Part shown: in pieces, positions 1 through 64,000 of the stretch
How positions within the stretch are numbered: the stretch's first letter is position 1
Layout: every line of letters begins with the position of its first letter
DNA from: an uncultured Bacilli bacterium
GTDB lineage: Bacteria; Bacillota_I; Bacilli_A; RF39; UBA660
Direction: 5' to 3'
Assembly (NCBI GenBank): GCA_944350345.1
Contig: CALVOP010000001.1
Coordinates: 62,001 to 126,000, forward strand
DNA: 64,000 nt
The notes under the pieces: model-generated
What the model saw: only the letters and a program-made list of their open reading frames with translations
Told to the model about the DNA's origin: nothing
Databases searched by the model: none
Position numbers and translations under genes: made by a program

Positions 1-618
1 GTTTGCCAAAATAGGCAAAAAAACTTCTAAACTTTTAGAATCTATATTATAAATTTTTGCAATCCTGTCAGCATCCTCCTCTTTAAGTATACTAAATAAT
101 TCACTCATCAATCCAAAACTAATAACTTTTATTCCAATCCATAAAGGAATATACCCATAATTAGTCATATAATGGCTTGTAGCCCCATGTTGTTTCCCAT
201 TAACTCTATACTGTCTTTTTAATTTTCTTATCAAATCATTTATTTGTCCCTTTTTATCCTCAGATTGATCAAAGTTAGAAACATTTAAATAATCTTTTTC
301 TCTGTAGCCGTAATTACTACTCAAAACGTAACTAAAAATAGACTTATAATTATTTTCAACAATCAATAAATTTTTAAAAATTATATTTCTAAAAGCCCTA
401 TCAAACAAAAATAAAGCATAAAGTTCATTAAAAGATGTTCCATCAATAAATTTTCTACTAGCGTCTTGTTTTAAAAAAGAATGTCTATATCCCATAAGAA
501 AAAAATAATTTTCTCTAAGTAAAACTGACTTAGCATATTCCTCATCTTCTATAACTAATCCTTTTTCTCTCAAAATTTCAACTTGTTCAGAAATTGATTT
601 AAAAACTTTTTTTGCCAC
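1..618 (-). CDS. Abi_2/AbiD-AbiF-like abortive infection family protein (3' part cut by window edge)
   Basis: Translating the minus strand from a GTG at 618 gives 206 codons open to the window edge, so the C-terminus is missing. The start is preceded by a GGTGA ribosome site. Conserved-looking blocks of the Abi_2 family are visible: NYFFLMGYR at about residues 40-48, FLFDRAFRNIIF at about 77, and PLWIGIKVISFGLMSELF at about 160. Family knowledge: Abi_2 proteins include phage-exclusion factors of the HEPN type. Their RxxxxH catalytic motif is usually near the C-terminus, outside this window, so activity cannot be judged. The gene lies beyond the rpsI terminator and looks like a stand-alone accessory gene. 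The family call is from motif resemblance only. Confidence 0.7.
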   Translation of the reverse strand, partial: MAKKVFKSISEQVEILREKGLVIEDEEYAKSVLLRENYFFLMGYRHSFLKQDASRKFIDGTSFNELYALFLFDRAFRNIIFKNLLIVENNYKSIFSYVLSSNYGYREKDYLNVSNFDQSEDKKGQINDLIRKLKRQYRVNGKQHGATSHYMTNYGYIPLWIGIKVISFGLMSELFSILKEEDADRIAKIYNIDSKSLEVFLPILAN

Positions 619-691
619 ACTATCACCTTACCAATTAAGTATAACATACTAAAACAATATGTACTAGCATTTTCACAATAAATTCAAACAT

Positions 692-719
692 AAAAAAACT
701 CTGTATTTCACAGAGTTTA
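692..719 (-). terminator. Rho-independent terminator of rplM-rpsI
   Basis: An inverted repeat AAACTCTGT/ACAGAGTTT with a short loop lies directly after the rpsI stop. On the minus strand it is followed by a run of T, so it ends the rplM-rpsI transcript. Confidence 0.85.
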
Positions 720-727
720 AACAAATT

Positions 728-1123
728 CTATCTCTTACTAAATTGTGGAGCTCTTCTAGCTTTCTTCAAACCATATTTTTTACGTTCTTTAATTCTAGAA
801 TCTCTAGTAATCATACCAGTTTCCTTAAGTACGGTTCTATTATTTGGATCAATTTGTAACAAACAACGAGCAATACCCAATCTAATTGCCCCTGTTTGAC
901 CATTAAATCCACCACCATTAACTTTAACAGAAATATCAAATTTACCATCATTTTCTGTTAAAACTAAAGGTTGCTTTAAATCCATAACTAATGTCTCATA
1001 AGGCATATAAGAATTTACATCTTCACCATTAACAGTTATAGAACCTTTACCATAAGACATTGACACTTGAGCTATACTTCTTTTTCTTCTACCTGTAGCT
1101 TTCCAAACTTTACTTTCTGCCAT
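728..1123 (-). CDS. rpsI: 30S ribosomal protein uS9
   Basis: 131 residues, the usual S9 length. The N-terminal block with [10 protein letters not shown], the central [19 protein letters not shown] and the basic C-terminus ending QFSKR are typical of uS9, whose tail reaches the P-site tRNA in the small subunit. The gene follows rplM after 10 bases and shares its promoter. An intrinsic terminator follows at once. Nothing in the sequence is odd. Confidence 0.98.
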
Positions 1124-1133
1124 ACCATTCCTC

Positions 1134-1562
1134 CTACAACTCTATCTTTTCAGGTTTTTGAGCTTCGTGATTATGTTCAGCGCCTTCAAAAACATATAAC
1201 TTTCTAAACATATCTCTACCCAATGGACCCTTAGGCAACATACCTTTAACAGCCCTTTCAACCATTTCTACTGGATATTTTTCTTTCATTTCTTTAGCAG
1301 TTCTTTCTCTTAAACCACCTGGAAATCCACTATGATTATAATAGATTTTCTTATTTAACTTATCACCAGTTAACTTAACTTTAGATGCATTAATAATGAT
1401 AACAGCATCTCCACAATTAATATGAGGTGTATATGTCACTTTATGCTTACCACGCAAAATATGAGCAGCTTTAGTAGCAACACTACCCAATGTCTTACCT
1501 TCGGCATCAATTAAATACCATTTAGTAACAACATCCTCTTTTCTTAACATAAATGTTTTCAT
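1134..1562 (-). CDS. rplM: 50S ribosomal protein uL13
   Basis: 142 residues, normal for L13. The family features are clear: [13 protein letters not shown] near the N-terminus, the [18 protein letters not shown] block, NHSGFPGG, and the [20 protein letters not shown] region near the end. uL13 is an early-assembly large-subunit protein. It is the first gene of a two-gene operon with rpsI, the standard bacterial pair. A good ribosome site (AAGGAG) precedes the ATG, and a promoter and short leader lie upstream. Confidence 0.98.
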
Positions 1563-1637
1563 TTTATCTCCTTCTTAACTTCATTATATACGCCTTCCCA
1601 CAGCAATATAACTCCATTTCAAAATGTACCGATTATG
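1563..1637 (-). promoter_or_regulatory. 5' leader of rplM-rpsI, candidate L13-type autoregulatory leader
   Basis: About 70 bases lie between the predicted start of transcription and the rplM ATG. Many Bacillota have a structured L13 leader here. The leader contains a GTGGGAAGGCG segment that stands out from the AT-rich surroundings, but I could not confirm the fold. A covariance search with the Rfam L13 leader model would decide. Confidence 0.35.
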
Positions 1638-1667
1638 ATTATATAAAATAAAGTATTAAAAGTCAAA
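1638..1667 (-). promoter_or_regulatory. Sigma-A-type promoter for rplM-rpsI
   Basis: On the minus strand a TTGACT/TTTGAC -35 box and a perfect TATAAT -10 box are separated by 17-18 bases, about 75 bases before the rplM start. Confidence 0.8.
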
Positions 1668-1704
1668 CAAAATCGCATAAAACAACATAAAATAAGTATA
1701 ATTC

Positions 1705-1733
1705 TTGACAAAATACTCATATAATATTAGAAT
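1705..1733 (+). promoter_or_regulatory. Sigma-A-type promoter for the repeat surface protein
   Basis: TTGACA at 1705-1710 and TAGAAT at 1728-1733 with a 17-base spacer, 30 bases before the ATG at 1763. Confidence 0.75.
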
Positions 1734-1762
1734 TATATTATAAAATATTGGAGGAAAAAAGA

Positions 1763-2842
1763 ATGAGAAAATCAATGATAGTTATTATATCAATATTAAT
1801 AGTTGCTTGTACAGCACTTGGAATTGTTGGATATTTAGAGAGTAAAAAGGAAAAAGACCCAAGTGATAATGAAAAAGATTACAAAATTGAATATAAATAT
1901 TATTTAGATGGTGTTGAAGTAAGCGAAATGCCAGTTAATGAAAAAGATGAAAACTCAACTGATGAGAACGAAGACAATAACGATATAAATAACGAAGAAG
2001 AAACATTAGCAATGTATTCATTTGAAAAATATGACTGCACAAATAATGTAAAAGGAATTTGGGATAACGATTTATGGCAATTCTCGGTTCCAGAAAAAAA
2101 CAGCGATGCAACATGCGTATTATACTTTGTATCAAACTATTTTGAAGTTGAAATAAAAGCAAATAATGGCGTTGTCAACGAACTAGAAGCATTAAAAGAC
2201 AGAAAAGTAAAAAAAGGCGAAAGTATATCATATAACATAACACCAACTGAAGGCTATAACTTTGAAAAAGTTGAATGTACTAACAACGCAACTGCAGAAT
2301 GGAACGAAGAAAATTCTACATTAACAGTTAGTAATGTAACAAAAAATTCAGTTTGTGAAGTAACATATTCAATTGGCGAATACACTATTAAATTTACAGC
2401 AAATAATGGTTCAATTTCAGAAGAAACTAAAACTGCCAAACACGGAGATACAATAACAACAGTAATAACACCAGGTTCTGATTACGTATACAACAAAGTA
2501 TCATGTTCAGATGGACAAACAGCATCTTATGACACTAATACAAACACATTAACAGTTAGCAATGTAACAAAAAATTCAACTTGTACTGTCGACTTTAAAT
2601 CAAACAAATATACAGTAACATTAAAAATAGTAAACGGAACACCAATTGAAGATACAAAAACAGTAGAAGCAGGAAATCGAGTATCATTTACATTTAACAG
2701 CAACGAAGGATATACAACAACTAATCCAAAAATAGAATGTGATAATGGTCTAGTAGGAAGTGTAAGCGGAAGTTTATTTACTATTGATAATGTATCAAAA
2801 AGTGGAACATGTACACTAACATTTAATCCAATTGAAAATTAA
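1763..2842 (+). CDS. Membrane-anchored or lipoprotein surface protein with Cys-paired beta repeats
   Basis: The ATG at 1763 is chosen because GGAGG sits 8 bases before it; a TTG at 1748 lies before that ribosome site. The 359-residue product starts MRKS followed by a hydrophobic stretch with IVAC at residues 13-16. This could be a lipobox, although hydrophobicity continues past the Cys, so a plain membrane anchor is possible. An acidic Asp/Glu/Asn-rich linker follows to about residue 82. Then come four divergent repeats of 45-75 residues, each with GY.F-like, V.C and TC elements and two Cys; the spacer LTVSNVTKNS occurs twice. This resembles InlB-B-type/bacterial Ig-like extracellular repeats. 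It is a single-gene unit with its own promoter and terminator. Ligand unknown. Confidence 0.75.
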   Translation: MRKSMIVIISILIVACTALGIVGYLESKKEKDPSDNEKDYKIEYKYYLDGVEVSEMPVNEKDENSTDENEDNNDINNEEETLAMYSFEKYDCTNNVKGIWDNDLWQFSVPEKNSDATCVLYFVSNYFEVEIKANNGVVNELEALKDRKVKKGESISYNITPTEGYNFEKVECTNNATAEWNEENSTLTVSNVTKNSVCEVTYSIGEYTIKFTANNGSISEETKTAKHGDTITTVITPGSDYVYNKVSCSDGQTASYDTNTNTLTVSNVTKNSTCTVDFKSNKYTVTLKIVNGTPIEDTKTVEAGNRVSFTFNSNEGYTTTNPKIECDNGLVGSVSGSLFTIDNVSKSGTCTLTFNPIEN

Positions 2843-2847
2843 AAAAC

Positions 2848-2880
2848 AAAAAAGCAATATGAAAAATATTGCTTTTTTTA
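2848..2880 (+). terminator. Rho-independent terminator
   Basis: AAAAAAGCAATAT pairs with ATATTGCTTTTTT around a short A-rich loop, ending in a T run, six bases after the stop of the repeat protein. Confidence 0.9.
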
Positions 2881-2899
2881 TATAAATAAAACTTCAATA

Positions 2900-2928
2900 T
2901 TTAATTTTTCATAATTATTAGATATAAT
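2900..2928 (+). promoter_or_regulatory. Promoter of dusB, placed for a leaderless transcript
   Basis: TTTAAT at 2900-2905 and a perfect TATAAT at 2923-2928 are 17 bases apart. The expected start of transcription falls on or next to the dusB ATG at 2935. No ribosome site is visible before that ATG. Confidence 0.65.
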
Positions 2929-2934
2929 AAAAAC

Positions 2935-3912
2935 ATGAAGTGGAAAATAGGAAACGTAACAATTAATAATCAAATTGTATTTGCCCCAATGGCAGGTGTA
3001 TCTAATAAAAGTTATAGGACAATAATAAAAGAAATGGGTGCCGGATTAATTTATTCAGAAATGATAAGTACAATGGGTATCAAGTACAATAGCAAAAAAA
3101 CATTAGATTTACTACAAATTAGTGAAAACGAGCGGCCAATTACAATTCAAATATTTGGAAACGACACTAAAACATTTGTAGAAAGTGCAAAATACATAGA
3201 ACAAAACATAAAACCTGACATAATTGATATAAATATGGGATGTCCTGTTCCAAAAATAGCTTTAAAAAGCCAAGCCGGAAGTGCACTATTAAAAAATCCA
3301 CAAAAAATTTTTGAAATAGTATCCGAAGTTGTGAAAAACACTAATACACCAATTACAGTAAAAATACGAAGTGGCTGGGATAATGACCATATAAACGCAG
3401 TAGAAGTAGCAAAAATGTGTGAAAAAGCAGGTGCAAAAGCAATTTGCATACACGCCAGAACAAGGAGTCAAGGATATACAGGAAAAGCTGATTGGAATAT
3501 TATAAAACAAATAAAAGAAAATGTACAAATACCAGTAATTGGAAACGGAGACATTAAAACTATTTATGATGCAAAAAGAATGTTAGAAGAGACAAAATGC
3601 GACGCAGTTATGATAGGAAGAGCCACACTAGGAAATCCATGGATCATAAAAGAATGCGTTGAATATATAGAGCACAATAACATAATTTCAAAGCCCACTA
3701 GTCAAGAAAAACTAGAAATGATAATCAAACACTACAATTTATTGAAACAAAATACTAACGAAAAGCAAGCACTACTAGAAATAAGATCACATGCACTATG
3801 GTATATTAAAGGGCTTACAAACAACAAGGAAATAAAATTAAAAATAATGGAATCAAAAACTGAAGAAGAATTTATAAAAATAATTAAAGAATATATGGAG
3901 GAAATAAAATGA
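2935..3912 (+). CDS. dusB: tRNA-dihydrouridine synthase (DusB type)
   Basis: 325 residues, the usual size for this FMN TIM-barrel family, which reduces uridines in the tRNA D-loop with NADPH. Visible signatures are FAPMAGVSNKSYR at about residue 15, NMGCPVPKI around residue 100 (its Cys is the catalytic acid), the KIRSGW phosphate/FMN block, the IHARTRSQGY block and VIGNGDI. The start has no Shine-Dalgarno sequence, and a -10 box ends six bases before it, which suggests leaderless translation. The stop overlaps the comEB start by four bases (ATGA), so the two are translationally coupled. In Bacillus dusB also lies next to lysS. Confidence 0.93.
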   Translation: MKWKIGNVTINNQIVFAPMAGVSNKSYRTIIKEMGAGLIYSEMISTMGIKYNSKKTLDLLQISENERPITIQIFGNDTKTFVESAKYIEQNIKPDIIDINMGCPVPKIALKSQAGSALLKNPQKIFEIVSEVVKNTNTPITVKIRSGWDNDHINAVEVAKMCEKAGAKAICIHARTRSQGYTGKADWNIIKQIKENVQIPVIGNGDIKTIYDAKRMLEETKCDAVMIGRATLGNPWIIKECVEYIEHNNIISKPTSQEKLEMIIKHYNLLKQNTNEKQALLEIRSHALWYIKGLTNNKEIKLKIMESKTEEEFIKIIKEYMEEIK

Positions 3913-4397
3913 ATAGAATAGGAAAAGATAATTATTATTTAGACATTGCCGAGTCAGTAAGCGAAAGAGGGACTTGTTTAAGACGCAAATTCGGCGCAAT
4001 AATCGTCAAAAATGACGAAATAATTTCTACAGGCTACGTAGGAGCACCAAGAGGCAGAAAAAACTGTTGTGATGAAAACTATTGCATTAGACAAGAATTA
4101 AAAGTTCCCAGAGGAGAAAGATATGAACTATGCAGAAGCGTACACGCCGAACAAAATGCAATAATTAGTGCTGCAAGAAAAGACATGATAGGTTCAACAA
4201 TATATTTAGTAGGAATTGAAAATGATACCAATGAATATGTAAAAGATGCTAGACCATGTGCACTTTGTAAAAGATTTATCATAAATGCTGGGATTGAAAA
4301 AATTATTATAAGAAAGAATAAAACAGATTTTGAAGTCATGGATGTTGACGAATTAATAACAAATGACGAGAGTTTAGTAGGAACAAGAGGCTACTAA
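3909..4397 (+). CDS. comEB: dCMP deaminase family zinc protein (ComEB-like)
   Basis: 162 residues with the cytidine/deoxycytidylate deaminase zinc site: SVHAEQNAI (His ligand plus catalytic Glu) and PCALC (two Cys ligands). Extra Cys in the NCCDENYC segment resemble the second zinc site of dCMP deaminases. The family converts dCMP to dUMP for thymidylate synthesis. In Bacilli the gene is named comEB for its place in a competence operon, but here it is in an operon with dusB, overlapping it by four bases. A competence role is not implied. The T-box promoter follows four bases after the stop. Confidence 0.88.
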   Translation: MNRIGKDNYYLDIAESVSERGTCLRRKFGAIIVKNDEIISTGYVGAPRGRKNCCDENYCIRQELKVPRGERYELCRSVHAEQNAIISAARKDMIGSTIYLVGIENDTNEYVKDARPCALCKRFIINAGIEKIIIRKNKTDFEVMDVDELITNDESLVGTRGY

Positions 4398-4400
4398 ATA

Positions 4401-4430
4401 TTGACAATTGAGTTAGTTGTGTACTATAAT
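4401..4430 (+). promoter_or_regulatory. Sigma-A-type promoter of the lysS T-box transcript
   Basis: TTGACA at 4401-4406 and TATAAT at 4425-4430, spacer 18 bases. It begins just after the comEB stop. Confidence 0.85.
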
Positions 4431-4436
4431 AAACAC

Positions 4437-4640
4437 AAATTGAAGAGAAGGACGAGTAATATTGTAAACTACTTATAGAAAGTTGGAACGATGGAAGCCA
4501 ATAGCAAGTACAATACGAATAAAACCTTTGAAATGACATTACTGTCCGGATTTAATCCGTTATCAAAAAGAGATATCAATTAATGATAAAAAAGGTGGTA
4601 CCGCGGTAAAACGCCCTTTTGTCATTAATTTTTTTATTTA
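4437..4640 (+). promoter_or_regulatory. T-box leader controlling lysS, probable lysine (AAA) specifier
   Basis: The hallmark T-box TGGTACCGCGG is at 4596-4606. It lies inside a strong terminator whose arms are TTAATGA.AAAAAAGG (from 4580) and CCTTTT.TCATTAA (to about 4629), followed by a T run. Stem I features upstream include GGACGAGTAATA and a GAATAAAACC segment. In the latter, AAA at 4521-4523 followed by A is the likely specifier codon, matching tRNA-Lys and the lysS gene downstream. Known mechanism: uncharged tRNA stabilises the antiterminator and turns lysS on. The specifier is my reading of the loop, not a computed fold. Confidence 0.9.
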
Positions 4641-4653
4641 AAGGAGGAATAAA

Positions 4654-6135
4654 ATGAAAGAATTAACCGATCAAGAAATTGTAAGACGAGAAAAAATGAA
4701 AGAATTTGAAGAAAGAGGAATTGACCCTTTTGGGCGCAGATACGAAGTAACAACAAATTCAAAAGAACTAAAAGAAAAATATGACAGCCACACAAAAGAA
4801 GAATTAGAAGAAATGAACATTACCGCACAAATAGCCGGAAGAATAATGACAAAAAGAGTAAAAGGAAAAGCTGGATTTATGCACATCCAAGATAAATTTG
4901 GCCAAATACAAATATACGTCAAAATTGATAATATTGGAGAAGACATGTATTACATTTTCCAAAAAAATGATATAGGTGACATAGTAGGTATAAAAGGAAA
5001 AGTAATGAAAACACACACCGGAGAATTAAGCATAGAAGCAAAAGAATACACACACCTAACAAAATCATTAAGACCACTTCCAGAAAAATATCATGGTTTG
5101 CAAGACGTTGAAGAACGATTTAGAAGAAGATATGTTGACCTCATCATGAACGAAGACGCTAGAAAAATAGCATTTACTAGACCAAAAATCATAAGAAGCA
5201 TTCAAGAATATTTAGACAATTTAGGCTACACAGAAGTTGAAACACCAATTTTAGGAACAATTCGTGGAGGAGCAACAGCAAGACCATTCATAACACATCA
5301 CAACACACTAAATATGGATATGTACTTAAGAATTGCAACAGAATTACACTTAAAAAGATTAATTGTAGGAGGAATGGACGCAGTATACGAAATAGGTCGA
5401 CTTTTTAGAAACGAAGGTATGGATAGAAACCACAATCCTGAATTTACAACATTAGAAGTATACAAAGCATATTCCGACTTAGAAGGAATGATGGAACTTA
5501 CTGAAAACCTAATAAAATACACAATGAACAAAGTATTAGGCACACTAAAAATTTCATACAAAAATAATGAATTAAACTTTGAAGAACCATTTAGACGTGT
5601 AAAAATGACAGAACTTATAAAAGAACAAACCGGAATAAACTTTGAAGAAAATTACACATTAGAAGAAGCTAAAGAACTCGCAAAAAAGCACGAAATCGAA
5701 ATAGAACCACATTTTGGATATGGGCACATAATTGAAGCATTTTTTGAAAAATACTGTGAAGAAAAAATAACAAATCCAACATTTGTATACAGTTATCCAA
5801 TTGAAATAAGTCCATTAGCAAAAAAAAGTAAACAAGATCCTAGATTTACAGAAAGATTTGAATTATTTATCTGTGGTTCAGAATATGCAAATGCATTTAC
5901 AGAACTAAATGATCCGATAGATCAGAGAGAAAGATTTAAAGCACAAGTCAAAGAACAAAATCTAGGAAATGAAGAAGCTAACGACATGGACGAAGACTAT
6001 GTAGAAGCACTAGAATTTGGACTTCCACCTACAGGTGGTATGGGCATGGGAATTGACAGATTCGTAATGCTCCTAACAGGGTCAGAAACAATAAGAGAAG
6101 TAATATTATTCCCGCACATGAAAGAAAAAAACTAG
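4654..6135 (+). CDS. lysS: Lysyl-tRNA synthetase, class II
   Basis: 493 residues, normal for bacterial LysRS. It has an N-terminal OB-fold anticodon-binding domain (about residues 50-150, with VAGRIMTKR-like IAGRIMTKR) and then the class II catalytic core. Motif 2 is visible as [18 protein letters not shown], and motif 3 as the C-terminal [14 protein letters not shown]. It charges tRNA-Lys in the cytoplasm. AAAGGAGG precedes the ATG at good spacing. It is controlled by the T-box leader just upstream. No terminator is obvious after it; the next gene has its own promoter. Confidence 0.98.
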
Positions 6136-6153
6136 AACATAATTGAATAAAAC

Positions 6154-6183
6154 TTGTAAGTAAGAAACAAAATATTGTATAAT
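6154..6183 (+). promoter_or_regulatory. Promoter of the DcuC/YfcC-like transporter
   Basis: TTGTAA at 6154-6159 and TATAAT at 6178-6183 with an 18-base spacer, followed by a GGGAGG ribosome site before the ATG at 6200. Confidence 0.7.
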
Positions 6184-6199
6184 TAAATGGGAGGTAAAA

Positions 6200-7603
6200 A
6201 TGAAGAAAAACGGATTGCTTAAAATTATAGGGGTTTTAGCACTACTAATTATGGTATTGAGTTGGATTATCCCATCAAGCTATTATAGCGGATCAACAGT
6301 AATTGATCTAGGAACTATGCCAGTAGGTATATTTGACTTATTAAGTTACCCATTCCTATCATTTCAATACTTCATACAAACAGTAGTATTCATTCTAACT
6401 GTTGGAACATTATATGGAGTGTTAGAAAACACAGGAAAATACAGAAATATATTAGAAAAGTTAGTAAAACGTTTAAAAGGAAAAGAACAATTATTTATAG
6501 TTATAATTACACTAATACTAACTGCATTATCTAGCATATTAGGACTAAACTTAATGATGTTTGTATTCATACCAGCACTAGTTGCAATAATATTATTAAT
6601 GGGATATGACAAAATAACTGCATTTTTAATTGCAATTATACCTATGTTTATTGGTATAATTGGAAGCACTTATAGTATTTACATCAACGGTTACATAAAT
6701 CAAGTTATAGGAATCACAGGATTTGATAACGATTTATTAACAAAAGTAGCATTACTTGTTATTGGATATGTAATATATATAATGTTTACATTAAATTATG
6801 CAAAGAAAGCAAAAAAATCAAAACTAGATTCAGAAAAAGAAATTCCATTTATTGGTGAAAAGAAACAAGTAAAAAAAGCAAGTTGGCCAATTTATATAAT
6901 ATTCGCAATAATATTTATACTACTAATTTTAGCGCCAACACCATGGACAGATGTATTTGGTATAGAATTCTTTACTAAATTACACGAAACAATTACAGAC
7001 TGGACAATAGGAGAATACCCATTAGTAGCTAATTTACTTGGATACTTAGAAGGATTTGGTAGTTGGACATATCTAGAAATTTCAATGATAATATTTGCTG
7101 CAGCAATTATAATAGGATTTACTTATAAACAAAAATTAAGTGAAATAATAGATAACATGCTAAATGGACTAAAAAAGATGTTAAAACCTGCATTATTAGT
7201 ATCATTTAGTATGATGATTATAATAATGACAGCTTACCATCCATTCTATATAACAATTACAGATTACATAATAAATTTATCAGAGAACTTTAATATTTTC
7301 TTAACATCATTTATTACAATAATAGGTTCAGTATTAAACGTTGACATGATATATTTAGCACAATCATCAATACCATTAATTGCAGGAACATTCCCAGCAA
7401 CAGAAGCAATAAATTCATTAGCGATAATAACACAATCATTCTACGGATTAACTATGTTAATTGCTCCAACAAGTACTTTACTAATTCTTGGCCTAACATA
7501 TTTAGATATACCATATGTAGAATGGCTAAAGAAAAGTTGGAAATTACTTTTAGAACTTTTTGTAGTTATTGTTATAATAATATTCATATCAGTATTGATA
7601 TAA
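6200..7603 (+). CDS. Multi-pass membrane transporter, DcuC/YfcC (C4-dicarboxylate/basic amino acid) type
   Basis: 467 residues, almost entirely hydrophobic, with roughly 11-12 membrane segments and a central charged loop around residues 205-235. The N-terminus (a hydrophobic helix, then SWIIPSSYY), the VGTLYGVLENTGKYRNI segment and the LIAPTSTLLILGLTYLDIPY end resemble the YfcC/DcuC branch of the ion transporter superfamily, which carries anaerobic C4-dicarboxylate carriers and arginine/ornithine-type exchangers. Substrate cannot be told from sequence. It is a single-gene unit with its own promoter and terminator. Another ion-transporter-like family such as AbgT is an alternative. Confidence 0.65.
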   Translation: MKKNGLLKIIGVLALLIMVLSWIIPSSYYSGSTVIDLGTMPVGIFDLLSYPFLSFQYFIQTVVFILTVGTLYGVLENTGKYRNILEKLVKRLKGKEQLFIVIITLILTALSSILGLNLMMFVFIPALVAIILLMGYDKITAFLIAIIPMFIGIIGSTYSIYINGYINQVIGITGFDNDLLTKVALLVIGYVIYIMFTLNYAKKAKKSKLDSEKEIPFIGEKKQVKKASWPIYIIFAIIFILLILAPTPWTDVFGIEFFTKLHETITDWTIGEYPLVANLLGYLEGFGSWTYLEISMIIFAAAIIIGFTYKQKLSEIIDNMLNGLKKMLKPALLVSFSMMIIIMTAYHPFYITITDYIINLSENFNIFLTSFITIIGSVLNVDMIYLAQSSIPLIAGTFPATEAINSLAIITQSFYGLTMLIAPTSTLLILGLTYLDIPYVEWLKKSWKLLLELFVVIVIIIFISVLI

Positions 7604-7606
7604 AAT

Positions 7607-7640
7607 TAAAAAAGACAAATTTAAAAAGTCTTTTTTTTTG
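7607..7640 (+). terminator. Rho-independent terminator of the transporter gene
   Basis: AAAAGAC/GTCTTTT stem around an A/T-rich loop ending in nine T, right after the stop at 7603. Confidence 0.85.
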
Positions 7641-7724
7641 CTAAAATTTCTATTAAATTTAATATTAACTGAATAAAAATTAATATATAAACACAATATA
7701 ACATATATAATTAAGGGAGGAATA

Positions 7725-9836
7725 ATGAACTACACAAAAGACATTATCAAAATACTAAAAAACAGTGAAATAGAAGCAAAAAAATTTAAAAATGAATTTG
7801 TCTCAAGTGAGCACATTTTATTATCACTACTAAAAATTGAAACAAAAGCAAAACATCTATTTAATAAACACAATATAACATACAATGAAGCAGAAAAATT
7901 AATAAAAAAAAGTAATGCGAACACAAGTAACAATTACTACACACTTACGACAAAAAAAATAATTGACAATGCCTTTGTAACGAACAAAGATAATTCAAGT
8001 GAAATAACACCAATCAACCTAACACTATCAATACTAGATGAAAAAAACTCAAAAGCCTATACTATTTTACAAACATTATCAAAAGACATAAATTTATTAT
8101 ATAAAGACTTTGTAAAAGAACTAACGAAAAGCGAAAACAACATATTAACTGAATTAGGAACAAACTTAAATGAACTAGTTATAAACAACGAAATAGACAA
8201 AGTAATAGGTAGAGATTCAGAAATAGAGCGCATTATTGAAATACTTGCAAGAAAAAACAAAAACAATCCAATACTAATTGGAGAAGCTGGAGTTGGTAAG
8301 ACAGCAATAGTTGAAGAATTAGCTAGAAGAATTGTAACCAAAAACATACCGCCAATTCTAAAAAATAAAATTATTATTTCCATTAACCTTGCAAGCATAA
8401 TATCCGGCACAAAATATAGAGGCGAATTTGAAGAAAAAATGAATAAAATTGTTAAAGAACTAGAAAACAATAACAACATAATTTTATTCATTGACGAAAT
8501 ACACACAATAGTAGGAGCCGGCGGAGCCGAAGGTGCGATTGATGCTTCTAATATATTAAAACCAATGTTAGCAAGAGGAAAAGCAAAATGCATAGGCGCA
8601 ACTACAATAAACGAATACAAAAAAACTATAGAAAAAGACAAAGCACTAGATAGAAGATTCCAAAAAATAATTATAGAAGAACCAAGCGAAAAAGAAATTA
8701 TAAATATTTTATCAAAAATTAAAAGCGATTATGAAAAATTCCACAACGTAAGAATTCCTAATGAAATACTAAAACAAATACCAATTCTATCTAAAAAATA
8801 CATATTTGGTAGAAGCGAGCCCGACAAAAGCATAGACATATTAGACGAAGTATGTGCTAAAACAAGTATATTTGCAAATACTAATGAAATAGAAAAAATT
8901 AATAGACAAATTAAAACACTAAATAAAAGAAAAAACAATTACATAAAAGAAGAAAACTATAATTTTGCCATAAAACTAAGTGAAGACATAAATGCACTAA
9001 ACGAAAAACTAGAAAAAATAAATAACAAAAATATAAAAACAGTAACAGTAGATATATTAAAAATGGTAATTGAGAAAAAAAGCAACATAAAAATTTATGA
9101 TGTTAATAACCAATCATACTTTAATGAAATAAAAAACAAACTAAATAAAAAAATAATAGCTCAGGAAAAGCAAATAAACAAACTAATTGAATTATACATA
9201 GACAATTTAAACAAAACATCAACTGTTCCAAATTCAATATTAATAGAAGGTCCGACTGGAACAGGAAAAACAGAACTGATAAAATTACTAGCTAAATACA
9301 CAAATAACAACCTAATAAAAATTAACATGGATGAATATAAAAGTGAAATAAGTATAAATAGAATAATTGGAAGTCCCCAAGGATACGTAGGTTATAATGA
9401 TACTAATACCACATTTGAAGAATTAAAAATTAAACCCAATTCGATAATCCTAATTGAAAACATAAATGAAGCACATTATACAATAAAAAATTTATTTAAA
9501 AACATATTAGAAGATGGAATCTTAAAAAACTCTAAAAATGAAATAATAAACCTAGCAAACAATTTAATAATATTTACTAATACAAAAAATAATACAAAAA
9601 ATTCAATAGGATTTATTAACAATCAGTTAAAAGAAGACAAAAATATATTAAAAATTGAAAACAAAATAATTATGAACAACCTTAAGGAAAAAGATATTAT
9701 TAAAATTATAAAATCAAAATCAAAACTAAAAGATATTGAAATAAAAGAAATTATAAAAAAATCTAACTACATAAAAGAAGGAGCAAACAATTTAGATAAA
9801 TTAATAAAAAAATTACAAGTTGCACAAATTTCTTAA
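7725..9836 (+). CDS. clpC: ClpC-like AAA+ ATPase with degenerate second ATPase domain
   Basis: 703 residues, about 100 shorter than usual ClpC. Order: Clp-N repeat domain (about 1-140), AAA1 with GEAGVGKT and LFIDEIH (intact), a short UVR-like coiled middle segment (about 395-440), then AAA2 with GPTGTGKT. The AAA2 Walker B normally reads LLDEIEKAH; here it is LIENINEAH, so the metal-binding Asp is Glu and the catalytic Glu is Asn. The TSN sensor and the F.PEFLNRID arginine-finger region are not recognisable. An SIGF tripeptide loop where ClpP-binding IGF/VGF loops lie is kept. Inferred role: unfoldase for ClpP or a regulatory relic. It stands alone; no ctsR or mcsAB is adjacent. GGGAGG precedes the start. 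Confidence 0.8.
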   Translation: MNYTKDIIKILKNSEIEAKKFKNEFVSSEHILLSLLKIETKAKHLFNKHNITYNEAEKLIKKSNANTSNNYYTLTTKKIIDNAFVTNKDNSSEITPINLTLSILDEKNSKAYTILQTLSKDINLLYKDFVKELTKSENNILTELGTNLNELVINNEIDKVIGRDSEIERIIEILARKNKNNPILIGEAGVGKTAIVEELARRIVTKNIPPILKNKIIISINLASIISGTKYRGEFEEKMNKIVKELENNNNIILFIDEIHTIVGAGGAEGAIDASNILKPMLARGKAKCIGATTINEYKKTIEKDKALDRRFQKIIIEEPSEKEIINILSKIKSDYEKFHNVRIPNEILKQIPILSKKYIFGRSEPDKSIDILDEVCAKTSIFANTNEIEKINRQIKTLNKRKNNYIKEENYNFAIKLSEDINALNEKLEKINNKNIKTVTVDILKMVIEKKSNIKIYDVNNQSYFNEIKNKLNKKIIAQEKQINKLIELYIDNLNKTSTVPNSILIEGPTGTGKTELIKLLAKYTNNNLIKINMDEYKSEISINRIIGSPQGYVGYNDTNTTFEELKIKPNSIILIENINEAHYTIKNLFKNILEDGILKNSKNEIINLANNLIIFTNTKNNTKNSIGFINNQLKEDKNILKIENKIIMNNLKEKDIIKIIKSKSKLKDIEIKEIIKKSNYIKEGANNLDKLIKKLQVAQIS

Positions 9837-9884
9837 TTTATTCACAATTCTATGATATAATTTTCTATATAAGAAGGTGAAAAA

Positions 9885-10553
9885 ATGGATCCATATTTAT
9901 TAATTTTTATAGGAATATTAATTATACCTATAACAGCACAAATAATAATTAACGTTAATTACAAAAAATATTCTTCAATAAAAAACGCAAATAGTCTTAC
10001 GGGATTTGATGCAGCTAGAAAAATATTAGATTCAAACGGATTGCAAGACATTCATATCGTTGAAACAAAAGGTTTTTTAACCGATCATTACGATCCACAA
10101 AGAAAAGTTATAAGATTATCTTCAGCAGTATTTCACACAGATACAATATCTGCAGTTTCAGTTGCAGCACATGAGTGTGGTCACGCAATTCAAGACAAAG
10201 ACGGATACGTATTTATGAGAATCAGAAGTTTTATTTTTCCAATAATAAATTTTGCTAATAAAATAGCATACATAGTGTTATTAATAGGTTTTTTAACATA
10301 CATTACTGATTTAATATGGCTAGGAATAATACTTGTATCCTTTGGCGTCATATTTCAATTAGTGACTTTACCAGTTGAATTCAACGCTTCCAAAAGAGCA
10401 AAACAAGAGTTATCGAAATTAAATATACTAATTGGAGAAGAAAACGAAGGCGCACAAAAAATGTTATTATCTGCAGCCTTAACATATGTTGCCGGATTAA
10501 TTTCAAGTATATTAGAACTATTAAGATTAATTTTAATAGCTAGAGACAATTAA
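9885..10553 (+). CDS. yugP: Membrane zinc metallopeptidase, YugP/Zn_peptidase_2 family
   Basis: 222 residues: an N-terminal membrane helix, then a soluble part with the AAHECGHAIQ zinc site (HExxH, about residues 95-104), and two to three more membrane segments. Length and layout match the YugP family of uncharacterised membrane zinc peptidases. GAAGGTG precedes the ATG, and a TATAAT at 9856-9861 could be its -10 box, although no good -35 is seen. It ends at a hairpin shared with the opposing rpsR operon. Substrate unknown. Confidence 0.88.
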   Translation: MDPYLLIFIGILIIPITAQIIINVNYKKYSSIKNANSLTGFDAARKILDSNGLQDIHIVETKGFLTDHYDPQRKVIRLSSAVFHTDTISAVSVAAHECGHAIQDKDGYVFMRIRSFIFPIINFANKIAYIVLLIGFLTYITDLIWLGIILVSFGVIFQLVTLPVEFNASKRAKQELSKLNILIGEENEGAQKMLLSAALTYVAGLISSILELLRLILIARDN

Positions 10554-10583
10554 AAAAAGATTTGACAAACAAATCTTTTTATT
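10553..10583. terminator. Bidirectional terminator between yugP and rpsR
   Basis: AAAAAGATTTG/CAAATCTTTTT with a five-base loop gives U-runs in both directions. It serves the convergent yugP and rpsF-ssb-rpsR units and overlaps the end of rpsR. Confidence 0.85.
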
Positions 10584-10794
10584 TTGTAAAAGGAATTAAA
10601 GCAATTTGTCTTGCTCTTTTTATTTGCTTAGCAATATATCTTTGATGCATTGCGCATGCTCCAGTCATTCTTCTAGGTAATATTTTACCTTGTTCATTTA
10701 TATATTTACTAATGATTTGAACATCTTTATAATCAACATCTTTGCCAGCACACATTTGACAAATTTTCTTCTTCCTTGGATAAAATTCTCCCAT
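10579..10794 (-). CDS. rpsR: 30S ribosomal protein bS18
   Basis: 71 residues, slightly short for S18. It has a CQMC pair and a CAMH pair, the zinc-binding C+ form, and the core [18 protein letters not shown] followed by [20 protein letters not shown]18 pairs with S6 on the platform of the small subunit. It is the third gene of rpsF-ssb-rpsR, 12 bases after ssb. Confidence 0.97.
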
Positions 10795-10806
10795 AATTTC
10801 TCCTTT

Positions 10807-11280
10807 CTAAAAAGGTAAATCATCATCACTTAATGCAACTTCACTTCCAAAATCCTTAAAAGGATCTTCAGTTGATACATCAATACCATCTTCAAAAGAC
10901 GGAGTATCAATAGGAGTTGCACTTGGAATATCAACAAAACTACTGCTTTGACTCTCTTGATGATCTTTCTTAGAACCCAAGAATTCAACACTATCTGCCA
11001 CTACCTCAGATACATATCTCTTACTACCATCCTGAGCATCATAAGATCTAGTTTGAAGTCTTCCCTCTATTCCTACTAAGCTACCTTTGAAACAATATTT
11101 ACCTATATTTTCAACTGATCTATAACAAACTATATTAATAAAATCAGCTTCAATTATTCCCTCTTTATTTTTAAAGGGCCTATTAACAGCAATTGAAAAA
11201 TTAGCAACAGAAGACCCAGAACTCATAGTCCTTATTTCAGGATCACGAGTCAATCTCCCTACTAACATAATTCTATTCAT
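10807..11280 (-). CDS. ssb: Single-stranded DNA-binding protein
   Basis: 157 residues: an N-terminal OB fold (MNRIMLVGRLTRDPEIR, residues 1-105) and a flexible acidic C-terminal tail ending DDDLPF, the conserved partner-docking tip. It coats single-stranded DNA at forks and recruits repair proteins. Its first base overlaps the last base of rpsF, so it is co-translated in the S6-SSB-S18 operon common in Bacillota. Confidence 0.98.
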   Translation of the reverse strand: MNRIMLVGRLTRDPEIRTMSSGSSVANFSIAVNRPFKNKEGIIEADFINIVCYRSVENIGKYCFKGSLVGIEGRLQTRSYDAQDGSKRYVSEVVADSVEFLGSKKDHQESQSSSFVDIPSATPIDTPSFEDGIDVSTEDPFKDFGSEVALSDDDLPF

Positions 11281-11567
11281 TATTCTTCCTCCTTAACGAT
11301 CAAATGTCTTAATATTTTTTCATCGATTAAAGCTTTACGATCAAACTCTTTAATAGCTTTAGGAGTTGCTTCAACATTTAATAAATAATAATATCCTCTT
11401 ATAGAATCCTTTATAGGATATGCTAATTTCTTTTGCCCCATTTCTTTAGAGTTAACAATTTTAGCATCCATATCAATTAAAACATTTTCAAATGATTTAA
11501 CAGTATCCTTAATAACTGATTCCTCAAGATCTGCTTTAATAATAAATACTATTTCATATTTACTCAT
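11280..11567 (-). CDS. rpsF: 30S ribosomal protein bS6
   Basis: 95 residues, typical S6: MSKYEIVFIIKADLEE at the start, GQKKLAYPI in the middle and YYLLNVEATP near residue 60. First gene of rpsF-ssb-rpsR. Its AGGAGG ribosome site is part of a leader hairpin (next entry), which suggests translational control by S6 or the S6:S18 complex, as known in other bacteria. Confidence 0.98.
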   Translation of the reverse strand: MSKYEIVFIIKADLEESVIKDTVKSFENVLIDMDAKIVNSKEMGQKKLAYPIKDSIRGYYYLLNVEATPKAIKEFDRKALIDEKILRHLIVKEEE

Positions 11568-11625
11568 ATTTTCACCTCCTTATGGTCTATGGCTTCCGTA
11601 GAAGCAAGGAGCATCTTGCTCTTCT
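11568..11625 (-). promoter_or_regulatory. Structured leader of rpsF-ssb-rpsR, probable S6:S18-type autoregulation
   Basis: In the transcript a GCTTC-TACG-GAAGC hairpin (UNCG-type loop, forward 11592-11605) is flanked by CTCCTT and AAGGAG, so the long stem would hide the rpsF ribosome site. A rival hairpin GAGCA-AGA-TGCTC uses the same TGCTCC bases. The two folds exclude each other, which would make an on/off switch. Feedback by S6:S18 on this mRNA is established in other bacteria; a match to the known binding motif was not verified here. Confidence 0.6.
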
Positions 11626-11630
11626 TGCAT

Positions 11631-11659
11631 ATTATAACAAACTTAACTATAAAAGTCTA
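11631..11659 (-). promoter_or_regulatory. Sigma-A-type promoter for rpsF-ssb-rpsR
   Basis: Minus-strand TAGACT (-35) and perfect TATAAT (-10) with a 17-base spacer, about 60 bases before the rpsF start. Confidence 0.75.
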
Positions 11660-11712
11660 TTATAAATTCAGCAAAAAATACTATAATCAAAATCAAATTA
11701 CAAATTAGACAT

Positions 11713-12321
11713 TTACTTTTTTAATCTCAAACAATCATAATAAACAGCATTTGAAACTAAAAAATAAGGTAACACAAAAACGATAGCCGTACCAAAAGTA
11801 AATATAACAATAAGCCACCAACCAATAAAACTAACTAAAAACTTAAAATAATCAAATTTATAACCATAAATTAATTCTCGACTAGCTCGTAAAGAATCAA
11901 TAACAGAAAACTCACCATCCGCAATAATAAAATTAACAAAACAGTAAACCAAAACAACAATTATTCCAGGGATAATAAACAAAGTAAACCCAATTGAAAA
12001 AAACAATTGTACAACCAAAGAAACTAAAAATATATTTATAAAATTTGGATAAAACTTAAACAAATCTTTTAAATACATTTTATCTTTTCTAACTATTCTC
12101 AAAATACAATAATTAAATCCAATACTAAATGGAGAAATTATCAATTGAACAACAATAAAATAAAGTAAAATTTCATATAAATCAGAATTAAAATTTAAAA
12201 AAGTAAATACATATTCAATAATTCCTAGCATACAAAACATAAGAAAAATAGAAAACCATATTACCCAAAAATTATCTTCCAACAAATTTAAAGCCTTATT
12301 TTTAATTTCTTTTCTATTCAT
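11713..12321 (-). CDS. DUF975-like integral membrane protein
   Basis: 202 residues with an N-terminal MNRKEIKNKALNLLEDNFW segment followed by four to six hydrophobic helices. The NRKEIK.KA.NLL start and the later SLRASRELIYGYKFDYFKF segment resemble the DUF975/YciC-type membrane family, whose function is unknown. It is on the same strand as ychF and starts eight bases after the ychF stop, so it is probably the last gene of the ychF transcript. The ribosome site is weak (AGGGAA). No enzymatic motif seen. Confidence 0.65.
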   Translation of the reverse strand: MNRKEIKNKALNLLEDNFWVIWFSIFLMFCMLGIIEYVFTFLNFNSDLYEILLYFIVVQLIISPFSIGFNYCILRIVRKDKMYLKDLFKFYPNFINIFLVSLVVQLFFSIGFTLFIIPGIIVVLVYCFVNFIIADGEFSVIDSLRASRELIYGYKFDYFKFLVSFIGWWLIVIFTFGTAIVFVLPYFLVSNAVYYDCLRLKK

Positions 12322-12329
12322 AAGATTCC

Positions 12330-13424
12330 CTAAACATTAAATCTAAAATAACAAATATCACCATCTTGCATTTCATATTCTTTACCTTCAAGACGGGCTT
12401 TACCCGCCTCTTTTACTTTCTTTTCATCTCCATAAGCAATTAAATCATCATAGCTTATAACTTCAGCTCTTATAAAACCACGCTCAAAATCCGAATGAAT
12501 AATGCCAGCACATTCAGGTGCTTTCATACCTGCCTTAAAAGTCCAAGCTCTAACTTCGTCACTTCCTGCAGTAAAAAATGTTCTTAAACCTAAAATTTCA
12601 TATGTAGACTTAATTAACTGATTTAACCCACTTTCCTCAATACCAAGTTCCTTTAAAAAAACTTGCTTTTCCAAATCATCAAACTCAACTAATTCGCTTT
12701 CAATTTTTGCACACATCAAAATTACTTTAGACCCTTTAACGTAATTTTGCAAAGAATCAATGTATTTATTAGTTTTCATAACTAAATCCATTTCTGTCAC
12801 ATTAGCCAAATAAATAATTGGTTTTAAAGTAATAAAATTAAATGGTTTAATAACTTTTAACTCTTCCTCAGTAAAAGAAACTTCCCTTAGCGGCCTATTT
12901 TCTACCAAATATGATTTACATTTATTCATAACATCTACTTCAAACAAAGCAGCTTTATCATTAGACGTTTTAGCCTTTTTTTCTATTTTTAACAATCTAT
13001 TTTCAACAAGTTCTAAATCACTAATAGCAAGTTCAGTATTAATAATATCAACATCTCTAACTGGATCAACAGTGCCATCGACATGAATAATATCTTTATC
13101 CTCAAAGCATCTAACTACATGTATAACTGCATCAACTTCCCTTATATGAGACAAAAACTTATTGCCTAAACCTTCCCCTTGACTTGCCCCCTTGACTAAA
13201 CCAGCAATATCAATAAATTCATATTGAGTTGGAATTGTCCTTTCAGGAACATACATACGTTCTAACACAGCCAAGCGCTCATCAGGAACTGTTACTATAC
13301 CCAAATTAGGATCAATTGTTGCAAACGGATAATTAGCTGCCAAAATATTTTGCTTAGTAATAGCATTAAATAAAGTACTTTTGCCAACATTAGGCATTCC
13401 TATAATCCCAGCTTTAAGCGACAT
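12330..13424 (-). CDS. ychF: Obg-family ATPase YchF (OLA1)
   Basis: The start at 13424 (MSLKAGIIGMPNVGKS) is preferred because AGGAG lies six bases before it; a longer frame reaches 13448. 364 residues, the usual length. It has a P-loop GMPNVGKST, DIAGLVKGAS (G3-like) and NVTEMD in place of NKxD, which is the ATP-preferring signature of this family, and a C-terminal TGS-like domain ending GDICYFRFNV. It binds ribosomes. It overlaps the end of the abgT-like gene by 11 bases. The parB-yyzM-...-ychF order matches Bacillus, with an abgT-like gene in between. Confidence 0.97.
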   Translation of the reverse strand: MSLKAGIIGMPNVGKSTLFNAITKQNILAANYPFATIDPNLGIVTVPDERLAVLERMYVPERTIPTQYEFIDIAGLVKGASQGEGLGNKFLSHIREVDAVIHVVRCFEDKDIIHVDGTVDPVRDVDIINTELAISDLELVENRLLKIEKKAKTSNDKAALFEVDVMNKCKSYLVENRPLREVSFTEEELKVIKPFNFITLKPIIYLANVTEMDLVMKTNKYIDSLQNYVKGSKVILMCAKIESELVEFDDLEKQVFLKELGIEESGLNQLIKSTYEILGLRTFFTAGSDEVRAWTFKAGMKAPECAGIIHSDFERGFIRAEVISYDDLIAYGDEKKVKEAGKARLEGKEYEMQDGDICYFRFNV

Positions 13425-14952
13425 AATTAACTCCTGGCATAGAACCAATGCCTAATGGTAAACCTGTAATATAAAAGCAAGCTATTAAAATAAACCAAAT
13501 TACCAATACAGCAAAACTATATGGAATAGTATATTTAATACTTCCAAATATAGAAATTGTTCCATTTTTATTATATTTTTCCATAAATGCTAAATAAATT
13601 ACAAAATATGCCATTACAGGAGTAATACCATTGGCGACGCTTACACCTGCAGTATATATTATTTGTGCAAATTCAGGACTTAGACTAGCATTCATAAATA
13701 CAGGAACAGTAATTCCAGACAATATTGCCCATTTAGCAGCAATACCCGTATGAAAAATATGACTAACAATTGAAATAACTAGTAATAAAATAATCAAACC
13801 AAAACCAGTCAAACTAACTTCACCTATAACATTAGATAATAAAGCAGTTAAAACCAACCCAATATTTGATTTTTTTAATGTACTTATAAATAAAGACGCC
13901 ATAAAAATTAACACTAATATACTTCCAATTCCATCTAAAGAATAAGATAAACAATCAGAAACATCTTTTCCTTTTATTGATTTAGAAACAAAACCATAAA
14001 TAAAGCCAACTATAATAAATAAGAAAGTAATAATAAATACAAAAGCTTGACTAAAAACAGCATTTGTTCCAAACAACATATCAATATAATATTTTCCACT
14101 ATGATCTAATAACGCTCCAGAAAAAGGTAAACCAGGAATTATCATATATATAATAGATAATATATATAAGAAACCAACTCCTAAAGAAACAATTAAACCT
14201 CTTAATTGTCTATTAGTAATTTTAACATCTTCTAAAGTTTCTATATCATCAAATTCATATTTACCCAATTTAGGCATAATATTTTTTTCAGTAATTCTAG
14301 TAAAAACTATGCTAGTTATTACAATAGCAATTAACATAATAAATAACTGAAAGAAAAGATTAATATCATACTTTGGATCCAAAATATGACTAGCATTTAA
14401 TGTCATAGTTAATAAACTACTATCTATTGCGCTCAAAAAGACATTCATGCCATATCCAAAAGATACACCAGCAAATGCTGCAATAATACCACCTAAAGGA
14501 TTTCTATGACCATATTTAAAAAGCAAAGCTCCTAAAGGCAAAAATACAACATAGCCTACATCTCCAACTAAGGTACTCAAAATACTCAATAATATTAAAA
14601 TGAATGTTAACGTATTCTTTTTAAAACTTTGAGTTATAAGTGTAAAAAAAGTTTTCATAAATCCACTTTTTTCCAAAACACCAATACCCATAAGAATAAT
14701 AATCAACATAGATAATGGAGCAAAACTTACAAAATCAGTAATAGCAGTAGTAGCTATTTCTTTAATTCCAGAACCACTTAATAAGTTTTCCACCTGAATA
14801 ACATTGTTATTTGACAATTCATTAGTGACTGTATTTACAGTACTATAATCAGCTTGTACATTAAAAAATGCCAATATACCACTTAATAAAATAGTAATTG
14901 CTATCAAAATGATAAACATCAAAATAGGATTAAATTGCACTTTTGACTTCAT
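13414..14952 (-). CDS. AbgT-family (p-aminobenzoyl-glutamate type) membrane transporter
   Basis: 512 residues with about 12 membrane segments and the large extracytoplasmic N-terminal loop (residues 33-75) of the AbgT family. Blocks such as LMIIILMGIGVLEKSGF, ILSTLVGDVGYVVFLPLGALLF and VSIVSHIFHTGIAAKWAIL match that family. Known members take up p-aminobenzoyl-glutamate or export antimetabolites such as sulfonamides; the substrate here is not known. The ATG directly follows the yyzM stop, and its 3' end overlaps ychF. This places a transporter inside the conserved parB-yyzM-ychF group, probably a later insertion. Confidence 0.85.
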   Translation of the reverse strand: MKSKVQFNPILMFIILIAITILLSGILAFFNVQADYSTVNTVTNELSNNNVIQVENLLSGSGIKEIATTAITDFVSFAPLSMLIIILMGIGVLEKSGFMKTFFTLITQSFKKNTLTFILILLSILSTLVGDVGYVVFLPLGALLFKYGHRNPLGGIIAAFAGVSFGYGMNVFLSAIDSSLLTMTLNASHILDPKYDINLFFQLFIMLIAIVITSIVFTRITEKNIMPKLGKYEFDDIETLEDVKITNRQLRGLIVSLGVGFLYILSIIYMIIPGLPFSGALLDHSGKYYIDMLFGTNAVFSQAFVFIITFLFIIVGFIYGFVSKSIKGKDVSDCLSYSLDGIGSILVLIFMASLFISTLKKSNIGLVLTALLSNVIGEVSLTGFGLIILLLVISIVSHIFHTGIAAKWAILSGITVPVFMNASLSPEFAQIIYTAGVSVANGITPVMAYFVIYLAFMEKYNKNGTISIFGSIKYTIPYSFAVLVIWFILIACFYITGLPLGIGSMPGVNYVA

Positions 14953-15129
14953 CTACTCCACCACCTTTTTTAAACGTTTTTCAAATTTCAATCTATCTAA
15001 CATAACTACTCTTCCACAATTAACACATTTTAACTTAATATCAACGCCAGTTCTAACGATTTGCCAAAGATTAGTACCACAAGGGTGGGGCTTTTTCATT
15101 ACAACAGTGTCTCCTTCTTTATAGTTCAT
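14953..15129 (-). CDS. yyzM: DUF951 (YyzM-like) small protein
   Basis: 58 residues read directly from the minus strand. It starts MNYKEGDTVVMKKPHPCG and has the diagnostic MKKPHPCGTN block, then a CVNCG pair and RLKFEKRLKK. DUF951 proteins are uncharacterised small Cys-containing proteins found beside spo0J and ychF in Bacilli, exactly this context. The start codon touches the parB stop (TAAATG), and the stop touches the next ATG (TAGATG), so the three are translationally linked. Easily missed because it is under 60 residues. Confidence 0.9.
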   Translation of the reverse strand: MNYKEGDTVVMKKPHPCGTNLWQIVRTGVDIKLKCVNCGRVVMLDRLKFEKRLKKVVE

Positions 15130-16017
15130 TTAATCAATTTCCACCTTAACATTTAATATTTCCAAAATACGTTCCAAATCCTTTTCGCTATCGAACGGAA
15201 TAATAATATTTTTATTATTTACTTTTACAGTTGTACCTATTTTCTCACGAAGAACATCTTGAACATATTGATAATTAGGATTAATTGAAGTTTTAGACTT
15301 AACAATTGGTTTATTTCTTTTATAATCATCACTTACTAATAATTCTAAATCTCTAACAGATAAATCCTCATCAATTACCTTTTGCGCTAAAGTAAAGATT
15401 TCTTCAACATCACTTAATTTACTCAAAATTCTAGCATGTCCCATTGATAATTTATCATCTAAAATTAAATTTTGAATTTTGTTAGGTAATTTTAATAAAC
15501 CCAAAATATTTGTTAAATAACTTCTACTTTTACCTATTTTTTTACTTAATTCGTCATGAGTCAAATGCAATGTTTCTAACATTTTCTTATAAGCTTCTGC
15601 TTCTTCAATTATATTTAAATTTTCACGTTGAATATTTTCTAAAATAGCGATTTCCAACATTTCCTCATCAGTGAAATCTCTAATAATTGCAGGAATTTTT
15701 TCAAGGCCAGCTTTTTTTGCAGCCAAAGTTCTTCTTTCACCGGCAACAATTTCATAACCCTTAATACTTTTTTTAACAATAATTGGCTCAATTACGCCAT
15801 ATTCTTTAATAGAAGTAGCTAATTCTTCCAATTTTTCATCATCAAAAACTTTTCTTGGCTGATAAGGATTACTTCTCAATTCACTCAAATCAATAAGTTT
15901 TACATCTTCTCGACTACTACTTTCAATAATATTTCTTTCTAGTTCATCGATATTAAAAGCTTCATTGCTGAACAGTTGTTCTAGACCCTTCCCTAACGCT
16001 CTCCTCTTCTCTTGCAT
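15130..16017 (-). CDS. parB: Chromosome partitioning protein ParB/Spo0J
   Basis: About 295 residues. Near the N-terminus RRALGKGLEQLF matches the ParA-activating peptide. ParB/Srx-like CTPase motifs follow, with NPYQPRK and VAGERRTLAAKKAG (the GERR box), then ENIQRENLN and a helix-turn-helix with SKKIGKSRSYLTNILGLLKLP. ParB binds parS, clamps on DNA with CTP and loads SMC; likely sites are the five palindromes at 49.2-49.7 kb. I favour the ATG at 16017 over a TTG at 16026, which is only three bases from the AAGGAAG ribosome site. It overlaps parA by 56 bases. Confidence 0.95.
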   Translation of the reverse strand: MQEKRRALGKGLEQLFSNEAFNIDELERNIIESSSREDVKLIDLSELRSNPYQPRKVFDDEKLEELATSIKEYGVIEPIIVKKSIKGYEIVAGERRTLAAKKAGLEKIPAIIRDFTDEEMLEIAILENIQRENLNIIEEAEAYKKMLETLHLTHDELSKKIGKSRSYLTNILGLLKLPNKIQNLILDDKLSMGHARILSKLSDVEEIFTLAQKVIDEDLSVRDLELLVSDDYKRNKPIVKSKTSINPNYQYVQDVLREKIGTTVKVNNKNIIIPFDSEKDLERILEILNVKVEID

Positions 16018-16792
16018 TTCGCTCAATCACTTCCTTTGCTAAATTAATATATGCCAAAGCCCCTCTACATTTTGGATCATATTCTATAATAGGCTTACCA
16101 TGACTTGGTGCTTCAACCAATCTAACAAGCCTTGGTATTATTGTATTAAAAACTTTTTCCTTAAAAAATTTTCTAACATCTTCTACTACTTCTAAACCAA
16201 CTAATGTTCTACCATCTAACATAGTCAACAAAACCCCTTCAATATCAAGTTTAGGATTAACCTTAGTTTGAGTTAAGATAATTGTATTTAATAATTGGGT
16301 AACACCTTCCAATGCAAAATACTCACATTGAACTGGAATTAATACACTATCAGATGCAGCTAATGCATTAGTTGTTAAAATGCCTAATGCAGGAGGACAA
16401 TCAATAATTATAAAATCATATCTATCCTTAATTTTATTAATCTGATTTTTTAATTGATCACCAAGAATAAAGTTATCTTCTCTCATACTAGTTTGCATTA
16501 ATTCAATTTCTACGCCACTCAAAAAAATCATAGAAGGAATAACACTAAGATTCTTAAACTTAGTCTTTATTATAGCGTCAGATATTTCACATCTATTAGT
16601 TATAACATCATAAATACTAAGTTTAATATTTGCCTTATTTATTCCAAGACCAGTTGTACTATTACTTTGAGGATCTAAATCAATCAATAAAACTTTTTTA
16701 CCAAGGTGCCCTAAAGCACTACTAAGGTTTATACTCGTAGTTGTTTTTCCAACACCGCCTTTTTGATTAACCAGTGATATAACTTTAGCCAT
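15962..16792 (-). CDS. parA: Chromosome partitioning ATPase ParA/Soj
   Basis: 276 residues with the deviant Walker A KGGVGKTTTS at residues 10-19, DLDPQSN, and a Walker B-like FIIIDCPPALG. Soj works with ParB in origin segregation and, in Bacillus, controls DnaA. The family body ends near residue 252 (LAKEVIERN); the last ~24 residues are a Ser/Glu/Arg-rich tail that is read through the start of parB, an unusually long overlap. No gene precedes it within 100 bases on this strand, so it probably starts the parA-parB-yyzM-abgT-ychF unit. Confidence 0.96.
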   Translation of the reverse strand: MAKVISLVNQKGGVGKTTTSINLSSALGHLGKKVLLIDLDPQSNSTTGLGINKANIKLSIYDVITNRCEISDAIIKTKFKNLSVIPSMIFLSGVEIELMQTSMREDNFILGDQLKNQINKIKDRYDFIIIDCPPALGILTTNALAASDSVLIPVQCEYFALEGVTQLLNTIILTQTKVNPKLDIEGVLLTMLDGRTLVGLEVVEDVRKFFKEKVFNTIIPRLVRLVEAPSHGKPIIEYDPKCRGALAYINLAKEVIERNAREEESVREGSRTTVQQ

Positions 16793-16874
16793 AATACTAC
16801 CTCGCTCACTATAACAATTTTAACACATATCACAAATTTTGAAAATAGAAATTATTAACATTATTAGAATTAAA

Positions 16875-16900
16875 AATAAGCATTGTTTAAAATGCTTATT
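16875..16900 (-). terminator. Rho-independent terminator of ftsH
   Basis: AATAAGCATT/AATGCTTATT stem with a T-rich minus-strand tail. The ftsH stop codon lies in the upstream arm. Confidence 0.85.
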
Positions 16901-18800
16901 TATCAATAACCTTTTTAGTTTTCTTTACTGTTTTACTAGTTTTTGTTTTCTTATTACTCTTAGATTTCTTATAATTATTCACAATTTCTTCAATCTCTTC
17001 TTTAGTCAAAGTTTCCTTATTCATAAGAGTTTCACTTAATAAATTAACTAAATCTTTATTTTTTTGAATAATATCTTTTGCTCTTTTGTAACAAGCATCA
17101 ATAATTTTTCGTACTTCCTGGTCTATTTCCAAAGCAACAGTATCAGAATAATTTCTAGACTTAGTATAATCGCGTCCAAGGAACACCTCTTCACTTCTAT
17201 GTTCAAATTGGACAGGACCCAAATCACTCATTCCATATTCAGTAACCATACTACGAGCTATTCTAGTAGCTTTCTTAAAGTCATCACTAGCTCCAGTACT
17301 CATTTCATTTAGGAACAATTCTTCGCTTACACGACCAGCCAATAAAGAAGTTATTCTATCCAACAACTCATCTTTAGTCATGACCATAGTTCTTTCTTCC
17401 TTAGGTAACATCTGAGTATAACCACCAGCCATTCCCCTCGGAATAATAGTTATCTTATGAACTTCTTCGCCATTAGGAAGCTCAATTCCTATAACTGCAT
17501 GACCAGCCTCATGAAAGCAAACAACTTTTTTCTCAAAATCAGTCACTTTTCTACTAGTTTTAGCAGGACCCATAAGTACCCTATCGCCAGCCTCATCTAT
17601 TTCATCCATGCCAATTGATAGTTTATTTCGTCTAACAGCAAGCAGTGCTGCCTCATTTAACATATTCTCTAAGTCTGCGCCCGAATAACCAGGGGTTCTT
17701 TCAGCTATACTTTTCAAGTTAACATTTTCATCTAAAACTTTATTTTTAGCGTGAACCTCTAGTATAGCTTCTCTTTCTTTAACGTCCGGCAAATTAACAG
17801 TTACTTGTCTATCAAACCTACCAGGTCTCAATAAAGCAGGATCTAGCACATCTGGTCTATTAGTTGCTGCGATAATGATAATACCTTCATTAGAACCAAA
17901 TCCATCCATTTCTGTCAATAACTGATTAAGCGTTTGTTCTCTTTCATCATGTCCACCACCTAAACCAGTACCTCTTTGTCTACCAACTGCATCTATTTCA
18001 TCAATAAAAATCAAACACGGAGCATTTTGTTTAGCTTCTTTGAACATATCTCTTACACGGCTCGCACCAACACCAACAAACAATTCTACAAAGTCTGAAC
18101 CACTAATATAATAAAATGGAACTTTTGCTTCACCCGCAACCGCTCTTGCAAGTAATGTTTTACCTGTTCCAGGAGGCCCGACTAATAACACGCCTTTAGG
18201 AATTCTAGCGCCTAATTTTTGAAACTTCTTAGGATTTTTCAGAAAATCAATTAACTCACTAACTTCTTCTTTTTCTTCCTTCAAACCAGCAACACTCTTA
18301 AAAGTTGTGCCACTTTCTTGATTCATTTTAGCGCGGCTTTTACCAAAATCAAAAGTACCGCCACCTTTAGCATTTCCCATTAATTTATTAATTAAATACA
18401 AACTAAGACCAATAATAACCAAAGTTGGAACAACATTAATCAAAATAACCAACCAAGAACTATTACTAGGATCTCCTTTAGTTTCAACATTCAAATTTTG
18501 TTCCTTAGACACAGTCAAAATATCCTCAATAACACTATCGCTAAGCGGAACAATTAACTCAAATGTCTCATTTGTATCATAATCTTCTAATCTTCCAGTT
18601 AGATTATAAACACCACTTCCACTACTTGGTGTGATTGTTAATTCTTCTATTTTTCCTTCTTCTAAATATGTTGTAAACTCATTATAATTCAATGTATTAG
18701 TTTTTTTATTTAACGTATCAAACAAATACATAGTACATAAAATTACAATAAATAACAACAAATAAGGCATAAAAGTTTTAATTACTGTATTTTTTTTCAA
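16896..18800 (-). CDS. ftsH: ATP-dependent zinc metalloprotease FtsH
   Basis: 634 residues: an N-terminal membrane helix (about 10-28), an extracytoplasmic loop, a second helix (about 112-132), an AAA+ domain with GPPGTGKT and [12 protein letters not shown], and the M41 protease with FHEAGHAV and a downstream Asp ligand region. The tail is Lys/Thr-rich. FtsH degrades damaged membrane and regulatory proteins. The start appears to be TTG at 18800, following an AGGAG about nine bases earlier; no in-frame ATG is nearby. It lies directly after tilS. The hpt gene that normally sits between them in Bacillus is absent. Confidence 0.97.
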
Positions 18801-18816
18801 AATTATATCTCTCCTT

Positions 18817-20142
18817 TTAATAGTACTTAAGTATTATATCATACTCTTGATTAATATTTTTGTCAAATTTACTTTTTTTCAACCCAGGTATCCAAACAAT
18901 TTTACCGCTAGCATCTAAAACAATAGGCCACAATTTTCTTTCATGTGTAGAAATCTTGCTATCTATAAATATATCATTTACTTTTTTTTGCCCAGACATA
19001 CCCTTTACATTCATTTTATCCCCATTTTTTCTAGTTCGAACACTCAAAGGCAAAACAATTTCTTTAGAAGATAAACGTGTTACAAAATTACTCGTATCTT
19101 CACTTTTTGAAACAACTTCTAAATTCATTCCATTTGGCAAATTTACTACCTTATCAATCTCTACTTCATACTCCTGATCTTCCAAATCATCATAACTAAA
19201 ACTAATTTTATCATAAGTTTTTATTGCCTTTACATTATTAGGCAAATGCACAATACTATTAGCGCGTTCAGATTTAATAAGATTAAAAATCAAATTAACA
19301 TGAGAATCACTAATAATTAATAAATCATCGCCATATATATGCTCTAAAATATTATATATTAATTTAGTTTGTAAAATATGATCAATTTCCAAAAACCTAT
19401 TTATATCAATTAAGCCCTGTTTAAAAACTTTAGTCATGACAATTCCAAGTTGTTTATCTATAAAATTATTATATTCAATAAGAGTTTCACTAAACTTCAA
19501 AAATTTCAAATGTACATTAGAATCTTCACTTTTAAGAAAAGGTAAAACATGTTTTCTATACCTATTACGAGTATAAACTTCTTTTTCATTAGATTTATCA
19601 ATTACATAAGGAATAGAATTTTTTTTAGCATAATTCAATAATTGGTCTTTTGTCACAGTTATTAAAGGTCTTAATATAATATATTCTCCCTTATGAATCA
19701 TTTTTTGAAAACCACTATAACCTTTTAAAGTTGAACCGCGAACAATTCTCATTAAAATAGTTTCCATCAAATCATCTGCATGATGTGCTGTTAACAAGAA
19801 TTTAGCTCCATACTGCTTACATATTTTATCGAAATAATTATATCTAATTGACCTAGCTTCATTATGAAAATTATCTTCTCCATAATTTTCAATTTTCATA
19901 TATTCAAAATATAATCCCTCATCATCACAATATTTTTGTAAAAACTTTCTTTCATCTTCACTTTCTTTACGAACATTATGATTCACATGAGCAACAACAA
20001 TAAATAAATCCATTTCTTTTCTAATTCTATTCATTAAATGTAATAAACTCATAGAATCAGGACCGCCACTTACGCCTATGACAACTGTATCCTTATATTT
20101 AATACCGCTATCTTTAACTAAATATTCATATACTTCATCCAT
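18817..20142 (-). CDS. tilS: tRNA(Ile)-lysidine synthetase
   Basis: 441 residues with the PP-loop GVSGGPDSMSLLHL at residues 23-36, the N-terminal adenylation domain with AHVNHNVR and LLTAHHADDLMET, and C-terminal TilS domains. The enzyme makes lysidine at C34 of the AUA-reading tRNA-Ile and is essential. GGAGAA precedes the ATG. It starts two bases after the stop of the upstream small membrane gene and is followed by ftsH, the normal Bacillota pair. Confidence 0.96.
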   Translation of the reverse strand: MDEVYEYLVKDSGIKYKDTVVIGVSGGPDSMSLLHLMNRIRKEMDLFIVVAHVNHNVRKESEDERKFLQKYCDDEGLYFEYMKIENYGEDNFHNEARSIRYNYFDKICKQYGAKFLLTAHHADDLMETILMRIVRGSTLKGYSGFQKMIHKGEYIILRPLITVTKDQLLNYAKKNSIPYVIDKSNEKEVYTRNRYRKHVLPFLKSEDSNVHLKFLKFSETLIEYNNFIDKQLGIVMTKVFKQGLIDINRFLEIDHILQTKLIYNILEHIYGDDLLIISDSHVNLIFNLIKSERANSIVHLPNNVKAIKTYDKISFSYDDLEDQEYEVEIDKVVNLPNGMNLEVVSKSEDTSNFVTRLSSKEIVLPLSVRTRKNGDKMNVKGMSGQKKVNDIFIDSKISTHERKLWPIVLDASGKIVWIPGLKKSKFDKNINQEYDIILKYY

Positions 20143-20144
20143 TA

Positions 20145-20798
20145 CTATTCTCCATCTATTTTTTCAACGATATTTAGTTTATTATTATCATCAATTAATA
20201 CAAAACTAGCTTGATTTTCATAACCCAAATCTTCTTCATATTCCCAAGAAGCATTTACCAAATACCCTGAATAACTTTTATCATTATAATCATAATCATA
20301 TTCTTCAACACTATCTATTACAACATTACTTACAACAGGCAAAACTTGAGATCTATCACCATACAAATTGCTTTCAATAGTATTGTACATTGTATCACCT
20401 AAATTTATCTTAAAATTTTCAACCATATCAGTATGAATAAATTCTAGTCCACCAATATCAGTACTAGTTAACTTGTTATCAAGATTATAAACATCTACAA
20501 CAAACAATTGCACTAATAAAGATGCATATTTTTCTTCATCAATATCTTCTTCATTCAAAACCTCTTTTAACTCATTAAAATAAGTTTTATAAAGCTCAAT
20601 ATCTTCATCATCTAAAGTATACCCATACAATTCCAAGGTATCTAAGTTTTCTCTAGTTTGTATAGGCTTTTCATCATTTTTGAAAAAATCAAAATATATT
20701 TTTATTCCTATTATTAATATAACAACAATTAATAAAGCAATAGAAACAAAATAATATATTCTTTTCAAATTAAGTTTTTTATTAGTTACTATTTTCAT
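20145..20798 (-). CDS. Hypothetical protein with one N-terminal membrane anchor
   Basis: 217 residues from the ATG at 20798, which has GGGA about 10 bases before it; an earlier ATG at 20807 is too close to that site. A basic N-terminus is followed by one hydrophobic helix (about 14-35) and an acidic extracytoplasmic part rich in Asp, Glu and Tyr. I do not recognise the family. It overlaps the ltaS-like gene end by 17 bases and touches tilS, so it is an operon member. The link to the ltaS gene suggests an envelope role, which is only inference. Confidence 0.7.
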   Translation of the reverse strand: MKIVTNKKLNLKRIYYFVSIALLIVVILIIGIKIYFDFFKNDEKPIQTRENLDTLELYGYTLDDEDIELYKTYFNELKEVLNEEDIDEEKYASLLVQLFVVDVYNLDNKLTSTDIGGLEFIHTDMVENFKINLGDTMYNTIESNLYGDRSQVLPVVSNVVIDSVEEYDYDYNDKSYSGYLVNASWEYEEDLGYENQASFVLIDDNNKLNIVEKIDGE

Positions 20799-22815
20799 CA
20801 AAAACATTCCCTACTTTCTCTATTAAATCATGTGTTATTAATGCTTTAGAAACATCCAACCTTGCTTCAGTATATTGTTTATACTTCTCAATATAATCAC
20901 TTTCTATAGGCTCATTAGATAACAAGACATATTCATCTTTAAGATTATTATAAAATACTTTATTAGTTAAAAAATTACCATTTGGAAAAATCACAATTTT
21001 TTCATTATTTGAGAAAATATCATTACCAAGTGCATAATTTGCCTCAAATCCAAACATATTTGCAACAGTAGGAAGTACATCATACATACCCATAACGTCA
21101 GTTATCTCTCCAGAAAGAGATTTATCGCTAGTCCATATTATAAATGGTGTGTTTTTCAAAAGTTCATATTCATAAGTTCCCATCGGAATATATGTAGGAT
21201 CCGTTTCATCTTTCACACTATCAGTATTTGGATCATAATTATATAACAAATTAAATTGACTTTTCCCCAATTTAGCTTCATGGTCGCCATAAATTATAAA
21301 CACAGTGTCTTCATCCAAATTATTTTCCATAATCATATCAAAGAATTCACCTAACGCCTCATCAGCATAATGTGCACTTTTCAAATAATTTCCCATACTA
21401 GTATTTTCCAGATAAGGTACAGTAACTTCTTCAACAATATTATTACCATTCTCATCTACTTCATCTAATGTTTTATTAAATGTTATAGAGAAATCTAATT
21501 GTGGATATTTTTCCAAATCATTAAACGGAGAATGATTACTTAACGTTATAATAGTTCCCATATAATTTTCATGATTTTTCTTAATTTCCAACAATTTTTG
21601 AATAGATTGCTTAAAGAAAGATTTATCAGATAAGCCTAAACCAACATAATCATCTTGTGTTTTATCATTAGAAAATTCATAACTATCCTCTGCGTAAAAA
21701 TGTTGATACCCTAAAGATTGATACATAGTTTTCCTATTCCAATAATCTCCATTATTCCCGTGCATACTAAAAGTATAATATCCTAAATCATTAAATAGTG
21801 ATGGTAACGCCTCATAAGTCCTATCATAATAGTTTAAAAATACCGTGCCACTACTAGAAGGCATTAGGCCTGTTGTTAAAGTAAACTCAGTATCACTACT
21901 TGTTCCAACACTTATCTGCGGATAAAAATTAGAAAAATATAATCCTTCTTTAGCTAATTTATTTAAATTTGGTGTTATTTCAATTCCATTAACTTCTAAA
22001 TCAATCAAAAAATTTTGTATACTTTCAGCATGAATAAATATAACATTTTTCCCTTTAAAAATATCAGTATATTTATTATCAGAGGTATCTCTAACCAAAC
22101 TCAAATAAAATTCTCTATACGTTCTCGCTGCTTCATCATAGCCAAACATCGTATTAACCTTAGGTTCTAGACTTTGTATTACATCATTAAATGTATAAGT
22201 ATAAATTCCAAATCTTTGAACTATATATTCTCTGTTCCATTGTTTTACAAATCGACTAATTTCTGTACCACTTAAAGTAACAATAACTATTGCTATAACG
22301 ATATCGCCGCTTATTAAAGTTTTAAAAAACATTTTTTTGCCACTTGTAATTGACTTAGGTTTTCTTTTTAAAACAAAATTATAGACCAACAAAAAAATAA
22401 TTGGCGCTAAAACATAAATAAAATGATAAAGTTCCAATCTACTAGTAACTGAATCACTAACCTCGCCTAACATTGACAAAGTTCCAATTAAATTAACATA
22501 AACAAAAGATGAATAAAACATATAATATATACTATTAACAACACCTAAAAATGTATAAAAAATTAAAATAGAAAAATAATAAATTACCTGATTTTTAGGC
22601 TTAATCAAATATCCAAACGATCCAATAATAATAACAACAGTTAAATCACACAAAAATGGTTTAAATGACCATATGTCACCAACAGTATTAAGCCTTAAAA
22701 AAAATCCTATTAAAACTCCTAAAATAACATAAGTCAAAAACAATAAATTATTTGAAAAATAATTAGAAAAAGCTTTTTTTAATTTCCCTTTTAATTCAAC
22801 AATTCTTTCTCTCAT
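20782..22815 (-). CDS. ltaS: Lipoteichoic-acid synthase-type (LtaS family) membrane sulfatase-fold phosphotransferase
   Basis: 677 residues: five N-terminal membrane segments (to about 190), then an extracellular alkaline-phosphatase/sulfatase domain. Active-site features of LtaS are visible: IFIHAESIQ (Glu ligand), VGTSSDTEFT with the likely nucleophile Thr, SMHGNNGDYWNR and IYGDHEAKLG (Asp-His ligands). The family transfers glycerol phosphate from phosphatidylglycerol to build lipoteichoic acid, or primes it. This points to a Gram-positive envelope. AAGGAAG precedes the ATG. A terminator separates it from the BrkB gene upstream. Confidence 0.9.
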   Translation of the reverse strand: MRERIVELKGKLKKAFSNYFSNNLLFLTYVILGVLIGFFLRLNTVGDIWSFKPFLCDLTVVIIIGSFGYLIKPKNQVIYYFSILIFYTFLGVVNSIYYMFYSSFVYVNLIGTLSMLGEVSDSVTSRLELYHFIYVLAPIIFLLVYNFVLKRKPKSITSGKKMFFKTLISGDIVIAIVIVTLSGTEISRFVKQWNREYIVQRFGIYTYTFNDVIQSLEPKVNTMFGYDEAARTYREFYLSLVRDTSDNKYTDIFKGKNVIFIHAESIQNFLIDLEVNGIEITPNLNKLAKEGLYFSNFYPQISVGTSSDTEFTLTTGLMPSSSGTVFLNYYDRTYEALPSLFNDLGYYTFSMHGNNGDYWNRKTMYQSLGYQHFYAEDSYEFSNDKTQDDYVGLGLSDKSFFKQSIQKLLEIKKNHENYMGTIITLSNHSPFNDLEKYPQLDFSITFNKTLDEVDENGNNIVEEVTVPYLENTSMGNYLKSAHYADEALGEFFDMIMENNLDEDTVFIIYGDHEAKLGKSQFNLLYNYDPNTDSVKDETDPTYIPMGTYEYELLKNTPFIIWTSDKSLSGEITDVMGMYDVLPTVANMFGFEANYALGNDIFSNNEKIVIFPNGNFLTNKVFYNNLKDEYVLLSNEPIESDYIEKYKQYTEARLDVSKALITHDLIEKVGNVFDENSN

Positions 22816-22869
22816 ATTTCTTCCTTCCAGAAGTATTATACCAAATTAAACATAGATTATCAAATTTTA

Positions 22870-22900
22870 ATAAAAAATAAAAACTGTAAAAATTACAGTT
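22870..22900 (-). terminator. Rho-independent terminator after the YihY/BrkB gene
   Basis: AACTGT/ACAGTT stem followed on the minus strand by a T-rich run, just after the stop at 22908. Confidence 0.75.
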
Positions 22901-22907
22901 AATTTAA

Positions 22908-23786
22908 TTATTTTTTTGTTGCTCTTACTTTTTTTTGTATCTCATCAAGTTTCATTGAATTAGTCTTTTCTATACGTTCTTCAACATTAATATGGTTAAA
23001 TGCTAGCCCAACAACAAAAACATACGCCATAAAATAAAACCACATCATTAAAATCACTATACTAGAAAGACCACCATAATATGCATTAAAATGAGCAAAA
23101 TTTTTTATATAATATGAATAAATTACAGTTATTAACATCCAACATAAAGTAGTAAATATTGTCCCTTTATTAACATATTTACTAGGAATAACATCATCTG
23201 GAGCAATAGTATATACCAATTTTATAAACATAAATACAACTAAAAAAGTAATAGGAATATTCAAAACCGGATATAAAACATTAAAAGCATTTATTAAAAG
23301 ATTATCATCATTAGTAAAACTAGTTAAAATATTTAAAATAGTTTCACCAAATAAAGGAACAATCAATATGAATGTAAATAAAAGCAAGATTAATAATGTC
23401 ATTATCATAGCCTTAATTCTTCTTTTAATATATCCAGAATTATTTAAATTAAAAATTGTATTAGATGCAATAATTATAGAATCAAATCCATTACTCGCCA
23501 AATAAAATGCAATACACAAAAAGATAACGTTTCCCAAAGTAAAACCAGTATTATCCAAAATAGGATAAACAATATCTAAAACTTCTTTAGAAAAATTAGT
23601 TTCAATAAAATTTGTTATGACATTTAAAGACAAATTAAAAGAAGTTGCTATAAAAAATATAATTGTAATTATTGGCACAACTGACAAAACAAAGTAAAAA
23701 GCTAAATGCCCAGGTAAAATGAGCATTTCTTTTCTTTGCATAATTTCAATTAAGTTTTTAAAAAACTCTTTTAATTTTTGAAACAT
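22908..23786 (-). CDS. YihY/BrkB-family integral membrane protein
   Basis: 292 residues from the ATG at 23786, with AAGGGTGA five bases before it; a GTG at 23795 lies inside that ribosome site. Six membrane segments, with the family landmarks LPGHLAFYFVLSVVPI near residue 25, a central LASNGFDSIIIASN, the P(D/S)DVIPSKYVNKGTIFTTLCW segment and YGGLSSIVILMMWFY near the end. The biochemical function of the family is unsettled. The gene follows the GGDEF-type gene by one base and ends at a terminator. Confidence 0.9.
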   Translation of the reverse strand: MFQKLKEFFKNLIEIMQRKEMLILPGHLAFYFVLSVVPIITIIFFIATSFNLSLNVITNFIETNFSKEVLDIVYPILDNTGFTLGNVIFLCIAFYLASNGFDSIIIASNTIFNLNNSGYIKRRIKAMIMTLLILLLFTFILIVPLFGETILNILTSFTNDDNLLINAFNVLYPVLNIPITFLVVFMFIKLVYTIAPDDVIPSKYVNKGTIFTTLCWMLITVIYSYYIKNFAHFNAYYGGLSSIVILMMWFYFMAYVFVVGLAFNHINVEERIEKTNSMKLDEIQKKVRATKK

Positions 23787-23787
23787 A

Positions 23788-25794
23788 TTATTCACCCTTA
23801 TTTTTTCTCATCATAATAAGTGCTTCATTAATAGCATCATCAATTGTTTTAATTTCATCCTCAATCATAGAATATCCTATTGCAGCACCATATGGCTTAG
23901 GCAAATTATTAAATTCTTTATTTAATTTATGCATATAAGTTAAAATAACTTTTTCCTCATAACCAACCATGTATACCAAGAATTCATTACCATCAGTTCT
24001 AATTATTTCAGAATTTTCTCTTTGAGTTTTAATCAAAATATTAGCAGCTGCCTTTATTTGATTATCGCCCTCTTCATGACCATAAGTATCATTAATTTCC
24101 TTAATTTTATTTAAATCAATTGTAACAATGGCCTGTGGATAAACCTTATTGGCTTCCCAATATTCAATATTATCGTTTAAAAAATTTCTATTTTTTAAAT
24201 TAGTCATAACATCCAAATACATAAGTTTATCCTCTTTTTTTATTTTTTTAGTTACTTTTATTTTTCTATTTAACAAATAAAAGAATAAAGTAATTGCAAA
24301 TACTAAAATTAATATATATGTGATATTACTTAATATAAAGTTCAATAATATATTAGCATTTTTTTCATTTATTGTATCATTTAAAGCCTCTAACTTAGTT
24401 TCTTCTGAAGAAATTAATGTCATATAAAACTCAAATAAATTATTAAAAATCGCATTATCAACGTTCATCAAATAATTAGCCCCTATAGAAGCTTGCCCAA
24501 AAAGTCTAATTCCATAATCACTTAACTTATCATTCTTGTAATACTCATATGACTCTTTTTCCATTATGATTAAGTCATCTTCATTTAAATTTTTAAACAA
24601 TTCATCATAATTATCATATTTAACCAAAATTGCACCGTTTTGTTCAATATAATTACTTAAATTAGTCCCAGATACCATTTTTACTTTTATATTTTTTAAT
24701 GAACTTAAAGATTTAGTAATGAAATTATTACTATTATGTGCTAATAAAACATATTTAGTATTACCCAAACCAACAGTTGTTTCATAGTTTGAATTACTAA
24801 TTGAATAATAATTATATACTAAATCAATTTTCTTTTTATTTAAAGCATTAGTTAAATCATTAACGCTAGAATATTTAACATATTTATATGTTGCACCAGT
24901 AAACTCAGAAAACTTTTTTAAATATATATTTGATAACCCATTAAATTCCCTATTTATTTTTCCTTCAATAGGTAAATTTTCTACATACCCCACAATGTAA
25001 TCATCATTTACTATACTTTCTTTTTGAACACCACTTAACTCATTAGCAGTATAATAAATATCAATCAAATTAGAATTAATACTTTTTTTCAATTCTTCTT
25101 GCCATTTATTTAAAAACTTAGTAAAAATATCATTTAATCTATCATCACTCTGCGGCATAGTCAAAGTATAATAATAGTTTAACCCATCAAAATGATACAC
25201 AATATTTAAATCATCATAAATTATTGAATCAATATATCTATAAAGAGGAATTATTGCATAAGAAACTCCCTCATCAAAAGAATTTTGAACTTCTTTTAAA
25301 CTAGCATATGATTTATAGACAATGCCTGAATAATCTTTCATATATTCTGATACTGCTGACAAATCACTAGAAAGAACAGCAACATTTTGATCTTTTAAAT
25401 CATTAACTGAAGTAATACTGGTTTTATCGGGAGAAACCAATACGTAATGATCTTTATATAATACCAAATCATTATCACCAACAGTATTTTTTAAATTAAA
25501 AGAATAATTAGCATTAATACTAACAACATTTAATGATAAATTAGTATCAAGTTCAAAGTCATTAACAAAATCAATAAAAACACCTTTACCAGAAGAATTA
25601 AAAACCGGAATATCACTAGGAACATTTATATCAACAACATTATTAACGTTAGAATTTATCCAATTTTTTTCTAAAAATGAATATTCATCTTCCGAATTAG
25701 CAAACAATACTATTAACAAGAATAACAAAGCCAATAGTACGATACCTACCGCGGCAATAATTAAATATTTTTTCTTAACAATTTGATTTTTCAT
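23788..25794 (-). CDS. Membrane sensor: tandem periplasmic-binding (SBP_bac_3-like) domains plus degenerate GGDEF domain
   Basis: 668 residues. N-terminal membrane helix (9-31), two tandem extracellular solute-binding-like modules (about 45-255 and 265-465; the second contains the YVGYVENLP-like VGYVENLPIEG start), a second membrane helix (about 485-505), then a GGDEF-type cyclase fold with DLNKIKEINDTYGHEEGD. The signature loop reads DGNEF, so Gly1 is Asp and the metal-binding Asp3 is Asn; cyclase activity is doubtful and it may act as a binding or signalling scaffold. It lies between a small anchored protein and the BrkB gene. I infer sensing of an external amino-acid-like ligand. Confidence 0.82.
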   Translation of the reverse strand: MKNQIVKKKYLIIAAVGIVLLALLFLLIVLFANSEDEYSFLEKNWINSNVNNVVDINVPSDIPVFNSSGKGVFIDFVNDFELDTNLSLNVVSINANYSFNLKNTVGDNDLVLYKDHYVLVSPDKTSITSVNDLKDQNVAVLSSDLSAVSEYMKDYSGIVYKSYASLKEVQNSFDEGVSYAIIPLYRYIDSIIYDDLNIVYHFDGLNYYYTLTMPQSDDRLNDIFTKFLNKWQEELKKSINSNLIDIYYTANELSGVQKESIVNDDYIVGYVENLPIEGKINREFNGLSNIYLKKFSEFTGATYKYVKYSSVNDLTNALNKKKIDLVYNYYSISNSNYETTVGLGNTKYVLLAHNSNNFITKSLSSLKNIKVKMVSGTNLSNYIEQNGAILVKYDNYDELFKNLNEDDLIIMEKESYEYYKNDKLSDYGIRLFGQASIGANYLMNVDNAIFNNLFEFYMTLISSEETKLEALNDTINEKNANILLNFILSNITYILILVFAITLFFYLLNRKIKVTKKIKKEDKLMYLDVMTNLKNRNFLNDNIEYWEANKVYPQAIVTIDLNKIKEINDTYGHEEGDNQIKAAANILIKTQRENSEIIRTDGNEFLVYMVGYEEKVILTYMHKLNKEFNNLPKPYGAAIGYSMIEDEIKTIDDAINEALIMMRKNKGE

Positions 25795-25804
25795 ATATTA
25801 TCTC

Positions 25805-26266
25805 CTAATTTGTCCAAACAACTTGACTATTTTTTGCGTTTTTATAACCCATTAATGGATAAATTTCACTTTCCTCTTCAGTAGTTTTAGCAGTAATTAT
25901 AATTTGAATATCATAAAAACTTTTTTCTTCATCACTGAATGCATCTAATGATTTAATTGCTAAACTTTGTGCATCAACTAGTGACAAATTTTCTTTTATA
26001 TCTATATTTATATAAATGATTTTTCCTTTTACATTTACCACAACTTCATTAAATGCAGTATTTTCAGCATATAAATCTGCCACTTTATCATTTATATCAT
26101 CAGAAATTTGAACATCTTCAATTCCTTGTAATCTATCACCATATTCATCTTTGCCATTACCAGTATAAAAATATAAAACCAAAGAAACAGCAATAACAAC
26201 TATACTCACAATAATAACAATTGCAAGAACTAACAACACCTTATTTTCAGATAAAATTCGTTTCAC
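25805..26266 (-). CDS. Hypothetical single-pass membrane protein
   Basis: About 153 residues if it starts at the GTG at 26266, five bases after GAGGTGA; a GTG at 26275 is inside that site. A basic N-terminus, one long hydrophobic helix (about 9-35) and a soluble domain of about 110 residues with alternating beta-type sequence (VVVNVKGKIIYINIDI). No family recognised. It lies 10 bases before the GGDEF sensor gene, so the two are probably co-transcribed and may work together. Confidence 0.65.
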   Translation of the reverse strand: MKRILSENKVLLVLAIVIIVSIVVIAVSLVLYFYTGNGKDEYGDRLQGIEDVQISDDINDKVADLYAENTAFNEVVVNVKGKIIYINIDIKENLSLVDAQSLAIKSLDAFSDEEKSFYDIQIIITAKTTEEESEIYPLMGYKNAKNSQVVWTN

Positions 26267-26317
26267 ACATGTCACCTCTTTTTTAAATTATACTATATTT
26301 TATTTTAGTTTACTAGT

Positions 26318-28368
<2,051 letters not shown>

Positions 28369-28384
28369 GAATTTAGGTGATGAT

Positions 28385-29752
28385 ATGTACGATGTTGGAA
28401 TAATAGGATGCGGTCCTGCCGGAATTTTTGCTGCATTAGAAATATTAAAAAATAAACCACAAACTAAAATAATAATGTTCGATAAAGGAAATAATATAAA
28501 AATAAGAAAATGTCCTAAATCAATAACAAATAAATGCATTTTTTGCAAACCATGTAATATATCATGCGGTTTTGGAGGTGCAGGAGCGTTTTCAGACGGA
28601 AAAATAACACTATCTAAAGATGTGGGAGGATATTTAGAAGAATATATAGGTGAAAAGGTATTAAATGAATACATAAAATATGTAGATGATATATATGTAT
28701 CCTTTGGTGGCGATAAAGAAGTTGAATTTGATGAAAAATTTGCTGAAGAAATGTACAAAAAATGTAAAGAAAATAATTTAGATTTTATTAAATGCCCAAT
28801 AAGACATTTAGGCACAGAAAAATGTGTAGAAATAATGACAAAAATGTATGAAAAATTAACAAATTATAAAAACGTTACAATACTGGCAAACACAGAAATA
28901 TTGGATGTTGAAATGAAAGAAAAAACAATTATAACGAGCAAGGAAAAATATAAATGTAAAAATATCATTTTAGCAGTAGGAAGAAGCGGATCATCATGGT
29001 TACAAAACATTTGTAAAAATCAAAATATCGAACTACTCAACAATAAAGTTGATATAGGTGTTAGAGTTGAACTTCCTAGAAAAATAACTGACCCAATTAC
29101 TAATCACTTATACGAATTTAAAGTATATAATTATTCTAAAACAACTCAAAATGTTGTAAGAACCTTTTGTATGAGTCCAGGAGGATACGTAACACAAGAA
29201 AATTATGATAACGATTTAGTATGTGTTAATGGTCATAGTTTCAAAGAAAATAAAAGTGAATTAACTAATTTTGCACTTTTAGTATCTGCACACTTTACCG
29301 AACCATTTAAAGAACCAACTAAATATGGCGAACACATTGCCAGACTAGCAAATATGCTAACAGATGGAAAAGTAATGGTCCAAAGATTATATGATTTAAA
29401 ACTAGCAAAACGAAGCACAAGAGAAAAGCTTAAAGAATTAACTTACGAGCCGACATTAAAAGATGCTGAACCAGGCGACTTGTCATTTGCACTACCAGGA
29501 AGAATATTAAATGCGATACTAGAAACTTTTGACGCACTAGAAAAAATATGTCCAGGAATTAGTGGTAAAGAAACAATTTTATACGGGGTAGAAGTAAAAT
29601 TTTACTCAGCAAAAGTAAAAGTTGATAACAATTTACAAACAAACATAAAAAATATTTATGCTATTGGCGATGGAGCAGGAATAACAAGAGGATTATTACA
29701 AGCATCAATAAGTGGAGTAATCGCCGCAAAAGACATAATAAAAAATTTATAA
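28385..29752 (+). CDS. FAD-dependent oxidoreductase (uncharacterised COG2509-type flavoprotein)
   Basis: 455 residues from the ATG at 28385, which has AGGTGATG before it; an upstream ATG at 28319 would give an N-terminus before the Rossmann fold and has no ribosome site. The dinucleotide-binding GxGxxG appears as GIIGCGPAGIFAA at residues 5-17. A Cys-rich stretch with CPKSITNKCIFCKPCNISC (about 40-60) follows, then GFGGAGAFSDGK and a C-terminal FAD motif AIGDGAGITRG. This layout matches a family of predicted FAD dehydrogenases of unknown substrate. It is the only plus-strand gene between 10.6 and 38.5 kb and appears to be a single unit. Confidence 0.82.
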   Translation: MYDVGIIGCGPAGIFAALEILKNKPQTKIIMFDKGNNIKIRKCPKSITNKCIFCKPCNISCGFGGAGAFSDGKITLSKDVGGYLEEYIGEKVLNEYIKYVDDIYVSFGGDKEVEFDEKFAEEMYKKCKENNLDFIKCPIRHLGTEKCVEIMTKMYEKLTNYKNVTILANTEILDVEMKEKTIITSKEKYKCKNIILAVGRSGSSWLQNICKNQNIELLNNKVDIGVRVELPRKITDPITNHLYEFKVYNYSKTTQNVVRTFCMSPGGYVTQENYDNDLVCVNGHSFKENKSELTNFALLVSAHFTEPFKEPTKYGEHIARLANMLTDGKVMVQRLYDLKLAKRSTREKLKELTYEPTLKDAEPGDLSFALPGRILNAILETFDALEKICPGISGKETILYGVEVKFYSAKVKVDNNLQTNIKNIYAIGDGAGITRGLLQASISGVIAAKDIIKNL

Positions 29753-29828
29753 GTAAAAAATAAGATAAAATATAGTCGATCTTGTTTTTTCATTTAAACT
29801 AAACATTAAAACAAAAAATTGTAAGCAT

Positions 29829-31919
29829 TTAAAATTCATCTAGATTATCAACTTTTTCCAAACTTTTATGAGTTTTCATTATTTTAACAACACCAACATT
29901 ATGATTAAAAGCTATAGATGCTATACTTCCTTCAATTTGCACAACAATACCATAACCATATTTAGTATGTTTAACTTTATCTCCAACTTTTAATTCCGAA
30001 TTTCTTCCCTCATCATACATATCATTGGAAATAATAGTATTAACATTAATTTCATTGCTATCCAACAAATCTGGCGTGATTTCTTGAACAAATCTACTAG
30101 GCGAATTCATATCTGTTCTACCAAATAAAGTTCTTTTTTTAGCATTTAACAAATATAATTTTTCTTTTGCCCTAGTAATACCAACGTAACATAAACGTCG
30201 TTCTTCCTCCAACTCATCCTCATTATCCATCGATCTAAAATGTGGAAAAACATTTTCTTCCATTCCTGTTAAAAAAACTACATCAAATTCCAAACCTTTT
30301 GCCGAATGTAATGTCATAACATTAACACAATCATCTACATCTTTGTATTGACCGAAATCACTTACTAAAGCTATATTTTCAAGAAACTCTTCCAATGAAT
30401 ATATACCGCGCTCTTCAAAAGCAAGAGCAATACTTTTAAATTCCTCCAAATTTTCAAGTCTTATTTCACTATCAAGTCCGCCTATAGTTTCCAGTTCCTT
30501 TTTCATACCAGATAAATTTAATATTTGATCAATCAAATCAGACAAATTTAAATTTTTTGCTTCATCAATCAATTCCAAAATTAGATTTTTAAAATCAAGT
30601 GCAGAACCATCTTCTATTGCTTCAAACATTGAAATGCCAGCATCATTTGCTTTTTTCCTAATTTTATCTATTGTTTTATTACCAATTTTACGTTTTGGGA
30701 CATTTATAATACGTTCTAAACTTTCATTATCTTTAGGATTATAAATTAAGGTCAAATAAGCTATTAAATCCTTAATTTCTTTTCTATTATAAAAATAATA
30801 ACTACCTACAACCTTGTAAGGTATATTTTCTTTTAAAAGCGCTTCTTCAATTACACGACTCTGTGCATTTGTTCTATATAAAATACCAATATCCGAATAT
30901 TTTTTTCCAGATAAAACCAATTTTTTAATTTCTTCTACAACTTCTTTAGCCTCATCAATTTCACTATAACAACGAATATATTTTATCTTTTCTCCTAAAT
31001 CTTTAGTACTAATTAAATTTTTTTCTTTTCTTTTAACATTATGTTTAACAACACTATTTGCGGCATCCAATATATTTTTTGTACTTCTATAATTTTCCTC
31101 CAAAACAATTAAACGCGCTTCTTTATAATCTTTTTCAAAATTTAATATATTTTCATAATTAGCGCCTCTCCAACCATAAATACTTTGATCAATATCCCCA
31201 ACTACAAAAATATTTCTATACTTACTTGCCAAAACTTTGCATAAATCATATTGAACAGTATTAGTATCCTGATACTCATCAACCAAAATATACTTATAAT
31301 GTTCTTGATATCTATCCAAAATAGTCTTATTATTTTTAAATAATTGCAAAGGCAAAAGAAGTAAGTCATCAAAATCTACTGAATTATTATTTTTTAATAC
31401 AGAAATATATTTTGAATAAACTTTAATTACAGTCTCGTCAACATAACCTTTCATAAATTTACTATACTCTTCAGGAGTCAAATTTTCATTTTTAGCAAAA
31501 CTAATTTTATTAATTACATACTTAACTGGAACTAATTTAGTATCAACATTAAGTTCTTTTAGTATTTTTTTTATAATACTATTCATATCTTCTCTATCAA
31601 TAATCGAAATATTTCTTTCAAATCCCAATTCACGAAAATTTTCTCTTATAATTTTTAATCCAAAAGAATGAAAAGTTCCTACAAAAATATCATTAGCAAC
31701 TTCATTTAACTTCAAAAAAATTCTATCTTTCATTTCTTTCGTAGCTTTATTAGTAAAAGTTATAGCTAAAATATTATGAGGTGGCACCCCACTTTCAATA
31801 AGTTTGATTATTCTTGCAGTCAAAACTTTAGTTTTACCACTACCAGCACCAGCTAAAACTAAACAAGGACCATCTTTAAAATTAACAGCTTCATTTTGTT
31901 TTCTATTTAATGTATCCAT
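29829..31919 (-). CDS. pcrA: UvrD/PcrA-type superfamily 1 DNA helicase
   Basis: 696 residues with all SF1A motifs: motif I GAGSGKTKVL, motif II VDEYQDTN, motif III VGDIDQSIYGWRGA, the VVFLTGMEENVFPH region and motif VI ITRAKEKLYL. The C-terminal RNA-polymerase-binding Tudor-like domain is present (KVGDKVKHTKYGYG). PcrA unwinds DNA in nucleotide excision repair and removes RecA from DNA. It follows the deoxyribosyltransferase-like gene by 15 bases. The usual pcrA-ligA pair is split here by an opposing flavoprotein gene. Confidence 0.96.
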   Translation of the reverse strand: MDTLNRKQNEAVNFKDGPCLVLAGAGSGKTKVLTARIIKLIESGVPPHNILAITFTNKATKEMKDRIFLKLNEVANDIFVGTFHSFGLKIIRENFRELGFERNISIIDREDMNSIIKKILKELNVDTKLVPVKYVINKISFAKNENLTPEEYSKFMKGYVDETVIKVYSKYISVLKNNNSVDFDDLLLLPLQLFKNNKTILDRYQEHYKYILVDEYQDTNTVQYDLCKVLASKYRNIFVVGDIDQSIYGWRGANYENILNFEKDYKEARLIVLEENYRSTKNILDAANSVVKHNVKRKEKNLISTKDLGEKIKYIRCYSEIDEAKEVVEEIKKLVLSGKKYSDIGILYRTNAQSRVIEEALLKENIPYKVVGSYYFYNRKEIKDLIAYLTLIYNPKDNESLERIINVPKRKIGNKTIDKIRKKANDAGISMFEAIEDGSALDFKNLILELIDEAKNLNLSDLIDQILNLSGMKKELETIGGLDSEIRLENLEEFKSIALAFEERGIYSLEEFLENIALVSDFGQYKDVDDCVNVMTLHSAKGLEFDVVFLTGMEENVFPHFRSMDNEDELEEERRLCYVGITRAKEKLYLLNAKKRTLFGRTDMNSPSRFVQEITPDLLDSNEINVNTIISNDMYDEGRNSELKVGDKVKHTKYGYGIVVQIEGSIASIAFNHNVGVVKIMKTHKSLEKVDNLDEF

Positions 31920-31934
31920 ATTAACAACTTCTCT

Positions 31935-32390
31935 CTATTTTAAAATTTTTATACTCTCAACTAACAATTTCTCTAAACTATTAAACGGCAACTTACCAGT
32001 ATCTTTTTTATATAACCAATCTAAATAAGCGATTTCATCAGCATCATCAGGTCTACCATACAAAATATTTTTTTTATTAATATAATAACCAAATTCAACA
32101 TTTGAAGTAAGTCCAAGCATATATGGCTTTTTTCTTGGTATCCAAAAAACAATTAAGTCACATGAACTTAAAGCCTTTAAATCCCAGTCCACTTCCTCCA
32201 TATAATTAGATTTTGCAACAAAATCTCTTTTTTCAGGAATCAACACTGTACCCGAAAACTCGTACTTTTCAAGAATATCAATTGCTTCCTTTTTCCAAGA
32301 AATAGCATTTTCATCGCGTGGAATTGGTCCAGCTAAAAAAAGACTTTTACCTTTAATATCTATGTTTTCCATAGAATAAATTGTATTCAC
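31935..32390 (-). CDS. Nucleoside 2-deoxyribosyltransferase-like protein
   Basis: About 151 residues from a GTG at 32390, with GGTGA six bases before it; no well-placed ATG is available. LFLAGPIPR near the start, SSCDLIVFWIPRKK in the middle and TSNVEFGYY form the Rossmann-like core of the nucleoside 2-deoxyribosyltransferase-2 group, which moves or hydrolyses nucleobases on deoxyribosides. The Glu in NVEFG is the likely nucleophile by analogy. It has its own extended -10 box (TGTTATAAT on the minus strand at about 32407) and is followed by pcrA. Confidence 0.75.
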   Translation of the reverse strand: MNTIYSMENIDIKGKSLFLAGPIPRDENAISWKKEAIDILEKYEFSGTVLIPEKRDFVAKSNYMEEVDWDLKALSSCDLIVFWIPRKKPYMLGLTSNVEFGYYINKKNILYGRPDDADEIAYLDWLYKKDTGKLPFNSLEKLLVESIKILK

Positions 32391-32410
32391 ATTAATCACC
32401 AAATAAATTA

Positions 32411-32446
32411 TAACAAAAAGTCAAATCGCTTTGTAGACTTGACTTT
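32411..32446 (-). terminator. Rho-independent terminator of divIC
   Basis: AAAGTCAA/TTGACTTT stem with a 14-base loop and a short T run on the minus strand, starting in the divIC stop region. Confidence 0.7.
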
Positions 32447-32732
32447 ATTTAATTTTTATTATTATTTCTCCATCCTTAGAATATAAATATTTTTCCCTAG
32501 CATATCTCGCAACATACTCATCATCTTGAAGTTTAACAATTTCAGTTTTTAAAGTTTCCTCTTCTTCCAAAATTTCTCTATATAATGATTCTAACTCTTC
32601 CTTCTCTTTTATATTATTATAAATTTGTGACCAATAACTAAACATATTACTTACAAAAACTGTAAGCAATGGAATAAATATAATAATTAACAATGTTATT
32701 CTTCTTCTATCCTTTTTAGTAACTTTTTTCAT
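32445..32732 (-). CDS. divIC: Septum formation initiator DivIC (FtsB family)
   Basis: 95 residues: a basic cytoplasmic tail, one membrane helix (about 12-30), a coiled-coil (IKEKEELESLYREILEEE, about 40-57) and the family end LQDDEYVARYAREKYLYSK. DivIC pairs with FtsL and activates septal wall synthesis in division and sporulation. It follows yabP and yabQ, the same order as in Bacillus. Confidence 0.93.
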   Translation of the reverse strand: MKKVTKKDRRRITLLIIIFIPLLTVFVSNMFSYWSQIYNNIKEKEELESLYREILEEEETLKTEIVKLQDDEYVARYAREKYLYSKDGEIIIKIK

Positions 32733-32804
32733 ACTTTAACCCATCCTATTACAAAGTATAACATTTTAAAAAATGAATAACAATAATCAAAAAATGACTT
32801 TACA

Positions 32805-33116
32805 TTATTTTTTCTTTTTTTTACTAATATATTGCACTTTTAAATATTTTCTTAAATAAAAATTATACTTATTAAATATCAAAAACGAAAAAATAAATGT
32901 AGCCAAAAAATATATATGCAAAATGCCATTGTTGATTTTTATCAACAATAAAAAATATATAAGCATAAAATCCAATACAAATAAAAAATTAACTAAAATT
33001 TTATAGATAAAATTCGTCTTATAAAACAATTTGTAAAAATAAGAATAAAAATATGAGAAAACAACACCAAAAAAGAGAGAAAAAATAAGCGACAAAACTT
33101 GAACTTTTAAACTCAT
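32805..33116 (-). CDS. yabQ: Sporulation protein YabQ (short form)
   Basis: 103 residues, shorter than the Bacillus protein, with three to four membrane helices and a basic tail of Lys. The N-terminal SLKVQVLSLIFSLFFGVVFSY resembles the start of YabQ, a forespore-surrounding membrane protein needed for cortex formation. It overlaps yabP by four bases (ATGA) and precedes divIC, the standard context, which carries much of the call. Confidence 0.82.
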   Translation of the reverse strand: MSLKVQVLSLIFSLFFGVVFSYFYSYFYKLFYKTNFIYKILVNFLFVLDFMLIYFLLLIKINNGILHIYFLATFIFSFLIFNKYNFYLRKYLKVQYISKKKKK

Positions 33117-33406
33117 TTAAATAATTTAGATAAAACGCTTTCAGTTTTTATTTTCTTATTTCCCTCTTCTAAATAATTAACACTATTAATTTTTCCTTTT
33201 ATTGATAATGTTCCTTGAAACGTATCTAATTTTATTAGTTCTAGTTCTTCACCTTTAATTAAGATATATCCTAAAACACTTTCTAAAAAAAACTCTTCAT
33301 TATCAAAGTTCTCTAATTTTTTTACGCCAGTAATATATAAAGTTTTTCTTTCACCTATCTGAATTGAATGATTGAAAGTATTTTCTACTTCTTTTACCTT
33401 GTCCAT
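33113..33406 (-). CDS. yabP: Sporulation protein YabP
   Basis: 97 residues matching the YabP/YqfC family: HSIQIGERKTLYITGV at residues 13-28, then LGYILIKGEELELIKLD and a GTLSIKGKINSVNY block. In Bacillus YabP is made in the mother cell under sigma-E and acts in spore coat/cortex assembly. TTAGGTGA precedes the ATG. First gene of yabP-yabQ-divIC. Confidence 0.92.
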   Translation of the reverse strand: MDKVKEVENTFNHSIQIGERKTLYITGVKKLENFDNEEFFLESVLGYILIKGEELELIKLDTFQGTLSIKGKINSVNYLEEGNKKIKTESVLSKLFK

Positions 33407-33452
33407 AAATTATCACCTAACTAATAATATTCAAATCATAGTTAAGTAGAAC

Positions 33453-33474
33453 AAAAAAAGCCCAAGAGGGCTAT
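33453..33474 (-). terminator. Rho-independent terminator of spoVG
   Basis: AGCCC-TCTT-GGGCT stem followed by seven T on the minus strand, a compact GC-containing hairpin. Confidence 0.92.
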
Positions 33475-33486
33475 ATTAATCATAAA

Positions 33487-33774
33487 TTATTCTTCAGTTG
33501 TTTCTTCGTTTGAAACATCTTCAGCATTTTCGTATGCATCTAAAATTTCTTTTTCAAACATACTACGTACTTCTTGACTAATTGGATGACAAATATCTCT
33601 ATATCCGCCAGTACTTGTTTTTCTACTTGGCATAGCGATAAATAAACCTTTAGTACCTTCAATGATTCTTATATCATGAACAGCAAACTCGTCATCTAGT
33701 AATACAGATGCAATTCCTTTCATTCTAGAATCTTCTTTTTCAATTTTACGTATTGTAACTGATGTTATTTTCAT
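33487..33774 (-). CDS. spoVG: Septation/RNA-binding regulator SpoVG
   Basis: 95 residues with the SpoVG core MKITSVTIRKIE, ASVLLDDEFAVHDIRIIEG and FIAMPSRKTSTGGYRDICHPI, and an acidic tail. SpoVG is a nucleic-acid-binding regulator acting in asymmetric septation and virulence-type gene control. It has its own promoter and terminator, and AAGGAGGAATGG precedes the start. The neighbouring sporulation genes support the role. Confidence 0.97.
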   Translation of the reverse strand: MKITSVTIRKIEKEDSRMKGIASVLLDDEFAVHDIRIIEGTKGLFIAMPSRKTSTGGYRDICHPISQEVRSMFEKEILDAYENAEDVSNEETTEE

Positions 33775-33803
33775 AGTTCCATTCCTCCTTGTAAACTAAA
33801 ATT

Positions 33804-33832
33804 ATTTTACAACATTATAAAAGCAAAATCAA
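33804..33832 (-). promoter_or_regulatory. Sigma-A-type promoter of spoVG
   Basis: Minus-strand TTGATT and TAAAAT boxes with a 17-base spacer, 30 bases before the spoVG start. Confidence 0.65.
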
Positions 33833-33854
33833 GACTTACTTGTTGACCTATAAA

Positions 33855-34064
33855 TTAGTTTACTATTATAACATTCTTAGTTAAAACATCGACATAAGAA
33901 AAAGTTTTTATATCATTGCCTGACTTCAAAGTAAACAAATATGGGTATATATCTTGAACTACACCAATTACACTTTCATATCGATTTCTGCCAATATTAA
34001 TTTTCAAAATTATTTCTTTTCCTTTTAATTTAGAAATATTCGATTTTATTTTATCTATATTCAT
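33855..34064 (-). CDS. veg: Veg-family protein
   Basis: 69 residues with KIKSNISKLKGKEIILKINIGRNR at the N-terminus and a SYVDVLTKNV end, the full Veg signature. Veg is a small protein highly expressed in Bacillus that affects biofilm formation and spore germination; its mechanism is not clear. Its ATG directly follows the yabG stop (TAGATG), so it is translationally coupled to yabG, and spoVG lies just downstream. This is the Bacillus order. Confidence 0.93.
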   Translation of the reverse strand: MNIDKIKSNISKLKGKEIILKINIGRNRYESVIGVVQDIYPYLFTLKSGNDIKTFSYVDVLTKNVIIVN

Positions 34065-34835
34065 CTAAACCTCATTTCTTGGGTATCCAACATTCATAAC
34101 TCCTTTAGTCTTTAACCCGCCTATTCCATCTTTACCATACTTTGTTTTTTCTAAAAGGCTTAGCAAATCTATGGGTTTACCTTTTTCTGTTAAACAAATA
34201 TTAGTAGCTATTATCGCAGGATCCAATGCATGAATATTAATTCTTTTAGGACTTGAAGCAAAAGTAGCTCCTGCTTTAATAAGTTCTTCGTAATTACTTT
34301 GACATGCTCCGGCAATAATAATTAAATTATCACCTTTAATTTTTCTAGCTTCTTTTACGCATTTTATAAAATTTTCACTATTTTTATATAAATTTTTATC
34401 TGAAACCCTTTTTTTTAAGATTGCATCATGCCCAGTTATTATTAAAACGTCAGGGTTTACACTTCCAAGATATTTTCCAACATCTTTATACATTTCAGAT
34501 TCTTTAATTGATTTTCCATAAGCAGTCACATTCGCTTTTTTATAAAATTCCATGCACCTTTTTAAATAAGAATCATCACCATCTAAATGAAGAACTTTTC
34601 CAGGCAAATAAAAATATTCACTTCTATCTAATTCAATTTCTTTAATACACTTATATAAGTCTTCTTCGCTACTTTCTCTCTTATCACTTAAAACTAAATC
34701 ACTTTCATCAGCATCTGCAATAAGTCTTACATCTACACCTTGCAAAATGCAATTTTTTTCAATTTTATCAATAACTAGAAAAACTATATCGTGATTATAA
34801 CTTCTTCTAGTTACATAATCACCAACATTTATCAT
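34065..34835 (-). CDS. yabG: Sporulation-specific protease YabG
   Basis: 256 residues. INVGDYVTRRSYNHDIVFLV begins the protein; KVLHLDGDDSYL (about 82-93), VLIITGHDA near 137 and IAGACQSNYEELIKAGATFASSPKR in the second half are characteristic of YabG. The His in GHDA and the Cys in GACQS are candidate catalytic residues. YabG trims coat proteins (and pre-proteins of germination machinery in clostridia) late in sporulation. TAGGTGA precedes the ATG. Confidence 0.95.
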   Translation of the reverse strand: MINVGDYVTRRSYNHDIVFLVIDKIEKNCILQGVDVRLIADADESDLVLSDKRESSEEDLYKCIKEIELDRSEYFYLPGKVLHLDGDDSYLKRCMEFYKKANVTAYGKSIKESEMYKDVGKYLGSVNPDVLIITGHDAILKKRVSDKNLYKNSENFIKCVKEARKIKGDNLIIIAGACQSNYEELIKAGATFASSPKRINIHALDPAIIATNICLTEKGKPIDLLSLLEKTKYGKDGIGGLKTKGVMNVGYPRNEV

Positions 34836-34881
34836 AAATCACCTAATTAAGTATATTAAAAAAAAATAATAGTATTCACTA

Positions 34882-35676
34882 TTATTCAGTTATTAAATAT
34901 TCATACAAATTTACAAATTCATCAATGCTTATTTGTTCAGCTCTATAAGTTAAATCCTTACCTATTGTTTTTAAAAATGTTTCTATTTTATTTAAATCAT
35001 ACTGACATAAATTATTTTTCAAATTCTTTCGTTTATGCTTGAAAGCATCTCTAACAAATTTAAAAAACAACTCCATATTAGTAAACTCACTAGTATCTAA
35101 TTTTTTTTCAAACTTTAAAACAATACTATCAACATCAGGTTTAGGAAAAAAAGAATTTCTACTTACGTCACAAATTTTAGTTATATTATATTTAAACTGC
35201 GAATAAACACTTAATGAACCATAATCCCTAGTATTTGGACTCGCCATCAATCTATTTCCTACCTCTTTTTGAACCATTATTGTAAAAACATCCGGATTTA
35301 TTACATCTATAATTTTAGTCACAATAGGCGTAGTTATATAGTAAGGAATATTTGCAATTACATATAATTTATTAAATTTATAATTATTTATATAATCATT
35401 GACATTTACCTTTAAAAAATCAGCAAAGACAACTCTTAAATTTTCATTGTTTTTTTCCAATAATTCTAGTGAGCCTCTTAATCTATCATCTATTTCAAAA
35501 GCTAATACATAATTTCCTGTTTTAATAAGTTCTTTTGTTAATGCACCATTTCCTGGCCCAACTTCTATAATTAAAGAATTGGGAAAAATATTAGACGATA
35601 AAACAATTTTACCCAAAATATTTTTATCATTCAAAAAATTTTGACCTAAACTTTTTTTATATTTAAAGTCATTCAT
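34882..35676 (-). CDS. rsmA: 16S rRNA dimethyladenosine transferase
   Basis: 264 residues with KKSLGQNFLNDKNIL, the SAM-binding VGPGNGALTKELI and the catalytic NIPYYITTPI. RsmA (KsgA) dimethylates two adjacent adenines near the 3' end of 16S rRNA during small-subunit maturation. It starts one base after the yabE-like stop. The rnmV gene that normally lies between them in Bacillus is missing from this cluster. Confidence 0.97.
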   Translation of the reverse strand: MNDFKYKKSLGQNFLNDKNILGKIVLSSNIFPNSLIIEVGPGNGALTKELIKTGNYVLAFEIDDRLRGSLELLEKNNENLRVVFADFLKVNVNDYINNYKFNKLYVIANIPYYITTPIVTKIIDVINPDVFTIMVQKEVGNRLMASPNTRDYGSLSVYSQFKYNITKICDVSRNSFFPKPDVDSIVLKFEKKLDTSEFTNMELFFKFVRDAFKHKRKNLKNNLCQYDLNKIETFLKTIGKDLTYRAEQISIDEFVNLYEYLITE

Positions 35677-35677
35677 T

Positions 35678-36226
35678 CTACCAGCCGTACCTTAAAACTT
35701 CAAAAGTTTGATTTTTAACTCTACCTATATTTTTTGTCGCATAATTAACATCATCTACTAATAAATCTACATTATTGCCACCAACACCCCTATCCATAGC
35801 AATTGCTATAATAGGTTCTTCTCCAATTTTATCCACATTAAATCTCAAAATTGTACCACAAGAATATTTACTACTTGTAGCAACAATTCTAACTTGACCA
35901 TACTCAGAATCATTAAAATATATTCCACTTTCTAAAACATTTGTCCTAGGATGACAAGCTAATATACCAGAACATAAAGGACAATCACCAACATATGCAG
36001 TCAAATCCCCAGTAAAAGTTGCTTCAGCATCGTATAATTCAGCCACATATAAATTTTCATGATTTTCTTCCATAACAGCAACTTCTAACGATTTATTTAA
36101 ATTAACATTATTTATATTTACGCTGTAAGACGTGTCTAAAACTGTTGTTCCCAACAACAACATCAAAGAAAATAAAGAGATAACACGTACCACAACCAAC
36201 CATTTTTTAGGTTTATATATTTTCAT
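35678..36226 (-). CDS. 3D-domain cell-wall protein (short YabE-like)
   Basis: 182 residues: an N-terminal membrane/signal helix (about 8-28), then a 3D domain whose Asp triad lies in IAMDRGVGGNNVDLLVDD near residues 142-160 and whose start is CPLCSGILACHPRT. The 3D domain is the catalytic fold of MltA-type and resuscitation-like wall enzymes. At this place (tatD-yabE-rsmA) Bacillus has YabE, which also carries DUF348 and G5 domains; those are absent here. Four Cys could form disulfides. Probably a secreted or anchored peptidoglycan hydrolase. Confidence 0.82.
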   Translation of the reverse strand: MKIYKPKKWLVVVRVISLFSLMLLLGTTVLDTSYSVNINNVNLNKSLEVAVMEENHENLYVAELYDAEATFTGDLTAYVGDCPLCSGILACHPRTNVLESGIYFNDSEYGQVRIVATSSKYSCGTILRFNVDKIGEEPIIAIAMDRGVGGNNVDLLVDDVNYATKNIGRVKNQTFEVLRYGW

Positions 36227-36264
36227 TTATACACCTCTCGGTAAATTTAATTATACTATTAAAC

Positions 36265-37017
36265 CTAAGAAAAGTCAAAAATACGACTTGCATTATCAGT
36301 TGTAATTTCCATCACATCTTCTACTTCAATTTCCTTTAATAAAGCTAATTTCTCAGCAATTACTGGAATATATTTAGGTTCATTTTTATATTTTCTATAT
36401 GGTTCCGGAGTTAAAAATGGTGAATCCGTTTCTAATAATATGTATTCAATAGGAACATTTTTTATTACTTCACCAAGTTTAGAATTTTTAAAAGTTAAAA
36501 TACCTCCAACACCCAAGTAGTAGCCTAATTTTATAAATTCTCTAGCAGTTTCAATACTACCACTAAAACAATGAATAACACCTTTAATACTATATTTTTT
36601 TAATATTTTAAGAACATCATCAGTGGCATTTCGAGAATGTATTATCACTGGCAAATTATACTTTTCAGCTAATTTTAATTGAGATTCAAAAAAAAGAATT
36701 TGCTTTTCCCTATTTTCTCTAGAATAATAATAATCCAATCCAATCTCTCCTAAAGCAATTACTTTCTCACTACACAAAATTTTTTCTAATTCAATAATGT
36801 CATCAATAGTACAACTATCAACATTTTGAGGATGTATTCCTACTGCAGGATATAAATTAACATATTTATTATGCAAATCAATGACATCATAACTAGTTTT
36901 CAAATCTTCAGCACAATTAACAATATTTTGAACATTACATTTACTAGCCTCTTTCAAAACATCATCAACATTTTCATACATTCCAAAATTTACATGAGCA
37001 TGTGAGTCCACATACAT
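36265..37017 (-). CDS. tatD: TatD-family metal-dependent deoxyribonuclease
   Basis: 250 residues with the metal ligands YVDSHAHVNF at the N-terminus, ALGEIGLDYYY, PVIIHSRNA, GVIHCFSG and LLETDSPFL, the complete TatD set. The family has 3'-5' exonuclease activity linked to repair. GAGGT precedes the ATG. It heads the tatD-yabE-rsmA-yabG-veg series. The metG gene often found before it is not present here. Confidence 0.96.
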   Translation of the reverse strand: MYVDSHAHVNFGMYENVDDVLKEASKCNVQNIVNCAEDLKTSYDVIDLHNKYVNLYPAVGIHPQNVDSCTIDDIIELEKILCSEKVIALGEIGLDYYYSRENREKQILFFESQLKLAEKYNLPVIIHSRNATDDVLKILKKYSIKGVIHCFSGSIETAREFIKLGYYLGVGGILTFKNSKLGEVIKNVPIEYILLETDSPFLTPEPYRKYKNEPKYIPVIAEKLALLKEIEVEDVMEITTDNASRIFDFS

Positions 37018-37029
37018 ACTAAAACCTCT

Positions 37030-37203
37030 TTACATTTCATATTTAATCCATAAATAACTATAATATACAGATAACACTGCAAAAATTATACTATACAAAT
37101 GAATTTGATCTTTACCAAATAACATTATAAAAATAACTACATCTACTGCTAAAACTGATAAAATTCTTCTTTTATTACTTCTACAATATTCTATTATTTT
37201 CAT
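37030..37203 (-). CDS. Small hypothetical membrane protein
   Basis: 57 residues from the ATG at 37203, with a basic N-terminus (YCRSNKRR) and two hydrophobic segments. No clear ribosome site is seen, and two upstream in-frame starts (ATG 37209 and TTG 37212) are equally possible. It lies 12 bases before tatD on the same strand. I recognise no family; the frame may be real because it fills the gap and has a membrane-protein pattern. Confidence 0.45.
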   Translation of the reverse strand: MKIIEYCRSNKRRILSVLAVDVVIFIMLFGKDQIHLYSIIFAVLSVYYSYLWIKYEM

Positions 37204-37280
37204 ACGCATCAAAGCAAATATAGCAATTTATTTAATAGATTTCAATCAAAAAAACAATCTTTTTCATTCTTTTACATTTT

Positions 37281-37309
37281 TTTACATAAATCTACAAAAT
37301 TTATGTAAA
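37281..37309. repeat. Inverted repeat just after the dut stop
   Basis: TTTACATAAAT and ATTTATGTAAA form an 11-bp perfect stem with a seven-base loop, touching the dut stop codon. On the dut strand it is followed by A rather than T, so it is not a classic terminator. It could be an operator or an mRNA-end stabiliser. Confidence 0.6.
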
Positions 37310-37786
37310 CTATTTACCTGTACTTCCTAACCCACCAAGTCTTTTATTATCGATAACTTTCTCGTCATCAACAGTTAAAAATTTTACAAATATTCCTTGA
37401 CACAATGAATCACCTTTTTCAAATTTTAGTTCTTTATTACTATGATTTTGAACAGAAATCCACATATGACCTTCATTACTTATATTATTATAGTAATCGC
37501 TTTCAATGATTCCAACCTGATTTGTCAACCTTACATTATATTTAAAGCCTACACCGCTTCTTACTATAATCATAAGCATTTCATCTTCGTTCATAATTAC
37601 TTTTAAACCTGTAGGAATCTTTAAAACTTCATTTGGCTTTAAAACAATATCATCAATTAAGAAAAAATCATAACCAGCACTATTTTTTGTTTTTCTAATA
37701 GGTAATTTATAGGCATTATACATGTCTAAATCATCAATCACATCTTTTTTAAATTGATCAAAACTAATTTTTTCAAATTTTCTCAT
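37310..37786 (-). CDS. dut: dUTP pyrophosphatase
   Basis: The start at 37786 (MRKFEKISFD) has GGAGGGAAG just before it; the frame extends upstream without a site. 158 residues. Trimeric dUTPase motifs are visible: NSAGYDFFL (motif 1), IIVRSGVGFKYN (2), GIIESDYYNN (3) and a C-terminal RLGGLGSTGK (5). The enzyme hydrolyses dUTP to dUMP, keeping uracil out of DNA and supplying thymidylate synthesis, and so complements the ComEB-type dCMP deaminase. Motif 5 has GLGSTG where most have GFGSTG. Confidence 0.93.
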   Translation of the reverse strand: MRKFEKISFDQFKKDVIDDLDMYNAYKLPIRKTKNSAGYDFFLIDDIVLKPNEVLKIPTGLKVIMNEDEMLMIIVRSGVGFKYNVRLTNQVGIIESDYYNNISNEGHMWISVQNHSNKELKFEKGDSLCQGIFVKFLTVDDEKVIDNKRLGGLGSTGK

Positions 37787-37882
37787 ACTTCCCTCCATTA
37801 AAAAAACACGAATTAAGCAATATAAATCGTACAACATATATACTTAACCTAATCAAAGTATATATTAAATAAAAAATATTGT

Positions 37883-38404
37883 CTAGTCAGTTTCTAACCT
37901 AATTTTAAGTAAAGCATCTATTAAATCAACTATTAATTTTTCTTGTTTGTCAATTTCTTTATCAGAAACGCAAATAATTGAACCTACTAAGTCGGTATTT
38001 AAAATAATTGGTTTTATATAAAAAAAACCTTTTATTACAATATTTTCAGAAACATTTAAATTTAAACCTACACCATCTTTTCTTTCATCAAATATTTTAG
38101 ATAAATTTGAACTTATTTTTTTATGTTCTATATCTTTATACTCATTTTTATTGACCAAAATTATACTTTCCCTATCAGTAATTAGCAAAGATATTGGAAT
38201 TATTTTATTAAATATATTTACATAATCCCTAACCAATTCCTTGAAAGAAAGAAGTCGCTGAAATTTTTTTAAAATTATACTATTTTCATCTATATATATT
38301 TCCATTTCTTCGCCATCTTTAATTGCTAAATTTCTTCTAATTTCTTTAGGAATAACTATTCTACCTAATTCATCAATTTTTCTAACTAATCCCGTATTTA
38401 CCAT
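37883..38404 (-). CDS. spoVT: Stage V sporulation regulator SpoVT (AbrB-type)
   Basis: The start at 38404 is placed after GAGGTG. 173 residues: an N-terminal swapped-hairpin AbrB DNA-binding domain (NTGLVRKIDELGRIVIPKEI, ending KKF at about 50) and a C-terminal GAF-like domain (about 55-170). SpoVT tunes late forespore (sigma-G) genes. In Bacillus it also lies next to mfd; here ppa has been inserted on the opposite strand between them. Confidence 0.93.
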   Translation of the reverse strand: MVNTGLVRKIDELGRIVIPKEIRRNLAIKDGEEMEIYIDENSIILKKFQRLLSFKELVRDYVNIFNKIIPISLLITDRESIILVNKNEYKDIEHKKISSNLSKIFDERKDGVGLNLNVSENIVIKGFFYIKPIILNTDLVGSIICVSDKEIDKQEKLIVDLIDALLKIRLETD

Positions 38405-38504
38405 AATACACCTCATTATTTAGTTTACTAATTATGACAAATATTATACACACTTTATTGACTTTAAAAGACATATAAAATATACTCAAAATAGGAGAGT
38501 GAAA

Positions 38505-38990
38505 ATGAATTCTGTTTATGAAAGTATAATTGAAATTCCAATGGGAACTAAAAACAAATTTGAAATAAATAAAAAAACCGGCAAAATAAAATTGGACAGA
38601 GTTTTATATAGTGCCCTAACTTATCCAGGCGAATATGGATTTATTGAAGACACATTATCGCTTGATGGAGACCCGCTTGATATATTAATAATAAGTTCAT
38701 ATCCAACGTTTCCTGGATGTATAGTCGATGCTAGAATATTAGGCTATCTAAGCGTAATTGATAATGGACAGCATGATGAAAAAATAATTGCAGTTGTGGA
38801 TAAAGATCCACGTTTTAATCATATTCAAGAAATAGACGACATCAATCATCTAAAAGACGAAATAAAAGATTTCTTTCAAAATTATAAAACTCTACAAAAT
38901 ATAAAAGTTGAAACTAAAGATTTTCATGATAAAAACTCAGCCATTGAATTAATAGAAGAATGTAAAAAAAGATTTAAAGATACAAAATAA
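38505..38990 (+). CDS. ppa: Soluble inorganic pyrophosphatase (family I)
   Basis: 161 residues from the ATG at 38505, seven bases after AGGAG. Family I signatures: ALTYPGEYGFIEDTL, the metal-binding LDGDPLDILI, and VDARILGYLSV with later Asp ligands (VDKDPRF). It hydrolyses pyrophosphate released by polymerases and synthetases. It is a lone plus-strand gene between mfd and spoVT, divergent from spoVT and convergent with mfd. Confidence 0.95.
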   Translation: MNSVYESIIEIPMGTKNKFEINKKTGKIKLDRVLYSALTYPGEYGFIEDTLSLDGDPLDILIISSYPTFPGCIVDARILGYLSVIDNGQHDEKIIAVVDKDPRFNHIQEIDDINHLKDEIKDFFQNYKTLQNIKVETKDFHDKNSAIELIEECKKRFKDTK

Positions 38991-39013
38991 AACCTCAAAT
39001 TGAGGTTTTATTT
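38986..39013. terminator. Bidirectional terminator between ppa and mfd
   Basis: AAATAAAACCTC/GAGGTTTTATTT with a five-base loop gives U-rich tails both ways for the convergent ppa and mfd genes. It overlaps the mfd stop. Confidence 0.9.
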
Positions 39014-42000
39014 AATTGTTCATCAATATAAATTAACAACTTAGTAACATAAAAAACATAATGTTTTTCCAAATTAATTTTGTTCAATTCAATAAATATT
39101 GAATTACCGCGATAAATAAAGTTAAATTTTGTATTAATTCTAGAAGCTTGAACAAACAAGTCCTCAATATTTAATTTTTTATATATATTTTCATTTAATC
39201 TAATAGAAAATTTTTGATTAGTATTCATTGAAATTATTATTTCATATTTATTAACTAATTTTTCCAATAATTCTTGATACATATATATTTCCAATTTTTC
39301 ATCTATGTATCCAAACCTATCCAATATCTCTTCATGAACTTTCTCTAAATCACGCGTATTTTCGATAGAAGTAATTTCCTTATGTATTGAAAGTACAACA
39401 TCTTCTTCATCTGAATAAGATTTATCAATATGTGTTTCAACATCATCTAATATAATGTCATTTTTTTCCTCTTCCTTGTTGTTAATTTCCTCGTTTACTA
39501 ATTCCAAATACATGTCGACGCCAACGCTATCTATAAATCCAGCCTGTTCACTGCCTAACAAATCACCCGCTCCCCTAATGCTTAAATCACGCATTGCTAA
39601 CTTATAACCACTACCAAGTTCAGTAAATTCTTTGATTGCTTCTAATCTTTTTTGAGCATTTTCATTAAGAACTTTATTTTTATCATACATTAAATATGCA
39701 TAAGCAATTCTATCGCCGCGACCTACACGACCTCTTATTTGATACAGTTGACTTAACCCATATTTATCGGCATCTATTACAATAACCGTATTTGCATTTG
39801 GAATATCAATACCATTTTCTATAATAGTTGTACTTAAAAGAACATCAAATTTTTTTTCAACAAAATCGCTCATTATTGAGTTAATTTCCACTTTATTCAT
39901 TTTGCCATGTGCAGACGCAAATTTTACCTCAGGCACTAATTTTCTAAATTCATTTAAAACTTTATCCATATTTACAATATTATTATACAAAATAAATACT
40001 TGTCCTTGTCTATTATACTCCTTTAAAATTATTTCTCTTAATATATATTTATCATAAACAATAACATAAGTTTGAACAGGATACCTATTTTTAGGCGGAG
40101 TTTCTATTAAAGACAAATCTCTAATACCGATTAATGACATTTGCAAACTTCGTGGAATAGGCGTTGCAGAAACACTTAAAACATGAACATTTTCCTTTAT
40201 TTTTTTTATTTTTTCTTTATGCATGACACCAAATCTATGTTCCTCGTCTACAACTAACAATCCCAAATCTTTAAACTTTACATCTTTGCTCAATAATCTA
40301 TGCGTTCCAAAAATAACATCTATTTTACCAGTTTTTAATTTTTCAATTATTTCTTTTGCTTCTTTTATGGTAGTATGTCTATTCAATAAAGCTATATTAA
40401 CGCTAAAATTTTTAAATCTTTCTAATGCAGACTTATATTGTTGAAGTGAAAGTAAAGTTGTCGGACATAAATACATTGCTTGCTTATTATTTAGAATAGT
40501 CTTAAAAATAACTCTAAAAATAACTTCAGTTTTACCATATCCGACATCACCACAAAGTAACCTTTCCATAGGTTTACCACTTTCTAAATCCTTTTTTATC
40601 TGTTCCGTAGATCTTTCCTGATCCGCAGTAAACTCAAATGGAAATTCACTCTCAAATACAAGTTGTAACGGATCATCCTTTAAAAATGGCTGTACTACAA
40701 TCTGTGCTCTTTTCTTATATATTTCTATAAGTTCATTACTAATATCCCTTATTTTATTTTTTATTTTAATTTTAGTCTTTTGCCATTCAATACTATTTAA
40801 TTTATTTATTTTAGGTTTTACACCTTCTCTAGATGAATACTTATACAACTTATCTATATTATCTATTGACAAATATAACCTATCATTACCTTTATATTGA
40901 ATTAAAATGTAATCTTTTTTTACAGAATTTTTAGTTATTGTAGATATTCCCTTGTAAATTCCGATACCATGGTTATTATGAACAACATAATCACCTATAT
41001 TTAATTTTTCAATATCATTAATTTTTTTACCAAATTTATAATTATAAAAAGTATCTTTTTCCCTTTTTTCAACTAAATCATTATCTGATAAATATGTGAC
41101 ATCATTAAAAATAAAGCCTGAATTTAAATCAACATTAATAATTTTAACTTTATCATAACTCTTCTTTACTTTTTTAATAAAATTGACATTCGTAGTACAT
41201 AAATAAGTGCTATCATTTTTTACTAAATTTAAAAAACAATCAAAATCATTTTTACAATTTACTATAGATTTTGCTGCAAATACATAATCATATTTTCCGG
41301 TGTTATCAATTAAATCAACATTTATCTTTTTATTTATCTCCATGTTGTTTAAGAAAAAAATCTCTGAAAAATCATTATCATAATATTTTATTTGATCCAC
41401 TATGTTTTTCATTATATTTTGACATTGATTGTAATCTTGTAAAACAATATAAGGATTATTTAAATACTCTAATACGCTACTAGCATTATCATTAAAATTA
41501 TCAATCAATGGTTTTATTAATATTGATTTCTCATCTTTTATCGTCCTTTGACTATATTCATCAAAAAAAGATATGTTAGAAATTTCATTATCAAAAAAAT
41601 CTATTCTTACAGGATGATCTTCTTGAAAAGGATAAACATCAATAACAAATCCGCGAACCGCATATTCCCCTACATTTGTTACCAAAGATTCTTTCTTATA
41701 CCCTATTGAATCCAATTTTTTTAAAAATTCATTTCTATCTATAATTTGATCAATAGTAAGTTTAATTGATTTAGACAAATATTCACTTTTGGCTGGTAAT
41801 TTTTTAATAAAACTATTAACATGACAAATTAATATTTTTTTATCACTATTATCTATTGAATTTAAAAAATTCATTCTCATAAACAATAAGTCGGTAGAAG
41901 CAGCTATTGCTTTTTTAGTTAAATAATCATCTTCAGGAAAGATATAAACATTAGATATATAACTTTTTAAATTATTAAATAACTTATTGGCATCATTCAA

Positions 42001-42147
42001 TGTTGGAACTAAAATAATCAAATCAGATTGCAAAGAAAAAAAGATATATAAGATTAATTGATTATATATTTCATTATTAGAAACCGATAATTTTATATCA
42101 TTTTCTATATTAAAATTAAAAATATTTTTATATATCTCATTTTTCAT
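38995..42147 (-). CDS. mfd: Transcription-repair coupling factor
   Basis: The start at 42147 follows AGGGGTG. 1050 residues, about 120 shorter than the Bacillus protein. N-terminal UvrB-like region, an RNA-polymerase-interaction domain with IGDYVVHNNHGIGIYKGI (about 385), then a RecG-like SF2 motor with GDVGYGKTEV (Walker A), VVDEEHRFG (DEEH box) and the QIRGRVGRGD motif VI, and a C-terminal D7 domain. Mfd removes stalled polymerase and recruits UvrA. It starts eight bases after pth. Confidence 0.96.
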   Translation of the reverse strand: MKNEIYKNIFNFNIENDIKLSVSNNEIYNQLILYIFFSLQSDLIILVPTLNDANKLFNNLKSYISNVYIFPEDDYLTKKAIAASTDLLFMRMNFLNSIDNSDKKILICHVNSFIKKLPAKSEYLSKSIKLTIDQIIDRNEFLKKLDSIGYKKESLVTNVGEYAVRGFVIDVYPFQEDHPVRIDFFDNEISNISFFDEYSQRTIKDEKSILIKPLIDNFNDNASSVLEYLNNPYIVLQDYNQCQNIMKNIVDQIKYYDNDFSEIFFLNNMEINKKINVDLIDNTGKYDYVFAAKSIVNCKNDFDCFLNLVKNDSTYLCTTNVNFIKKVKKSYDKVKIINVDLNSGFIFNDVTYLSDNDLVEKREKDTFYNYKFGKKINDIEKLNIGDYVVHNNHGIGIYKGISTITKNSVKKDYILIQYKGNDRLYLSIDNIDKLYKYSSREGVKPKINKLNSIEWQKTKIKIKNKIRDISNELIEIYKKRAQIVVQPFLKDDPLQLVFESEFPFEFTADQERSTEQIKKDLESGKPMERLLCGDVGYGKTEVIFRVIFKTILNNKQAMYLCPTTLLSLQQYKSALERFKNFSVNIALLNRHTTIKEAKEIIEKLKTGKIDVIFGTHRLLSKDVKFKDLGLLVVDEEHRFGVMHKEKIKKIKENVHVLSVSATPIPRSLQMSLIGIRDLSLIETPPKNRYPVQTYVIVYDKYILREIILKEYNRQGQVFILYNNIVNMDKVLNEFRKLVPEVKFASAHGKMNKVEINSIMSDFVEKKFDVLLSTTIIENGIDIPNANTVIVIDADKYGLSQLYQIRGRVGRGDRIAYAYLMYDKNKVLNENAQKRLEAIKEFTELGSGYKLAMRDLSIRGAGDLLGSEQAGFIDSVGVDMYLELVNEEINNKEEEKNDIILDDVETHIDKSYSDEEDVVLSIHKEITSIENTRDLEKVHEEILDRFGYIDEKLEIYMYQELLEKLVNKYEIIISMNTNQKFSIRLNENIYKKLNIEDLFVQASRINTKFNFIYRGNSIFIELNKINLEKHYVFYVTKLLIYIDEQLNKTSI

Positions 42148-42155
42148 AAACACCC

Positions 42156-42692
42156 CTAATTGTATTTATTCATTAATTTATCAAAATCTAATTTTAAATA
42201 ATCATCAATAATATTAACAACTTTTTGCATAACGTCATCTAATATTAAAAGTTCTTTTTTAGAAAATCTTCCCAAAACATAATCTTTCATATTATATGAA
42301 TTTCTACCAATACCAATACGAACCCTTTTTATTTTATTATTATCTAATAAATCAATTATATTCTTAATTCCATTATGTCCACCATATGAACCATCTGGCT
42401 TAATTTTAATGGTGCCTAATTCAAAAGCCATGTCATCATATATAATTAAAATATCATCTACAGTTATTTTATAATAATCAACAAATTTTTTTACAACTTC
42501 ACCAGATAAATTCATGTATTTCATAGGTTTTAAAAAAATTGCATTTTTTTCATTATCAATATAATATTCACCGTCAAATTTAGTTTTAAATGAAACATTA
42601 TTTAAATATTTATTAATTGCCATAAAGCCAACATTATGTCTAGTATTTTCATATTCCAATCCAGGATTTCCTAATCCAACAATTAATTTCAT
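42156..42692 (-). CDS. pth: Peptidyl-tRNA hydrolase
   Basis: 178 residues with LIVGLGNPGLEYENTRHNVGF (Asn and His catalytic residues) at the N-terminus, IYDDMAFELG in the middle and GSYGGHNGIKNII. It recycles peptidyl-tRNA released from ribosomes. It overlaps the end of rsmI by four bases and precedes mfd, the Bacillus order. The fin gene that sits between pth and mfd in Bacillus is absent. Confidence 0.97.
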   Translation of the reverse strand: MKLIVGLGNPGLEYENTRHNVGFMAINKYLNNVSFKTKFDGEYYIDNEKNAIFLKPMKYMNLSGEVVKKFVDYYKITVDDILIIYDDMAFELGTIKIKPDGSYGGHNGIKNIIDLLDNNKIKRVRIGIGRNSYNMKDYVLGRFSKKELLILDDVMQKVVNIIDDYLKLDFDKLMNKYN

Positions 42693-43525
42693 ATTTTATT
42701 CTCCTCAAACATATTATACAATACATTTTTACTTACGTCATATTTTTTTGAAACATACTTCATAGCGCTTTTTTTATCCATTCCATAATTAATTAACTCT
42801 TTTAACTCGTCATATGCTATAGAAATATCTTCAAATTTATCATTATTATCAATAACAATAACAAATTCTCCTTTTGGATCAATATACGTATTAATAGCCT
42901 CCTGAACTGTTCCGCGGAACACCTCTTCATGTAGTTTAGATATTTCCCGGGAAATAGAAATAAAATTATTTCCCAAAATATTTTTTATATTGTGTAAAGT
43001 TTTTATCAACCTATGAGGCGATTCATATAAAACAATTGTAAAGTTTATACTTTTTAACATCTTTAATTCAGAAATACTTTCATCAACTTTATTACTCAAA
43101 AAACCATAAAACAAAAATTTGTCTGCAGGAATTCCTGACATATTTAATGCAGGTAATAATGCACTAGGTCCAGGTAAAGACACAACAGAAAACCCACTTT
43201 TTATTACTTCCTTAACAACTACGTATCCAGGATCACTTATTAACGGTGTCCCGCGATCAGTCACCAAAGCCACACTATTTCCATTTTGCAAATTGTTAAT
43301 AACTTGGGGATAAATCGTTTTTTCATTAAATTTATGACAAGATACTAATTTAGATTTAATTCCATAGTAGTCAAGTAATATCTTAGTTACTCTAGTATCT
43401 TCTGAATACACAACTTTTACATTATTTAAAACTTCTATAGCTCTATAAGTAATATCTTTCATATTTCCTATAGGTGTAGGAACCAAATATAGTTTACTAT
43501 TTTCATCATAACTTTTTTGTAACAT
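42689..43525 (-). CDS. rsmI: 16S rRNA (cytidine-2'-O)-methyltransferase RsmI
   Basis: 278 residues, using the second of two adjacent ATG codons (43525 or 43528), both after GGAGG. It has the tetrapyrrole-methylase-fold markers LYLVPTPIGNMKDITYRA, SEDTRVTKILL, LVTDRGTPLISDPGY and FYGFLSNK. It methylates C1402 of 16S rRNA. It overlaps trmN6 upstream by 20 bases and pth by four. Two GC-rich palindromes lie in its coding sequence, one of them an exact Noc-type site. Confidence 0.95.
   Translation of the reverse strand: MLQKSYDENSKLYLVPTPIGNMKDITYRAIEVLNNVKVVYSEDTRVTKILLDYYGIKSKLVSCHKFNEKTIYPQVINNLQNGNSVALVTDRGTPLISDPGYVVVKEVIKSGFSVVSLPGPSALLPALNMSGIPADKFLFYGFLSNKVDESISELKMLKSINFTIVLYESPHRLIKTLHNIKNILGNNFISISREISKLHEEVFRGTVQEAINTYIDPKGEFVIVIDNNDKFEDISIAYDELKELINYGMDKKSAMKYVSKKYDVSKNVLYNMFEENKI
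42942..42955. other. Noc-type binding palindrome (ATTTCCCGGGAAAT)
   Basis: An exact 14-bp match to the Bacillus Noc-binding consensus lies inside rsmI and extends to a 16-bp palindrome (42941-42956). In this AT-rich DNA such a GC-centred palindrome is very unlikely by chance. Noc prevents division septa over the nucleoid. The noc gene is not in the window but normally lies after mnmG-rsmG, just beyond the right edge. Confidence 0.55.
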
Positions 43526-44258
43526 CATTACCTCCAAACATTTTTTCAATTTTACTTGAATAATTACCATTTTTAGTATGTATTACTAACGGAGACTCTA
43601 TTTTTAGCGAGCTTTTGCCATTTTTTACAGCTTCTATCAAAAATAAGTTAGAAAGTTTATCTCTTTTTGGATATATAAATTGAATTCGTTTTGGCTCCAA
43701 ATTATACTTTTTTAATTTTGATATAATTTCAATAAATCGCTCTGTTCTATGAACTAAATATAAACTACCATTATTCTTTAAAATTTTTCTACTAACAATC
43801 AGTAAATCGTCTATTTTCAAGTTTATTTCATGTCTAGCTATAGATTTTACTAAATTTTCATTTATTTTACTAGATTCATTATATTTAAAATAAGGAGGAT
43901 TTGAAACAACAATATCAAAAGTATCAGATTCATAATAATCCAATAAATTGTTAACATCCATATTTAATAAATTAATTCTTGACGTTAAATTATTTATATC
44001 AAGCGATTTAACTGCTAAATCATATATTTCTTTTTGTAATTCGACTCCAGTAAGGCCAACATTTTCATTAACTTTTGTAGATAAAATTAATAATATAGGT
44101 GCATTTCCCATACCCAAATCGATGATTTGCCTAGTAGTTGGTTTAACTTTAACAAAATTTGCTAACAAAACAGAATCTAAACTAAAATTAAAATATTCAT
44201 TACATTGTATAATTTTTAAATTATTATAATTAAGTAAATCATTTGTTACTATTTCCAT
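43506..44258 (-). CDS. trmN6: tRNA1(Val) N6-adenine methyltransferase-like protein (TrmN6/YabB)
   Basis: The start at 44258 (MEIVTNDLL) follows GAGGG. 250 residues with a SAM-binding IIDLGMGNAPILLIL and the N6-adenine motif IVVSNPPYFK (NPPY). The family methylates A37 of tRNA-Val; in Bacillus the gene is yabB. It overlaps both neighbours, yaaT (20 bases) and rsmI (20 bases), so the group is tightly packed. Confidence 0.9.
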   Translation of the reverse strand: MEIVTNDLLNYNNLKIIQCNEYFNFSLDSVLLANFVKVKPTTRQIIDLGMGNAPILLILSTKVNENVGLTGVELQKEIYDLAVKSLDINNLTSRINLLNMDVNNLLDYYESDTFDIVVSNPPYFKYNESSKINENLVKSIARHEINLKIDDLLIVSRKILKNNGSLYLVHRTERFIEIISKLKKYNLEPKRIQFIYPKRDKLSNLFLIEAVKNGKSSLKIESPLVIHTKNGNYSSKIEKMFGGNDVTKKL

Positions 44259-45045
44259 TATAACCCTCATCTAATAAAGAAATTTCCATGTTTCCTTCAT
44301 TAGGAACTTCAACTATAAATTTACGACTAAGAATATCAACCGATAAAACTTTCCCATCACCTTTAGGTGTTTTAACTAAATCGCCTACATTTGGCATATC
44401 TTTTCTGTTATGAGTATATATATCATCTTCGTATTTCAAGCAACAAAGAAGTCTGCCACATAATCCATTTATTTTACTAGGATTTAAAGATAAATTTTGA
44501 TTTTTTGCCATATTTATCGTAACAGAATCCAAATCACACAAAAAACTAGAACAACATAATTCCCTACCACAAAGGCCCAAACCAGACACTTCTTTTGCTT
44601 TATCTCTAACTCCAATTTGTCTTAACTCTATTCTAGTTTTATATATTGAAGCTATCTCTTTTGCCAAATCTCTGAAATCAACACGATTATCCGATAAAAA
44701 ATAAAACATCAACTGATTTCTATCAAAAGTAAATGAGGCGTCTAAAAATTTCATATTTAATTTATATTTTTCCGCCAATTTAATAGCTTTATTTAAAGCC
44801 ATTAATGAATCTCTTGTATTTTTAATATGTTTTTTATAATCTGACTCGTTAGCCTTCTTAACAACACATCGCAAATTATTTATTATTAATTTTTCATCTA
44901 CATATTTTTTATTTATTACCTTTGCAAATTGTAACCCTCTCTCCGTTTCAACAATAATAAAATCATTTTCTTGTAAATTAAAATTATTAGAATCAAAATA
45001 ATAAATTTTGCCATTTTCTTTAAAATTTGCGCCTATTAATTCCAT
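44239..45045 (-). CDS. yaaT: PSP1-domain protein YaaT (RicT)
   Basis: 268 residues. The PSP1 C-terminal domain contains IGVRDKAKEVSGLGLCGRELCC and a second Cys cluster CGRLLCCLKYED; these Cys bind Fe-S clusters in the Ric complex. RicT works with RicA/RicF to steer RNase Y and affects sporulation, competence and biofilm. It lies between holB and trmN6 as in Bacillus and overlaps holB by one base. Confidence 0.95.
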   Translation of the reverse strand: MELIGANFKENGKIYYFDSNNFNLQENDFIIVETERGLQFAKVINKKYVDEKLIINNLRCVVKKANESDYKKHIKNTRDSLMALNKAIKLAEKYKLNMKFLDASFTFDRNQLMFYFLSDNRVDFRDLAKEIASIYKTRIELRQIGVRDKAKEVSGLGLCGRELCCSSFLCDLDSVTINMAKNQNLSLNPSKINGLCGRLLCCLKYEDDIYTHNRKDMPNVGDLVKTPKGDGKVLSVDILSRKFIVEVPNEGNMEISLLDEGYNGNSNK

Positions 45046-45860
45046 TATTTCATACCTCCTAATTCAATCAAAAATTTATCATAAAACAACGAATTATTTA
45101 AATTATAATTTATATCTATTAAAAATTTATTAATAATAATTAATCCTCTTATAATATCATTTTCATTAATAAGCAAAGAAATATCTTTTAATTTTGGATT
45201 AAATGAATCAACATTAAATCCCAAAAATTTGATTTTCAAAATTTCATTATATATTCCCATTAAGTTTTCTAATAAATTTTTAATATAATTTTTATCATTT
45301 TTTTTAGAAATTAATTGATAAGCATAGGGAAAATAACTAATTTTATGTTTTTCTATTAATTCAACTAATTGCAAAGCAGCATTATATGTATCATCATTTT
45401 CACAATTTATAGTTTTGTTTTTTTCAGTGGATAAAAAAATAATTTGACACCTGGATTTAATAGTTTTTAAAACTCCTTCTATATTTGAAGTAATTAAAAA
45501 AGCAAAAATGTTTTTTTCCGGTTCTTCTAATATTTTTAATAAACTATTTGCACTAGAGGAGTTTAAAACTTCAGCACGATCAATTATATAAACTTTTTTT
45601 CCACTTATTTGTGAAGTACTATTTAAAAAAGACTTTAACTCTAATATTTGATTTTTTTTAATAATATCATTTTCAGGTTTTAGAAAAAAAACATCCTGAT
45701 TATCTTTTAAATCAACAATTTTATTAAATATGTACTTTGATAAAATTAAATTTAAATCATCATAAATATTTTCACTACTAGTGTTAGCAATTAAATAAGC
45801 ATGTCCAATTTTATTATTCAAACTTTGCTTTTTAAAAAAATCATTTAATCTTTCATTCAT
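45045..45860 (-). CDS. holB: DNA polymerase III delta-prime subunit
   Basis: The start at 45860 (MNERLNDFF) follows GGTGA. 271 residues with the clamp-loader fold: KIGHAYLIAN at the N-terminus, KKVYIIDRAEVLNSSSANSLLKILEEP (sensor/SRC-like region) and FAFLITSN. As usual for delta-prime, the P-loop is lost. It pairs with DnaX (tau) to load the DnaN clamp. Divergent from well-known HolB sequences but in the right synteny. Confidence 0.9.
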   Translation of the reverse strand: MNERLNDFFKKQSLNNKIGHAYLIANTSSENIYDDLNLILSKYIFNKIVDLKDNQDVFFLKPENDIIKKNQILELKSFLNSTSQISGKKVYIIDRAEVLNSSSANSLLKILEEPEKNIFAFLITSNIEGVLKTIKSRCQIIFLSTEKNKTINCENDDTYNAALQLVELIEKHKISYFPYAYQLISKKNDKNYIKNLLENLMGIYNEILKIKFLGFNVDSFNPKLKDISLLINENDIIRGLIIINKFLIDINYNLNNSLFYDKFLIELGGMK

Positions 45861-45875
45861 AAATTTCACCACTAA

Positions 45876-46058
45876 TTATAAAAAATTTGTTAAAATAATT
45901 AAACTAAATATCGCAGGAACTCCTAAAACACTTACAAATACTATACTACACAAATTAATTGGTATTAATATTCCAACATAACCAATAATTAAATTAAATG
46001 AATATAACATACACAAAGCCATGACAATTTTCTTTACAATTAGCACTATTTTTTTCAA
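45876..46058 (-). CDS. bofA: BofA-family pro-sigma-K processing inhibitor
   Basis: 60 residues with two hydrophobic helices and the BofA-type end GILIPINLCSIVFVSVLGVP followed by a short hydrophobic tail. BofA anchors and restrains the SpoIVFB protease in the outer forespore membrane. It lies between recR and holB; in Bacillus bofA also follows recR. The short ORF is supported by this synteny and by the other sporulation genes. A sigma-K system was not seen here. Confidence 0.8.
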   Translation of the reverse strand: MKKIVLIVKKIVMALCMLYSFNLIIGYVGILIPINLCSIVFVSVLGVPAIFSLIILTNFL

Positions 46059-46095
46059 TTATATCACCATTTAATTTTATTATTATACAATTATA

Positions 46096-46695
46096 TTATG
46101 AGATAAATTTTCTATCATCAATTGCTTTAATTAAAGTAATAGGATCCAAATATTCTATATCAGAACCAATTGGAAGTCCATATGATAATCTTGAAACTTT
46201 AACATTTTTATTTTCCAAAAGTTTTTGTAAATAAAGTGATGTAGTTTCACCCTCAATTGAAGGAGTCAAGGCAATTATAATTTCCTTTACATTATCATTT
46301 AATCTTTTAGAAATTAAATTGTTTATATTAAGATCATCTGGATTAATATCATCAATAGGAGAAATTAAACCACCAAGCACATGATACAATCCCTTATAAT
46401 TTCCTGAAGTTTCAAATTTAAAGACACTTTTAGAATCCTCTACAACACAAATAGTAGATAAATCTCTAGTTTTATCAGCGCAAACATCACATATATCATT
46501 TGACGAATAATGCCCACATATTTCACACCTTCTAATATTTTTTTTAAATTTTTTTAGATTTTCAGAAAAATTTTCTACTTCCTCATCTGACATTTCATCA
46601 ACACAATAAACAAAACGCTCAGCGGACTTATCGCCAACTCCAGGTAATAGTTTAAAACTTTCAATTAAATCAGAAAAATCCTTAGGATAAACCAT
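46096..46695 (-). CDS. recR: Recombination protein RecR
   Basis: 199 residues, normal length. It has SFKLLPGVGDKSAERFVYCV (helix-hairpin-helix), a four-Cys zinc finger CEICGHYSSNDICDVC (about 56-71), a TOPRIM domain with ICVVEDSKSVFKFE, and ALTPSIEGETTSLY. RecR acts with RecF and RecO to load RecA at gaps. It directly follows ybaB. Confidence 0.97.
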   Translation of the reverse strand: MVYPKDFSDLIESFKLLPGVGDKSAERFVYCVDEMSDEEVENFSENLKKFKKNIRRCEICGHYSSNDICDVCADKTRDLSTICVVEDSKSVFKFETSGNYKGLYHVLGGLISPIDDINPDDLNINNLISKRLNDNVKEIIIALTPSIEGETTSLYLQKLLENKNVKVSRLSYGLPIGSDIEYLDPITLIKAIDDRKFIS

Positions 46696-46697
46696 TT

Positions 46698-46991
46698 TTA
46701 AAATAAACCTTTCATACCACCAGTATATTTACCAAGCTTATCTTCCTTAGTCTTATTTAACTTTTGTAAAGCATCGTTAACAGCCAACATAATCATATCT
46801 TCTAAAGTTTCCTTATCGTTTAAAATCTCAGAATCTATAATTTCAACCTTGATAACCTCATTTTTTCCAGAAATCATAACTTTGACAGCTCCACTTACAC
46901 CCTCAAAAACTGAAGATTCAATGTCCTTGTTAATCCTTTCTAATTCTTTTTGCATTCTTTGCGCTTCTGCCATTAAATTTTGCATATTCAT
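46698..46991 (-). CDS. ybaB: YbaB/EbfC nucleoid-associated protein
   Basis: 97 residues: NMQNLMAEAQRMQKELERI coiled start, SGAVKVMISGKNEVIKVEI core and a basic C-terminus with KYTGGMKGLF. This is the usual dnaX-ybaB-recR neighbour (yaaK in Bacillus). The family binds DNA as a dimer; its role is not settled. Confidence 0.95.
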   Translation of the reverse strand: MNMQNLMAEAQRMQKELERINKDIESSVFEGVSGAVKVMISGKNEVIKVEIIDSEILNDKETLEDMIMLAVNDALQKLNKTKEDKLGKYTGGMKGLF

Positions 46992-47005
46992 TTAAATCAA
47001 TCCTT

Positions 47006-48652
47006 TCAATTTATAGTTTCAACTTCGTCACCAAATATATTATTAGTTATACTTTCAAATTTTGTATTTTTTTTATTTTGATTTTGTAGAACATCTAACT
47101 CTGGTAAAATTTCGTACACAACTTTATTTTTTTTATTAATAATAAATTCATTTTTTATGTTAACCCACTCATTAGAATCAACAGACATTACCTTATATTC
47201 ATTGTTGTATATTTCATATAAAAACTTTTCAATTTTTTCTAAATTAGATAGAAAAACTTTAACTAAAGACTTATCATCAAAACTAAATAATAAATACTCT
47301 GATGAAGCAGCAACAACTTTACCACTCAGTAACAAAGCCGCAATATTATTATAAACCTTATTTGCTATAAAATCATTAATTCTTTCATAATCATGATTAA
47401 TTTTTATCAATTCTTCCTTGTTTGCCGTCGCTAAAATATTATTTATTCGAATCTTTTTTAATAAATTAAAATCAGTATTTACACTTTCACCATTTTCACT
47501 CGAACATTCTTTTAGCTCTTTTTTAGGTGTTTGTTTTCTATTTTTTACAAGGTTCACAAAATTATTAGACACATTAGTTTTACAATCATTTATAACACTT
47601 GACATATAAATATAATATGTTTCAAACAAATTCCGTTGATTTGTAGATTTATTCATTTGATTTTCTAATTCAATTAAAATATTAGTTAAAATTTTTATAT
47701 TTTCTAGGTTTACATTAATAGCTATATATTTTTTTTGAGAATCTCCTTGAAAAAAATTATCAACAGTATTAGCAATTGCAATGTTATGAAGTAAAATCAG
47801 TAATTGTTCAACAATACCATTTAAATTTTTTCCAGAATTGACAAAACTATCTAAAAACTTCATACCACCAACAATATCATTTTCCAAAATTGTATTTAAA
47901 AAATCTATAATTTTATCTTCAGAAGTAATACCTTGCATATCATAAATTTCATCTTCTGTTATATTTTCAGATGATAAAGACAAAACTTGATCTAATAAAT
48001 TAATTGCATCCCTACATCCGCCATCAGATAATTTTACTATCAATTTAAGTATATTATCCGAAATATCTTTTTTTTCAAGTTTACATATTTGATTTAATTT
48101 AGCGAACATTTCTTCGCTATTAACTTTATTAAAATCAAATCTTTGACATCTAGACAAAATTGTTAATGGAATTTTATGAATCTCCGTTGTTGCTAATATA
48201 AAAATAACATGAGAAGGAGGTTCTTCTAAAGTTTTAAGTAAAGCATTAAAAGCACCTGTTGATAACATATGAACTTCATCAATAATATAAACTTTATACT
48301 TAGCAACTGCAGGTAATAATTTTACTTTAGATCTTATCTCTCTAATTTCTTCAACACCATTGTTACTTGCAGCATCTATTTCTATAATATCTACATCATT
48401 TTCTTGAATTTTTTTGCACAATTCGCATGTGCCACAAGCATTGCCATTTTTATTATTCAAACAATTTACAGATCTAGCAAAAATTTTAGCAACACTAGTT
48501 TTTCCCGTACCACGTGGGCCATTAAATAAATATGCATGAGAAATTTTATTGTTAATAATACTATTTTTTAAAATTTCAACTGTAACCTTTTGACCTATAA
48601 CGTCATCAAATTTTTTTGGTCTATACTTCCTATATAATGCTACATAAGGCAT
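47006..48652 (-). CDS. dnaX: DNA polymerase III subunit tau/gamma
   Basis: 548 residues. AAA+ clamp-loader ATPase with GPRGTGKTSVAK (Walker A, about 45), a four-Cys zinc module within CLNNKNGNACGTCELC, YIIDEVHMLS (Walker B) and LATTEIHKIPLTILSRCQ (sensor 1 and SRC arginine finger). The C-terminal third is tau-specific and divergent, and it holds beta/DnaB contacts. Start after a good site at 48652. Transcribed with ybaB and recR. Confidence 0.97.
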   Translation of the reverse strand: MPYVALYRKYRPKKFDDVIGQKVTVEILKNSIINNKISHAYLFNGPRGTGKTSVAKIFARSVNCLNNKNGNACGTCELCKKIQENDVDIIEIDAASNNGVEEIREIRSKVKLLPAVAKYKVYIIDEVHMLSTGAFNALLKTLEEPPSHVIFILATTEIHKIPLTILSRCQRFDFNKVNSEEMFAKLNQICKLEKKDISDNILKLIVKLSDGGCRDAINLLDQVLSLSSENITEDEIYDMQGITSEDKIIDFLNTILENDIVGGMKFLDSFVNSGKNLNGIVEQLLILLHNIAIANTVDNFFQGDSQKKYIAINVNLENIKILTNILIELENQMNKSTNQRNLFETYYIYMSSVINDCKTNVSNNFVNLVKNRKQTPKKELKECSSENGESVNTDFNLLKKIRINNILATANKEELIKINHDYERINDFIANKVYNNIAALLLSGKVVAASSEYLLFSFDDKSLVKVFLSNLEKIEKFLYEIYNNEYKVMSVDSNEWVNIKNEFIINKKNKVVYEILPELDVLQNQNKKNTKFESITNNIFGDEVETIN

Positions 48653-48683
48653 AATATCAACTCCATTAAAATTATAACATACT

Positions 48684-49085
48684 TTACCTTTTGTTTTTAA
48701 AAAAACTTTGTATTTTTTCCTTAAATATGTAGTTATCTTTTATATCAACATATTTATATTTTGTTTTAAATTGTTTAATTTTATTGTTTTTTAAAAAATA
48801 ATAAACATTATCAATTTTTGCCTCATTAATTACCGATTTACACATACTACATGGTTCCATAGTTACATATAAATCACATCCAGTCAAATGCCAAGTTCTT
48901 AATTTTTTTGATGCTTTTTTAATTGCTAAAATTTCAGCATGTCCAAGAACATCGTGATGATTATGTCTTTTATTATAAGACTTTGAAATTACTTTATTAT
49001 TATATACAATTAAAGCTGCTATTGGAACCTCATTTTTTTTATAAGCCTTTTTAGTTAATTTTAACAATACTTTAAAATAATTCAT
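48684..49085 (-). CDS. tadA: tRNA-specific adenosine deaminase
   Basis: 133 residues from the ATG at 49085, five bases after AGGAG; the open frame runs further upstream into the SRP RNA and is not coding there. The deaminase site is HAEILAIKKA (His ligand, Glu) and MEPCSMC (Cys ligands). TadA makes inosine at the wobble base of tRNA-Arg(ACG). A truncated copy of its first 23 codons is found at 49421-49516. The SRP RNA terminator lies just upstream of its ribosome site. Confidence 0.95.
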   Translation of the reverse strand: MNYFKVLLKLTKKAYKKNEVPIAALIVYNNKVISKSYNKRHNHHDVLGHAEILAIKKASKKLRTWHLTGCDLYVTMEPCSMCKSVINEAKIDNVYYFLKNNKIKQFKTKYKYVDIKDNYIFKEKIQSFFKNKR

Positions 49086-49095
49086 TTTTACTCCT

Positions 49096-49173
49096 AAAAA
49101 AAGTGCACACACGTAGTTAATGTTAAGGCTGCTATTTTCCAATTCTGACCTGATTCCATGCTACGTGTTGCAC
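49096..49173 (-). ncRNA. ffs: SRP RNA (4.5S-type), copy A
   Basis: About 78 bases. The ends pair as GTGCA-ACACGTAG with CTACGTGT-GTGCAC, followed by seven T as terminator. The apical part holds the conserved SRP54-binding elements: TCAGGTC on the 5' side, an ATT-GGAA-AAT tetraloop hairpin and AGCAGCC on the 3' side. This is the short form without an Alu domain, unlike the long Bacillus scRNA. Location beside tadA-dnaX is the usual one in Bacillota. Promoter TTGGCA-17-TATAAT directly precedes it. Confidence 0.92.
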
Positions 49174-49179
49174 AATTAA

Positions 49180-49208
49180 ATTATAATATATATTTAATAA
49201 ATTGCCAA
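49180..49208 (-). promoter_or_regulatory. Promoter of SRP RNA copy A
   Basis: Minus-strand TTGGCA (49203-49208) and perfect TATAAT (49180-49185), 17 bases apart. The -35 box abuts the parS site at 49209-49224. Confidence 0.85.
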
Positions 49209-49224
49209 TGTTCCACGTGGAACA
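49209..49224. other. parS-like site 1 (TGTTCCACGTGGAACA)
   Basis: Perfect 16-bp palindrome matching the ParB-binding parS form with a CCACGTGG core; the palindrome extends to 22 bp. It sits directly upstream of the SRP RNA copy A promoter. ParB itself is encoded at 15.1-16.0 kb. Confidence 0.88.
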
Positions 49225-49313
49225 TTGTTTTATATTTAAGAATTATGCCATAGTTTAGTAAAATAATGTTTATTTTTAATGATTTTGTTTAAAATTAAAC
49301 ATAAAAAGATTAA

Positions 49314-49329
49314 TGTTCCACGTGGAACA
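49314..49329. other. parS-like site 2
   Basis: Same 16-bp sequence as site 1; here the perfect palindrome extends to 32 bp (49306-49337). Lies in the gap between the two direct-repeat copies. Confidence 0.88.
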
Positions 49330-49420
49330 TTAATCTTCTTTTATCTTTCTATTTAAAATAAATAATAATTTGATACTAAATATATTGTTGTTTTTCGTTT
49401 TTTCTATATGTTTTTTTCAT

Positions 49421-49516
49421 TCAATGTTCCACGTGGAACATTGAAGTTGCTATTGGAACCTCATTTTTTTTATAAGCCTTTTTAGTTAATTTTAACAATA
49501 TTTTAAAATAATTCAT
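49421..49516 (-). pseudogene. tadA 5' fragment (duplicated)
   Basis: From an ATG at 49516 the first 23 codons match tadA with one changed residue (V to I at codon 6). The frame then runs into parS site 3 and stops after 31 codons. It keeps an AGGAGT-type ribosome site and lies downstream of SRP RNA copy B, but it lacks the zinc site, so it is a dead fragment. Confidence 0.88.
49425..49440. other. parS-like site 3
   Basis: Same 16-bp sequence; palindrome extends to 26 bp (49420-49445). It ends five bases before direct-repeat copy B begins, so it marks the duplication junction, and it contains the stop codon region of the tadA fragment. Confidence 0.88.
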
Positions 49517-49527
49517 TTTTACTCCTG

Positions 49528-49604
49528 AAAAAAGTGCATACACGTAGTTAATGTTATGGCTGCTATTTTCCAATTCTGACCTGATTTCATGCTACGTGTT
49601 GCAC
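49528..49604 (-). ncRNA. SRP RNA (4.5S-type), copy B
   Basis: Same fold as copy A: closing stem, TCAGGTC, the GGAA hairpin and AGCAGCC are unchanged. There are three changes inside or next to the RNA stems (gcac to gcat, taagg to tatgg, tccat to ttcat, as read on the plus strand) that keep the closing stem. Its T-run is six long. The -10 box is CATAAT instead of TATAAT, so expression is likely weaker. Whether it is used or decaying is not known. Confidence 0.8.
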
Positions 49605-49610
49605 AATTAA

Positions 49611-49639
49611 ATTATGATATATATTTAATAAATTGCCAA
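49611..49639 (-). promoter_or_regulatory. Promoter of SRP RNA copy B (weakened -10)
   Basis: TTGGCA (49634-49639) and CATAAT (49611-49616), 17 bases apart on the minus strand; the -10 box carries one change from copy A. parS site 4 abuts the -35 box. Confidence 0.65.
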
Positions 49640-49655
49640 TGTTCCACGTGGAACA
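49640..49655. other. parS-like site 4
   Basis: Same 16-bp palindrome (22 bp extended), the duplicate of site 1, directly upstream of the SRP RNA copy B promoter. Confidence 0.88.
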
Positions 49656-49702
49656 TTGAAATTATTATATTGAAAAACTATATATTTTTTAGAAAATTAA
49701 AA

Positions 49703-49718
49703 TGTTCCACGTGGAACA
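49703..49718. other. parS-like site 5 in a 40-bp perfect palindrome
   Basis: Same 16-bp core; the palindrome here is perfect over 40 bp (49691-49730) and includes the gyrA stop codon. As RNA it would form a long hairpin at the gyrA 3' end, but no clean U-run follows. Confidence 0.88.
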
Positions 49719-49720
49719 TT

Positions 49721-52144
49721 TTAATTTTCTTCCTTTTCTACCAATGCAATAGAAGTTACGAAATTATCATTTTTTACATTTATTAACTTAACTCCTTGAG
49801 TAACTCTACCCATTAATGAAATATTGTTAATATCTATTCTTATAATAATTCCGTTCTTTGTTATAATCATCAAATCACAATTTTCATTTACGGTTTTAAA
49901 TCCAATAATATTGCCATTTTTTTCGGTTATTTTCAAAGTTTTTACGCCTTTGCTTCCTCTTTTTGTTTCTCTATAATTATTAATAACAGTTTTTTTACCA
50001 TAACCATTTTTTGTAACAACCAATGCTTGCATTGAATCAGTAGCAACTTCTAACCCTACACATAAATCATTAACTAGATTTATACCTCTTACACCTGAAG
50101 CACTTCTTCCCATAGCACGCAACTCATTTTCACTGAATTTTACCATTCTACCATTAGATGAACACATAAGAATTTTATCATCTTTTTTAGATTTTCTAAC
50201 AGCTATCAACTCATCATTTACTCTCAAAGTAATAGCTAATTTTCCATTTTTGCGTATGTTATCAAATTCACTTATATTTGTCTTTTTTACCAGACCATTT
50301 TTAGTAGCAAAAATTAAATGTTGATAAGTAGTATTTCTTTCCAAAACCAAAATTGTGTTAATAACTTCATCCTTTTCAATTGGTAATAAATTTACAATTG
50401 GTAACCCTTTAGATATTCTACTAAATTCTGGAATTTCATATCCTTTTAACCTATATACCTTACCTTTGTTTGAGAAAAATAGAACATAATCATGAGTATT
50501 CAAGTTAATAATTTGCTCAACAAAATCTTCATCATTAGTTGCCATACCTTTAACACCAACTCCACCACGGTTTTGAGTTTTATAAATATTGCTATTGACC
50601 CTCTTTATATAGTTCTTGTTAGTTATTGTTAAAACAATATTTTCCTCAGGTATCAGTGATTCATCCTCTATATATTCAATTGCACTCATATCTATCATAG
50701 TACGTCTAGAATCCGAATATTTGTTCTTTATTTCAGTTAATTCGTCTTTAATAATACCTTCAACTAACTTTTCACTAGATAGAATTGCTCTCAATCGATC
50801 TATTTCTTTCAATAATTCTGCAAGTTCATTTTCAATTTTATCACGTTCTAAACCAGTTAAACGGCGTAATTTCATTTCTAAAATACTGTCAGCTTGTATT
50901 TCACTTAGTTCAAAACGTGACATCAATTTTTCTTTTGCTATCAAATCACTCTTAGACTCTTTTATGATTTTTATAACTTCGTCAATATTATCTAATGCTA
51001 TTTTTAAACCTTCTAAAATATGAACTCTTTTTTCATTTTTTTCTAAGTCAAATCTAGTTCTACGAATTATTATTTCTTTTTGATAATCAATATATTTTGA
51101 AATTATATCTTTTAAACCTAAAGTTTTTGGAACACCATTATCCAACATCAAGAAAATAATTCCAAAATTAGATTGAAATGCTGTATGTTTATATAAATTA
51201 TTTAAAACAACTTGAGGATTTGCATCTTTTTTTAAAGTTATAGTAATTTTAACACCATTTTTTAAATCAGTATGATAATCAGAAATGCCATCAATTGTCT
51301 TATTATGAACTAATTCTGCTACTTTATTTTTCAACTCTAAAGTATTAACCCCATATGGAACTTCATCTATGACGATTAAATGTTTGCCATTTTTTTCCTC
51401 AATAGTTGCTTTACTTCTTAAAGTTATCGAACCCCTTCCAGTTTCATAAGCTTGTTTAATTCCACTATTACCTAATATAATTGCGCCAGTTGGAAAATCC
51501 GGACCTTTAATATATTGCATTAAACCAAGAACATCAATATCCGGATTATCAATATATGCTATACAACCATCAATAACTTCACCCAAATTATGTGGTGGAA
51601 TATTTGTTGCCATACCCACAGCAATTCCCATAGTACCATTAACCAAAATATTTGGAAATCTTGACGGTAAAATTTTAGGTTCTTTTTCAGATTCATCAAA
51701 GTTTGGTTCAAAATCAACCGTATTTTTACCAATATCTCTTAGTAATTCAAGAGATATTTTAGATAACCTTGATTCAGTATAACGCATTGCTGCGGCACCA
51801 TATCCTTCAATATTACCAAAATTACCATGACCATCTACTAACATATATCTATAGTTAAAATCTTGTGCCATTCTAACCATTGCTTCATATATAGAAGAAT
51901 CCCCATGAGGGTGATATTTACCCATAACATCCCCAACTATTCTAGCAGATTTTTTATGTGGTTTATCTGGCGTATAACCTGATTCATACATAGAATACAA
52001 AATTCTTCTATGTACAGGTTTAAGACCATCCCTTAAATCAGGCAAAGCACGCGAAACTATAACACTCATAGAATACTCTAAAAATGATGTTTCAATTTCA
52101 TTTACAATATTATTTTCTTCCAACCTATCCCTAGTGTGATCCAT
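49721..52144 (-). CDS. gyrA: DNA gyrase subunit A
   Basis: 807 residues. N-terminal breakage-reunion domain with [20 protein letters not shown], the quinolone-region [15 protein letters not shown] (Ser and Glu at the usual resistance positions, so wild-type-like) and the catalytic Tyr in [12 protein letters not shown]. The C-terminal beta-pinwheel has NRGGVGVKG as a variant GyrA box. It supercoils DNA with GyrB. It is 10 bases after gyrB, and its stop lies within parS site 5's palindrome. Confidence 0.97.
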
Positions 52145-52154
52145 TTTTTTCCTC

Positions 52155-54068
52155 CTATATATCTAAATTCTGCGCATATATTGCGTTTTCTTCAATAAAT
52201 TTCTTTCTAGGTTCAACTTCTTCTCCCATTAATTTAGAAAAAGAAGCATCTGCTGCAATTACATCATCAACTGTAATTTTTCTCAATACTCTTTTTTCAA
52301 TATCCATTGTTGTTTCATTGAGTTCTTCAGCATCCATTTCACCTAAACCTTTCATACGCATAATATCATACTTCGTATTAGCATTTAAAGTTGATAAATA
52401 CTCATCTCTTTCTTCTTCATTTAGTACATATTTAATAGTCTTACCATGTTTAATACAATACAATGGCGGTTGAGCAGCATAGACATGACCCTGTTCAACA
52501 ATTGGCCTAAAAAATCTATAAAATAATGTTAACAAAAGAACTCTAATATGTGAGCCGTCAACATCAGCATCGGTCATAATAATAATTTTATTATATCTTA
52601 ACTTGCTAATATCAAAATCATTACCAATTCCAGTGCCAAAAGCTGTAATTATTGTTCTAATTTCTTCATTACTTAAAGCCCTATCAATTCTAGCTTTTTC
52701 AACATTTAAAATCTTTCCTCTTAATGGCAAGATTGCTTGAGTCATACTATCTCTACCTTTTATAGCAGAACCACCGGCACTATCACCTTCGACCAAAAAA
52801 ATTTCGCAGACTGACGGATCTTTTTCCTTACAATCAACAAGTTTTCCTCCAAAATTAACAACATCCAAATCACTTTTTCTTCTAGTCAATTCCCTTGCTT
52901 TTTTCGCAGCCATCCTAGCCCTACTAGCTAGCATTGCCTTTTCAATAATAATTTTTGCTTCATTTGGATTTTCTAATAAAAACTTTTCAAGACCATTACC
53001 AAAAATATTAGATGCAATCTTTTTTACCTCAACATTACCCAACTTTGTCTTAGTTTGACCTTCGAATTGAGGATCAGGATGTTTACAAGAAATAATCATA
53101 GTTATTCCCTCTTTAACATCATCTATAGACAAACTATCTTCATTAGTCTTAATAAAATTATTTTTTTTCGCATAATTATTAATAACTCTCGACAATGCCA
53201 TTTTAACACCATCTTCATGAGTTCCACCTTCAAGAGTATTTATATTATTGGTAAAAGAATAAATATTTGAGGAATAGCCATCATTGTACTGCATTGCAAC
53301 TTCTATCTCAATGTCAGATTCACTACCTTCAACATAAATAATTGAATCATGTATAGGCTTTTTATTTTCATTTAACATTCTTACATATTCAATAACTCCA
53401 CCATTATACAAAAATTCTTCACTTTTATCGTGTCTCAAATCTATAAGTTTAATTCTTAGTCCTTTATTCAAAAATGCTAATTCCCTAGCACGATTTTTTA
53501 ACGTATCATAATCAAATATAGTAGTTTCTTTAAAAATTTCTGGATCAGGTTTGAAAGTTACAACAGTTCCTGTCCTATTTTTATCACATGTACCTATTAT
53601 TTCTAAAGGTTTTACAGAATGTCCACCATTTTCAAATCTTTCAAAATATACATTTTCATTTTGGTAAATTCTAACTTCTAACCAACTACTTAAGGCATTT
53701 ACAACACTTGCTCCAACACCATGAAGCCCACCACTTACTTTATATCCTCCGCCACCAAATTTACCACCAGCATGAAGTATAGTAAAAATAGTTTCAACAG
53801 TAGAAATTCCTGTTTTAGGATGTATACCCGTAGGAATACCCCTACCATCATCCTTGACTGTAACAGATTCATCAGTATTAATCACAATTTCTATATCGTC
53901 ACAAAATCCAGCTAAAGCCTCATCAACAGCATTATCAACAATTTCCCATACTAAATGATGCAAGCCTCTTTCTCCAGTAGTTCCAATATACATACCAGGC
54001 CTTTTTCTAACTGCTTCTAATCCTTCTAAAACTTGAATTGATTCAACTCCATAATTATCACTTTTCAT
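52155..54068 (-). CDS. gyrB: DNA gyrase subunit B
   Basis: 637 residues with the GHKL ATPase ([46 protein letters not shown]) and the [20 protein letters not shown] plus [13 protein letters not shown]. The start overlaps the recF stop by four bases (ATGA). With gyrA directly downstream it forms the standard recF-gyrB-gyrA run next to the origin. ParE is the alternative, but the context favours GyrB. Confidence 0.97.
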
Positions 54069-55150
54069 ACATCTACCATCCCATCTAAATCTATAATTTT
54101 TGCATTTTTTAATATTTTTTTCTTTATATTATTAACATCTGTTGTAGTTATAAAAATTTGAATATTTTTATTTAAACTATCCAAAATTGTATTTTGATTT
54201 ACTTCATCCAATTCGCTAAACAAATCATCTAACAATAAAATTGGTTCCTCAAAATACTCTTTAATTAAAACCTCTAATTCAGCAAGTTTAAACGATAGCA
54301 TAACCATTTTTTGAACACCTTGAGAACAAAAATCTCTAACATTTTGTTTTTTTATTAAAAATTCAAAATCATCTCTATGAATACCTGTCTTAGTAATTCC
54401 ATATTGAATCTCAACTTTTCTATTTTTTTTTAATAATTCAAGAAAAGTTTTTTCATTCAAACCATTATATTGCGAAATATAATTAATACATAAATCATCT
54501 GTAACATTCATTTTTTTTACTATTTTTTTTAAATATTTATTAATATTTTCAATATAAGATTTTCTAATTTTATAAATTTCATAACCTAATTCAGAAATTT
54601 TATTATCTAAAATATCTAAATAAGATTCATCAATAAAAGAATTTATATATAATTTTTTATAATAATCATTTTTATTTTTTATCAAAATATTATAATCATT
54701 TAATAATTTTATATAAGATTTATTTATCTGAGATATACTTATATTTATATAACTTCTTCTATTTCCAGGTGAATCTTTAATAAATTTTATTTCATCAGGA
54801 GCATACAAAACAACTTTATATTGACTTATAAAATCACTAATTCTCTTTTTTAATTTTCCATTTATTTTTGTTTTTTTTCCAGATTTTGTTAATAAATATT
54901 CCAATTTTATAGACTTAACATCATTTAATATATTTCCTTTTATTTTAAGGTAATCCTCATTAATATTAATAAGATTCGATTCTAAATTTGTTTTAAAACT
55001 TCTAGCTAAACATAATACATATATTGCCTCTAAAATCGTAGTTTTACCAACTCCATTATTACCAATTATTATATTAGTTTGTTTTAAATTGCACAATTTA
55101 AATTTTTTATAATTTCTAAAATTTGTTAATTCTAAGTCAGTAATATTCAT
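54065..55150 (-). CDS. recF: DNA replication and repair protein RecF
   Basis: 361 residues. SMC-like ATPase: Walker [14 protein letters not shown] near residue 30, the signature near [19 protein letters not shown] and Walker [13 protein letters not shown]. It binds gaps and works with RecO and RecR. TTTAAAACC and AGAGG precede the ATG. A separate promoter seems to lie between comK and recF. Confidence 0.96.
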
Positions 55151-55183
55151 TTTAAAACCTCTTTTGCCCCGTACAAATTAAAT

Positions 55184-55213
55184 AATAGGTATACGAGTAC
55201 ACCTATACCTATT
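55184..55213. promoter_or_regulatory. Inverted repeat at the start of the recF transcript (operator or 5' hairpin)
   Basis: AATAGGTATA/TATACCTATT, a perfect 10-bp inverted repeat with a 10-base loop, lies just downstream of an extended -10 box on the minus strand (TGATATAAT, TATAAT at 55218-55223). The place around +1 suits an operator. No T-run follows, so it is not a terminator for comK. Confidence 0.5.
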
Positions 55214-55246
55214 AATAATTATATCACAAATATGTCCTAATTTCTA

Positions 55247-55699
55247 TCAAATTCTTTGTTTTCTATCATTTAATACAACTTGCAACCTTGATGAACGCAA
55301 AATTTGATTAGTTACTGTACCAATACTTGCTAATACTTCTAATTCCTTACCATTTTTAAATTTAATAATAGTAGATTTTGAATCTTTACCTTGTTTATAA
55401 CTTAAAATATTATTAAAACTTACCCATGAACAATTTTCATTTCTTGGAGAATTTAATGGAAAAAATATAATATTAGAACTTTCTTCAATATATATAGGAG
55501 ATTTATGAGTTACTCCAATTAAAGCTTTTGTTCCTAATTGTCTTCCTTCCATTGTGGAACCAAAATATTCACAACTATGTTCAATAACTTTACTTGCATT
55601 TAAGTTTACTTCATATTCGTTATTAGACTCATAAATTTTACTTTTTTTGTCGCCTAATGAACAAATATAAAGCGTTTCATTATTAATTTCATAATCCAT
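55247..55699 (-). CDS. comK: ComK-family competence transcription factor
   Basis: 150 residues, shorter than Bacillus ComK (192). The family core is clear: SCEYFGSTMEGRQLGTKALIG (about 42-62), the HKSPIYIEESSNIIFFPLNSP block and NCSWVSFNNILSYK. ComK activates DNA-uptake genes by binding AAAA-N5-TTTT boxes. The gene takes the place normally held by yaaA between dnaN and recF. AAAGGGGGTG precedes the ATG. Its upstream region has an extended -10 TGATATAAT and a palindrome CAAAATT-N5-AATTTTG, which could be an autoregulatory site. Confidence 0.88.
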   Translation of the reverse strand: MDYEINNETLYICSLGDKKSKIYESNNEYEVNLNASKVIEHSCEYFGSTMEGRQLGTKALIGVTHKSPIYIEESSNIIFFPLNSPRNENCSWVSFNNILSYKQGKDSKSTIIKFKNGKELEVLASIGTVTNQILRSSRLQVVLNDRKQRI

Positions 55700-55731
55700 A
55701 ATATCACCCCCTTTTTGAAATTAATACTTTA

Positions 55732-55770
55732 ATTATATCATAAAGCGATGTCAAAATTTGTCGAATTTTG
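55732..55770 (-). promoter_or_regulatory. Extended -10 promoter of comK with an upstream palindrome
   Basis: TATAAT (55732-55737) preceded by TG forms an extended -10 box on the minus strand. CAAAATT-TGTCG-AATTTTG at 55752-55770 lies at the -35 position, and two TTGACA-like words flank it. This could be a regulator site, perhaps ComK itself, though the 9-base gap between AAAA and TTTT differs from the Bacillus 5-base gap. Confidence 0.5.
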
Positions 55771-55772
55771 TC

Positions 55773-55799
55773 AAAAAAAAAGAATTTTTTTCTTTTTTT
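55773..55799 (-). terminator. AT-only hairpin after dnaN, weak terminator
   Basis: AAAAAAAGAA/TTCTTTTTTT, a 10-bp stem with a single G-C pair and T-rich tail on the minus strand, overlapping the dnaN stop. Confidence 0.5.
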
Positions 55800-56919
55800 A
55801 ATATGTCTTAATTGGCAAAATTAATTGAGTTAAATCCCCTACCTCTGTTTCTTTAATTATGATTGGTTTTATTTCACCATTCAACATTATTATAACCTCT
55901 TCTGAAGCAAAACTCTTTAAAGCCTCCATCATATACTTAGCACTAAAAGAAATTTTCATATTAGATCCTGATAAAATTTTAACTGTCATAACTTCTTCTA
56001 CTTTTCCTATTTCAGGACTTGAACTAGTAATAATTATATTATTATCTTTTATTTCAAGTTGGACAATATTTTTATCTTTTACTTGAGTCAAAAGAGATGC
56101 TCGGTCAACTACATCATAAAAATTAGTTAAATTTACTAACAATTTTGTTTCAAAATTAGTCGGAATTAAAGTATCAGTATTTGGATAAGTACCATTTAAC
56201 AAACTTGATTGAAATAAAATATTTTCATATTTAAACAAAATCTTATTACTAAAACAATATAAAACCAATTCACTTTCTTCGTTTTCTAAAATTTTAATTA
56301 ATTCAATTACATTTTTAGCTGGAATAACAATATTTATATTATTGTTTATGTCTTTTCCTAATTTAATAATTTTTTTAGATAATCTATAAGAATCGGTAGC
56401 AACTGTTTCAAGTATATCTCCAACTATTTTTAAATTAATACCTGTTAACAAAGGTCTACTTTCTTGTGTTGATGTAGAAAATACAGTTTGATTAACTATT
56501 TCTTTAAATTTTCCTGATAACAATTTAATTGGTTTATCATTTTCTGAAATATCAATTTTTGGAAAATCATTTGTATCAAAACAATTTAAATTATATTTAG
56601 CATTAGGCGTTGATATTACCGCTTTTCCGCCATCTATATCTTCAATTTCAATTTCATCGAAAGGTAACTTTCTAACAATATCCAAGATATATCTACCGAT
56701 AATAACAATTTTTCCTTCACTTTCTATATTTAATATATCATCCTTTTTTATAAAAGTTTTAATAGTTAAATCATTATCAGTTGCCATTAAAGATAAACCT
56801 TCACTATCAAGTTCAAACAATATTCCATTTAAAACAGGAATAATATTTCTATTTGATAAAGCCTTGCTAACATTATTTAATCCTTCTAATAAAATATTTT
56901 TTTTAATTTTGAATTTCAT
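55798..56919 (-). CDS. dnaN: DNA polymerase III beta sliding clamp
   Basis: 373 residues of three clamp domains: MKFKIKKNILLEGLNNVSKAL, LLTGINLKIVGDILETVATDSYRLS in domain 2 and the C-terminal PIIIKETEVGDLTQLILPIKTY. It rings DNA and tethers the polymerase. It follows dnaA after 121 bases that hold a DnaA-box-like word (TGTTGATAA at 56961). GAAGGGATGG precedes the start. Confidence 0.97.
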   Translation of the reverse strand: MKFKIKKNILLEGLNNVSKALSNRNIIPVLNGILFELDSEGLSLMATDNDLTIKTFIKKDDILNIESEGKIVIIGRYILDIVRKLPFDEIEIEDIDGGKAVISTPNAKYNLNCFDTNDFPKIDISENDKPIKLLSGKFKEIVNQTVFSTSTQESRPLLTGINLKIVGDILETVATDSYRLSKKIIKLGKDINNNINIVIPAKNVIELIKILENEESELVLYCFSNKILFKYENILFQSSLLNGTYPNTDTLIPTNFETKLLVNLTNFYDVVDRASLLTQVKDKNIVQLEIKDNNIIITSSSPEIGKVEEVMTVKILSGSNMKISFSAKYMMEALKSFASEEVIIMLNGEIKPIIIKETEVGDLTQLILPIKTY

Positions 56920-56960
56920 TTAAATCCATCCCTTCTTTATATATATATTAATATTATCAT

Positions 56961-56969
56961 TGTTGATAA
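56961..56969. other. DnaA-box-like site in the dnaA-dnaN gap
   Basis: TGTTGATAA, the reverse of TTATCAACA (one mismatch from TTATCCACA). A weaker word TGTTAATAA is at 57025, and TTATTCACA overlaps the dnaA stop at 57041. Confidence 0.45.
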
Positions 56970-57040
56970 TGTTAATAACATTTAAAATATACTTAAAATA
57001 TGGAGAATCAGTTATAAATTAGGTTGTTAATAACTAATAT

Positions 57041-58435
57041 TTATTCACATATTTTTTTCTTTAACTCACCTATAATTTTATCAAGTTCAGAATTTGTTTT
57101 CAAATCTTTACTTATCTTTTCATAAGCATGTATTACAGTGGAATGATCCCTTCCACCAAACTCCAAACCAATTCTAGGATACGTTTCCTCAGTCATTGTT
57201 CTACATAAATACATTGCAATCATTCTAGCGTTAGCGATAACCTTACTTCGCCTTTTGCCTTTTAAGTCTTCTATATGTAAATTAAAAAATAATGCTACTA
57301 TGTTTTGAATTTTTTCAACTGTATTAGGAGCATAAATAGAATTATTTGTATAATCTTTTAAAGCTTCCCTTGCGTCATCTAGTGATAACTTTTTAATATT
57401 CATAATAGCAGAAAAAGCATGTAATCTAGTAATAGCGCCTTCTAAGTTTCTAACATCACTACCACAATTTGCAGCAATAAAATCAATAATGCTATCATCT
57501 AAATCAATTATTAAATCTCCACTTTTAATTTTATTTTTAATAATCTTTACTTTTAAATCAAATTCAGGAACTGAAATAATAGCTTTTAGTCCCCAATTAA
57601 ATCTAGTCTTTAATCTTTCTTCAAATAATTTTAAATCATCAACACTTCTATCGGAACAAATAACAATTTGTTTTTCATCATAATATAAACTATTAAAAGT
57701 GTTAGTAAATTCTTGTTGAGTTTTAACTGCTCCGACTAAAAATTGAATATCATCAATCATTAAAACATCAATATCACGATATTTACTTTTAAATAATTCA
57801 ATATAATTTAAATTATCTTCCTTATTTCCACTATCTTTAGTCAAATTTATAAATTCATTTATAAATTGTTCACTAGTTATGTACAAAACTTTTTTATTTG
57901 AATGTTGTAACAAATAATTTCCAATTGCGTGCATCAAATGAGTTTTACCTAATCCACTTTTGCCATACAAAAATAAAGGATTATACAATTTACCAGGTTT
58001 TTCAGCAACTGCCAAAGCACTACTATATGCAAATCTATTAGAATCACCAACTATAAAATTTTCAAATGTGTATTTTTGATTAAAATTAGAATAATATTTA
58101 TAGTCTTCATTTAAATCCTTATTTTGAACATCCTCATCTATGTTAATAACATCATAGTTATCAACATCATTATTTAAATTAATTTTATTTTCACTCTCTA
58201 AAATTATATCTACCGTTTGAGAAAATCCAATAATTTCAGAAAAAATATCCTCAATTAGTTCTAAATATAAATTAATTAATTGATTCTTTTGAGCTTCAAA
58301 AGGAACTGTCAAAGTAATTTTATCATCATTAATATCCAGTAACTTTAAATCTTTAAACCAAGTCTGAAAAGAAATACTAGAAATTTTAGTAATTATAAGT
58401 TTTAAAAATTTGTCCCAAATGTCACTTTTACTCAT
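57041..58435 (-). CDS. dnaA: Chromosomal replication initiator DnaA
   Basis: 464 residues. Domain I (about 1-80), a short acidic linker (about 85-125), AAA+ domain III with LYGKSGLGKTHLMHAIGNY and VLMIDDIQFLVG, and domain IV with the DNA-binding GLEFGGRDHSTVIHAYEKI. It unwinds the origin. GGGTGG precedes the ATG. Its upstream gap is full of DnaA-box-like words, so autoregulation is likely. Confidence 0.98.
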   Translation of the reverse strand: MSKSDIWDKFLKLIITKISSISFQTWFKDLKLLDINDDKITLTVPFEAQKNQLINLYLELIEDIFSEIIGFSQTVDIILESENKINLNNDVDNYDVINIDEDVQNKDLNEDYKYYSNFNQKYTFENFIVGDSNRFAYSSALAVAEKPGKLYNPLFLYGKSGLGKTHLMHAIGNYLLQHSNKKVLYITSEQFINEFINLTKDSGNKEDNLNYIELFKSKYRDIDVLMIDDIQFLVGAVKTQQEFTNTFNSLYYDEKQIVICSDRSVDDLKLFEERLKTRFNWGLKAIISVPEFDLKVKIIKNKIKSGDLIIDLDDSIIDFIAANCGSDVRNLEGAITRLHAFSAIMNIKKLSLDDAREALKDYTNNSIYAPNTVEKIQNIVALFFNLHIEDLKGKRRSKVIANARMIAMYLCRTMTEETYPRIGLEFGGRDHSTVIHAYEKISKDLKTNSELDKIIGELKKKICE

Positions 58436-58817
58436 AAAACCACCCTAAACAAGTACCTTTCAACATAATTGTAAATCATTTTTTATAAATTTAATAGTAT
58501 TTTTTAATCAATTTTAATAATAAACATAGTTATCAACAACTTAATAACATAATTTTTTCTTATTCTATAATAATTTTCATAAGTTATCAACATTATCAAC
58601 AATTTTACTATTAACAAGTTAATAAATGTCAATATACTTATCAACACTAAAGTTAATAAATAAAAAAAGTATGAAAAATATGTGAAAAATAAAGTAAAGT
58701 TATTAACAATTCTTTTGTTAATAAAAAATATATGTGCATAACTTTAAATATTTTTATCAAAAAAATTGTTAACAATATAAAATAATGTAAAACAAATTTA
58801 GAAAAAATATTATTTTA
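58436..58817. other. oriC: Chromosomal origin region (oriC) with DnaA boxes
   Basis: This AT-rich gap between divergent dnaA and rpmH holds four TTATCAACA words in one orientation (58530, 58584, 58593, 58638), each one mismatch from the TTATCCACA consensus; two of them abut head to tail at 58584-58601. Further variants are TTATTAACA at 58700, its inverse TGTTAATAA at 58716, and TGTGCATAA at 58733. The switch of coding strand happens here. No protein-coding frame is visible. The unwinding element cannot be placed by eye. Confidence 0.88.
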
Positions 58818-58846
58818 TTGACAAAATAAATTGTATTTTATATAAT
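58818..58846 (+). promoter_or_regulatory. Sigma-A-type promoter of rpmH
   Basis: Perfect TTGACA (58818-58823) and perfect TATAAT (58841-58846), 17-base spacer: the best consensus promoter in the window. Confidence 0.92.
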
Positions 58847-58869
58847 TAGTGCGATTAAGGAGGCAAACT

Positions 58870-58995
58870 ATGAAAATAACACCAAAAGCAAAGAAAAATT
58901 TAAAAAAAGTAAAAAAACAAGGATTTATGGCTAGAAAAAATAGCAACGTGTTAACAACAAGAAGAAAAAAAGGCAGAAAAACATTAGTAAAATAA
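58870..58995 (+). CDS. rpmH: 50S ribosomal protein bL34
   Basis: 41 residues, too short for a routine ORF cutoff. The C-terminal two thirds match L34: KKQGFMARKNSNVLTTRRKK then GRKTLVK, with the HGFRAR-like QGFMAR and the RR.KGRK box. The N-terminus reads MKITPKAKKNLK and lacks the usual MKRTYQPxKRKR. AAGGAGG precedes the ATG. It is the first gene right of oriC, with a consensus promoter and an intrinsic terminator. Confidence 0.93.
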   Translation: MKITPKAKKNLKKVKKQGFMARKNSNVLTTRRKKGRKTLVK

Positions 58996-58996
58996 C

Positions 58997-59025
58997 AAAC
59001 TACTTTAAAAAAAGTAGTTTTTTTT
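58997..59025 (+). terminator. Rho-independent terminator of rpmH
   Basis: AAACTACTTT/AAAGTAGTTT stem, four-base loop, then a run of T. A TATAAT at 59027-59032 right after it may serve rnpA. Confidence 0.88.
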
Positions 59026-59051
59026 GTATAATCATAACAGCGGTGAATATT

Positions 59052-59372
59052 ATGAATAAAAACTACATCATAAAAAAGAATTTAGAAATTGAAAAAATTA
59101 TTAAAACCGGTCAAAAAAAAAGTAATAAATATTTTTTAATTTTTTATCAAAACAACAAATTAAAAAACAACAGGTATTGCATATCAGTAAGTAAAAAAAT
59201 AGGAAAAGCAGTAATAAGAAATAAAATTAGAAGACAAATAAAAGATATTTTAATGAAAAATAAACTTTGTTTTAACAAAGACTATGTTATAATAATAAGA
59301 AACAATTTATTAGAACTAAATTACAATGAGATTGAAAAAGAAATAATTAGTCAAATAAAGGAGATAAGATGA
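59052..59372 (+). CDS. rnpA: Ribonuclease P protein component
   Basis: 106 residues from the ATG at 59052; GGTGA nine bases upstream is the ribosome site, so a GTG at 59043 within it is rejected. The family RNR-type core is seen in VSKKIGKAVIRNKIRRQIKD, which binds the RNA subunit, and the protein is very basic. It matures tRNA 5' ends. The stop overlaps yidC by four bases (ATGA). Confidence 0.95.
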   Translation: MNKNYIIKKNLEIEKIIKTGQKKSNKYFLIFYQNNKLKNNRYCISVSKKIGKAVIRNKIRRQIKDILMKNKLCFNKDYVIIIRNNLLELNYNEIEKEIISQIKEIR

Positions 59373-60271
59373 AAAAAGTTACTATATTATTAATAACAAT
59401 ACTATTTATAACGACTGGTTGTACAAAAAGTTTTATAGATAGCGAAAGTGAAAAACAATACACAAAAAATATATTATGTCAGCCAACAACAGAAGAAGTA
59501 AAACAAGTATATATAAATAATGAAGAAGAAACCGATGTAGATATAACAAAATTATCAACATGCGAAGATTTTAAAATAACTGATGGTGGATATGAAGGAC
59601 TATGGACATCAATTTTTGTAAAACCATTAGCATGGTTAATAATAAATTTAGGAAAAATAGTAAAAAATTATGGAATTGCAATAATGCTATTAGGAATTAT
59701 ACTAAGATTAATATTGTTACCAATGAGTAAAAAAACAATGGCAATGAACGAAAACATGAAAAAAGCAAAACCAGAACTAGATAAACTTGAAAAAAAATAT
59801 AGAAATAAAACTGATCAACAATCAATGATGATGAAAAGTCAAGAAATGATGTTAATCTATAAAAAATATAATATTAGCCCAGTCTCAAGTTGTTTAATTG
59901 CATTTATTCAATTACCAATATTATTTGCATTTTTAGAAGCGATTCAAAGAGTTCCAGTAATATTTGAAGAAAAATTATGGATATTTCATTTAGGAACAAC
60001 ACCATGGGAAGGAATATCATCCGGAAACTACTACTATATAATAATTTTATTATTAATTTTAATAACAACATATTTATCATTTAGTAACATGAATAACATA
60101 AGTATGGATGAAATGCAAGCAAAACAAATGAATATTATGAATAAATTTATGGTAGGTTTCATAGCAATAATGTCATTTGGATTACCTACAGCGCTAGCTT
60201 TTTATTGGATAGTAAGCAGTGGTTTTGCAGTAGTTCAAAATATTATTCAAAAGAAAATTGCTAACAAATAG
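59369..60271 (+). CDS. yidC: Membrane protein insertase YidC (SpoIIIJ type)
   Basis: 300 residues. A lipoprotein signal with LFITTGC (Cys18) is typical of Gram-positive YidC1. Then come five membrane segments including the KNYGIAIMLLGIILRLILLPM block (the conserved Arg in the groove) and the PVSSCLIAFIQLPILFAF segment. It inserts membrane proteins with or without Sec; in Bacillus the SpoIIIJ form is also needed in sporulation. Located between rnpA and jag as normal. Confidence 0.96.
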   Translation: MKKVTILLITILFITTGCTKSFIDSESEKQYTKNILCQPTTEEVKQVYINNEEETDVDITKLSTCEDFKITDGGYEGLWTSIFVKPLAWLIINLGKIVKNYGIAIMLLGIILRLILLPMSKKTMAMNENMKKAKPELDKLEKKYRNKTDQQSMMMKSQEMMLIYKKYNISPVSSCLIAFIQLPILFAFLEAIQRVPVIFEEKLWIFHLGTTPWEGISSGNYYYIIILLLILITTYLSFSNMNNISMDEMQAKQMNIMNKFMVGFIAIMSFGLPTALAFYWIVSSGFAVVQNIIQKKIANK

Positions 60272-60287
60272 GTAGGGAGTGAAATTA

Positions 60288-60908
60288 ATGGAAAAATATT
60301 TATACAAAGGTAAAAGTGAAACAGAAATTTTAGAAGAAGCCTTAAAAGAGTTAAATTTAGAAGAAAAAGACATTTTTTATAAAGTAACAGAAGAAAAAAG
60401 TGGATTATTGAAAACCAAAAAGAAAGTTGTAGAAATTGTTAAAGTAAAAGATGTTGCAGAGTTAGGAAAAGAAATACTTGAAAATATAATAGAAAATATG
60501 GGTATAGAATGTCAAATAGAAACAAAGATACGAGACAATTTAATTTCTTATAACATATATTCAAATAACAATTCAATGTTAATTGGAAAGAAAGGAAGAA
60601 TATTAAATTCAATCCAAACATATTTAAAACAGGCAATTTTTAAAAAAATTAATATAAAAACAAACATTGTAATAGATATTGAAAATTACAAATCTAAGCA
60701 ATTATATTTTCTAATTAGAGATGTTAAAAAAATAGCTAGAGAAGTAACATTATCAAAAGTATCAGTTAAATTAGACCCTATGAATTCATATGAAAGAAGA
60801 GAAATTCACAATGCACTAAGCAAATTTGATTACATCAAAACAGAAAGTGAAGGGGAAGAACCAAATAGGTATATAGTAATAAAATACAAAGATAAAAATG
60901 AAAAATAG
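60288..60908 (+). CDS. jag: RNA-binding protein Jag/KhpB
   Basis: 206 residues from the ATG at 60288 (AGGGAG before it). N-terminal Jag-N domain (MEKYLYKGKSETEILEEAL), a KH domain with GKKG in LIGKKGRIL (about 103) and a C-terminal R3H domain with RREIHNAL (about 172). KhpB binds RNA with KhpA and affects division. It ends at a short hairpin with a T run. Confidence 0.95.
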   Translation: MEKYLYKGKSETEILEEALKELNLEEKDIFYKVTEEKSGLLKTKKKVVEIVKVKDVAELGKEILENIIENMGIECQIETKIRDNLISYNIYSNNNSMLIGKKGRILNSIQTYLKQAIFKKINIKTNIVIDIENYKSKQLYFLIRDVKKIAREVTLSKVSVKLDPMNSYERREIHNALSKFDYIKTESEGEEPNRYIVIKYKDKNEK

Positions 60909-60929
60909 TCTATTAATAAGACTTTTTTT
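60906..60929 (+). terminator. Short terminator after jag
   Basis: AGTCT/AGACT stem with a seven-base loop and seven T, starting in the jag stop codon. Confidence 0.75.
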
Positions 60930-60960
60930 ATGCTATATTAGTAAGTAAGGGAGTGACAAA

Positions 60961-62526
60961 ATGAACAAAAAAGAAAAAAAATCAAAGCCAATGAAAAAAG
61001 ACAAGAAACAATTACATTTAGTTTTAGTATATCCAGATTACCTTGAAGGAGATGCATCAAAAAGAAGTAGTGGAGGAAGTTATAGTGAAGGACTGGCATC
61101 TATATCAGCTGTAATAAAACAAGGCGGATATAAAGTTTCATTAATTCATATTAATCATGAATTTGATGAAAAAGAATTTAAAGAACATTTAAGAAAATAT
61201 AAAGACGCAGATTTAATAGGTTTTAGTACAAGAACAACAGCGTTTGATTACGTAAAAGACTTATTAAAATGGACAAAAGAAGAAAGACCAGATTTATTTA
61301 CCTTTATGGGAGGATATCATCCAATCCTAGTGCCAGATGAATGTATAGAAGTAGATAATCTTGATGCCGTTTGTGTTGGAGAAGGAGAATATCCAATATT
61401 AGAATTAATGAACAGAATGCGTGATGGCAAAGATTATTATGATATAGAAAGTTTTTACTTTAAAAAAGGTAAAAAAATAATTAAAAATCCAGTTAGACCT
61501 TTAATTGAAAATCTTGACGAGTTACCATTTCCAGATATAAATCTATTTGATTATAAAAATTTAGATACAACTAAAGTTAACACAGCATTAATTATGTTAA
61601 GTAGAGGATGCATATATTCATGCACTTACTGTGGCAATAGTCAATTTAGAAATATATATCCAAACAAAGCAAAATATGCTAGATTTAGAAGCCCAGAAAA
61701 AAGTATAGAATTAATTAAAAATGTGTTAAAACAATATCCAAATATAAAATACATATTCTTTAGAGATGCTATATTTAATATGTTTCCGGAATGGTTTGAC
61801 AAATTTATCGATTTATATACCAAAGAAATCCATTTACCATTTACGTGCAATTTAAGATTTGACATAGTAACAGAAGACACAGTAAGAAGAATGAAAGAAG
61901 CAGGTTGCTACACAATAGATATTGGACTAGAGTCAGGAAATAAAGAAATTAGACATAAATATTTACATAGATATACTACTGACGAACAAATGATAAATTG
62001 TTCAAAATGGTTTAAAAAGTATAAAATAACTGTATTAACTTATAACATAATTGGTTTGCCATATGAAGATATACATAAAGCACTAGAGACTATAAAATTA
62101 AATGCTAGGTTACAAAGTGACCAAATTATTCCAAATGTATTTTATCCATATCCAATGACAATTTTAAAGAAAACAGCTGAAGATGCAGGATTTTTAAGGG
62201 AAATAACTCCAAAAACGCAAGTATACATTAAGCAACCACAATTTCCGGATCATCAAGTAATATTCATAAGAGATTACTTTATGTACTATGTTAAGAGATA
62301 CAGATGGTGTTTTAAAAAAGATACAAAATTTAGAAGAGCATACGAAAAATGGTTAGACTTCTGGGTAACCGGGCCATTAACACCAAGAAGAACACTATCA
62401 TTTTTCAAAATGGTAAAAGTCAAAAGTATGGGAGTAGCCAAAAAGGTATTAATTAATTATTTTCCAAAGGTTTACTTATTTTTAAGAAATAAAAAGAATA
62501 AAATAAATACAAAAACTTCAAAATAA
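60961..62526 (+). CDS. B12-binding-domain radical SAM protein
   Basis: 521 residues. Basic start, then a cobalamin-binding-like domain (about 17-160: LVLVYPDYLEG, DLIGFSTRT, TFMGGYHPIL, VGEGEYPILEL), then a radical SAM TIM-barrel with CIYSCTYC (CxxxCxxC at about 219-226), DIGLESG and NIIGLPYED. It is class B-like (BchE-type): such enzymes methylate or rearrange unreactive carbons; the substrate here is unknown. The usual DxHxxG of the B12 fold is not evident, so cobalamin binding is uncertain. It sits alone between jag and mnmE with its own terminator, an unusual insertion. GGGAGTGA precedes the start. Confidence 0.85.
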   Translation: MNKKEKKSKPMKKDKKQLHLVLVYPDYLEGDASKRSSGGSYSEGLASISAVIKQGGYKVSLIHINHEFDEKEFKEHLRKYKDADLIGFSTRTTAFDYVKDLLKWTKEERPDLFTFMGGYHPILVPDECIEVDNLDAVCVGEGEYPILELMNRMRDGKDYYDIESFYFKKGKKIIKNPVRPLIENLDELPFPDINLFDYKNLDTTKVNTALIMLSRGCIYSCTYCGNSQFRNIYPNKAKYARFRSPEKSIELIKNVLKQYPNIKYIFFRDAIFNMFPEWFDKFIDLYTKEIHLPFTCNLRFDIVTEDTVRRMKEAGCYTIDIGLESGNKEIRHKYLHRYTTDEQMINCSKWFKKYKITVLTYNIIGLPYEDIHKALETIKLNARLQSDQIIPNVFYPYPMTILKKTAEDAGFLREITPKTQVYIKQPQFPDHQVIFIRDYFMYYVKRYRWCFKKDTKFRRAYEKWLDFWVTGPLTPRRTLSFFKMVKVKSMGVAKKVLINYFPKVYLFLRNKKNKINTKTSK

Positions 62527-62537
62527 CGAAGTTTTTT
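62513..62537 (+). terminator. Rho-independent terminator of the radical SAM gene
   Basis: AACTTC/GAAGTT with a short loop, then six T, overlapping the stop codon. Confidence 0.82.
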
Positions 62538-62551
62538 ATTTCCCAGGAAAT
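62538..62551. other. Near-match to the Noc-binding palindrome
   Basis: ATTTCCCAGGAAAT, one base off the ATTTCCCGGGAAAT consensus, right after the radical SAM terminator. Together with the exact site in rsmI it suggests a Noc-type protein is used. Confidence 0.4.
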
Positions 62552-62559
62552 AAAAAAGC

Positions 62560-62598
62560 ATGTAAAAAGTTTACATATCAACCTTTACATGATATAAT
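62560..62598 (+). promoter_or_regulatory. Promoter of mnmE with an overlapping inverted repeat
   Basis: TTTACA (62570-62575) and TATAAT (62593-62598), 17 bases apart. The -35 box is one arm of a perfect ATGTAAA-AAG-TTTACAT repeat (62560-62576), a possible operator. A further TTTACATG lies in the spacer. Confidence 0.8.
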
Positions 62599-62625
62599 CA
62601 CACACGAAAGAAAGAGGGAAAAACT

Positions 62626-63981
62626 ATGGAAGATACTATAGTTGCAATTGGAACAGCTTTAGGTGAAAGTGCAATAAATATAATAAAATTAAGTGGATCA
62701 AATTCCATAAACATTGTCAACAAACATTTTAAAGGAAAAGATTTAACAAGAGTAGAATCAAACACTATAAACTATGGACACATAATAGACAAACAAGAAA
62801 TAATAGATGAAGTATTAGTTTCAGTATTTAAAGCCCCAAAAACATACACTAAAGAAAATGTAGTGGAAATAAATTGTCATGGTGGAATTGCAACAACAAA
62901 TAAAATATTAGAAATAATGTTATCTTCAGGAGCTCGTTTAGCAGAACCAGGTGAATTTTTAAAACGCGCATATTTAAATGGAAGAGTTGATTTAATAGAA
63001 GCCGAATCAGTTCAAGACTTAATTTCATCTAAAACAGAATCAGCAAGAAAAATGAGTTTAAAAGGAATTGATGGAACAATATCAAAATTAATCAAAGACC
63101 TAAGAAGTAAAATATTATCAATTATAGCAAACATCGAGGTAAACATAGACTATCCAGAATACGAAGATGCAGTACTAATTACAAACAAAATAATAAAACG
63201 AGACATAAAAGAAATAGAAAAAAAATTACAAACAATATTAGACCAAAGCAAAAATGGAAAAATAATAAAAAATGGAATAAAAGTTGGCATATTAGGAAAA
63301 CCAAATGTAGGAAAAAGCAGTTTGTTAAACTTACTAATTAACGAGGAAAAAGCAATAGTTACAGACATAGAAGGAACTACTCGAGACATTGTTGAAGGAA
63401 CAATAATTCTAAATGGAATAGAAATAAATTTTATAGACACAGCTGGAATTAGGGAAACAGAAAATTATGTTGAACAAATAGGTGTTAAAAAAAGTTATGA
63501 AATTCTAGAAACAGCTGATTTATTATTAGTTCTTTTAGACAACAGTAAAAGTTTAACAAAAATGGATAAAGATATTTTAAGAAAAACAAATAAAAAAGAT
63601 GTAATAATCTTACTAAACAAAATAGATCTAGAATCAAAAATAGAATTTGAAGACTTAAAAAAATACAAAATACTCAATATATCAGTAAAAGAAAATAAAG
63701 GAATAGATGAATTAAAACAAGCAATAATTTCAAAATTTAAATTAGATAAAATTGCAAACAGCGACTATACATATTTATCTAATGCAAGGCAAATTTCATT
63801 AATAAAAGAATGCATGACAATTATAAAGCAAATTGAAAAAGCAAATAATCAAGGAACTGATATCGATTTAATTGAAATAGATTTAAAGAGATTATGGGAT
63901 AAACTTGGAGAAATTACAGGCGAAACATATAAAGAAGAATTATTAGATGAAATATTCAGCAAATTTTGTTTGGGAAAATAG
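62626..63981 (+). CDS. mnmE: tRNA uridine-5-carboxymethylaminomethyl modification GTPase
   Basis: 451 residues: N-terminal formyl-THF-binding domain (IVAIGTALGESAINIIKLSG), a helical domain and an inserted G domain with GKPNVGKSSLLN (about 222), DIEGTTRD, DTAGIRE and LNKIDL, and the conserved C-terminal FCLGK Cys. MnmE with MnmG makes the cmnm5 group at the tRNA wobble uridine. AAGAGGG precedes the ATG, and an own promoter lies upstream. Confidence 0.97.
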   Translation: MEDTIVAIGTALGESAINIIKLSGSNSINIVNKHFKGKDLTRVESNTINYGHIIDKQEIIDEVLVSVFKAPKTYTKENVVEINCHGGIATTNKILEIMLSSGARLAEPGEFLKRAYLNGRVDLIEAESVQDLISSKTESARKMSLKGIDGTISKLIKDLRSKILSIIANIEVNIDYPEYEDAVLITNKIIKRDIKEIEKKLQTILDQSKNGKIIKNGIKVGILGKPNVGKSSLLNLLINEEKAIVTDIEGTTRDIVEGTIILNGIEINFIDTAGIRETENYVEQIGVKKSYEILETADLLLVLLDNSKSLTKMDKDILRKTNKKDVIILLNKIDLESKIEFEDLKKYKILNISVKENKGIDELKQAIISKFKLDKIANSDYTYLSNARQISLIKECMTIIKQIEKANNQGTDIDLIEIDLKRLWDKLGEITGETYKEELLDEIFSKFCLGK

Positions 63982-63990
63982 GTGAAAAAA

Positions 63991-64000
63991 ATGTATGACA
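63991..64000 (+). CDS. mnmG: Start of next gene, probably mnmG (cut by window edge)
   Basis: AGGTGA seven bases before an ATG, followed by codons for M, Y, D, nine bases after the mnmE stop. MnmG commonly begins with MYDVIVIGGG and follows mnmE. Only three codons are visible. Confidence 0.55.

Follow-up and report, generated by a model that had tools for sequence, protein, structure and literature searches.

To our knowledge, the signal recognition particle (SRP) RNA is nearly always encoded by a single-copy gene (ffs), and work on parS has centred on its roles in partition and SMC loading rather than on any capacity, as a repeat, to reshape genomes. The usual neighbours of ffs in other Bacillota are tadA and dnaX. 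Short direct repeats can give rise to tandem duplications or deletions, either in a RecA-dependent manner or by slippage. At the locus described here, exchange within a parS array has likely copied the neighbouring ffs together with the start of tadA, to judge from sequence comparison, leaving one working copy (copy A) and one that drifts without evident advantage (copy B).

Two SRP RNA genes within an origin-proximal parS array

The locus lies in a 64,000-nucleotide stretch of DNA from an uncultured Bacilli bacterium, which we refer to as the window. Its source is a draft assembly (G000) of 898 kb in 33 contigs, in which an ffh gene is also found. The gene order is dnaA-dnaN-gyrB-gyrA-parS array-ffs-tadA-dnaX. 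The array is within 10 kb of dnaA (57041-58435; ~9 kb away), which together with the dnaA-dnaN-gyrB-gyrA neighbours places the locus near oriC. The upstream neighbour of the array is gyrA (49721-52144, minus strand; TIGR01063, 1124.7 bits). The intact tadA (48684-49085, minus strand) encodes 133 amino acids, and its best NCBIfam match is TadA NF008113 (E 1.7e-23, under the curated cut-off).

The array contains five exact parS 16-mers, P1 (49209-49224), P2 (49314-49329), P3 (49425-49440), P4 (49640-49655) and P5 (49703-49718), where none is expected by chance, and there are none elsewhere in the assembly. As in chromosomal ParABS systems, these are exact palindromic 16-mers clustered near oriC, within 10 kb of dnaA, in a genome that encodes ParB. 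The array differs from such systems in packing five sites into 510 bp, in turning over by duplication and deletion, and in having one site that adjoins the ffs promoter. Several of the sites are extended palindromes of differing lengths. P5 is the centre of a perfect 40-bp palindrome (49691-49730) right behind the gyrA stop codon that may double as a transcription terminator. Small as it is, the genome has two ParB-family genes (contig C1, 77376-77906, corresponding to window ~15376-15906, and 128624-129154), one of which may be Noc-like.

A repeat search identifies a single ungapped 219-nt family comprising copy A (49009-49227, minus strand) and copy B (49440-49658, minus strand), which are identical at 211 of 219 positions (96%) and so carry eight differences. 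A preliminary description of this DNA had given a 213-bp unit with about 97% ungapped identity; that unit has seven differences (96.7% identity), and the full repeat is 219 nt. Each copy holds a promoter, an SRP RNA, a terminator, a parS site and the first 23 tadA codons, as had been proposed. The earlier term tandem-type applies only in part, because the duplication is real but the copies are not a simple head-to-tail repeat, being separated by 212 bp (49228-49439) that contain P2 and most of P3. Copy A, which runs from P1 through the promoter, ffs and terminator into the start of the intact tadA, aligns with the one ffs-tadA locus present in each of five genus relatives (G001-G005). Copy B, with a duplicated promoter, ffs and a 23-codon tadA stub, ends at P4 and is absent in all five. 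The stub retains the tadA ATG and 23 codons and then reads into parS (MNYFKILLKLTKKAYKKNEVPIATSMFHVEH*), giving a 31-residue open reading frame (49421-49516, minus strand) whose final residues are encoded by parS. The repeat stops at the edge of a 22-bp palindrome (49206-49227), 3 bases beyond the 16-mer, and not five bases after the palindrome as first reported. The far end of copy B, overlooked at the time, also adjoins a parS (49425-49440), so that there is a parS on both sides of the copy.

Scoring both RNAs with a covariance model, as the preliminary description had suggested, upholds its view that they are recognisable SRP RNAs. Against Rfam RF00169 (small bacterial SRP RNA; gathering score 40 bits), copy A (49087-49183, minus strand) scores 52.0 bits (E 1.9e-08) and copy B (49528-49608, minus strand) a barely sufficient 41.9 bits. 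Both align from the first to the last model position; the departure from RF00169 genes is the presence of two copies in cis, one of them with degraded conserved positions. Both have the GGAA tetraloop and the AGCA side of the symmetric loop, which are Ffh-binding features, and on the 5′ side of the loop both have CAGA, not CAGG. We do not regard this G-to-A variant as a special feature, since several other family members have it (for example L003, L020 and L022), which makes it ordinary and older than the duplication.

The promoter of copy A (49180-49208, minus strand) is TTGGCA-17-TATAAT, with a -10 box kept in all genus relatives, and that of copy B (49611-49639, minus strand) is TTGGCA-17-CATAAT. 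The two share the -35 box and the 17-bp spacer, and the -10 box of copy B is the weaker, as noted before. The -35 box of copy A directly adjoins P1 (49180-49225), an arrangement found at the same position in G001-G005, with a -35 that starts with TTG kept across the genus. ParB bound at P1 could therefore shut off or tune the promoter of the SRP RNA.

Each of the five genus relatives carries a single ffs at this locus. The earlier claim that two SRP RNA genes are rare is borne out across the family: of 386 genomes sampled, 346 have an RF00169 match, and only G000 and a member of another genus, G302, have two on one contig. Of 395 genomes sampled across the class, 381 have a match; those outside the family that seem to have two copies have them on separate contigs, one lying at a contig end and another being a weak match located elsewhere. 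At 2/346 versus 0/~330 in the rest of the class sample, cis duplications are not significantly more frequent in the family. Second matches in G036, G027, G423, G378 and G004 were not counted as cis duplications, as they are on separate contigs and several are at contig ends; that of G004, on a 6-kb contig with a different parS type, is probably a binning error. A second match in G489 is weak (27.7 bits) and located elsewhere. Among the titles and abstracts covered by a limited literature search, which is no proof of novelty, there was no matching report on duplicated SRP RNA (4.5S) genes or parS recombination, or on parS together with SRP RNA, dnaX and tadA.

Divergence of copy B

The differences between the copies in the promoter, RNA and terminator were polarised with G001-G005. 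All five are derived in copy B and none in copy A, a polarity with a two-sided binomial probability of ~0.06 for these few substitutions, and one that, at such small numbers, gives no indication of purifying selection on the copy B RNA. Of the other three differences, A has the derived state at one, in the tadA part, and B at another; the third is at the junction. The first of the five changes the -10 box from TATAAT to CATAAT and the last shortens the terminator run from T7 to T6. The remaining three are in the RNA: a G-to-A change in the GAA motif, at a position that is G in 27 of 28 orthologues; a U-to-A change after GCAGCC, where 26 of 28 have U and both exceptions have a compensating partner that copy B lacks; and a G-to-A change at the bulge of the terminal stem, where G is present in 28/28. 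Three random RNA changes would all fall on conserved columns (35 of 74) with a chance of ~0.11, and the pattern is thus compatible with unselected drift, while A shows no change. The upstream copy in G302 has lost the same GAA-motif G in an independent parallel change.

That copy B keeps the core fold, as the preliminary description put it, is too generous. At the base of the loop-bearing helix an A-U pair is lost, and the middle helix is gone from the predicted fold, whose energy is -19.3 kcal/mol compared with -21.7 kcal/mol for copy A. Copy B nevertheless still has the -35 box, a terminator hairpin with six T, the terminal stem and the GGAA loop, and with a score above the Rfam gathering threshold some function is possible. 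The strongest form of this idea, that the genome retains copy B as a working second SRP RNA gene for dosage or a specialised role, could also draw on a promoter-like site with 10 of 12 matches and on the copy having lasted long enough for eight differences from A to accumulate. We nonetheless consider it quite unlikely, because every non-coding change is derived in B, among them the first -10 base, a terminator T and three conserved RNA positions, and because no genus relative keeps a second copy. The probable state of copy B is that of a decaying pseudogene, weakly transcribed or silent, and its case is a warning for annotation, as a second ffs can pass the Rfam threshold and still probably be a pseudogene.

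Origin of the duplication

The order in G002, gyrA-P5-P4-P2-P1-ffs-tadA with parS starts 64, 111 and 104 bp apart, was taken as ancestral. The window has spacings of 63, 111 and 105 bp plus a further 215 bp that separate two copies of P4, and this additional interval is copy B. The copy was thus inserted within one ancestral parS site, which is now in two halves. Aligned with G002, the unedited window shows one 216-bp insertion; when 49425-49639 is removed and the P4 halves are closed, the two are collinear (512/579 identical, no gap longer than 2 bp).

The flanks of the two half sites identify their sources. The gyrA-side flank of P4 (TATAATAATTTCAA) is that of ancestral P4 and its ffs-side flank (TTGGCAATTT) is that of P1; this hybrid sequence is the signature of exchange inside the identical 22-bp palindrome. 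P3 duplicates ancestral P4 and is fused to the copy B tadA stub: the ffs-side flank of P4, as in G002, joins tadA codon 23. The join, AGCAACTTCAATG, derives from tadA AGCAGCTTTAATT and the parS flank AATTTCAATG with a microhomology of ~2 bp, so that parS accounts for one junction and not for both. A hybrid junction repeat with a collinear empty site, as expected of repeat-mediated duplication, is therefore found at one of the two window junctions; in G302 it is found for the whole unit. The locus resembles known duplications between short direct repeats in the edge of the unit at an identical 22-bp repeat, the hybrid repeat at the junction and a reciprocal-type deletion in G003, and differs from them in that the repeats are parS partition sites and that one junction has only ~2 bp.

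In both copies, moreover, G-C replaces A-U in the terminal stem as a compensatory change (CACGTAGC/CTACGTG), and both have CAGAATT (window 49100-49175); these features are absent in the relatives, including G002 and G003. The duplication therefore postdates the split from G003, and copy B belongs to the same lineage as copy A. This weighs against an assembly artefact in which strain variants were joined through the repeated parS palindrome. Such a join is conceivable in a 33-contig draft assembly, where 22-bp palindromes are risky for short k-mers; we found no independent assembly of the species, and viral contigs, when scanned for the tadA-parS junction, gave no match. We judge it very unlikely, however, because copy B combines the lineage changes of A with changes of its own, because the tadA-parS junction is not at a long shared word, and because G302 is an independent case with the same kind of product. 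On the sequences compared, the duplication is real, lineage-specific and parS-mediated.

The preliminary description had proposed that the parS site or its hairpin helped create the duplication. Of these, the involvement of parS stands, whereas the hybrid parS at the gyrA-side junction of copy B argues for parS-parS exchange, by recombination or template switching, over the hairpin alone. Breakage by cutting or stalling at a parS cruciform, without such exchange, would suit sites that are palindromes of up to 40 bp, but it does not predict the hybrid parS flanks seen in three genomes (the window, G003 and G302), which disfavour it, and it is very unlikely as the whole explanation; a cruciform may still have been the source of the initiating break.

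Exchange between identical parS palindromes in the origin-proximal array would thus have copied ffs and the start of tadA. This could have occurred in two steps, with P4-P2-P1-ffs-tadA(5′) first duplicated in tandem and a deletion then arising between direct-repeat parS sites, or in one, with replication switching template from P4 to P1 and returning. The resulting order is gyrA-P5-P4/P1 hybrid-ffs′-tadA stub-P3-P2-P1-ffs-tadA. Copy A would remain the working SRP RNA gene, and we expect little or no expression of copy B. We infer the order of the steps, the enzymes involved and the lack of copy B function.

Duplications and deletions in related parS arrays

The closest relative, G003, lacks exactly the P4-P2 interval; G002 with this interval removed is collinear with it (428/471, gaps of 1 bp only). 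G004 and G005 have a second copy of a segment comprising the tail of gyrA and a parS. In G302, which belongs to another genus and has a parS of the TGTTTCACGTGAAACA type, ffs lies between parS sites and is duplicated as a parS-to-parS unit of ~164 bp, giving a perfect parS-ffs-parS-ffs-parS arrangement in which the middle parS is hybrid. The repeats (1279-1459 and 1442-1624 of L122) are ~96-96.7% identical. Two members of the same genus, G076 and G370, have one ffs copy each, and the duplication in G302 is independent of that in G000. Many other parS arrays of the family hold internal duplications that include parS. Taken together, these cases indicate that parS arrays here evolve by exchange among their own repeats, and that ffs is consequently copied when it is within or beside the array. 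Two independent parS-bounded ffs duplications and a reciprocal-type deletion mean that a partition array can expand and contract and, in doing so, take a neighbouring essential RNA gene along. Duplication ends fall at parS in 19 of 54 cases, against a parS coverage of 11.9%, a figure that is biased because alignments run on through the conserved parS site and that treats endpoints which are not independent.

A broader and rather doubtful proposal is that the parS arrays of these small-genome Bacilli are intrinsic recombination hot spots, in which ParB/SMC loading or palindrome-induced fork stalling drives parS-bounded gain and loss time and again, so that essential genes nearby, such as ffs, are copied repeatedly. 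Tandem arrays of parS units are also present in other genera of the family (L003, 1624-2030; L021, 1651-2081; L024, 741-996).
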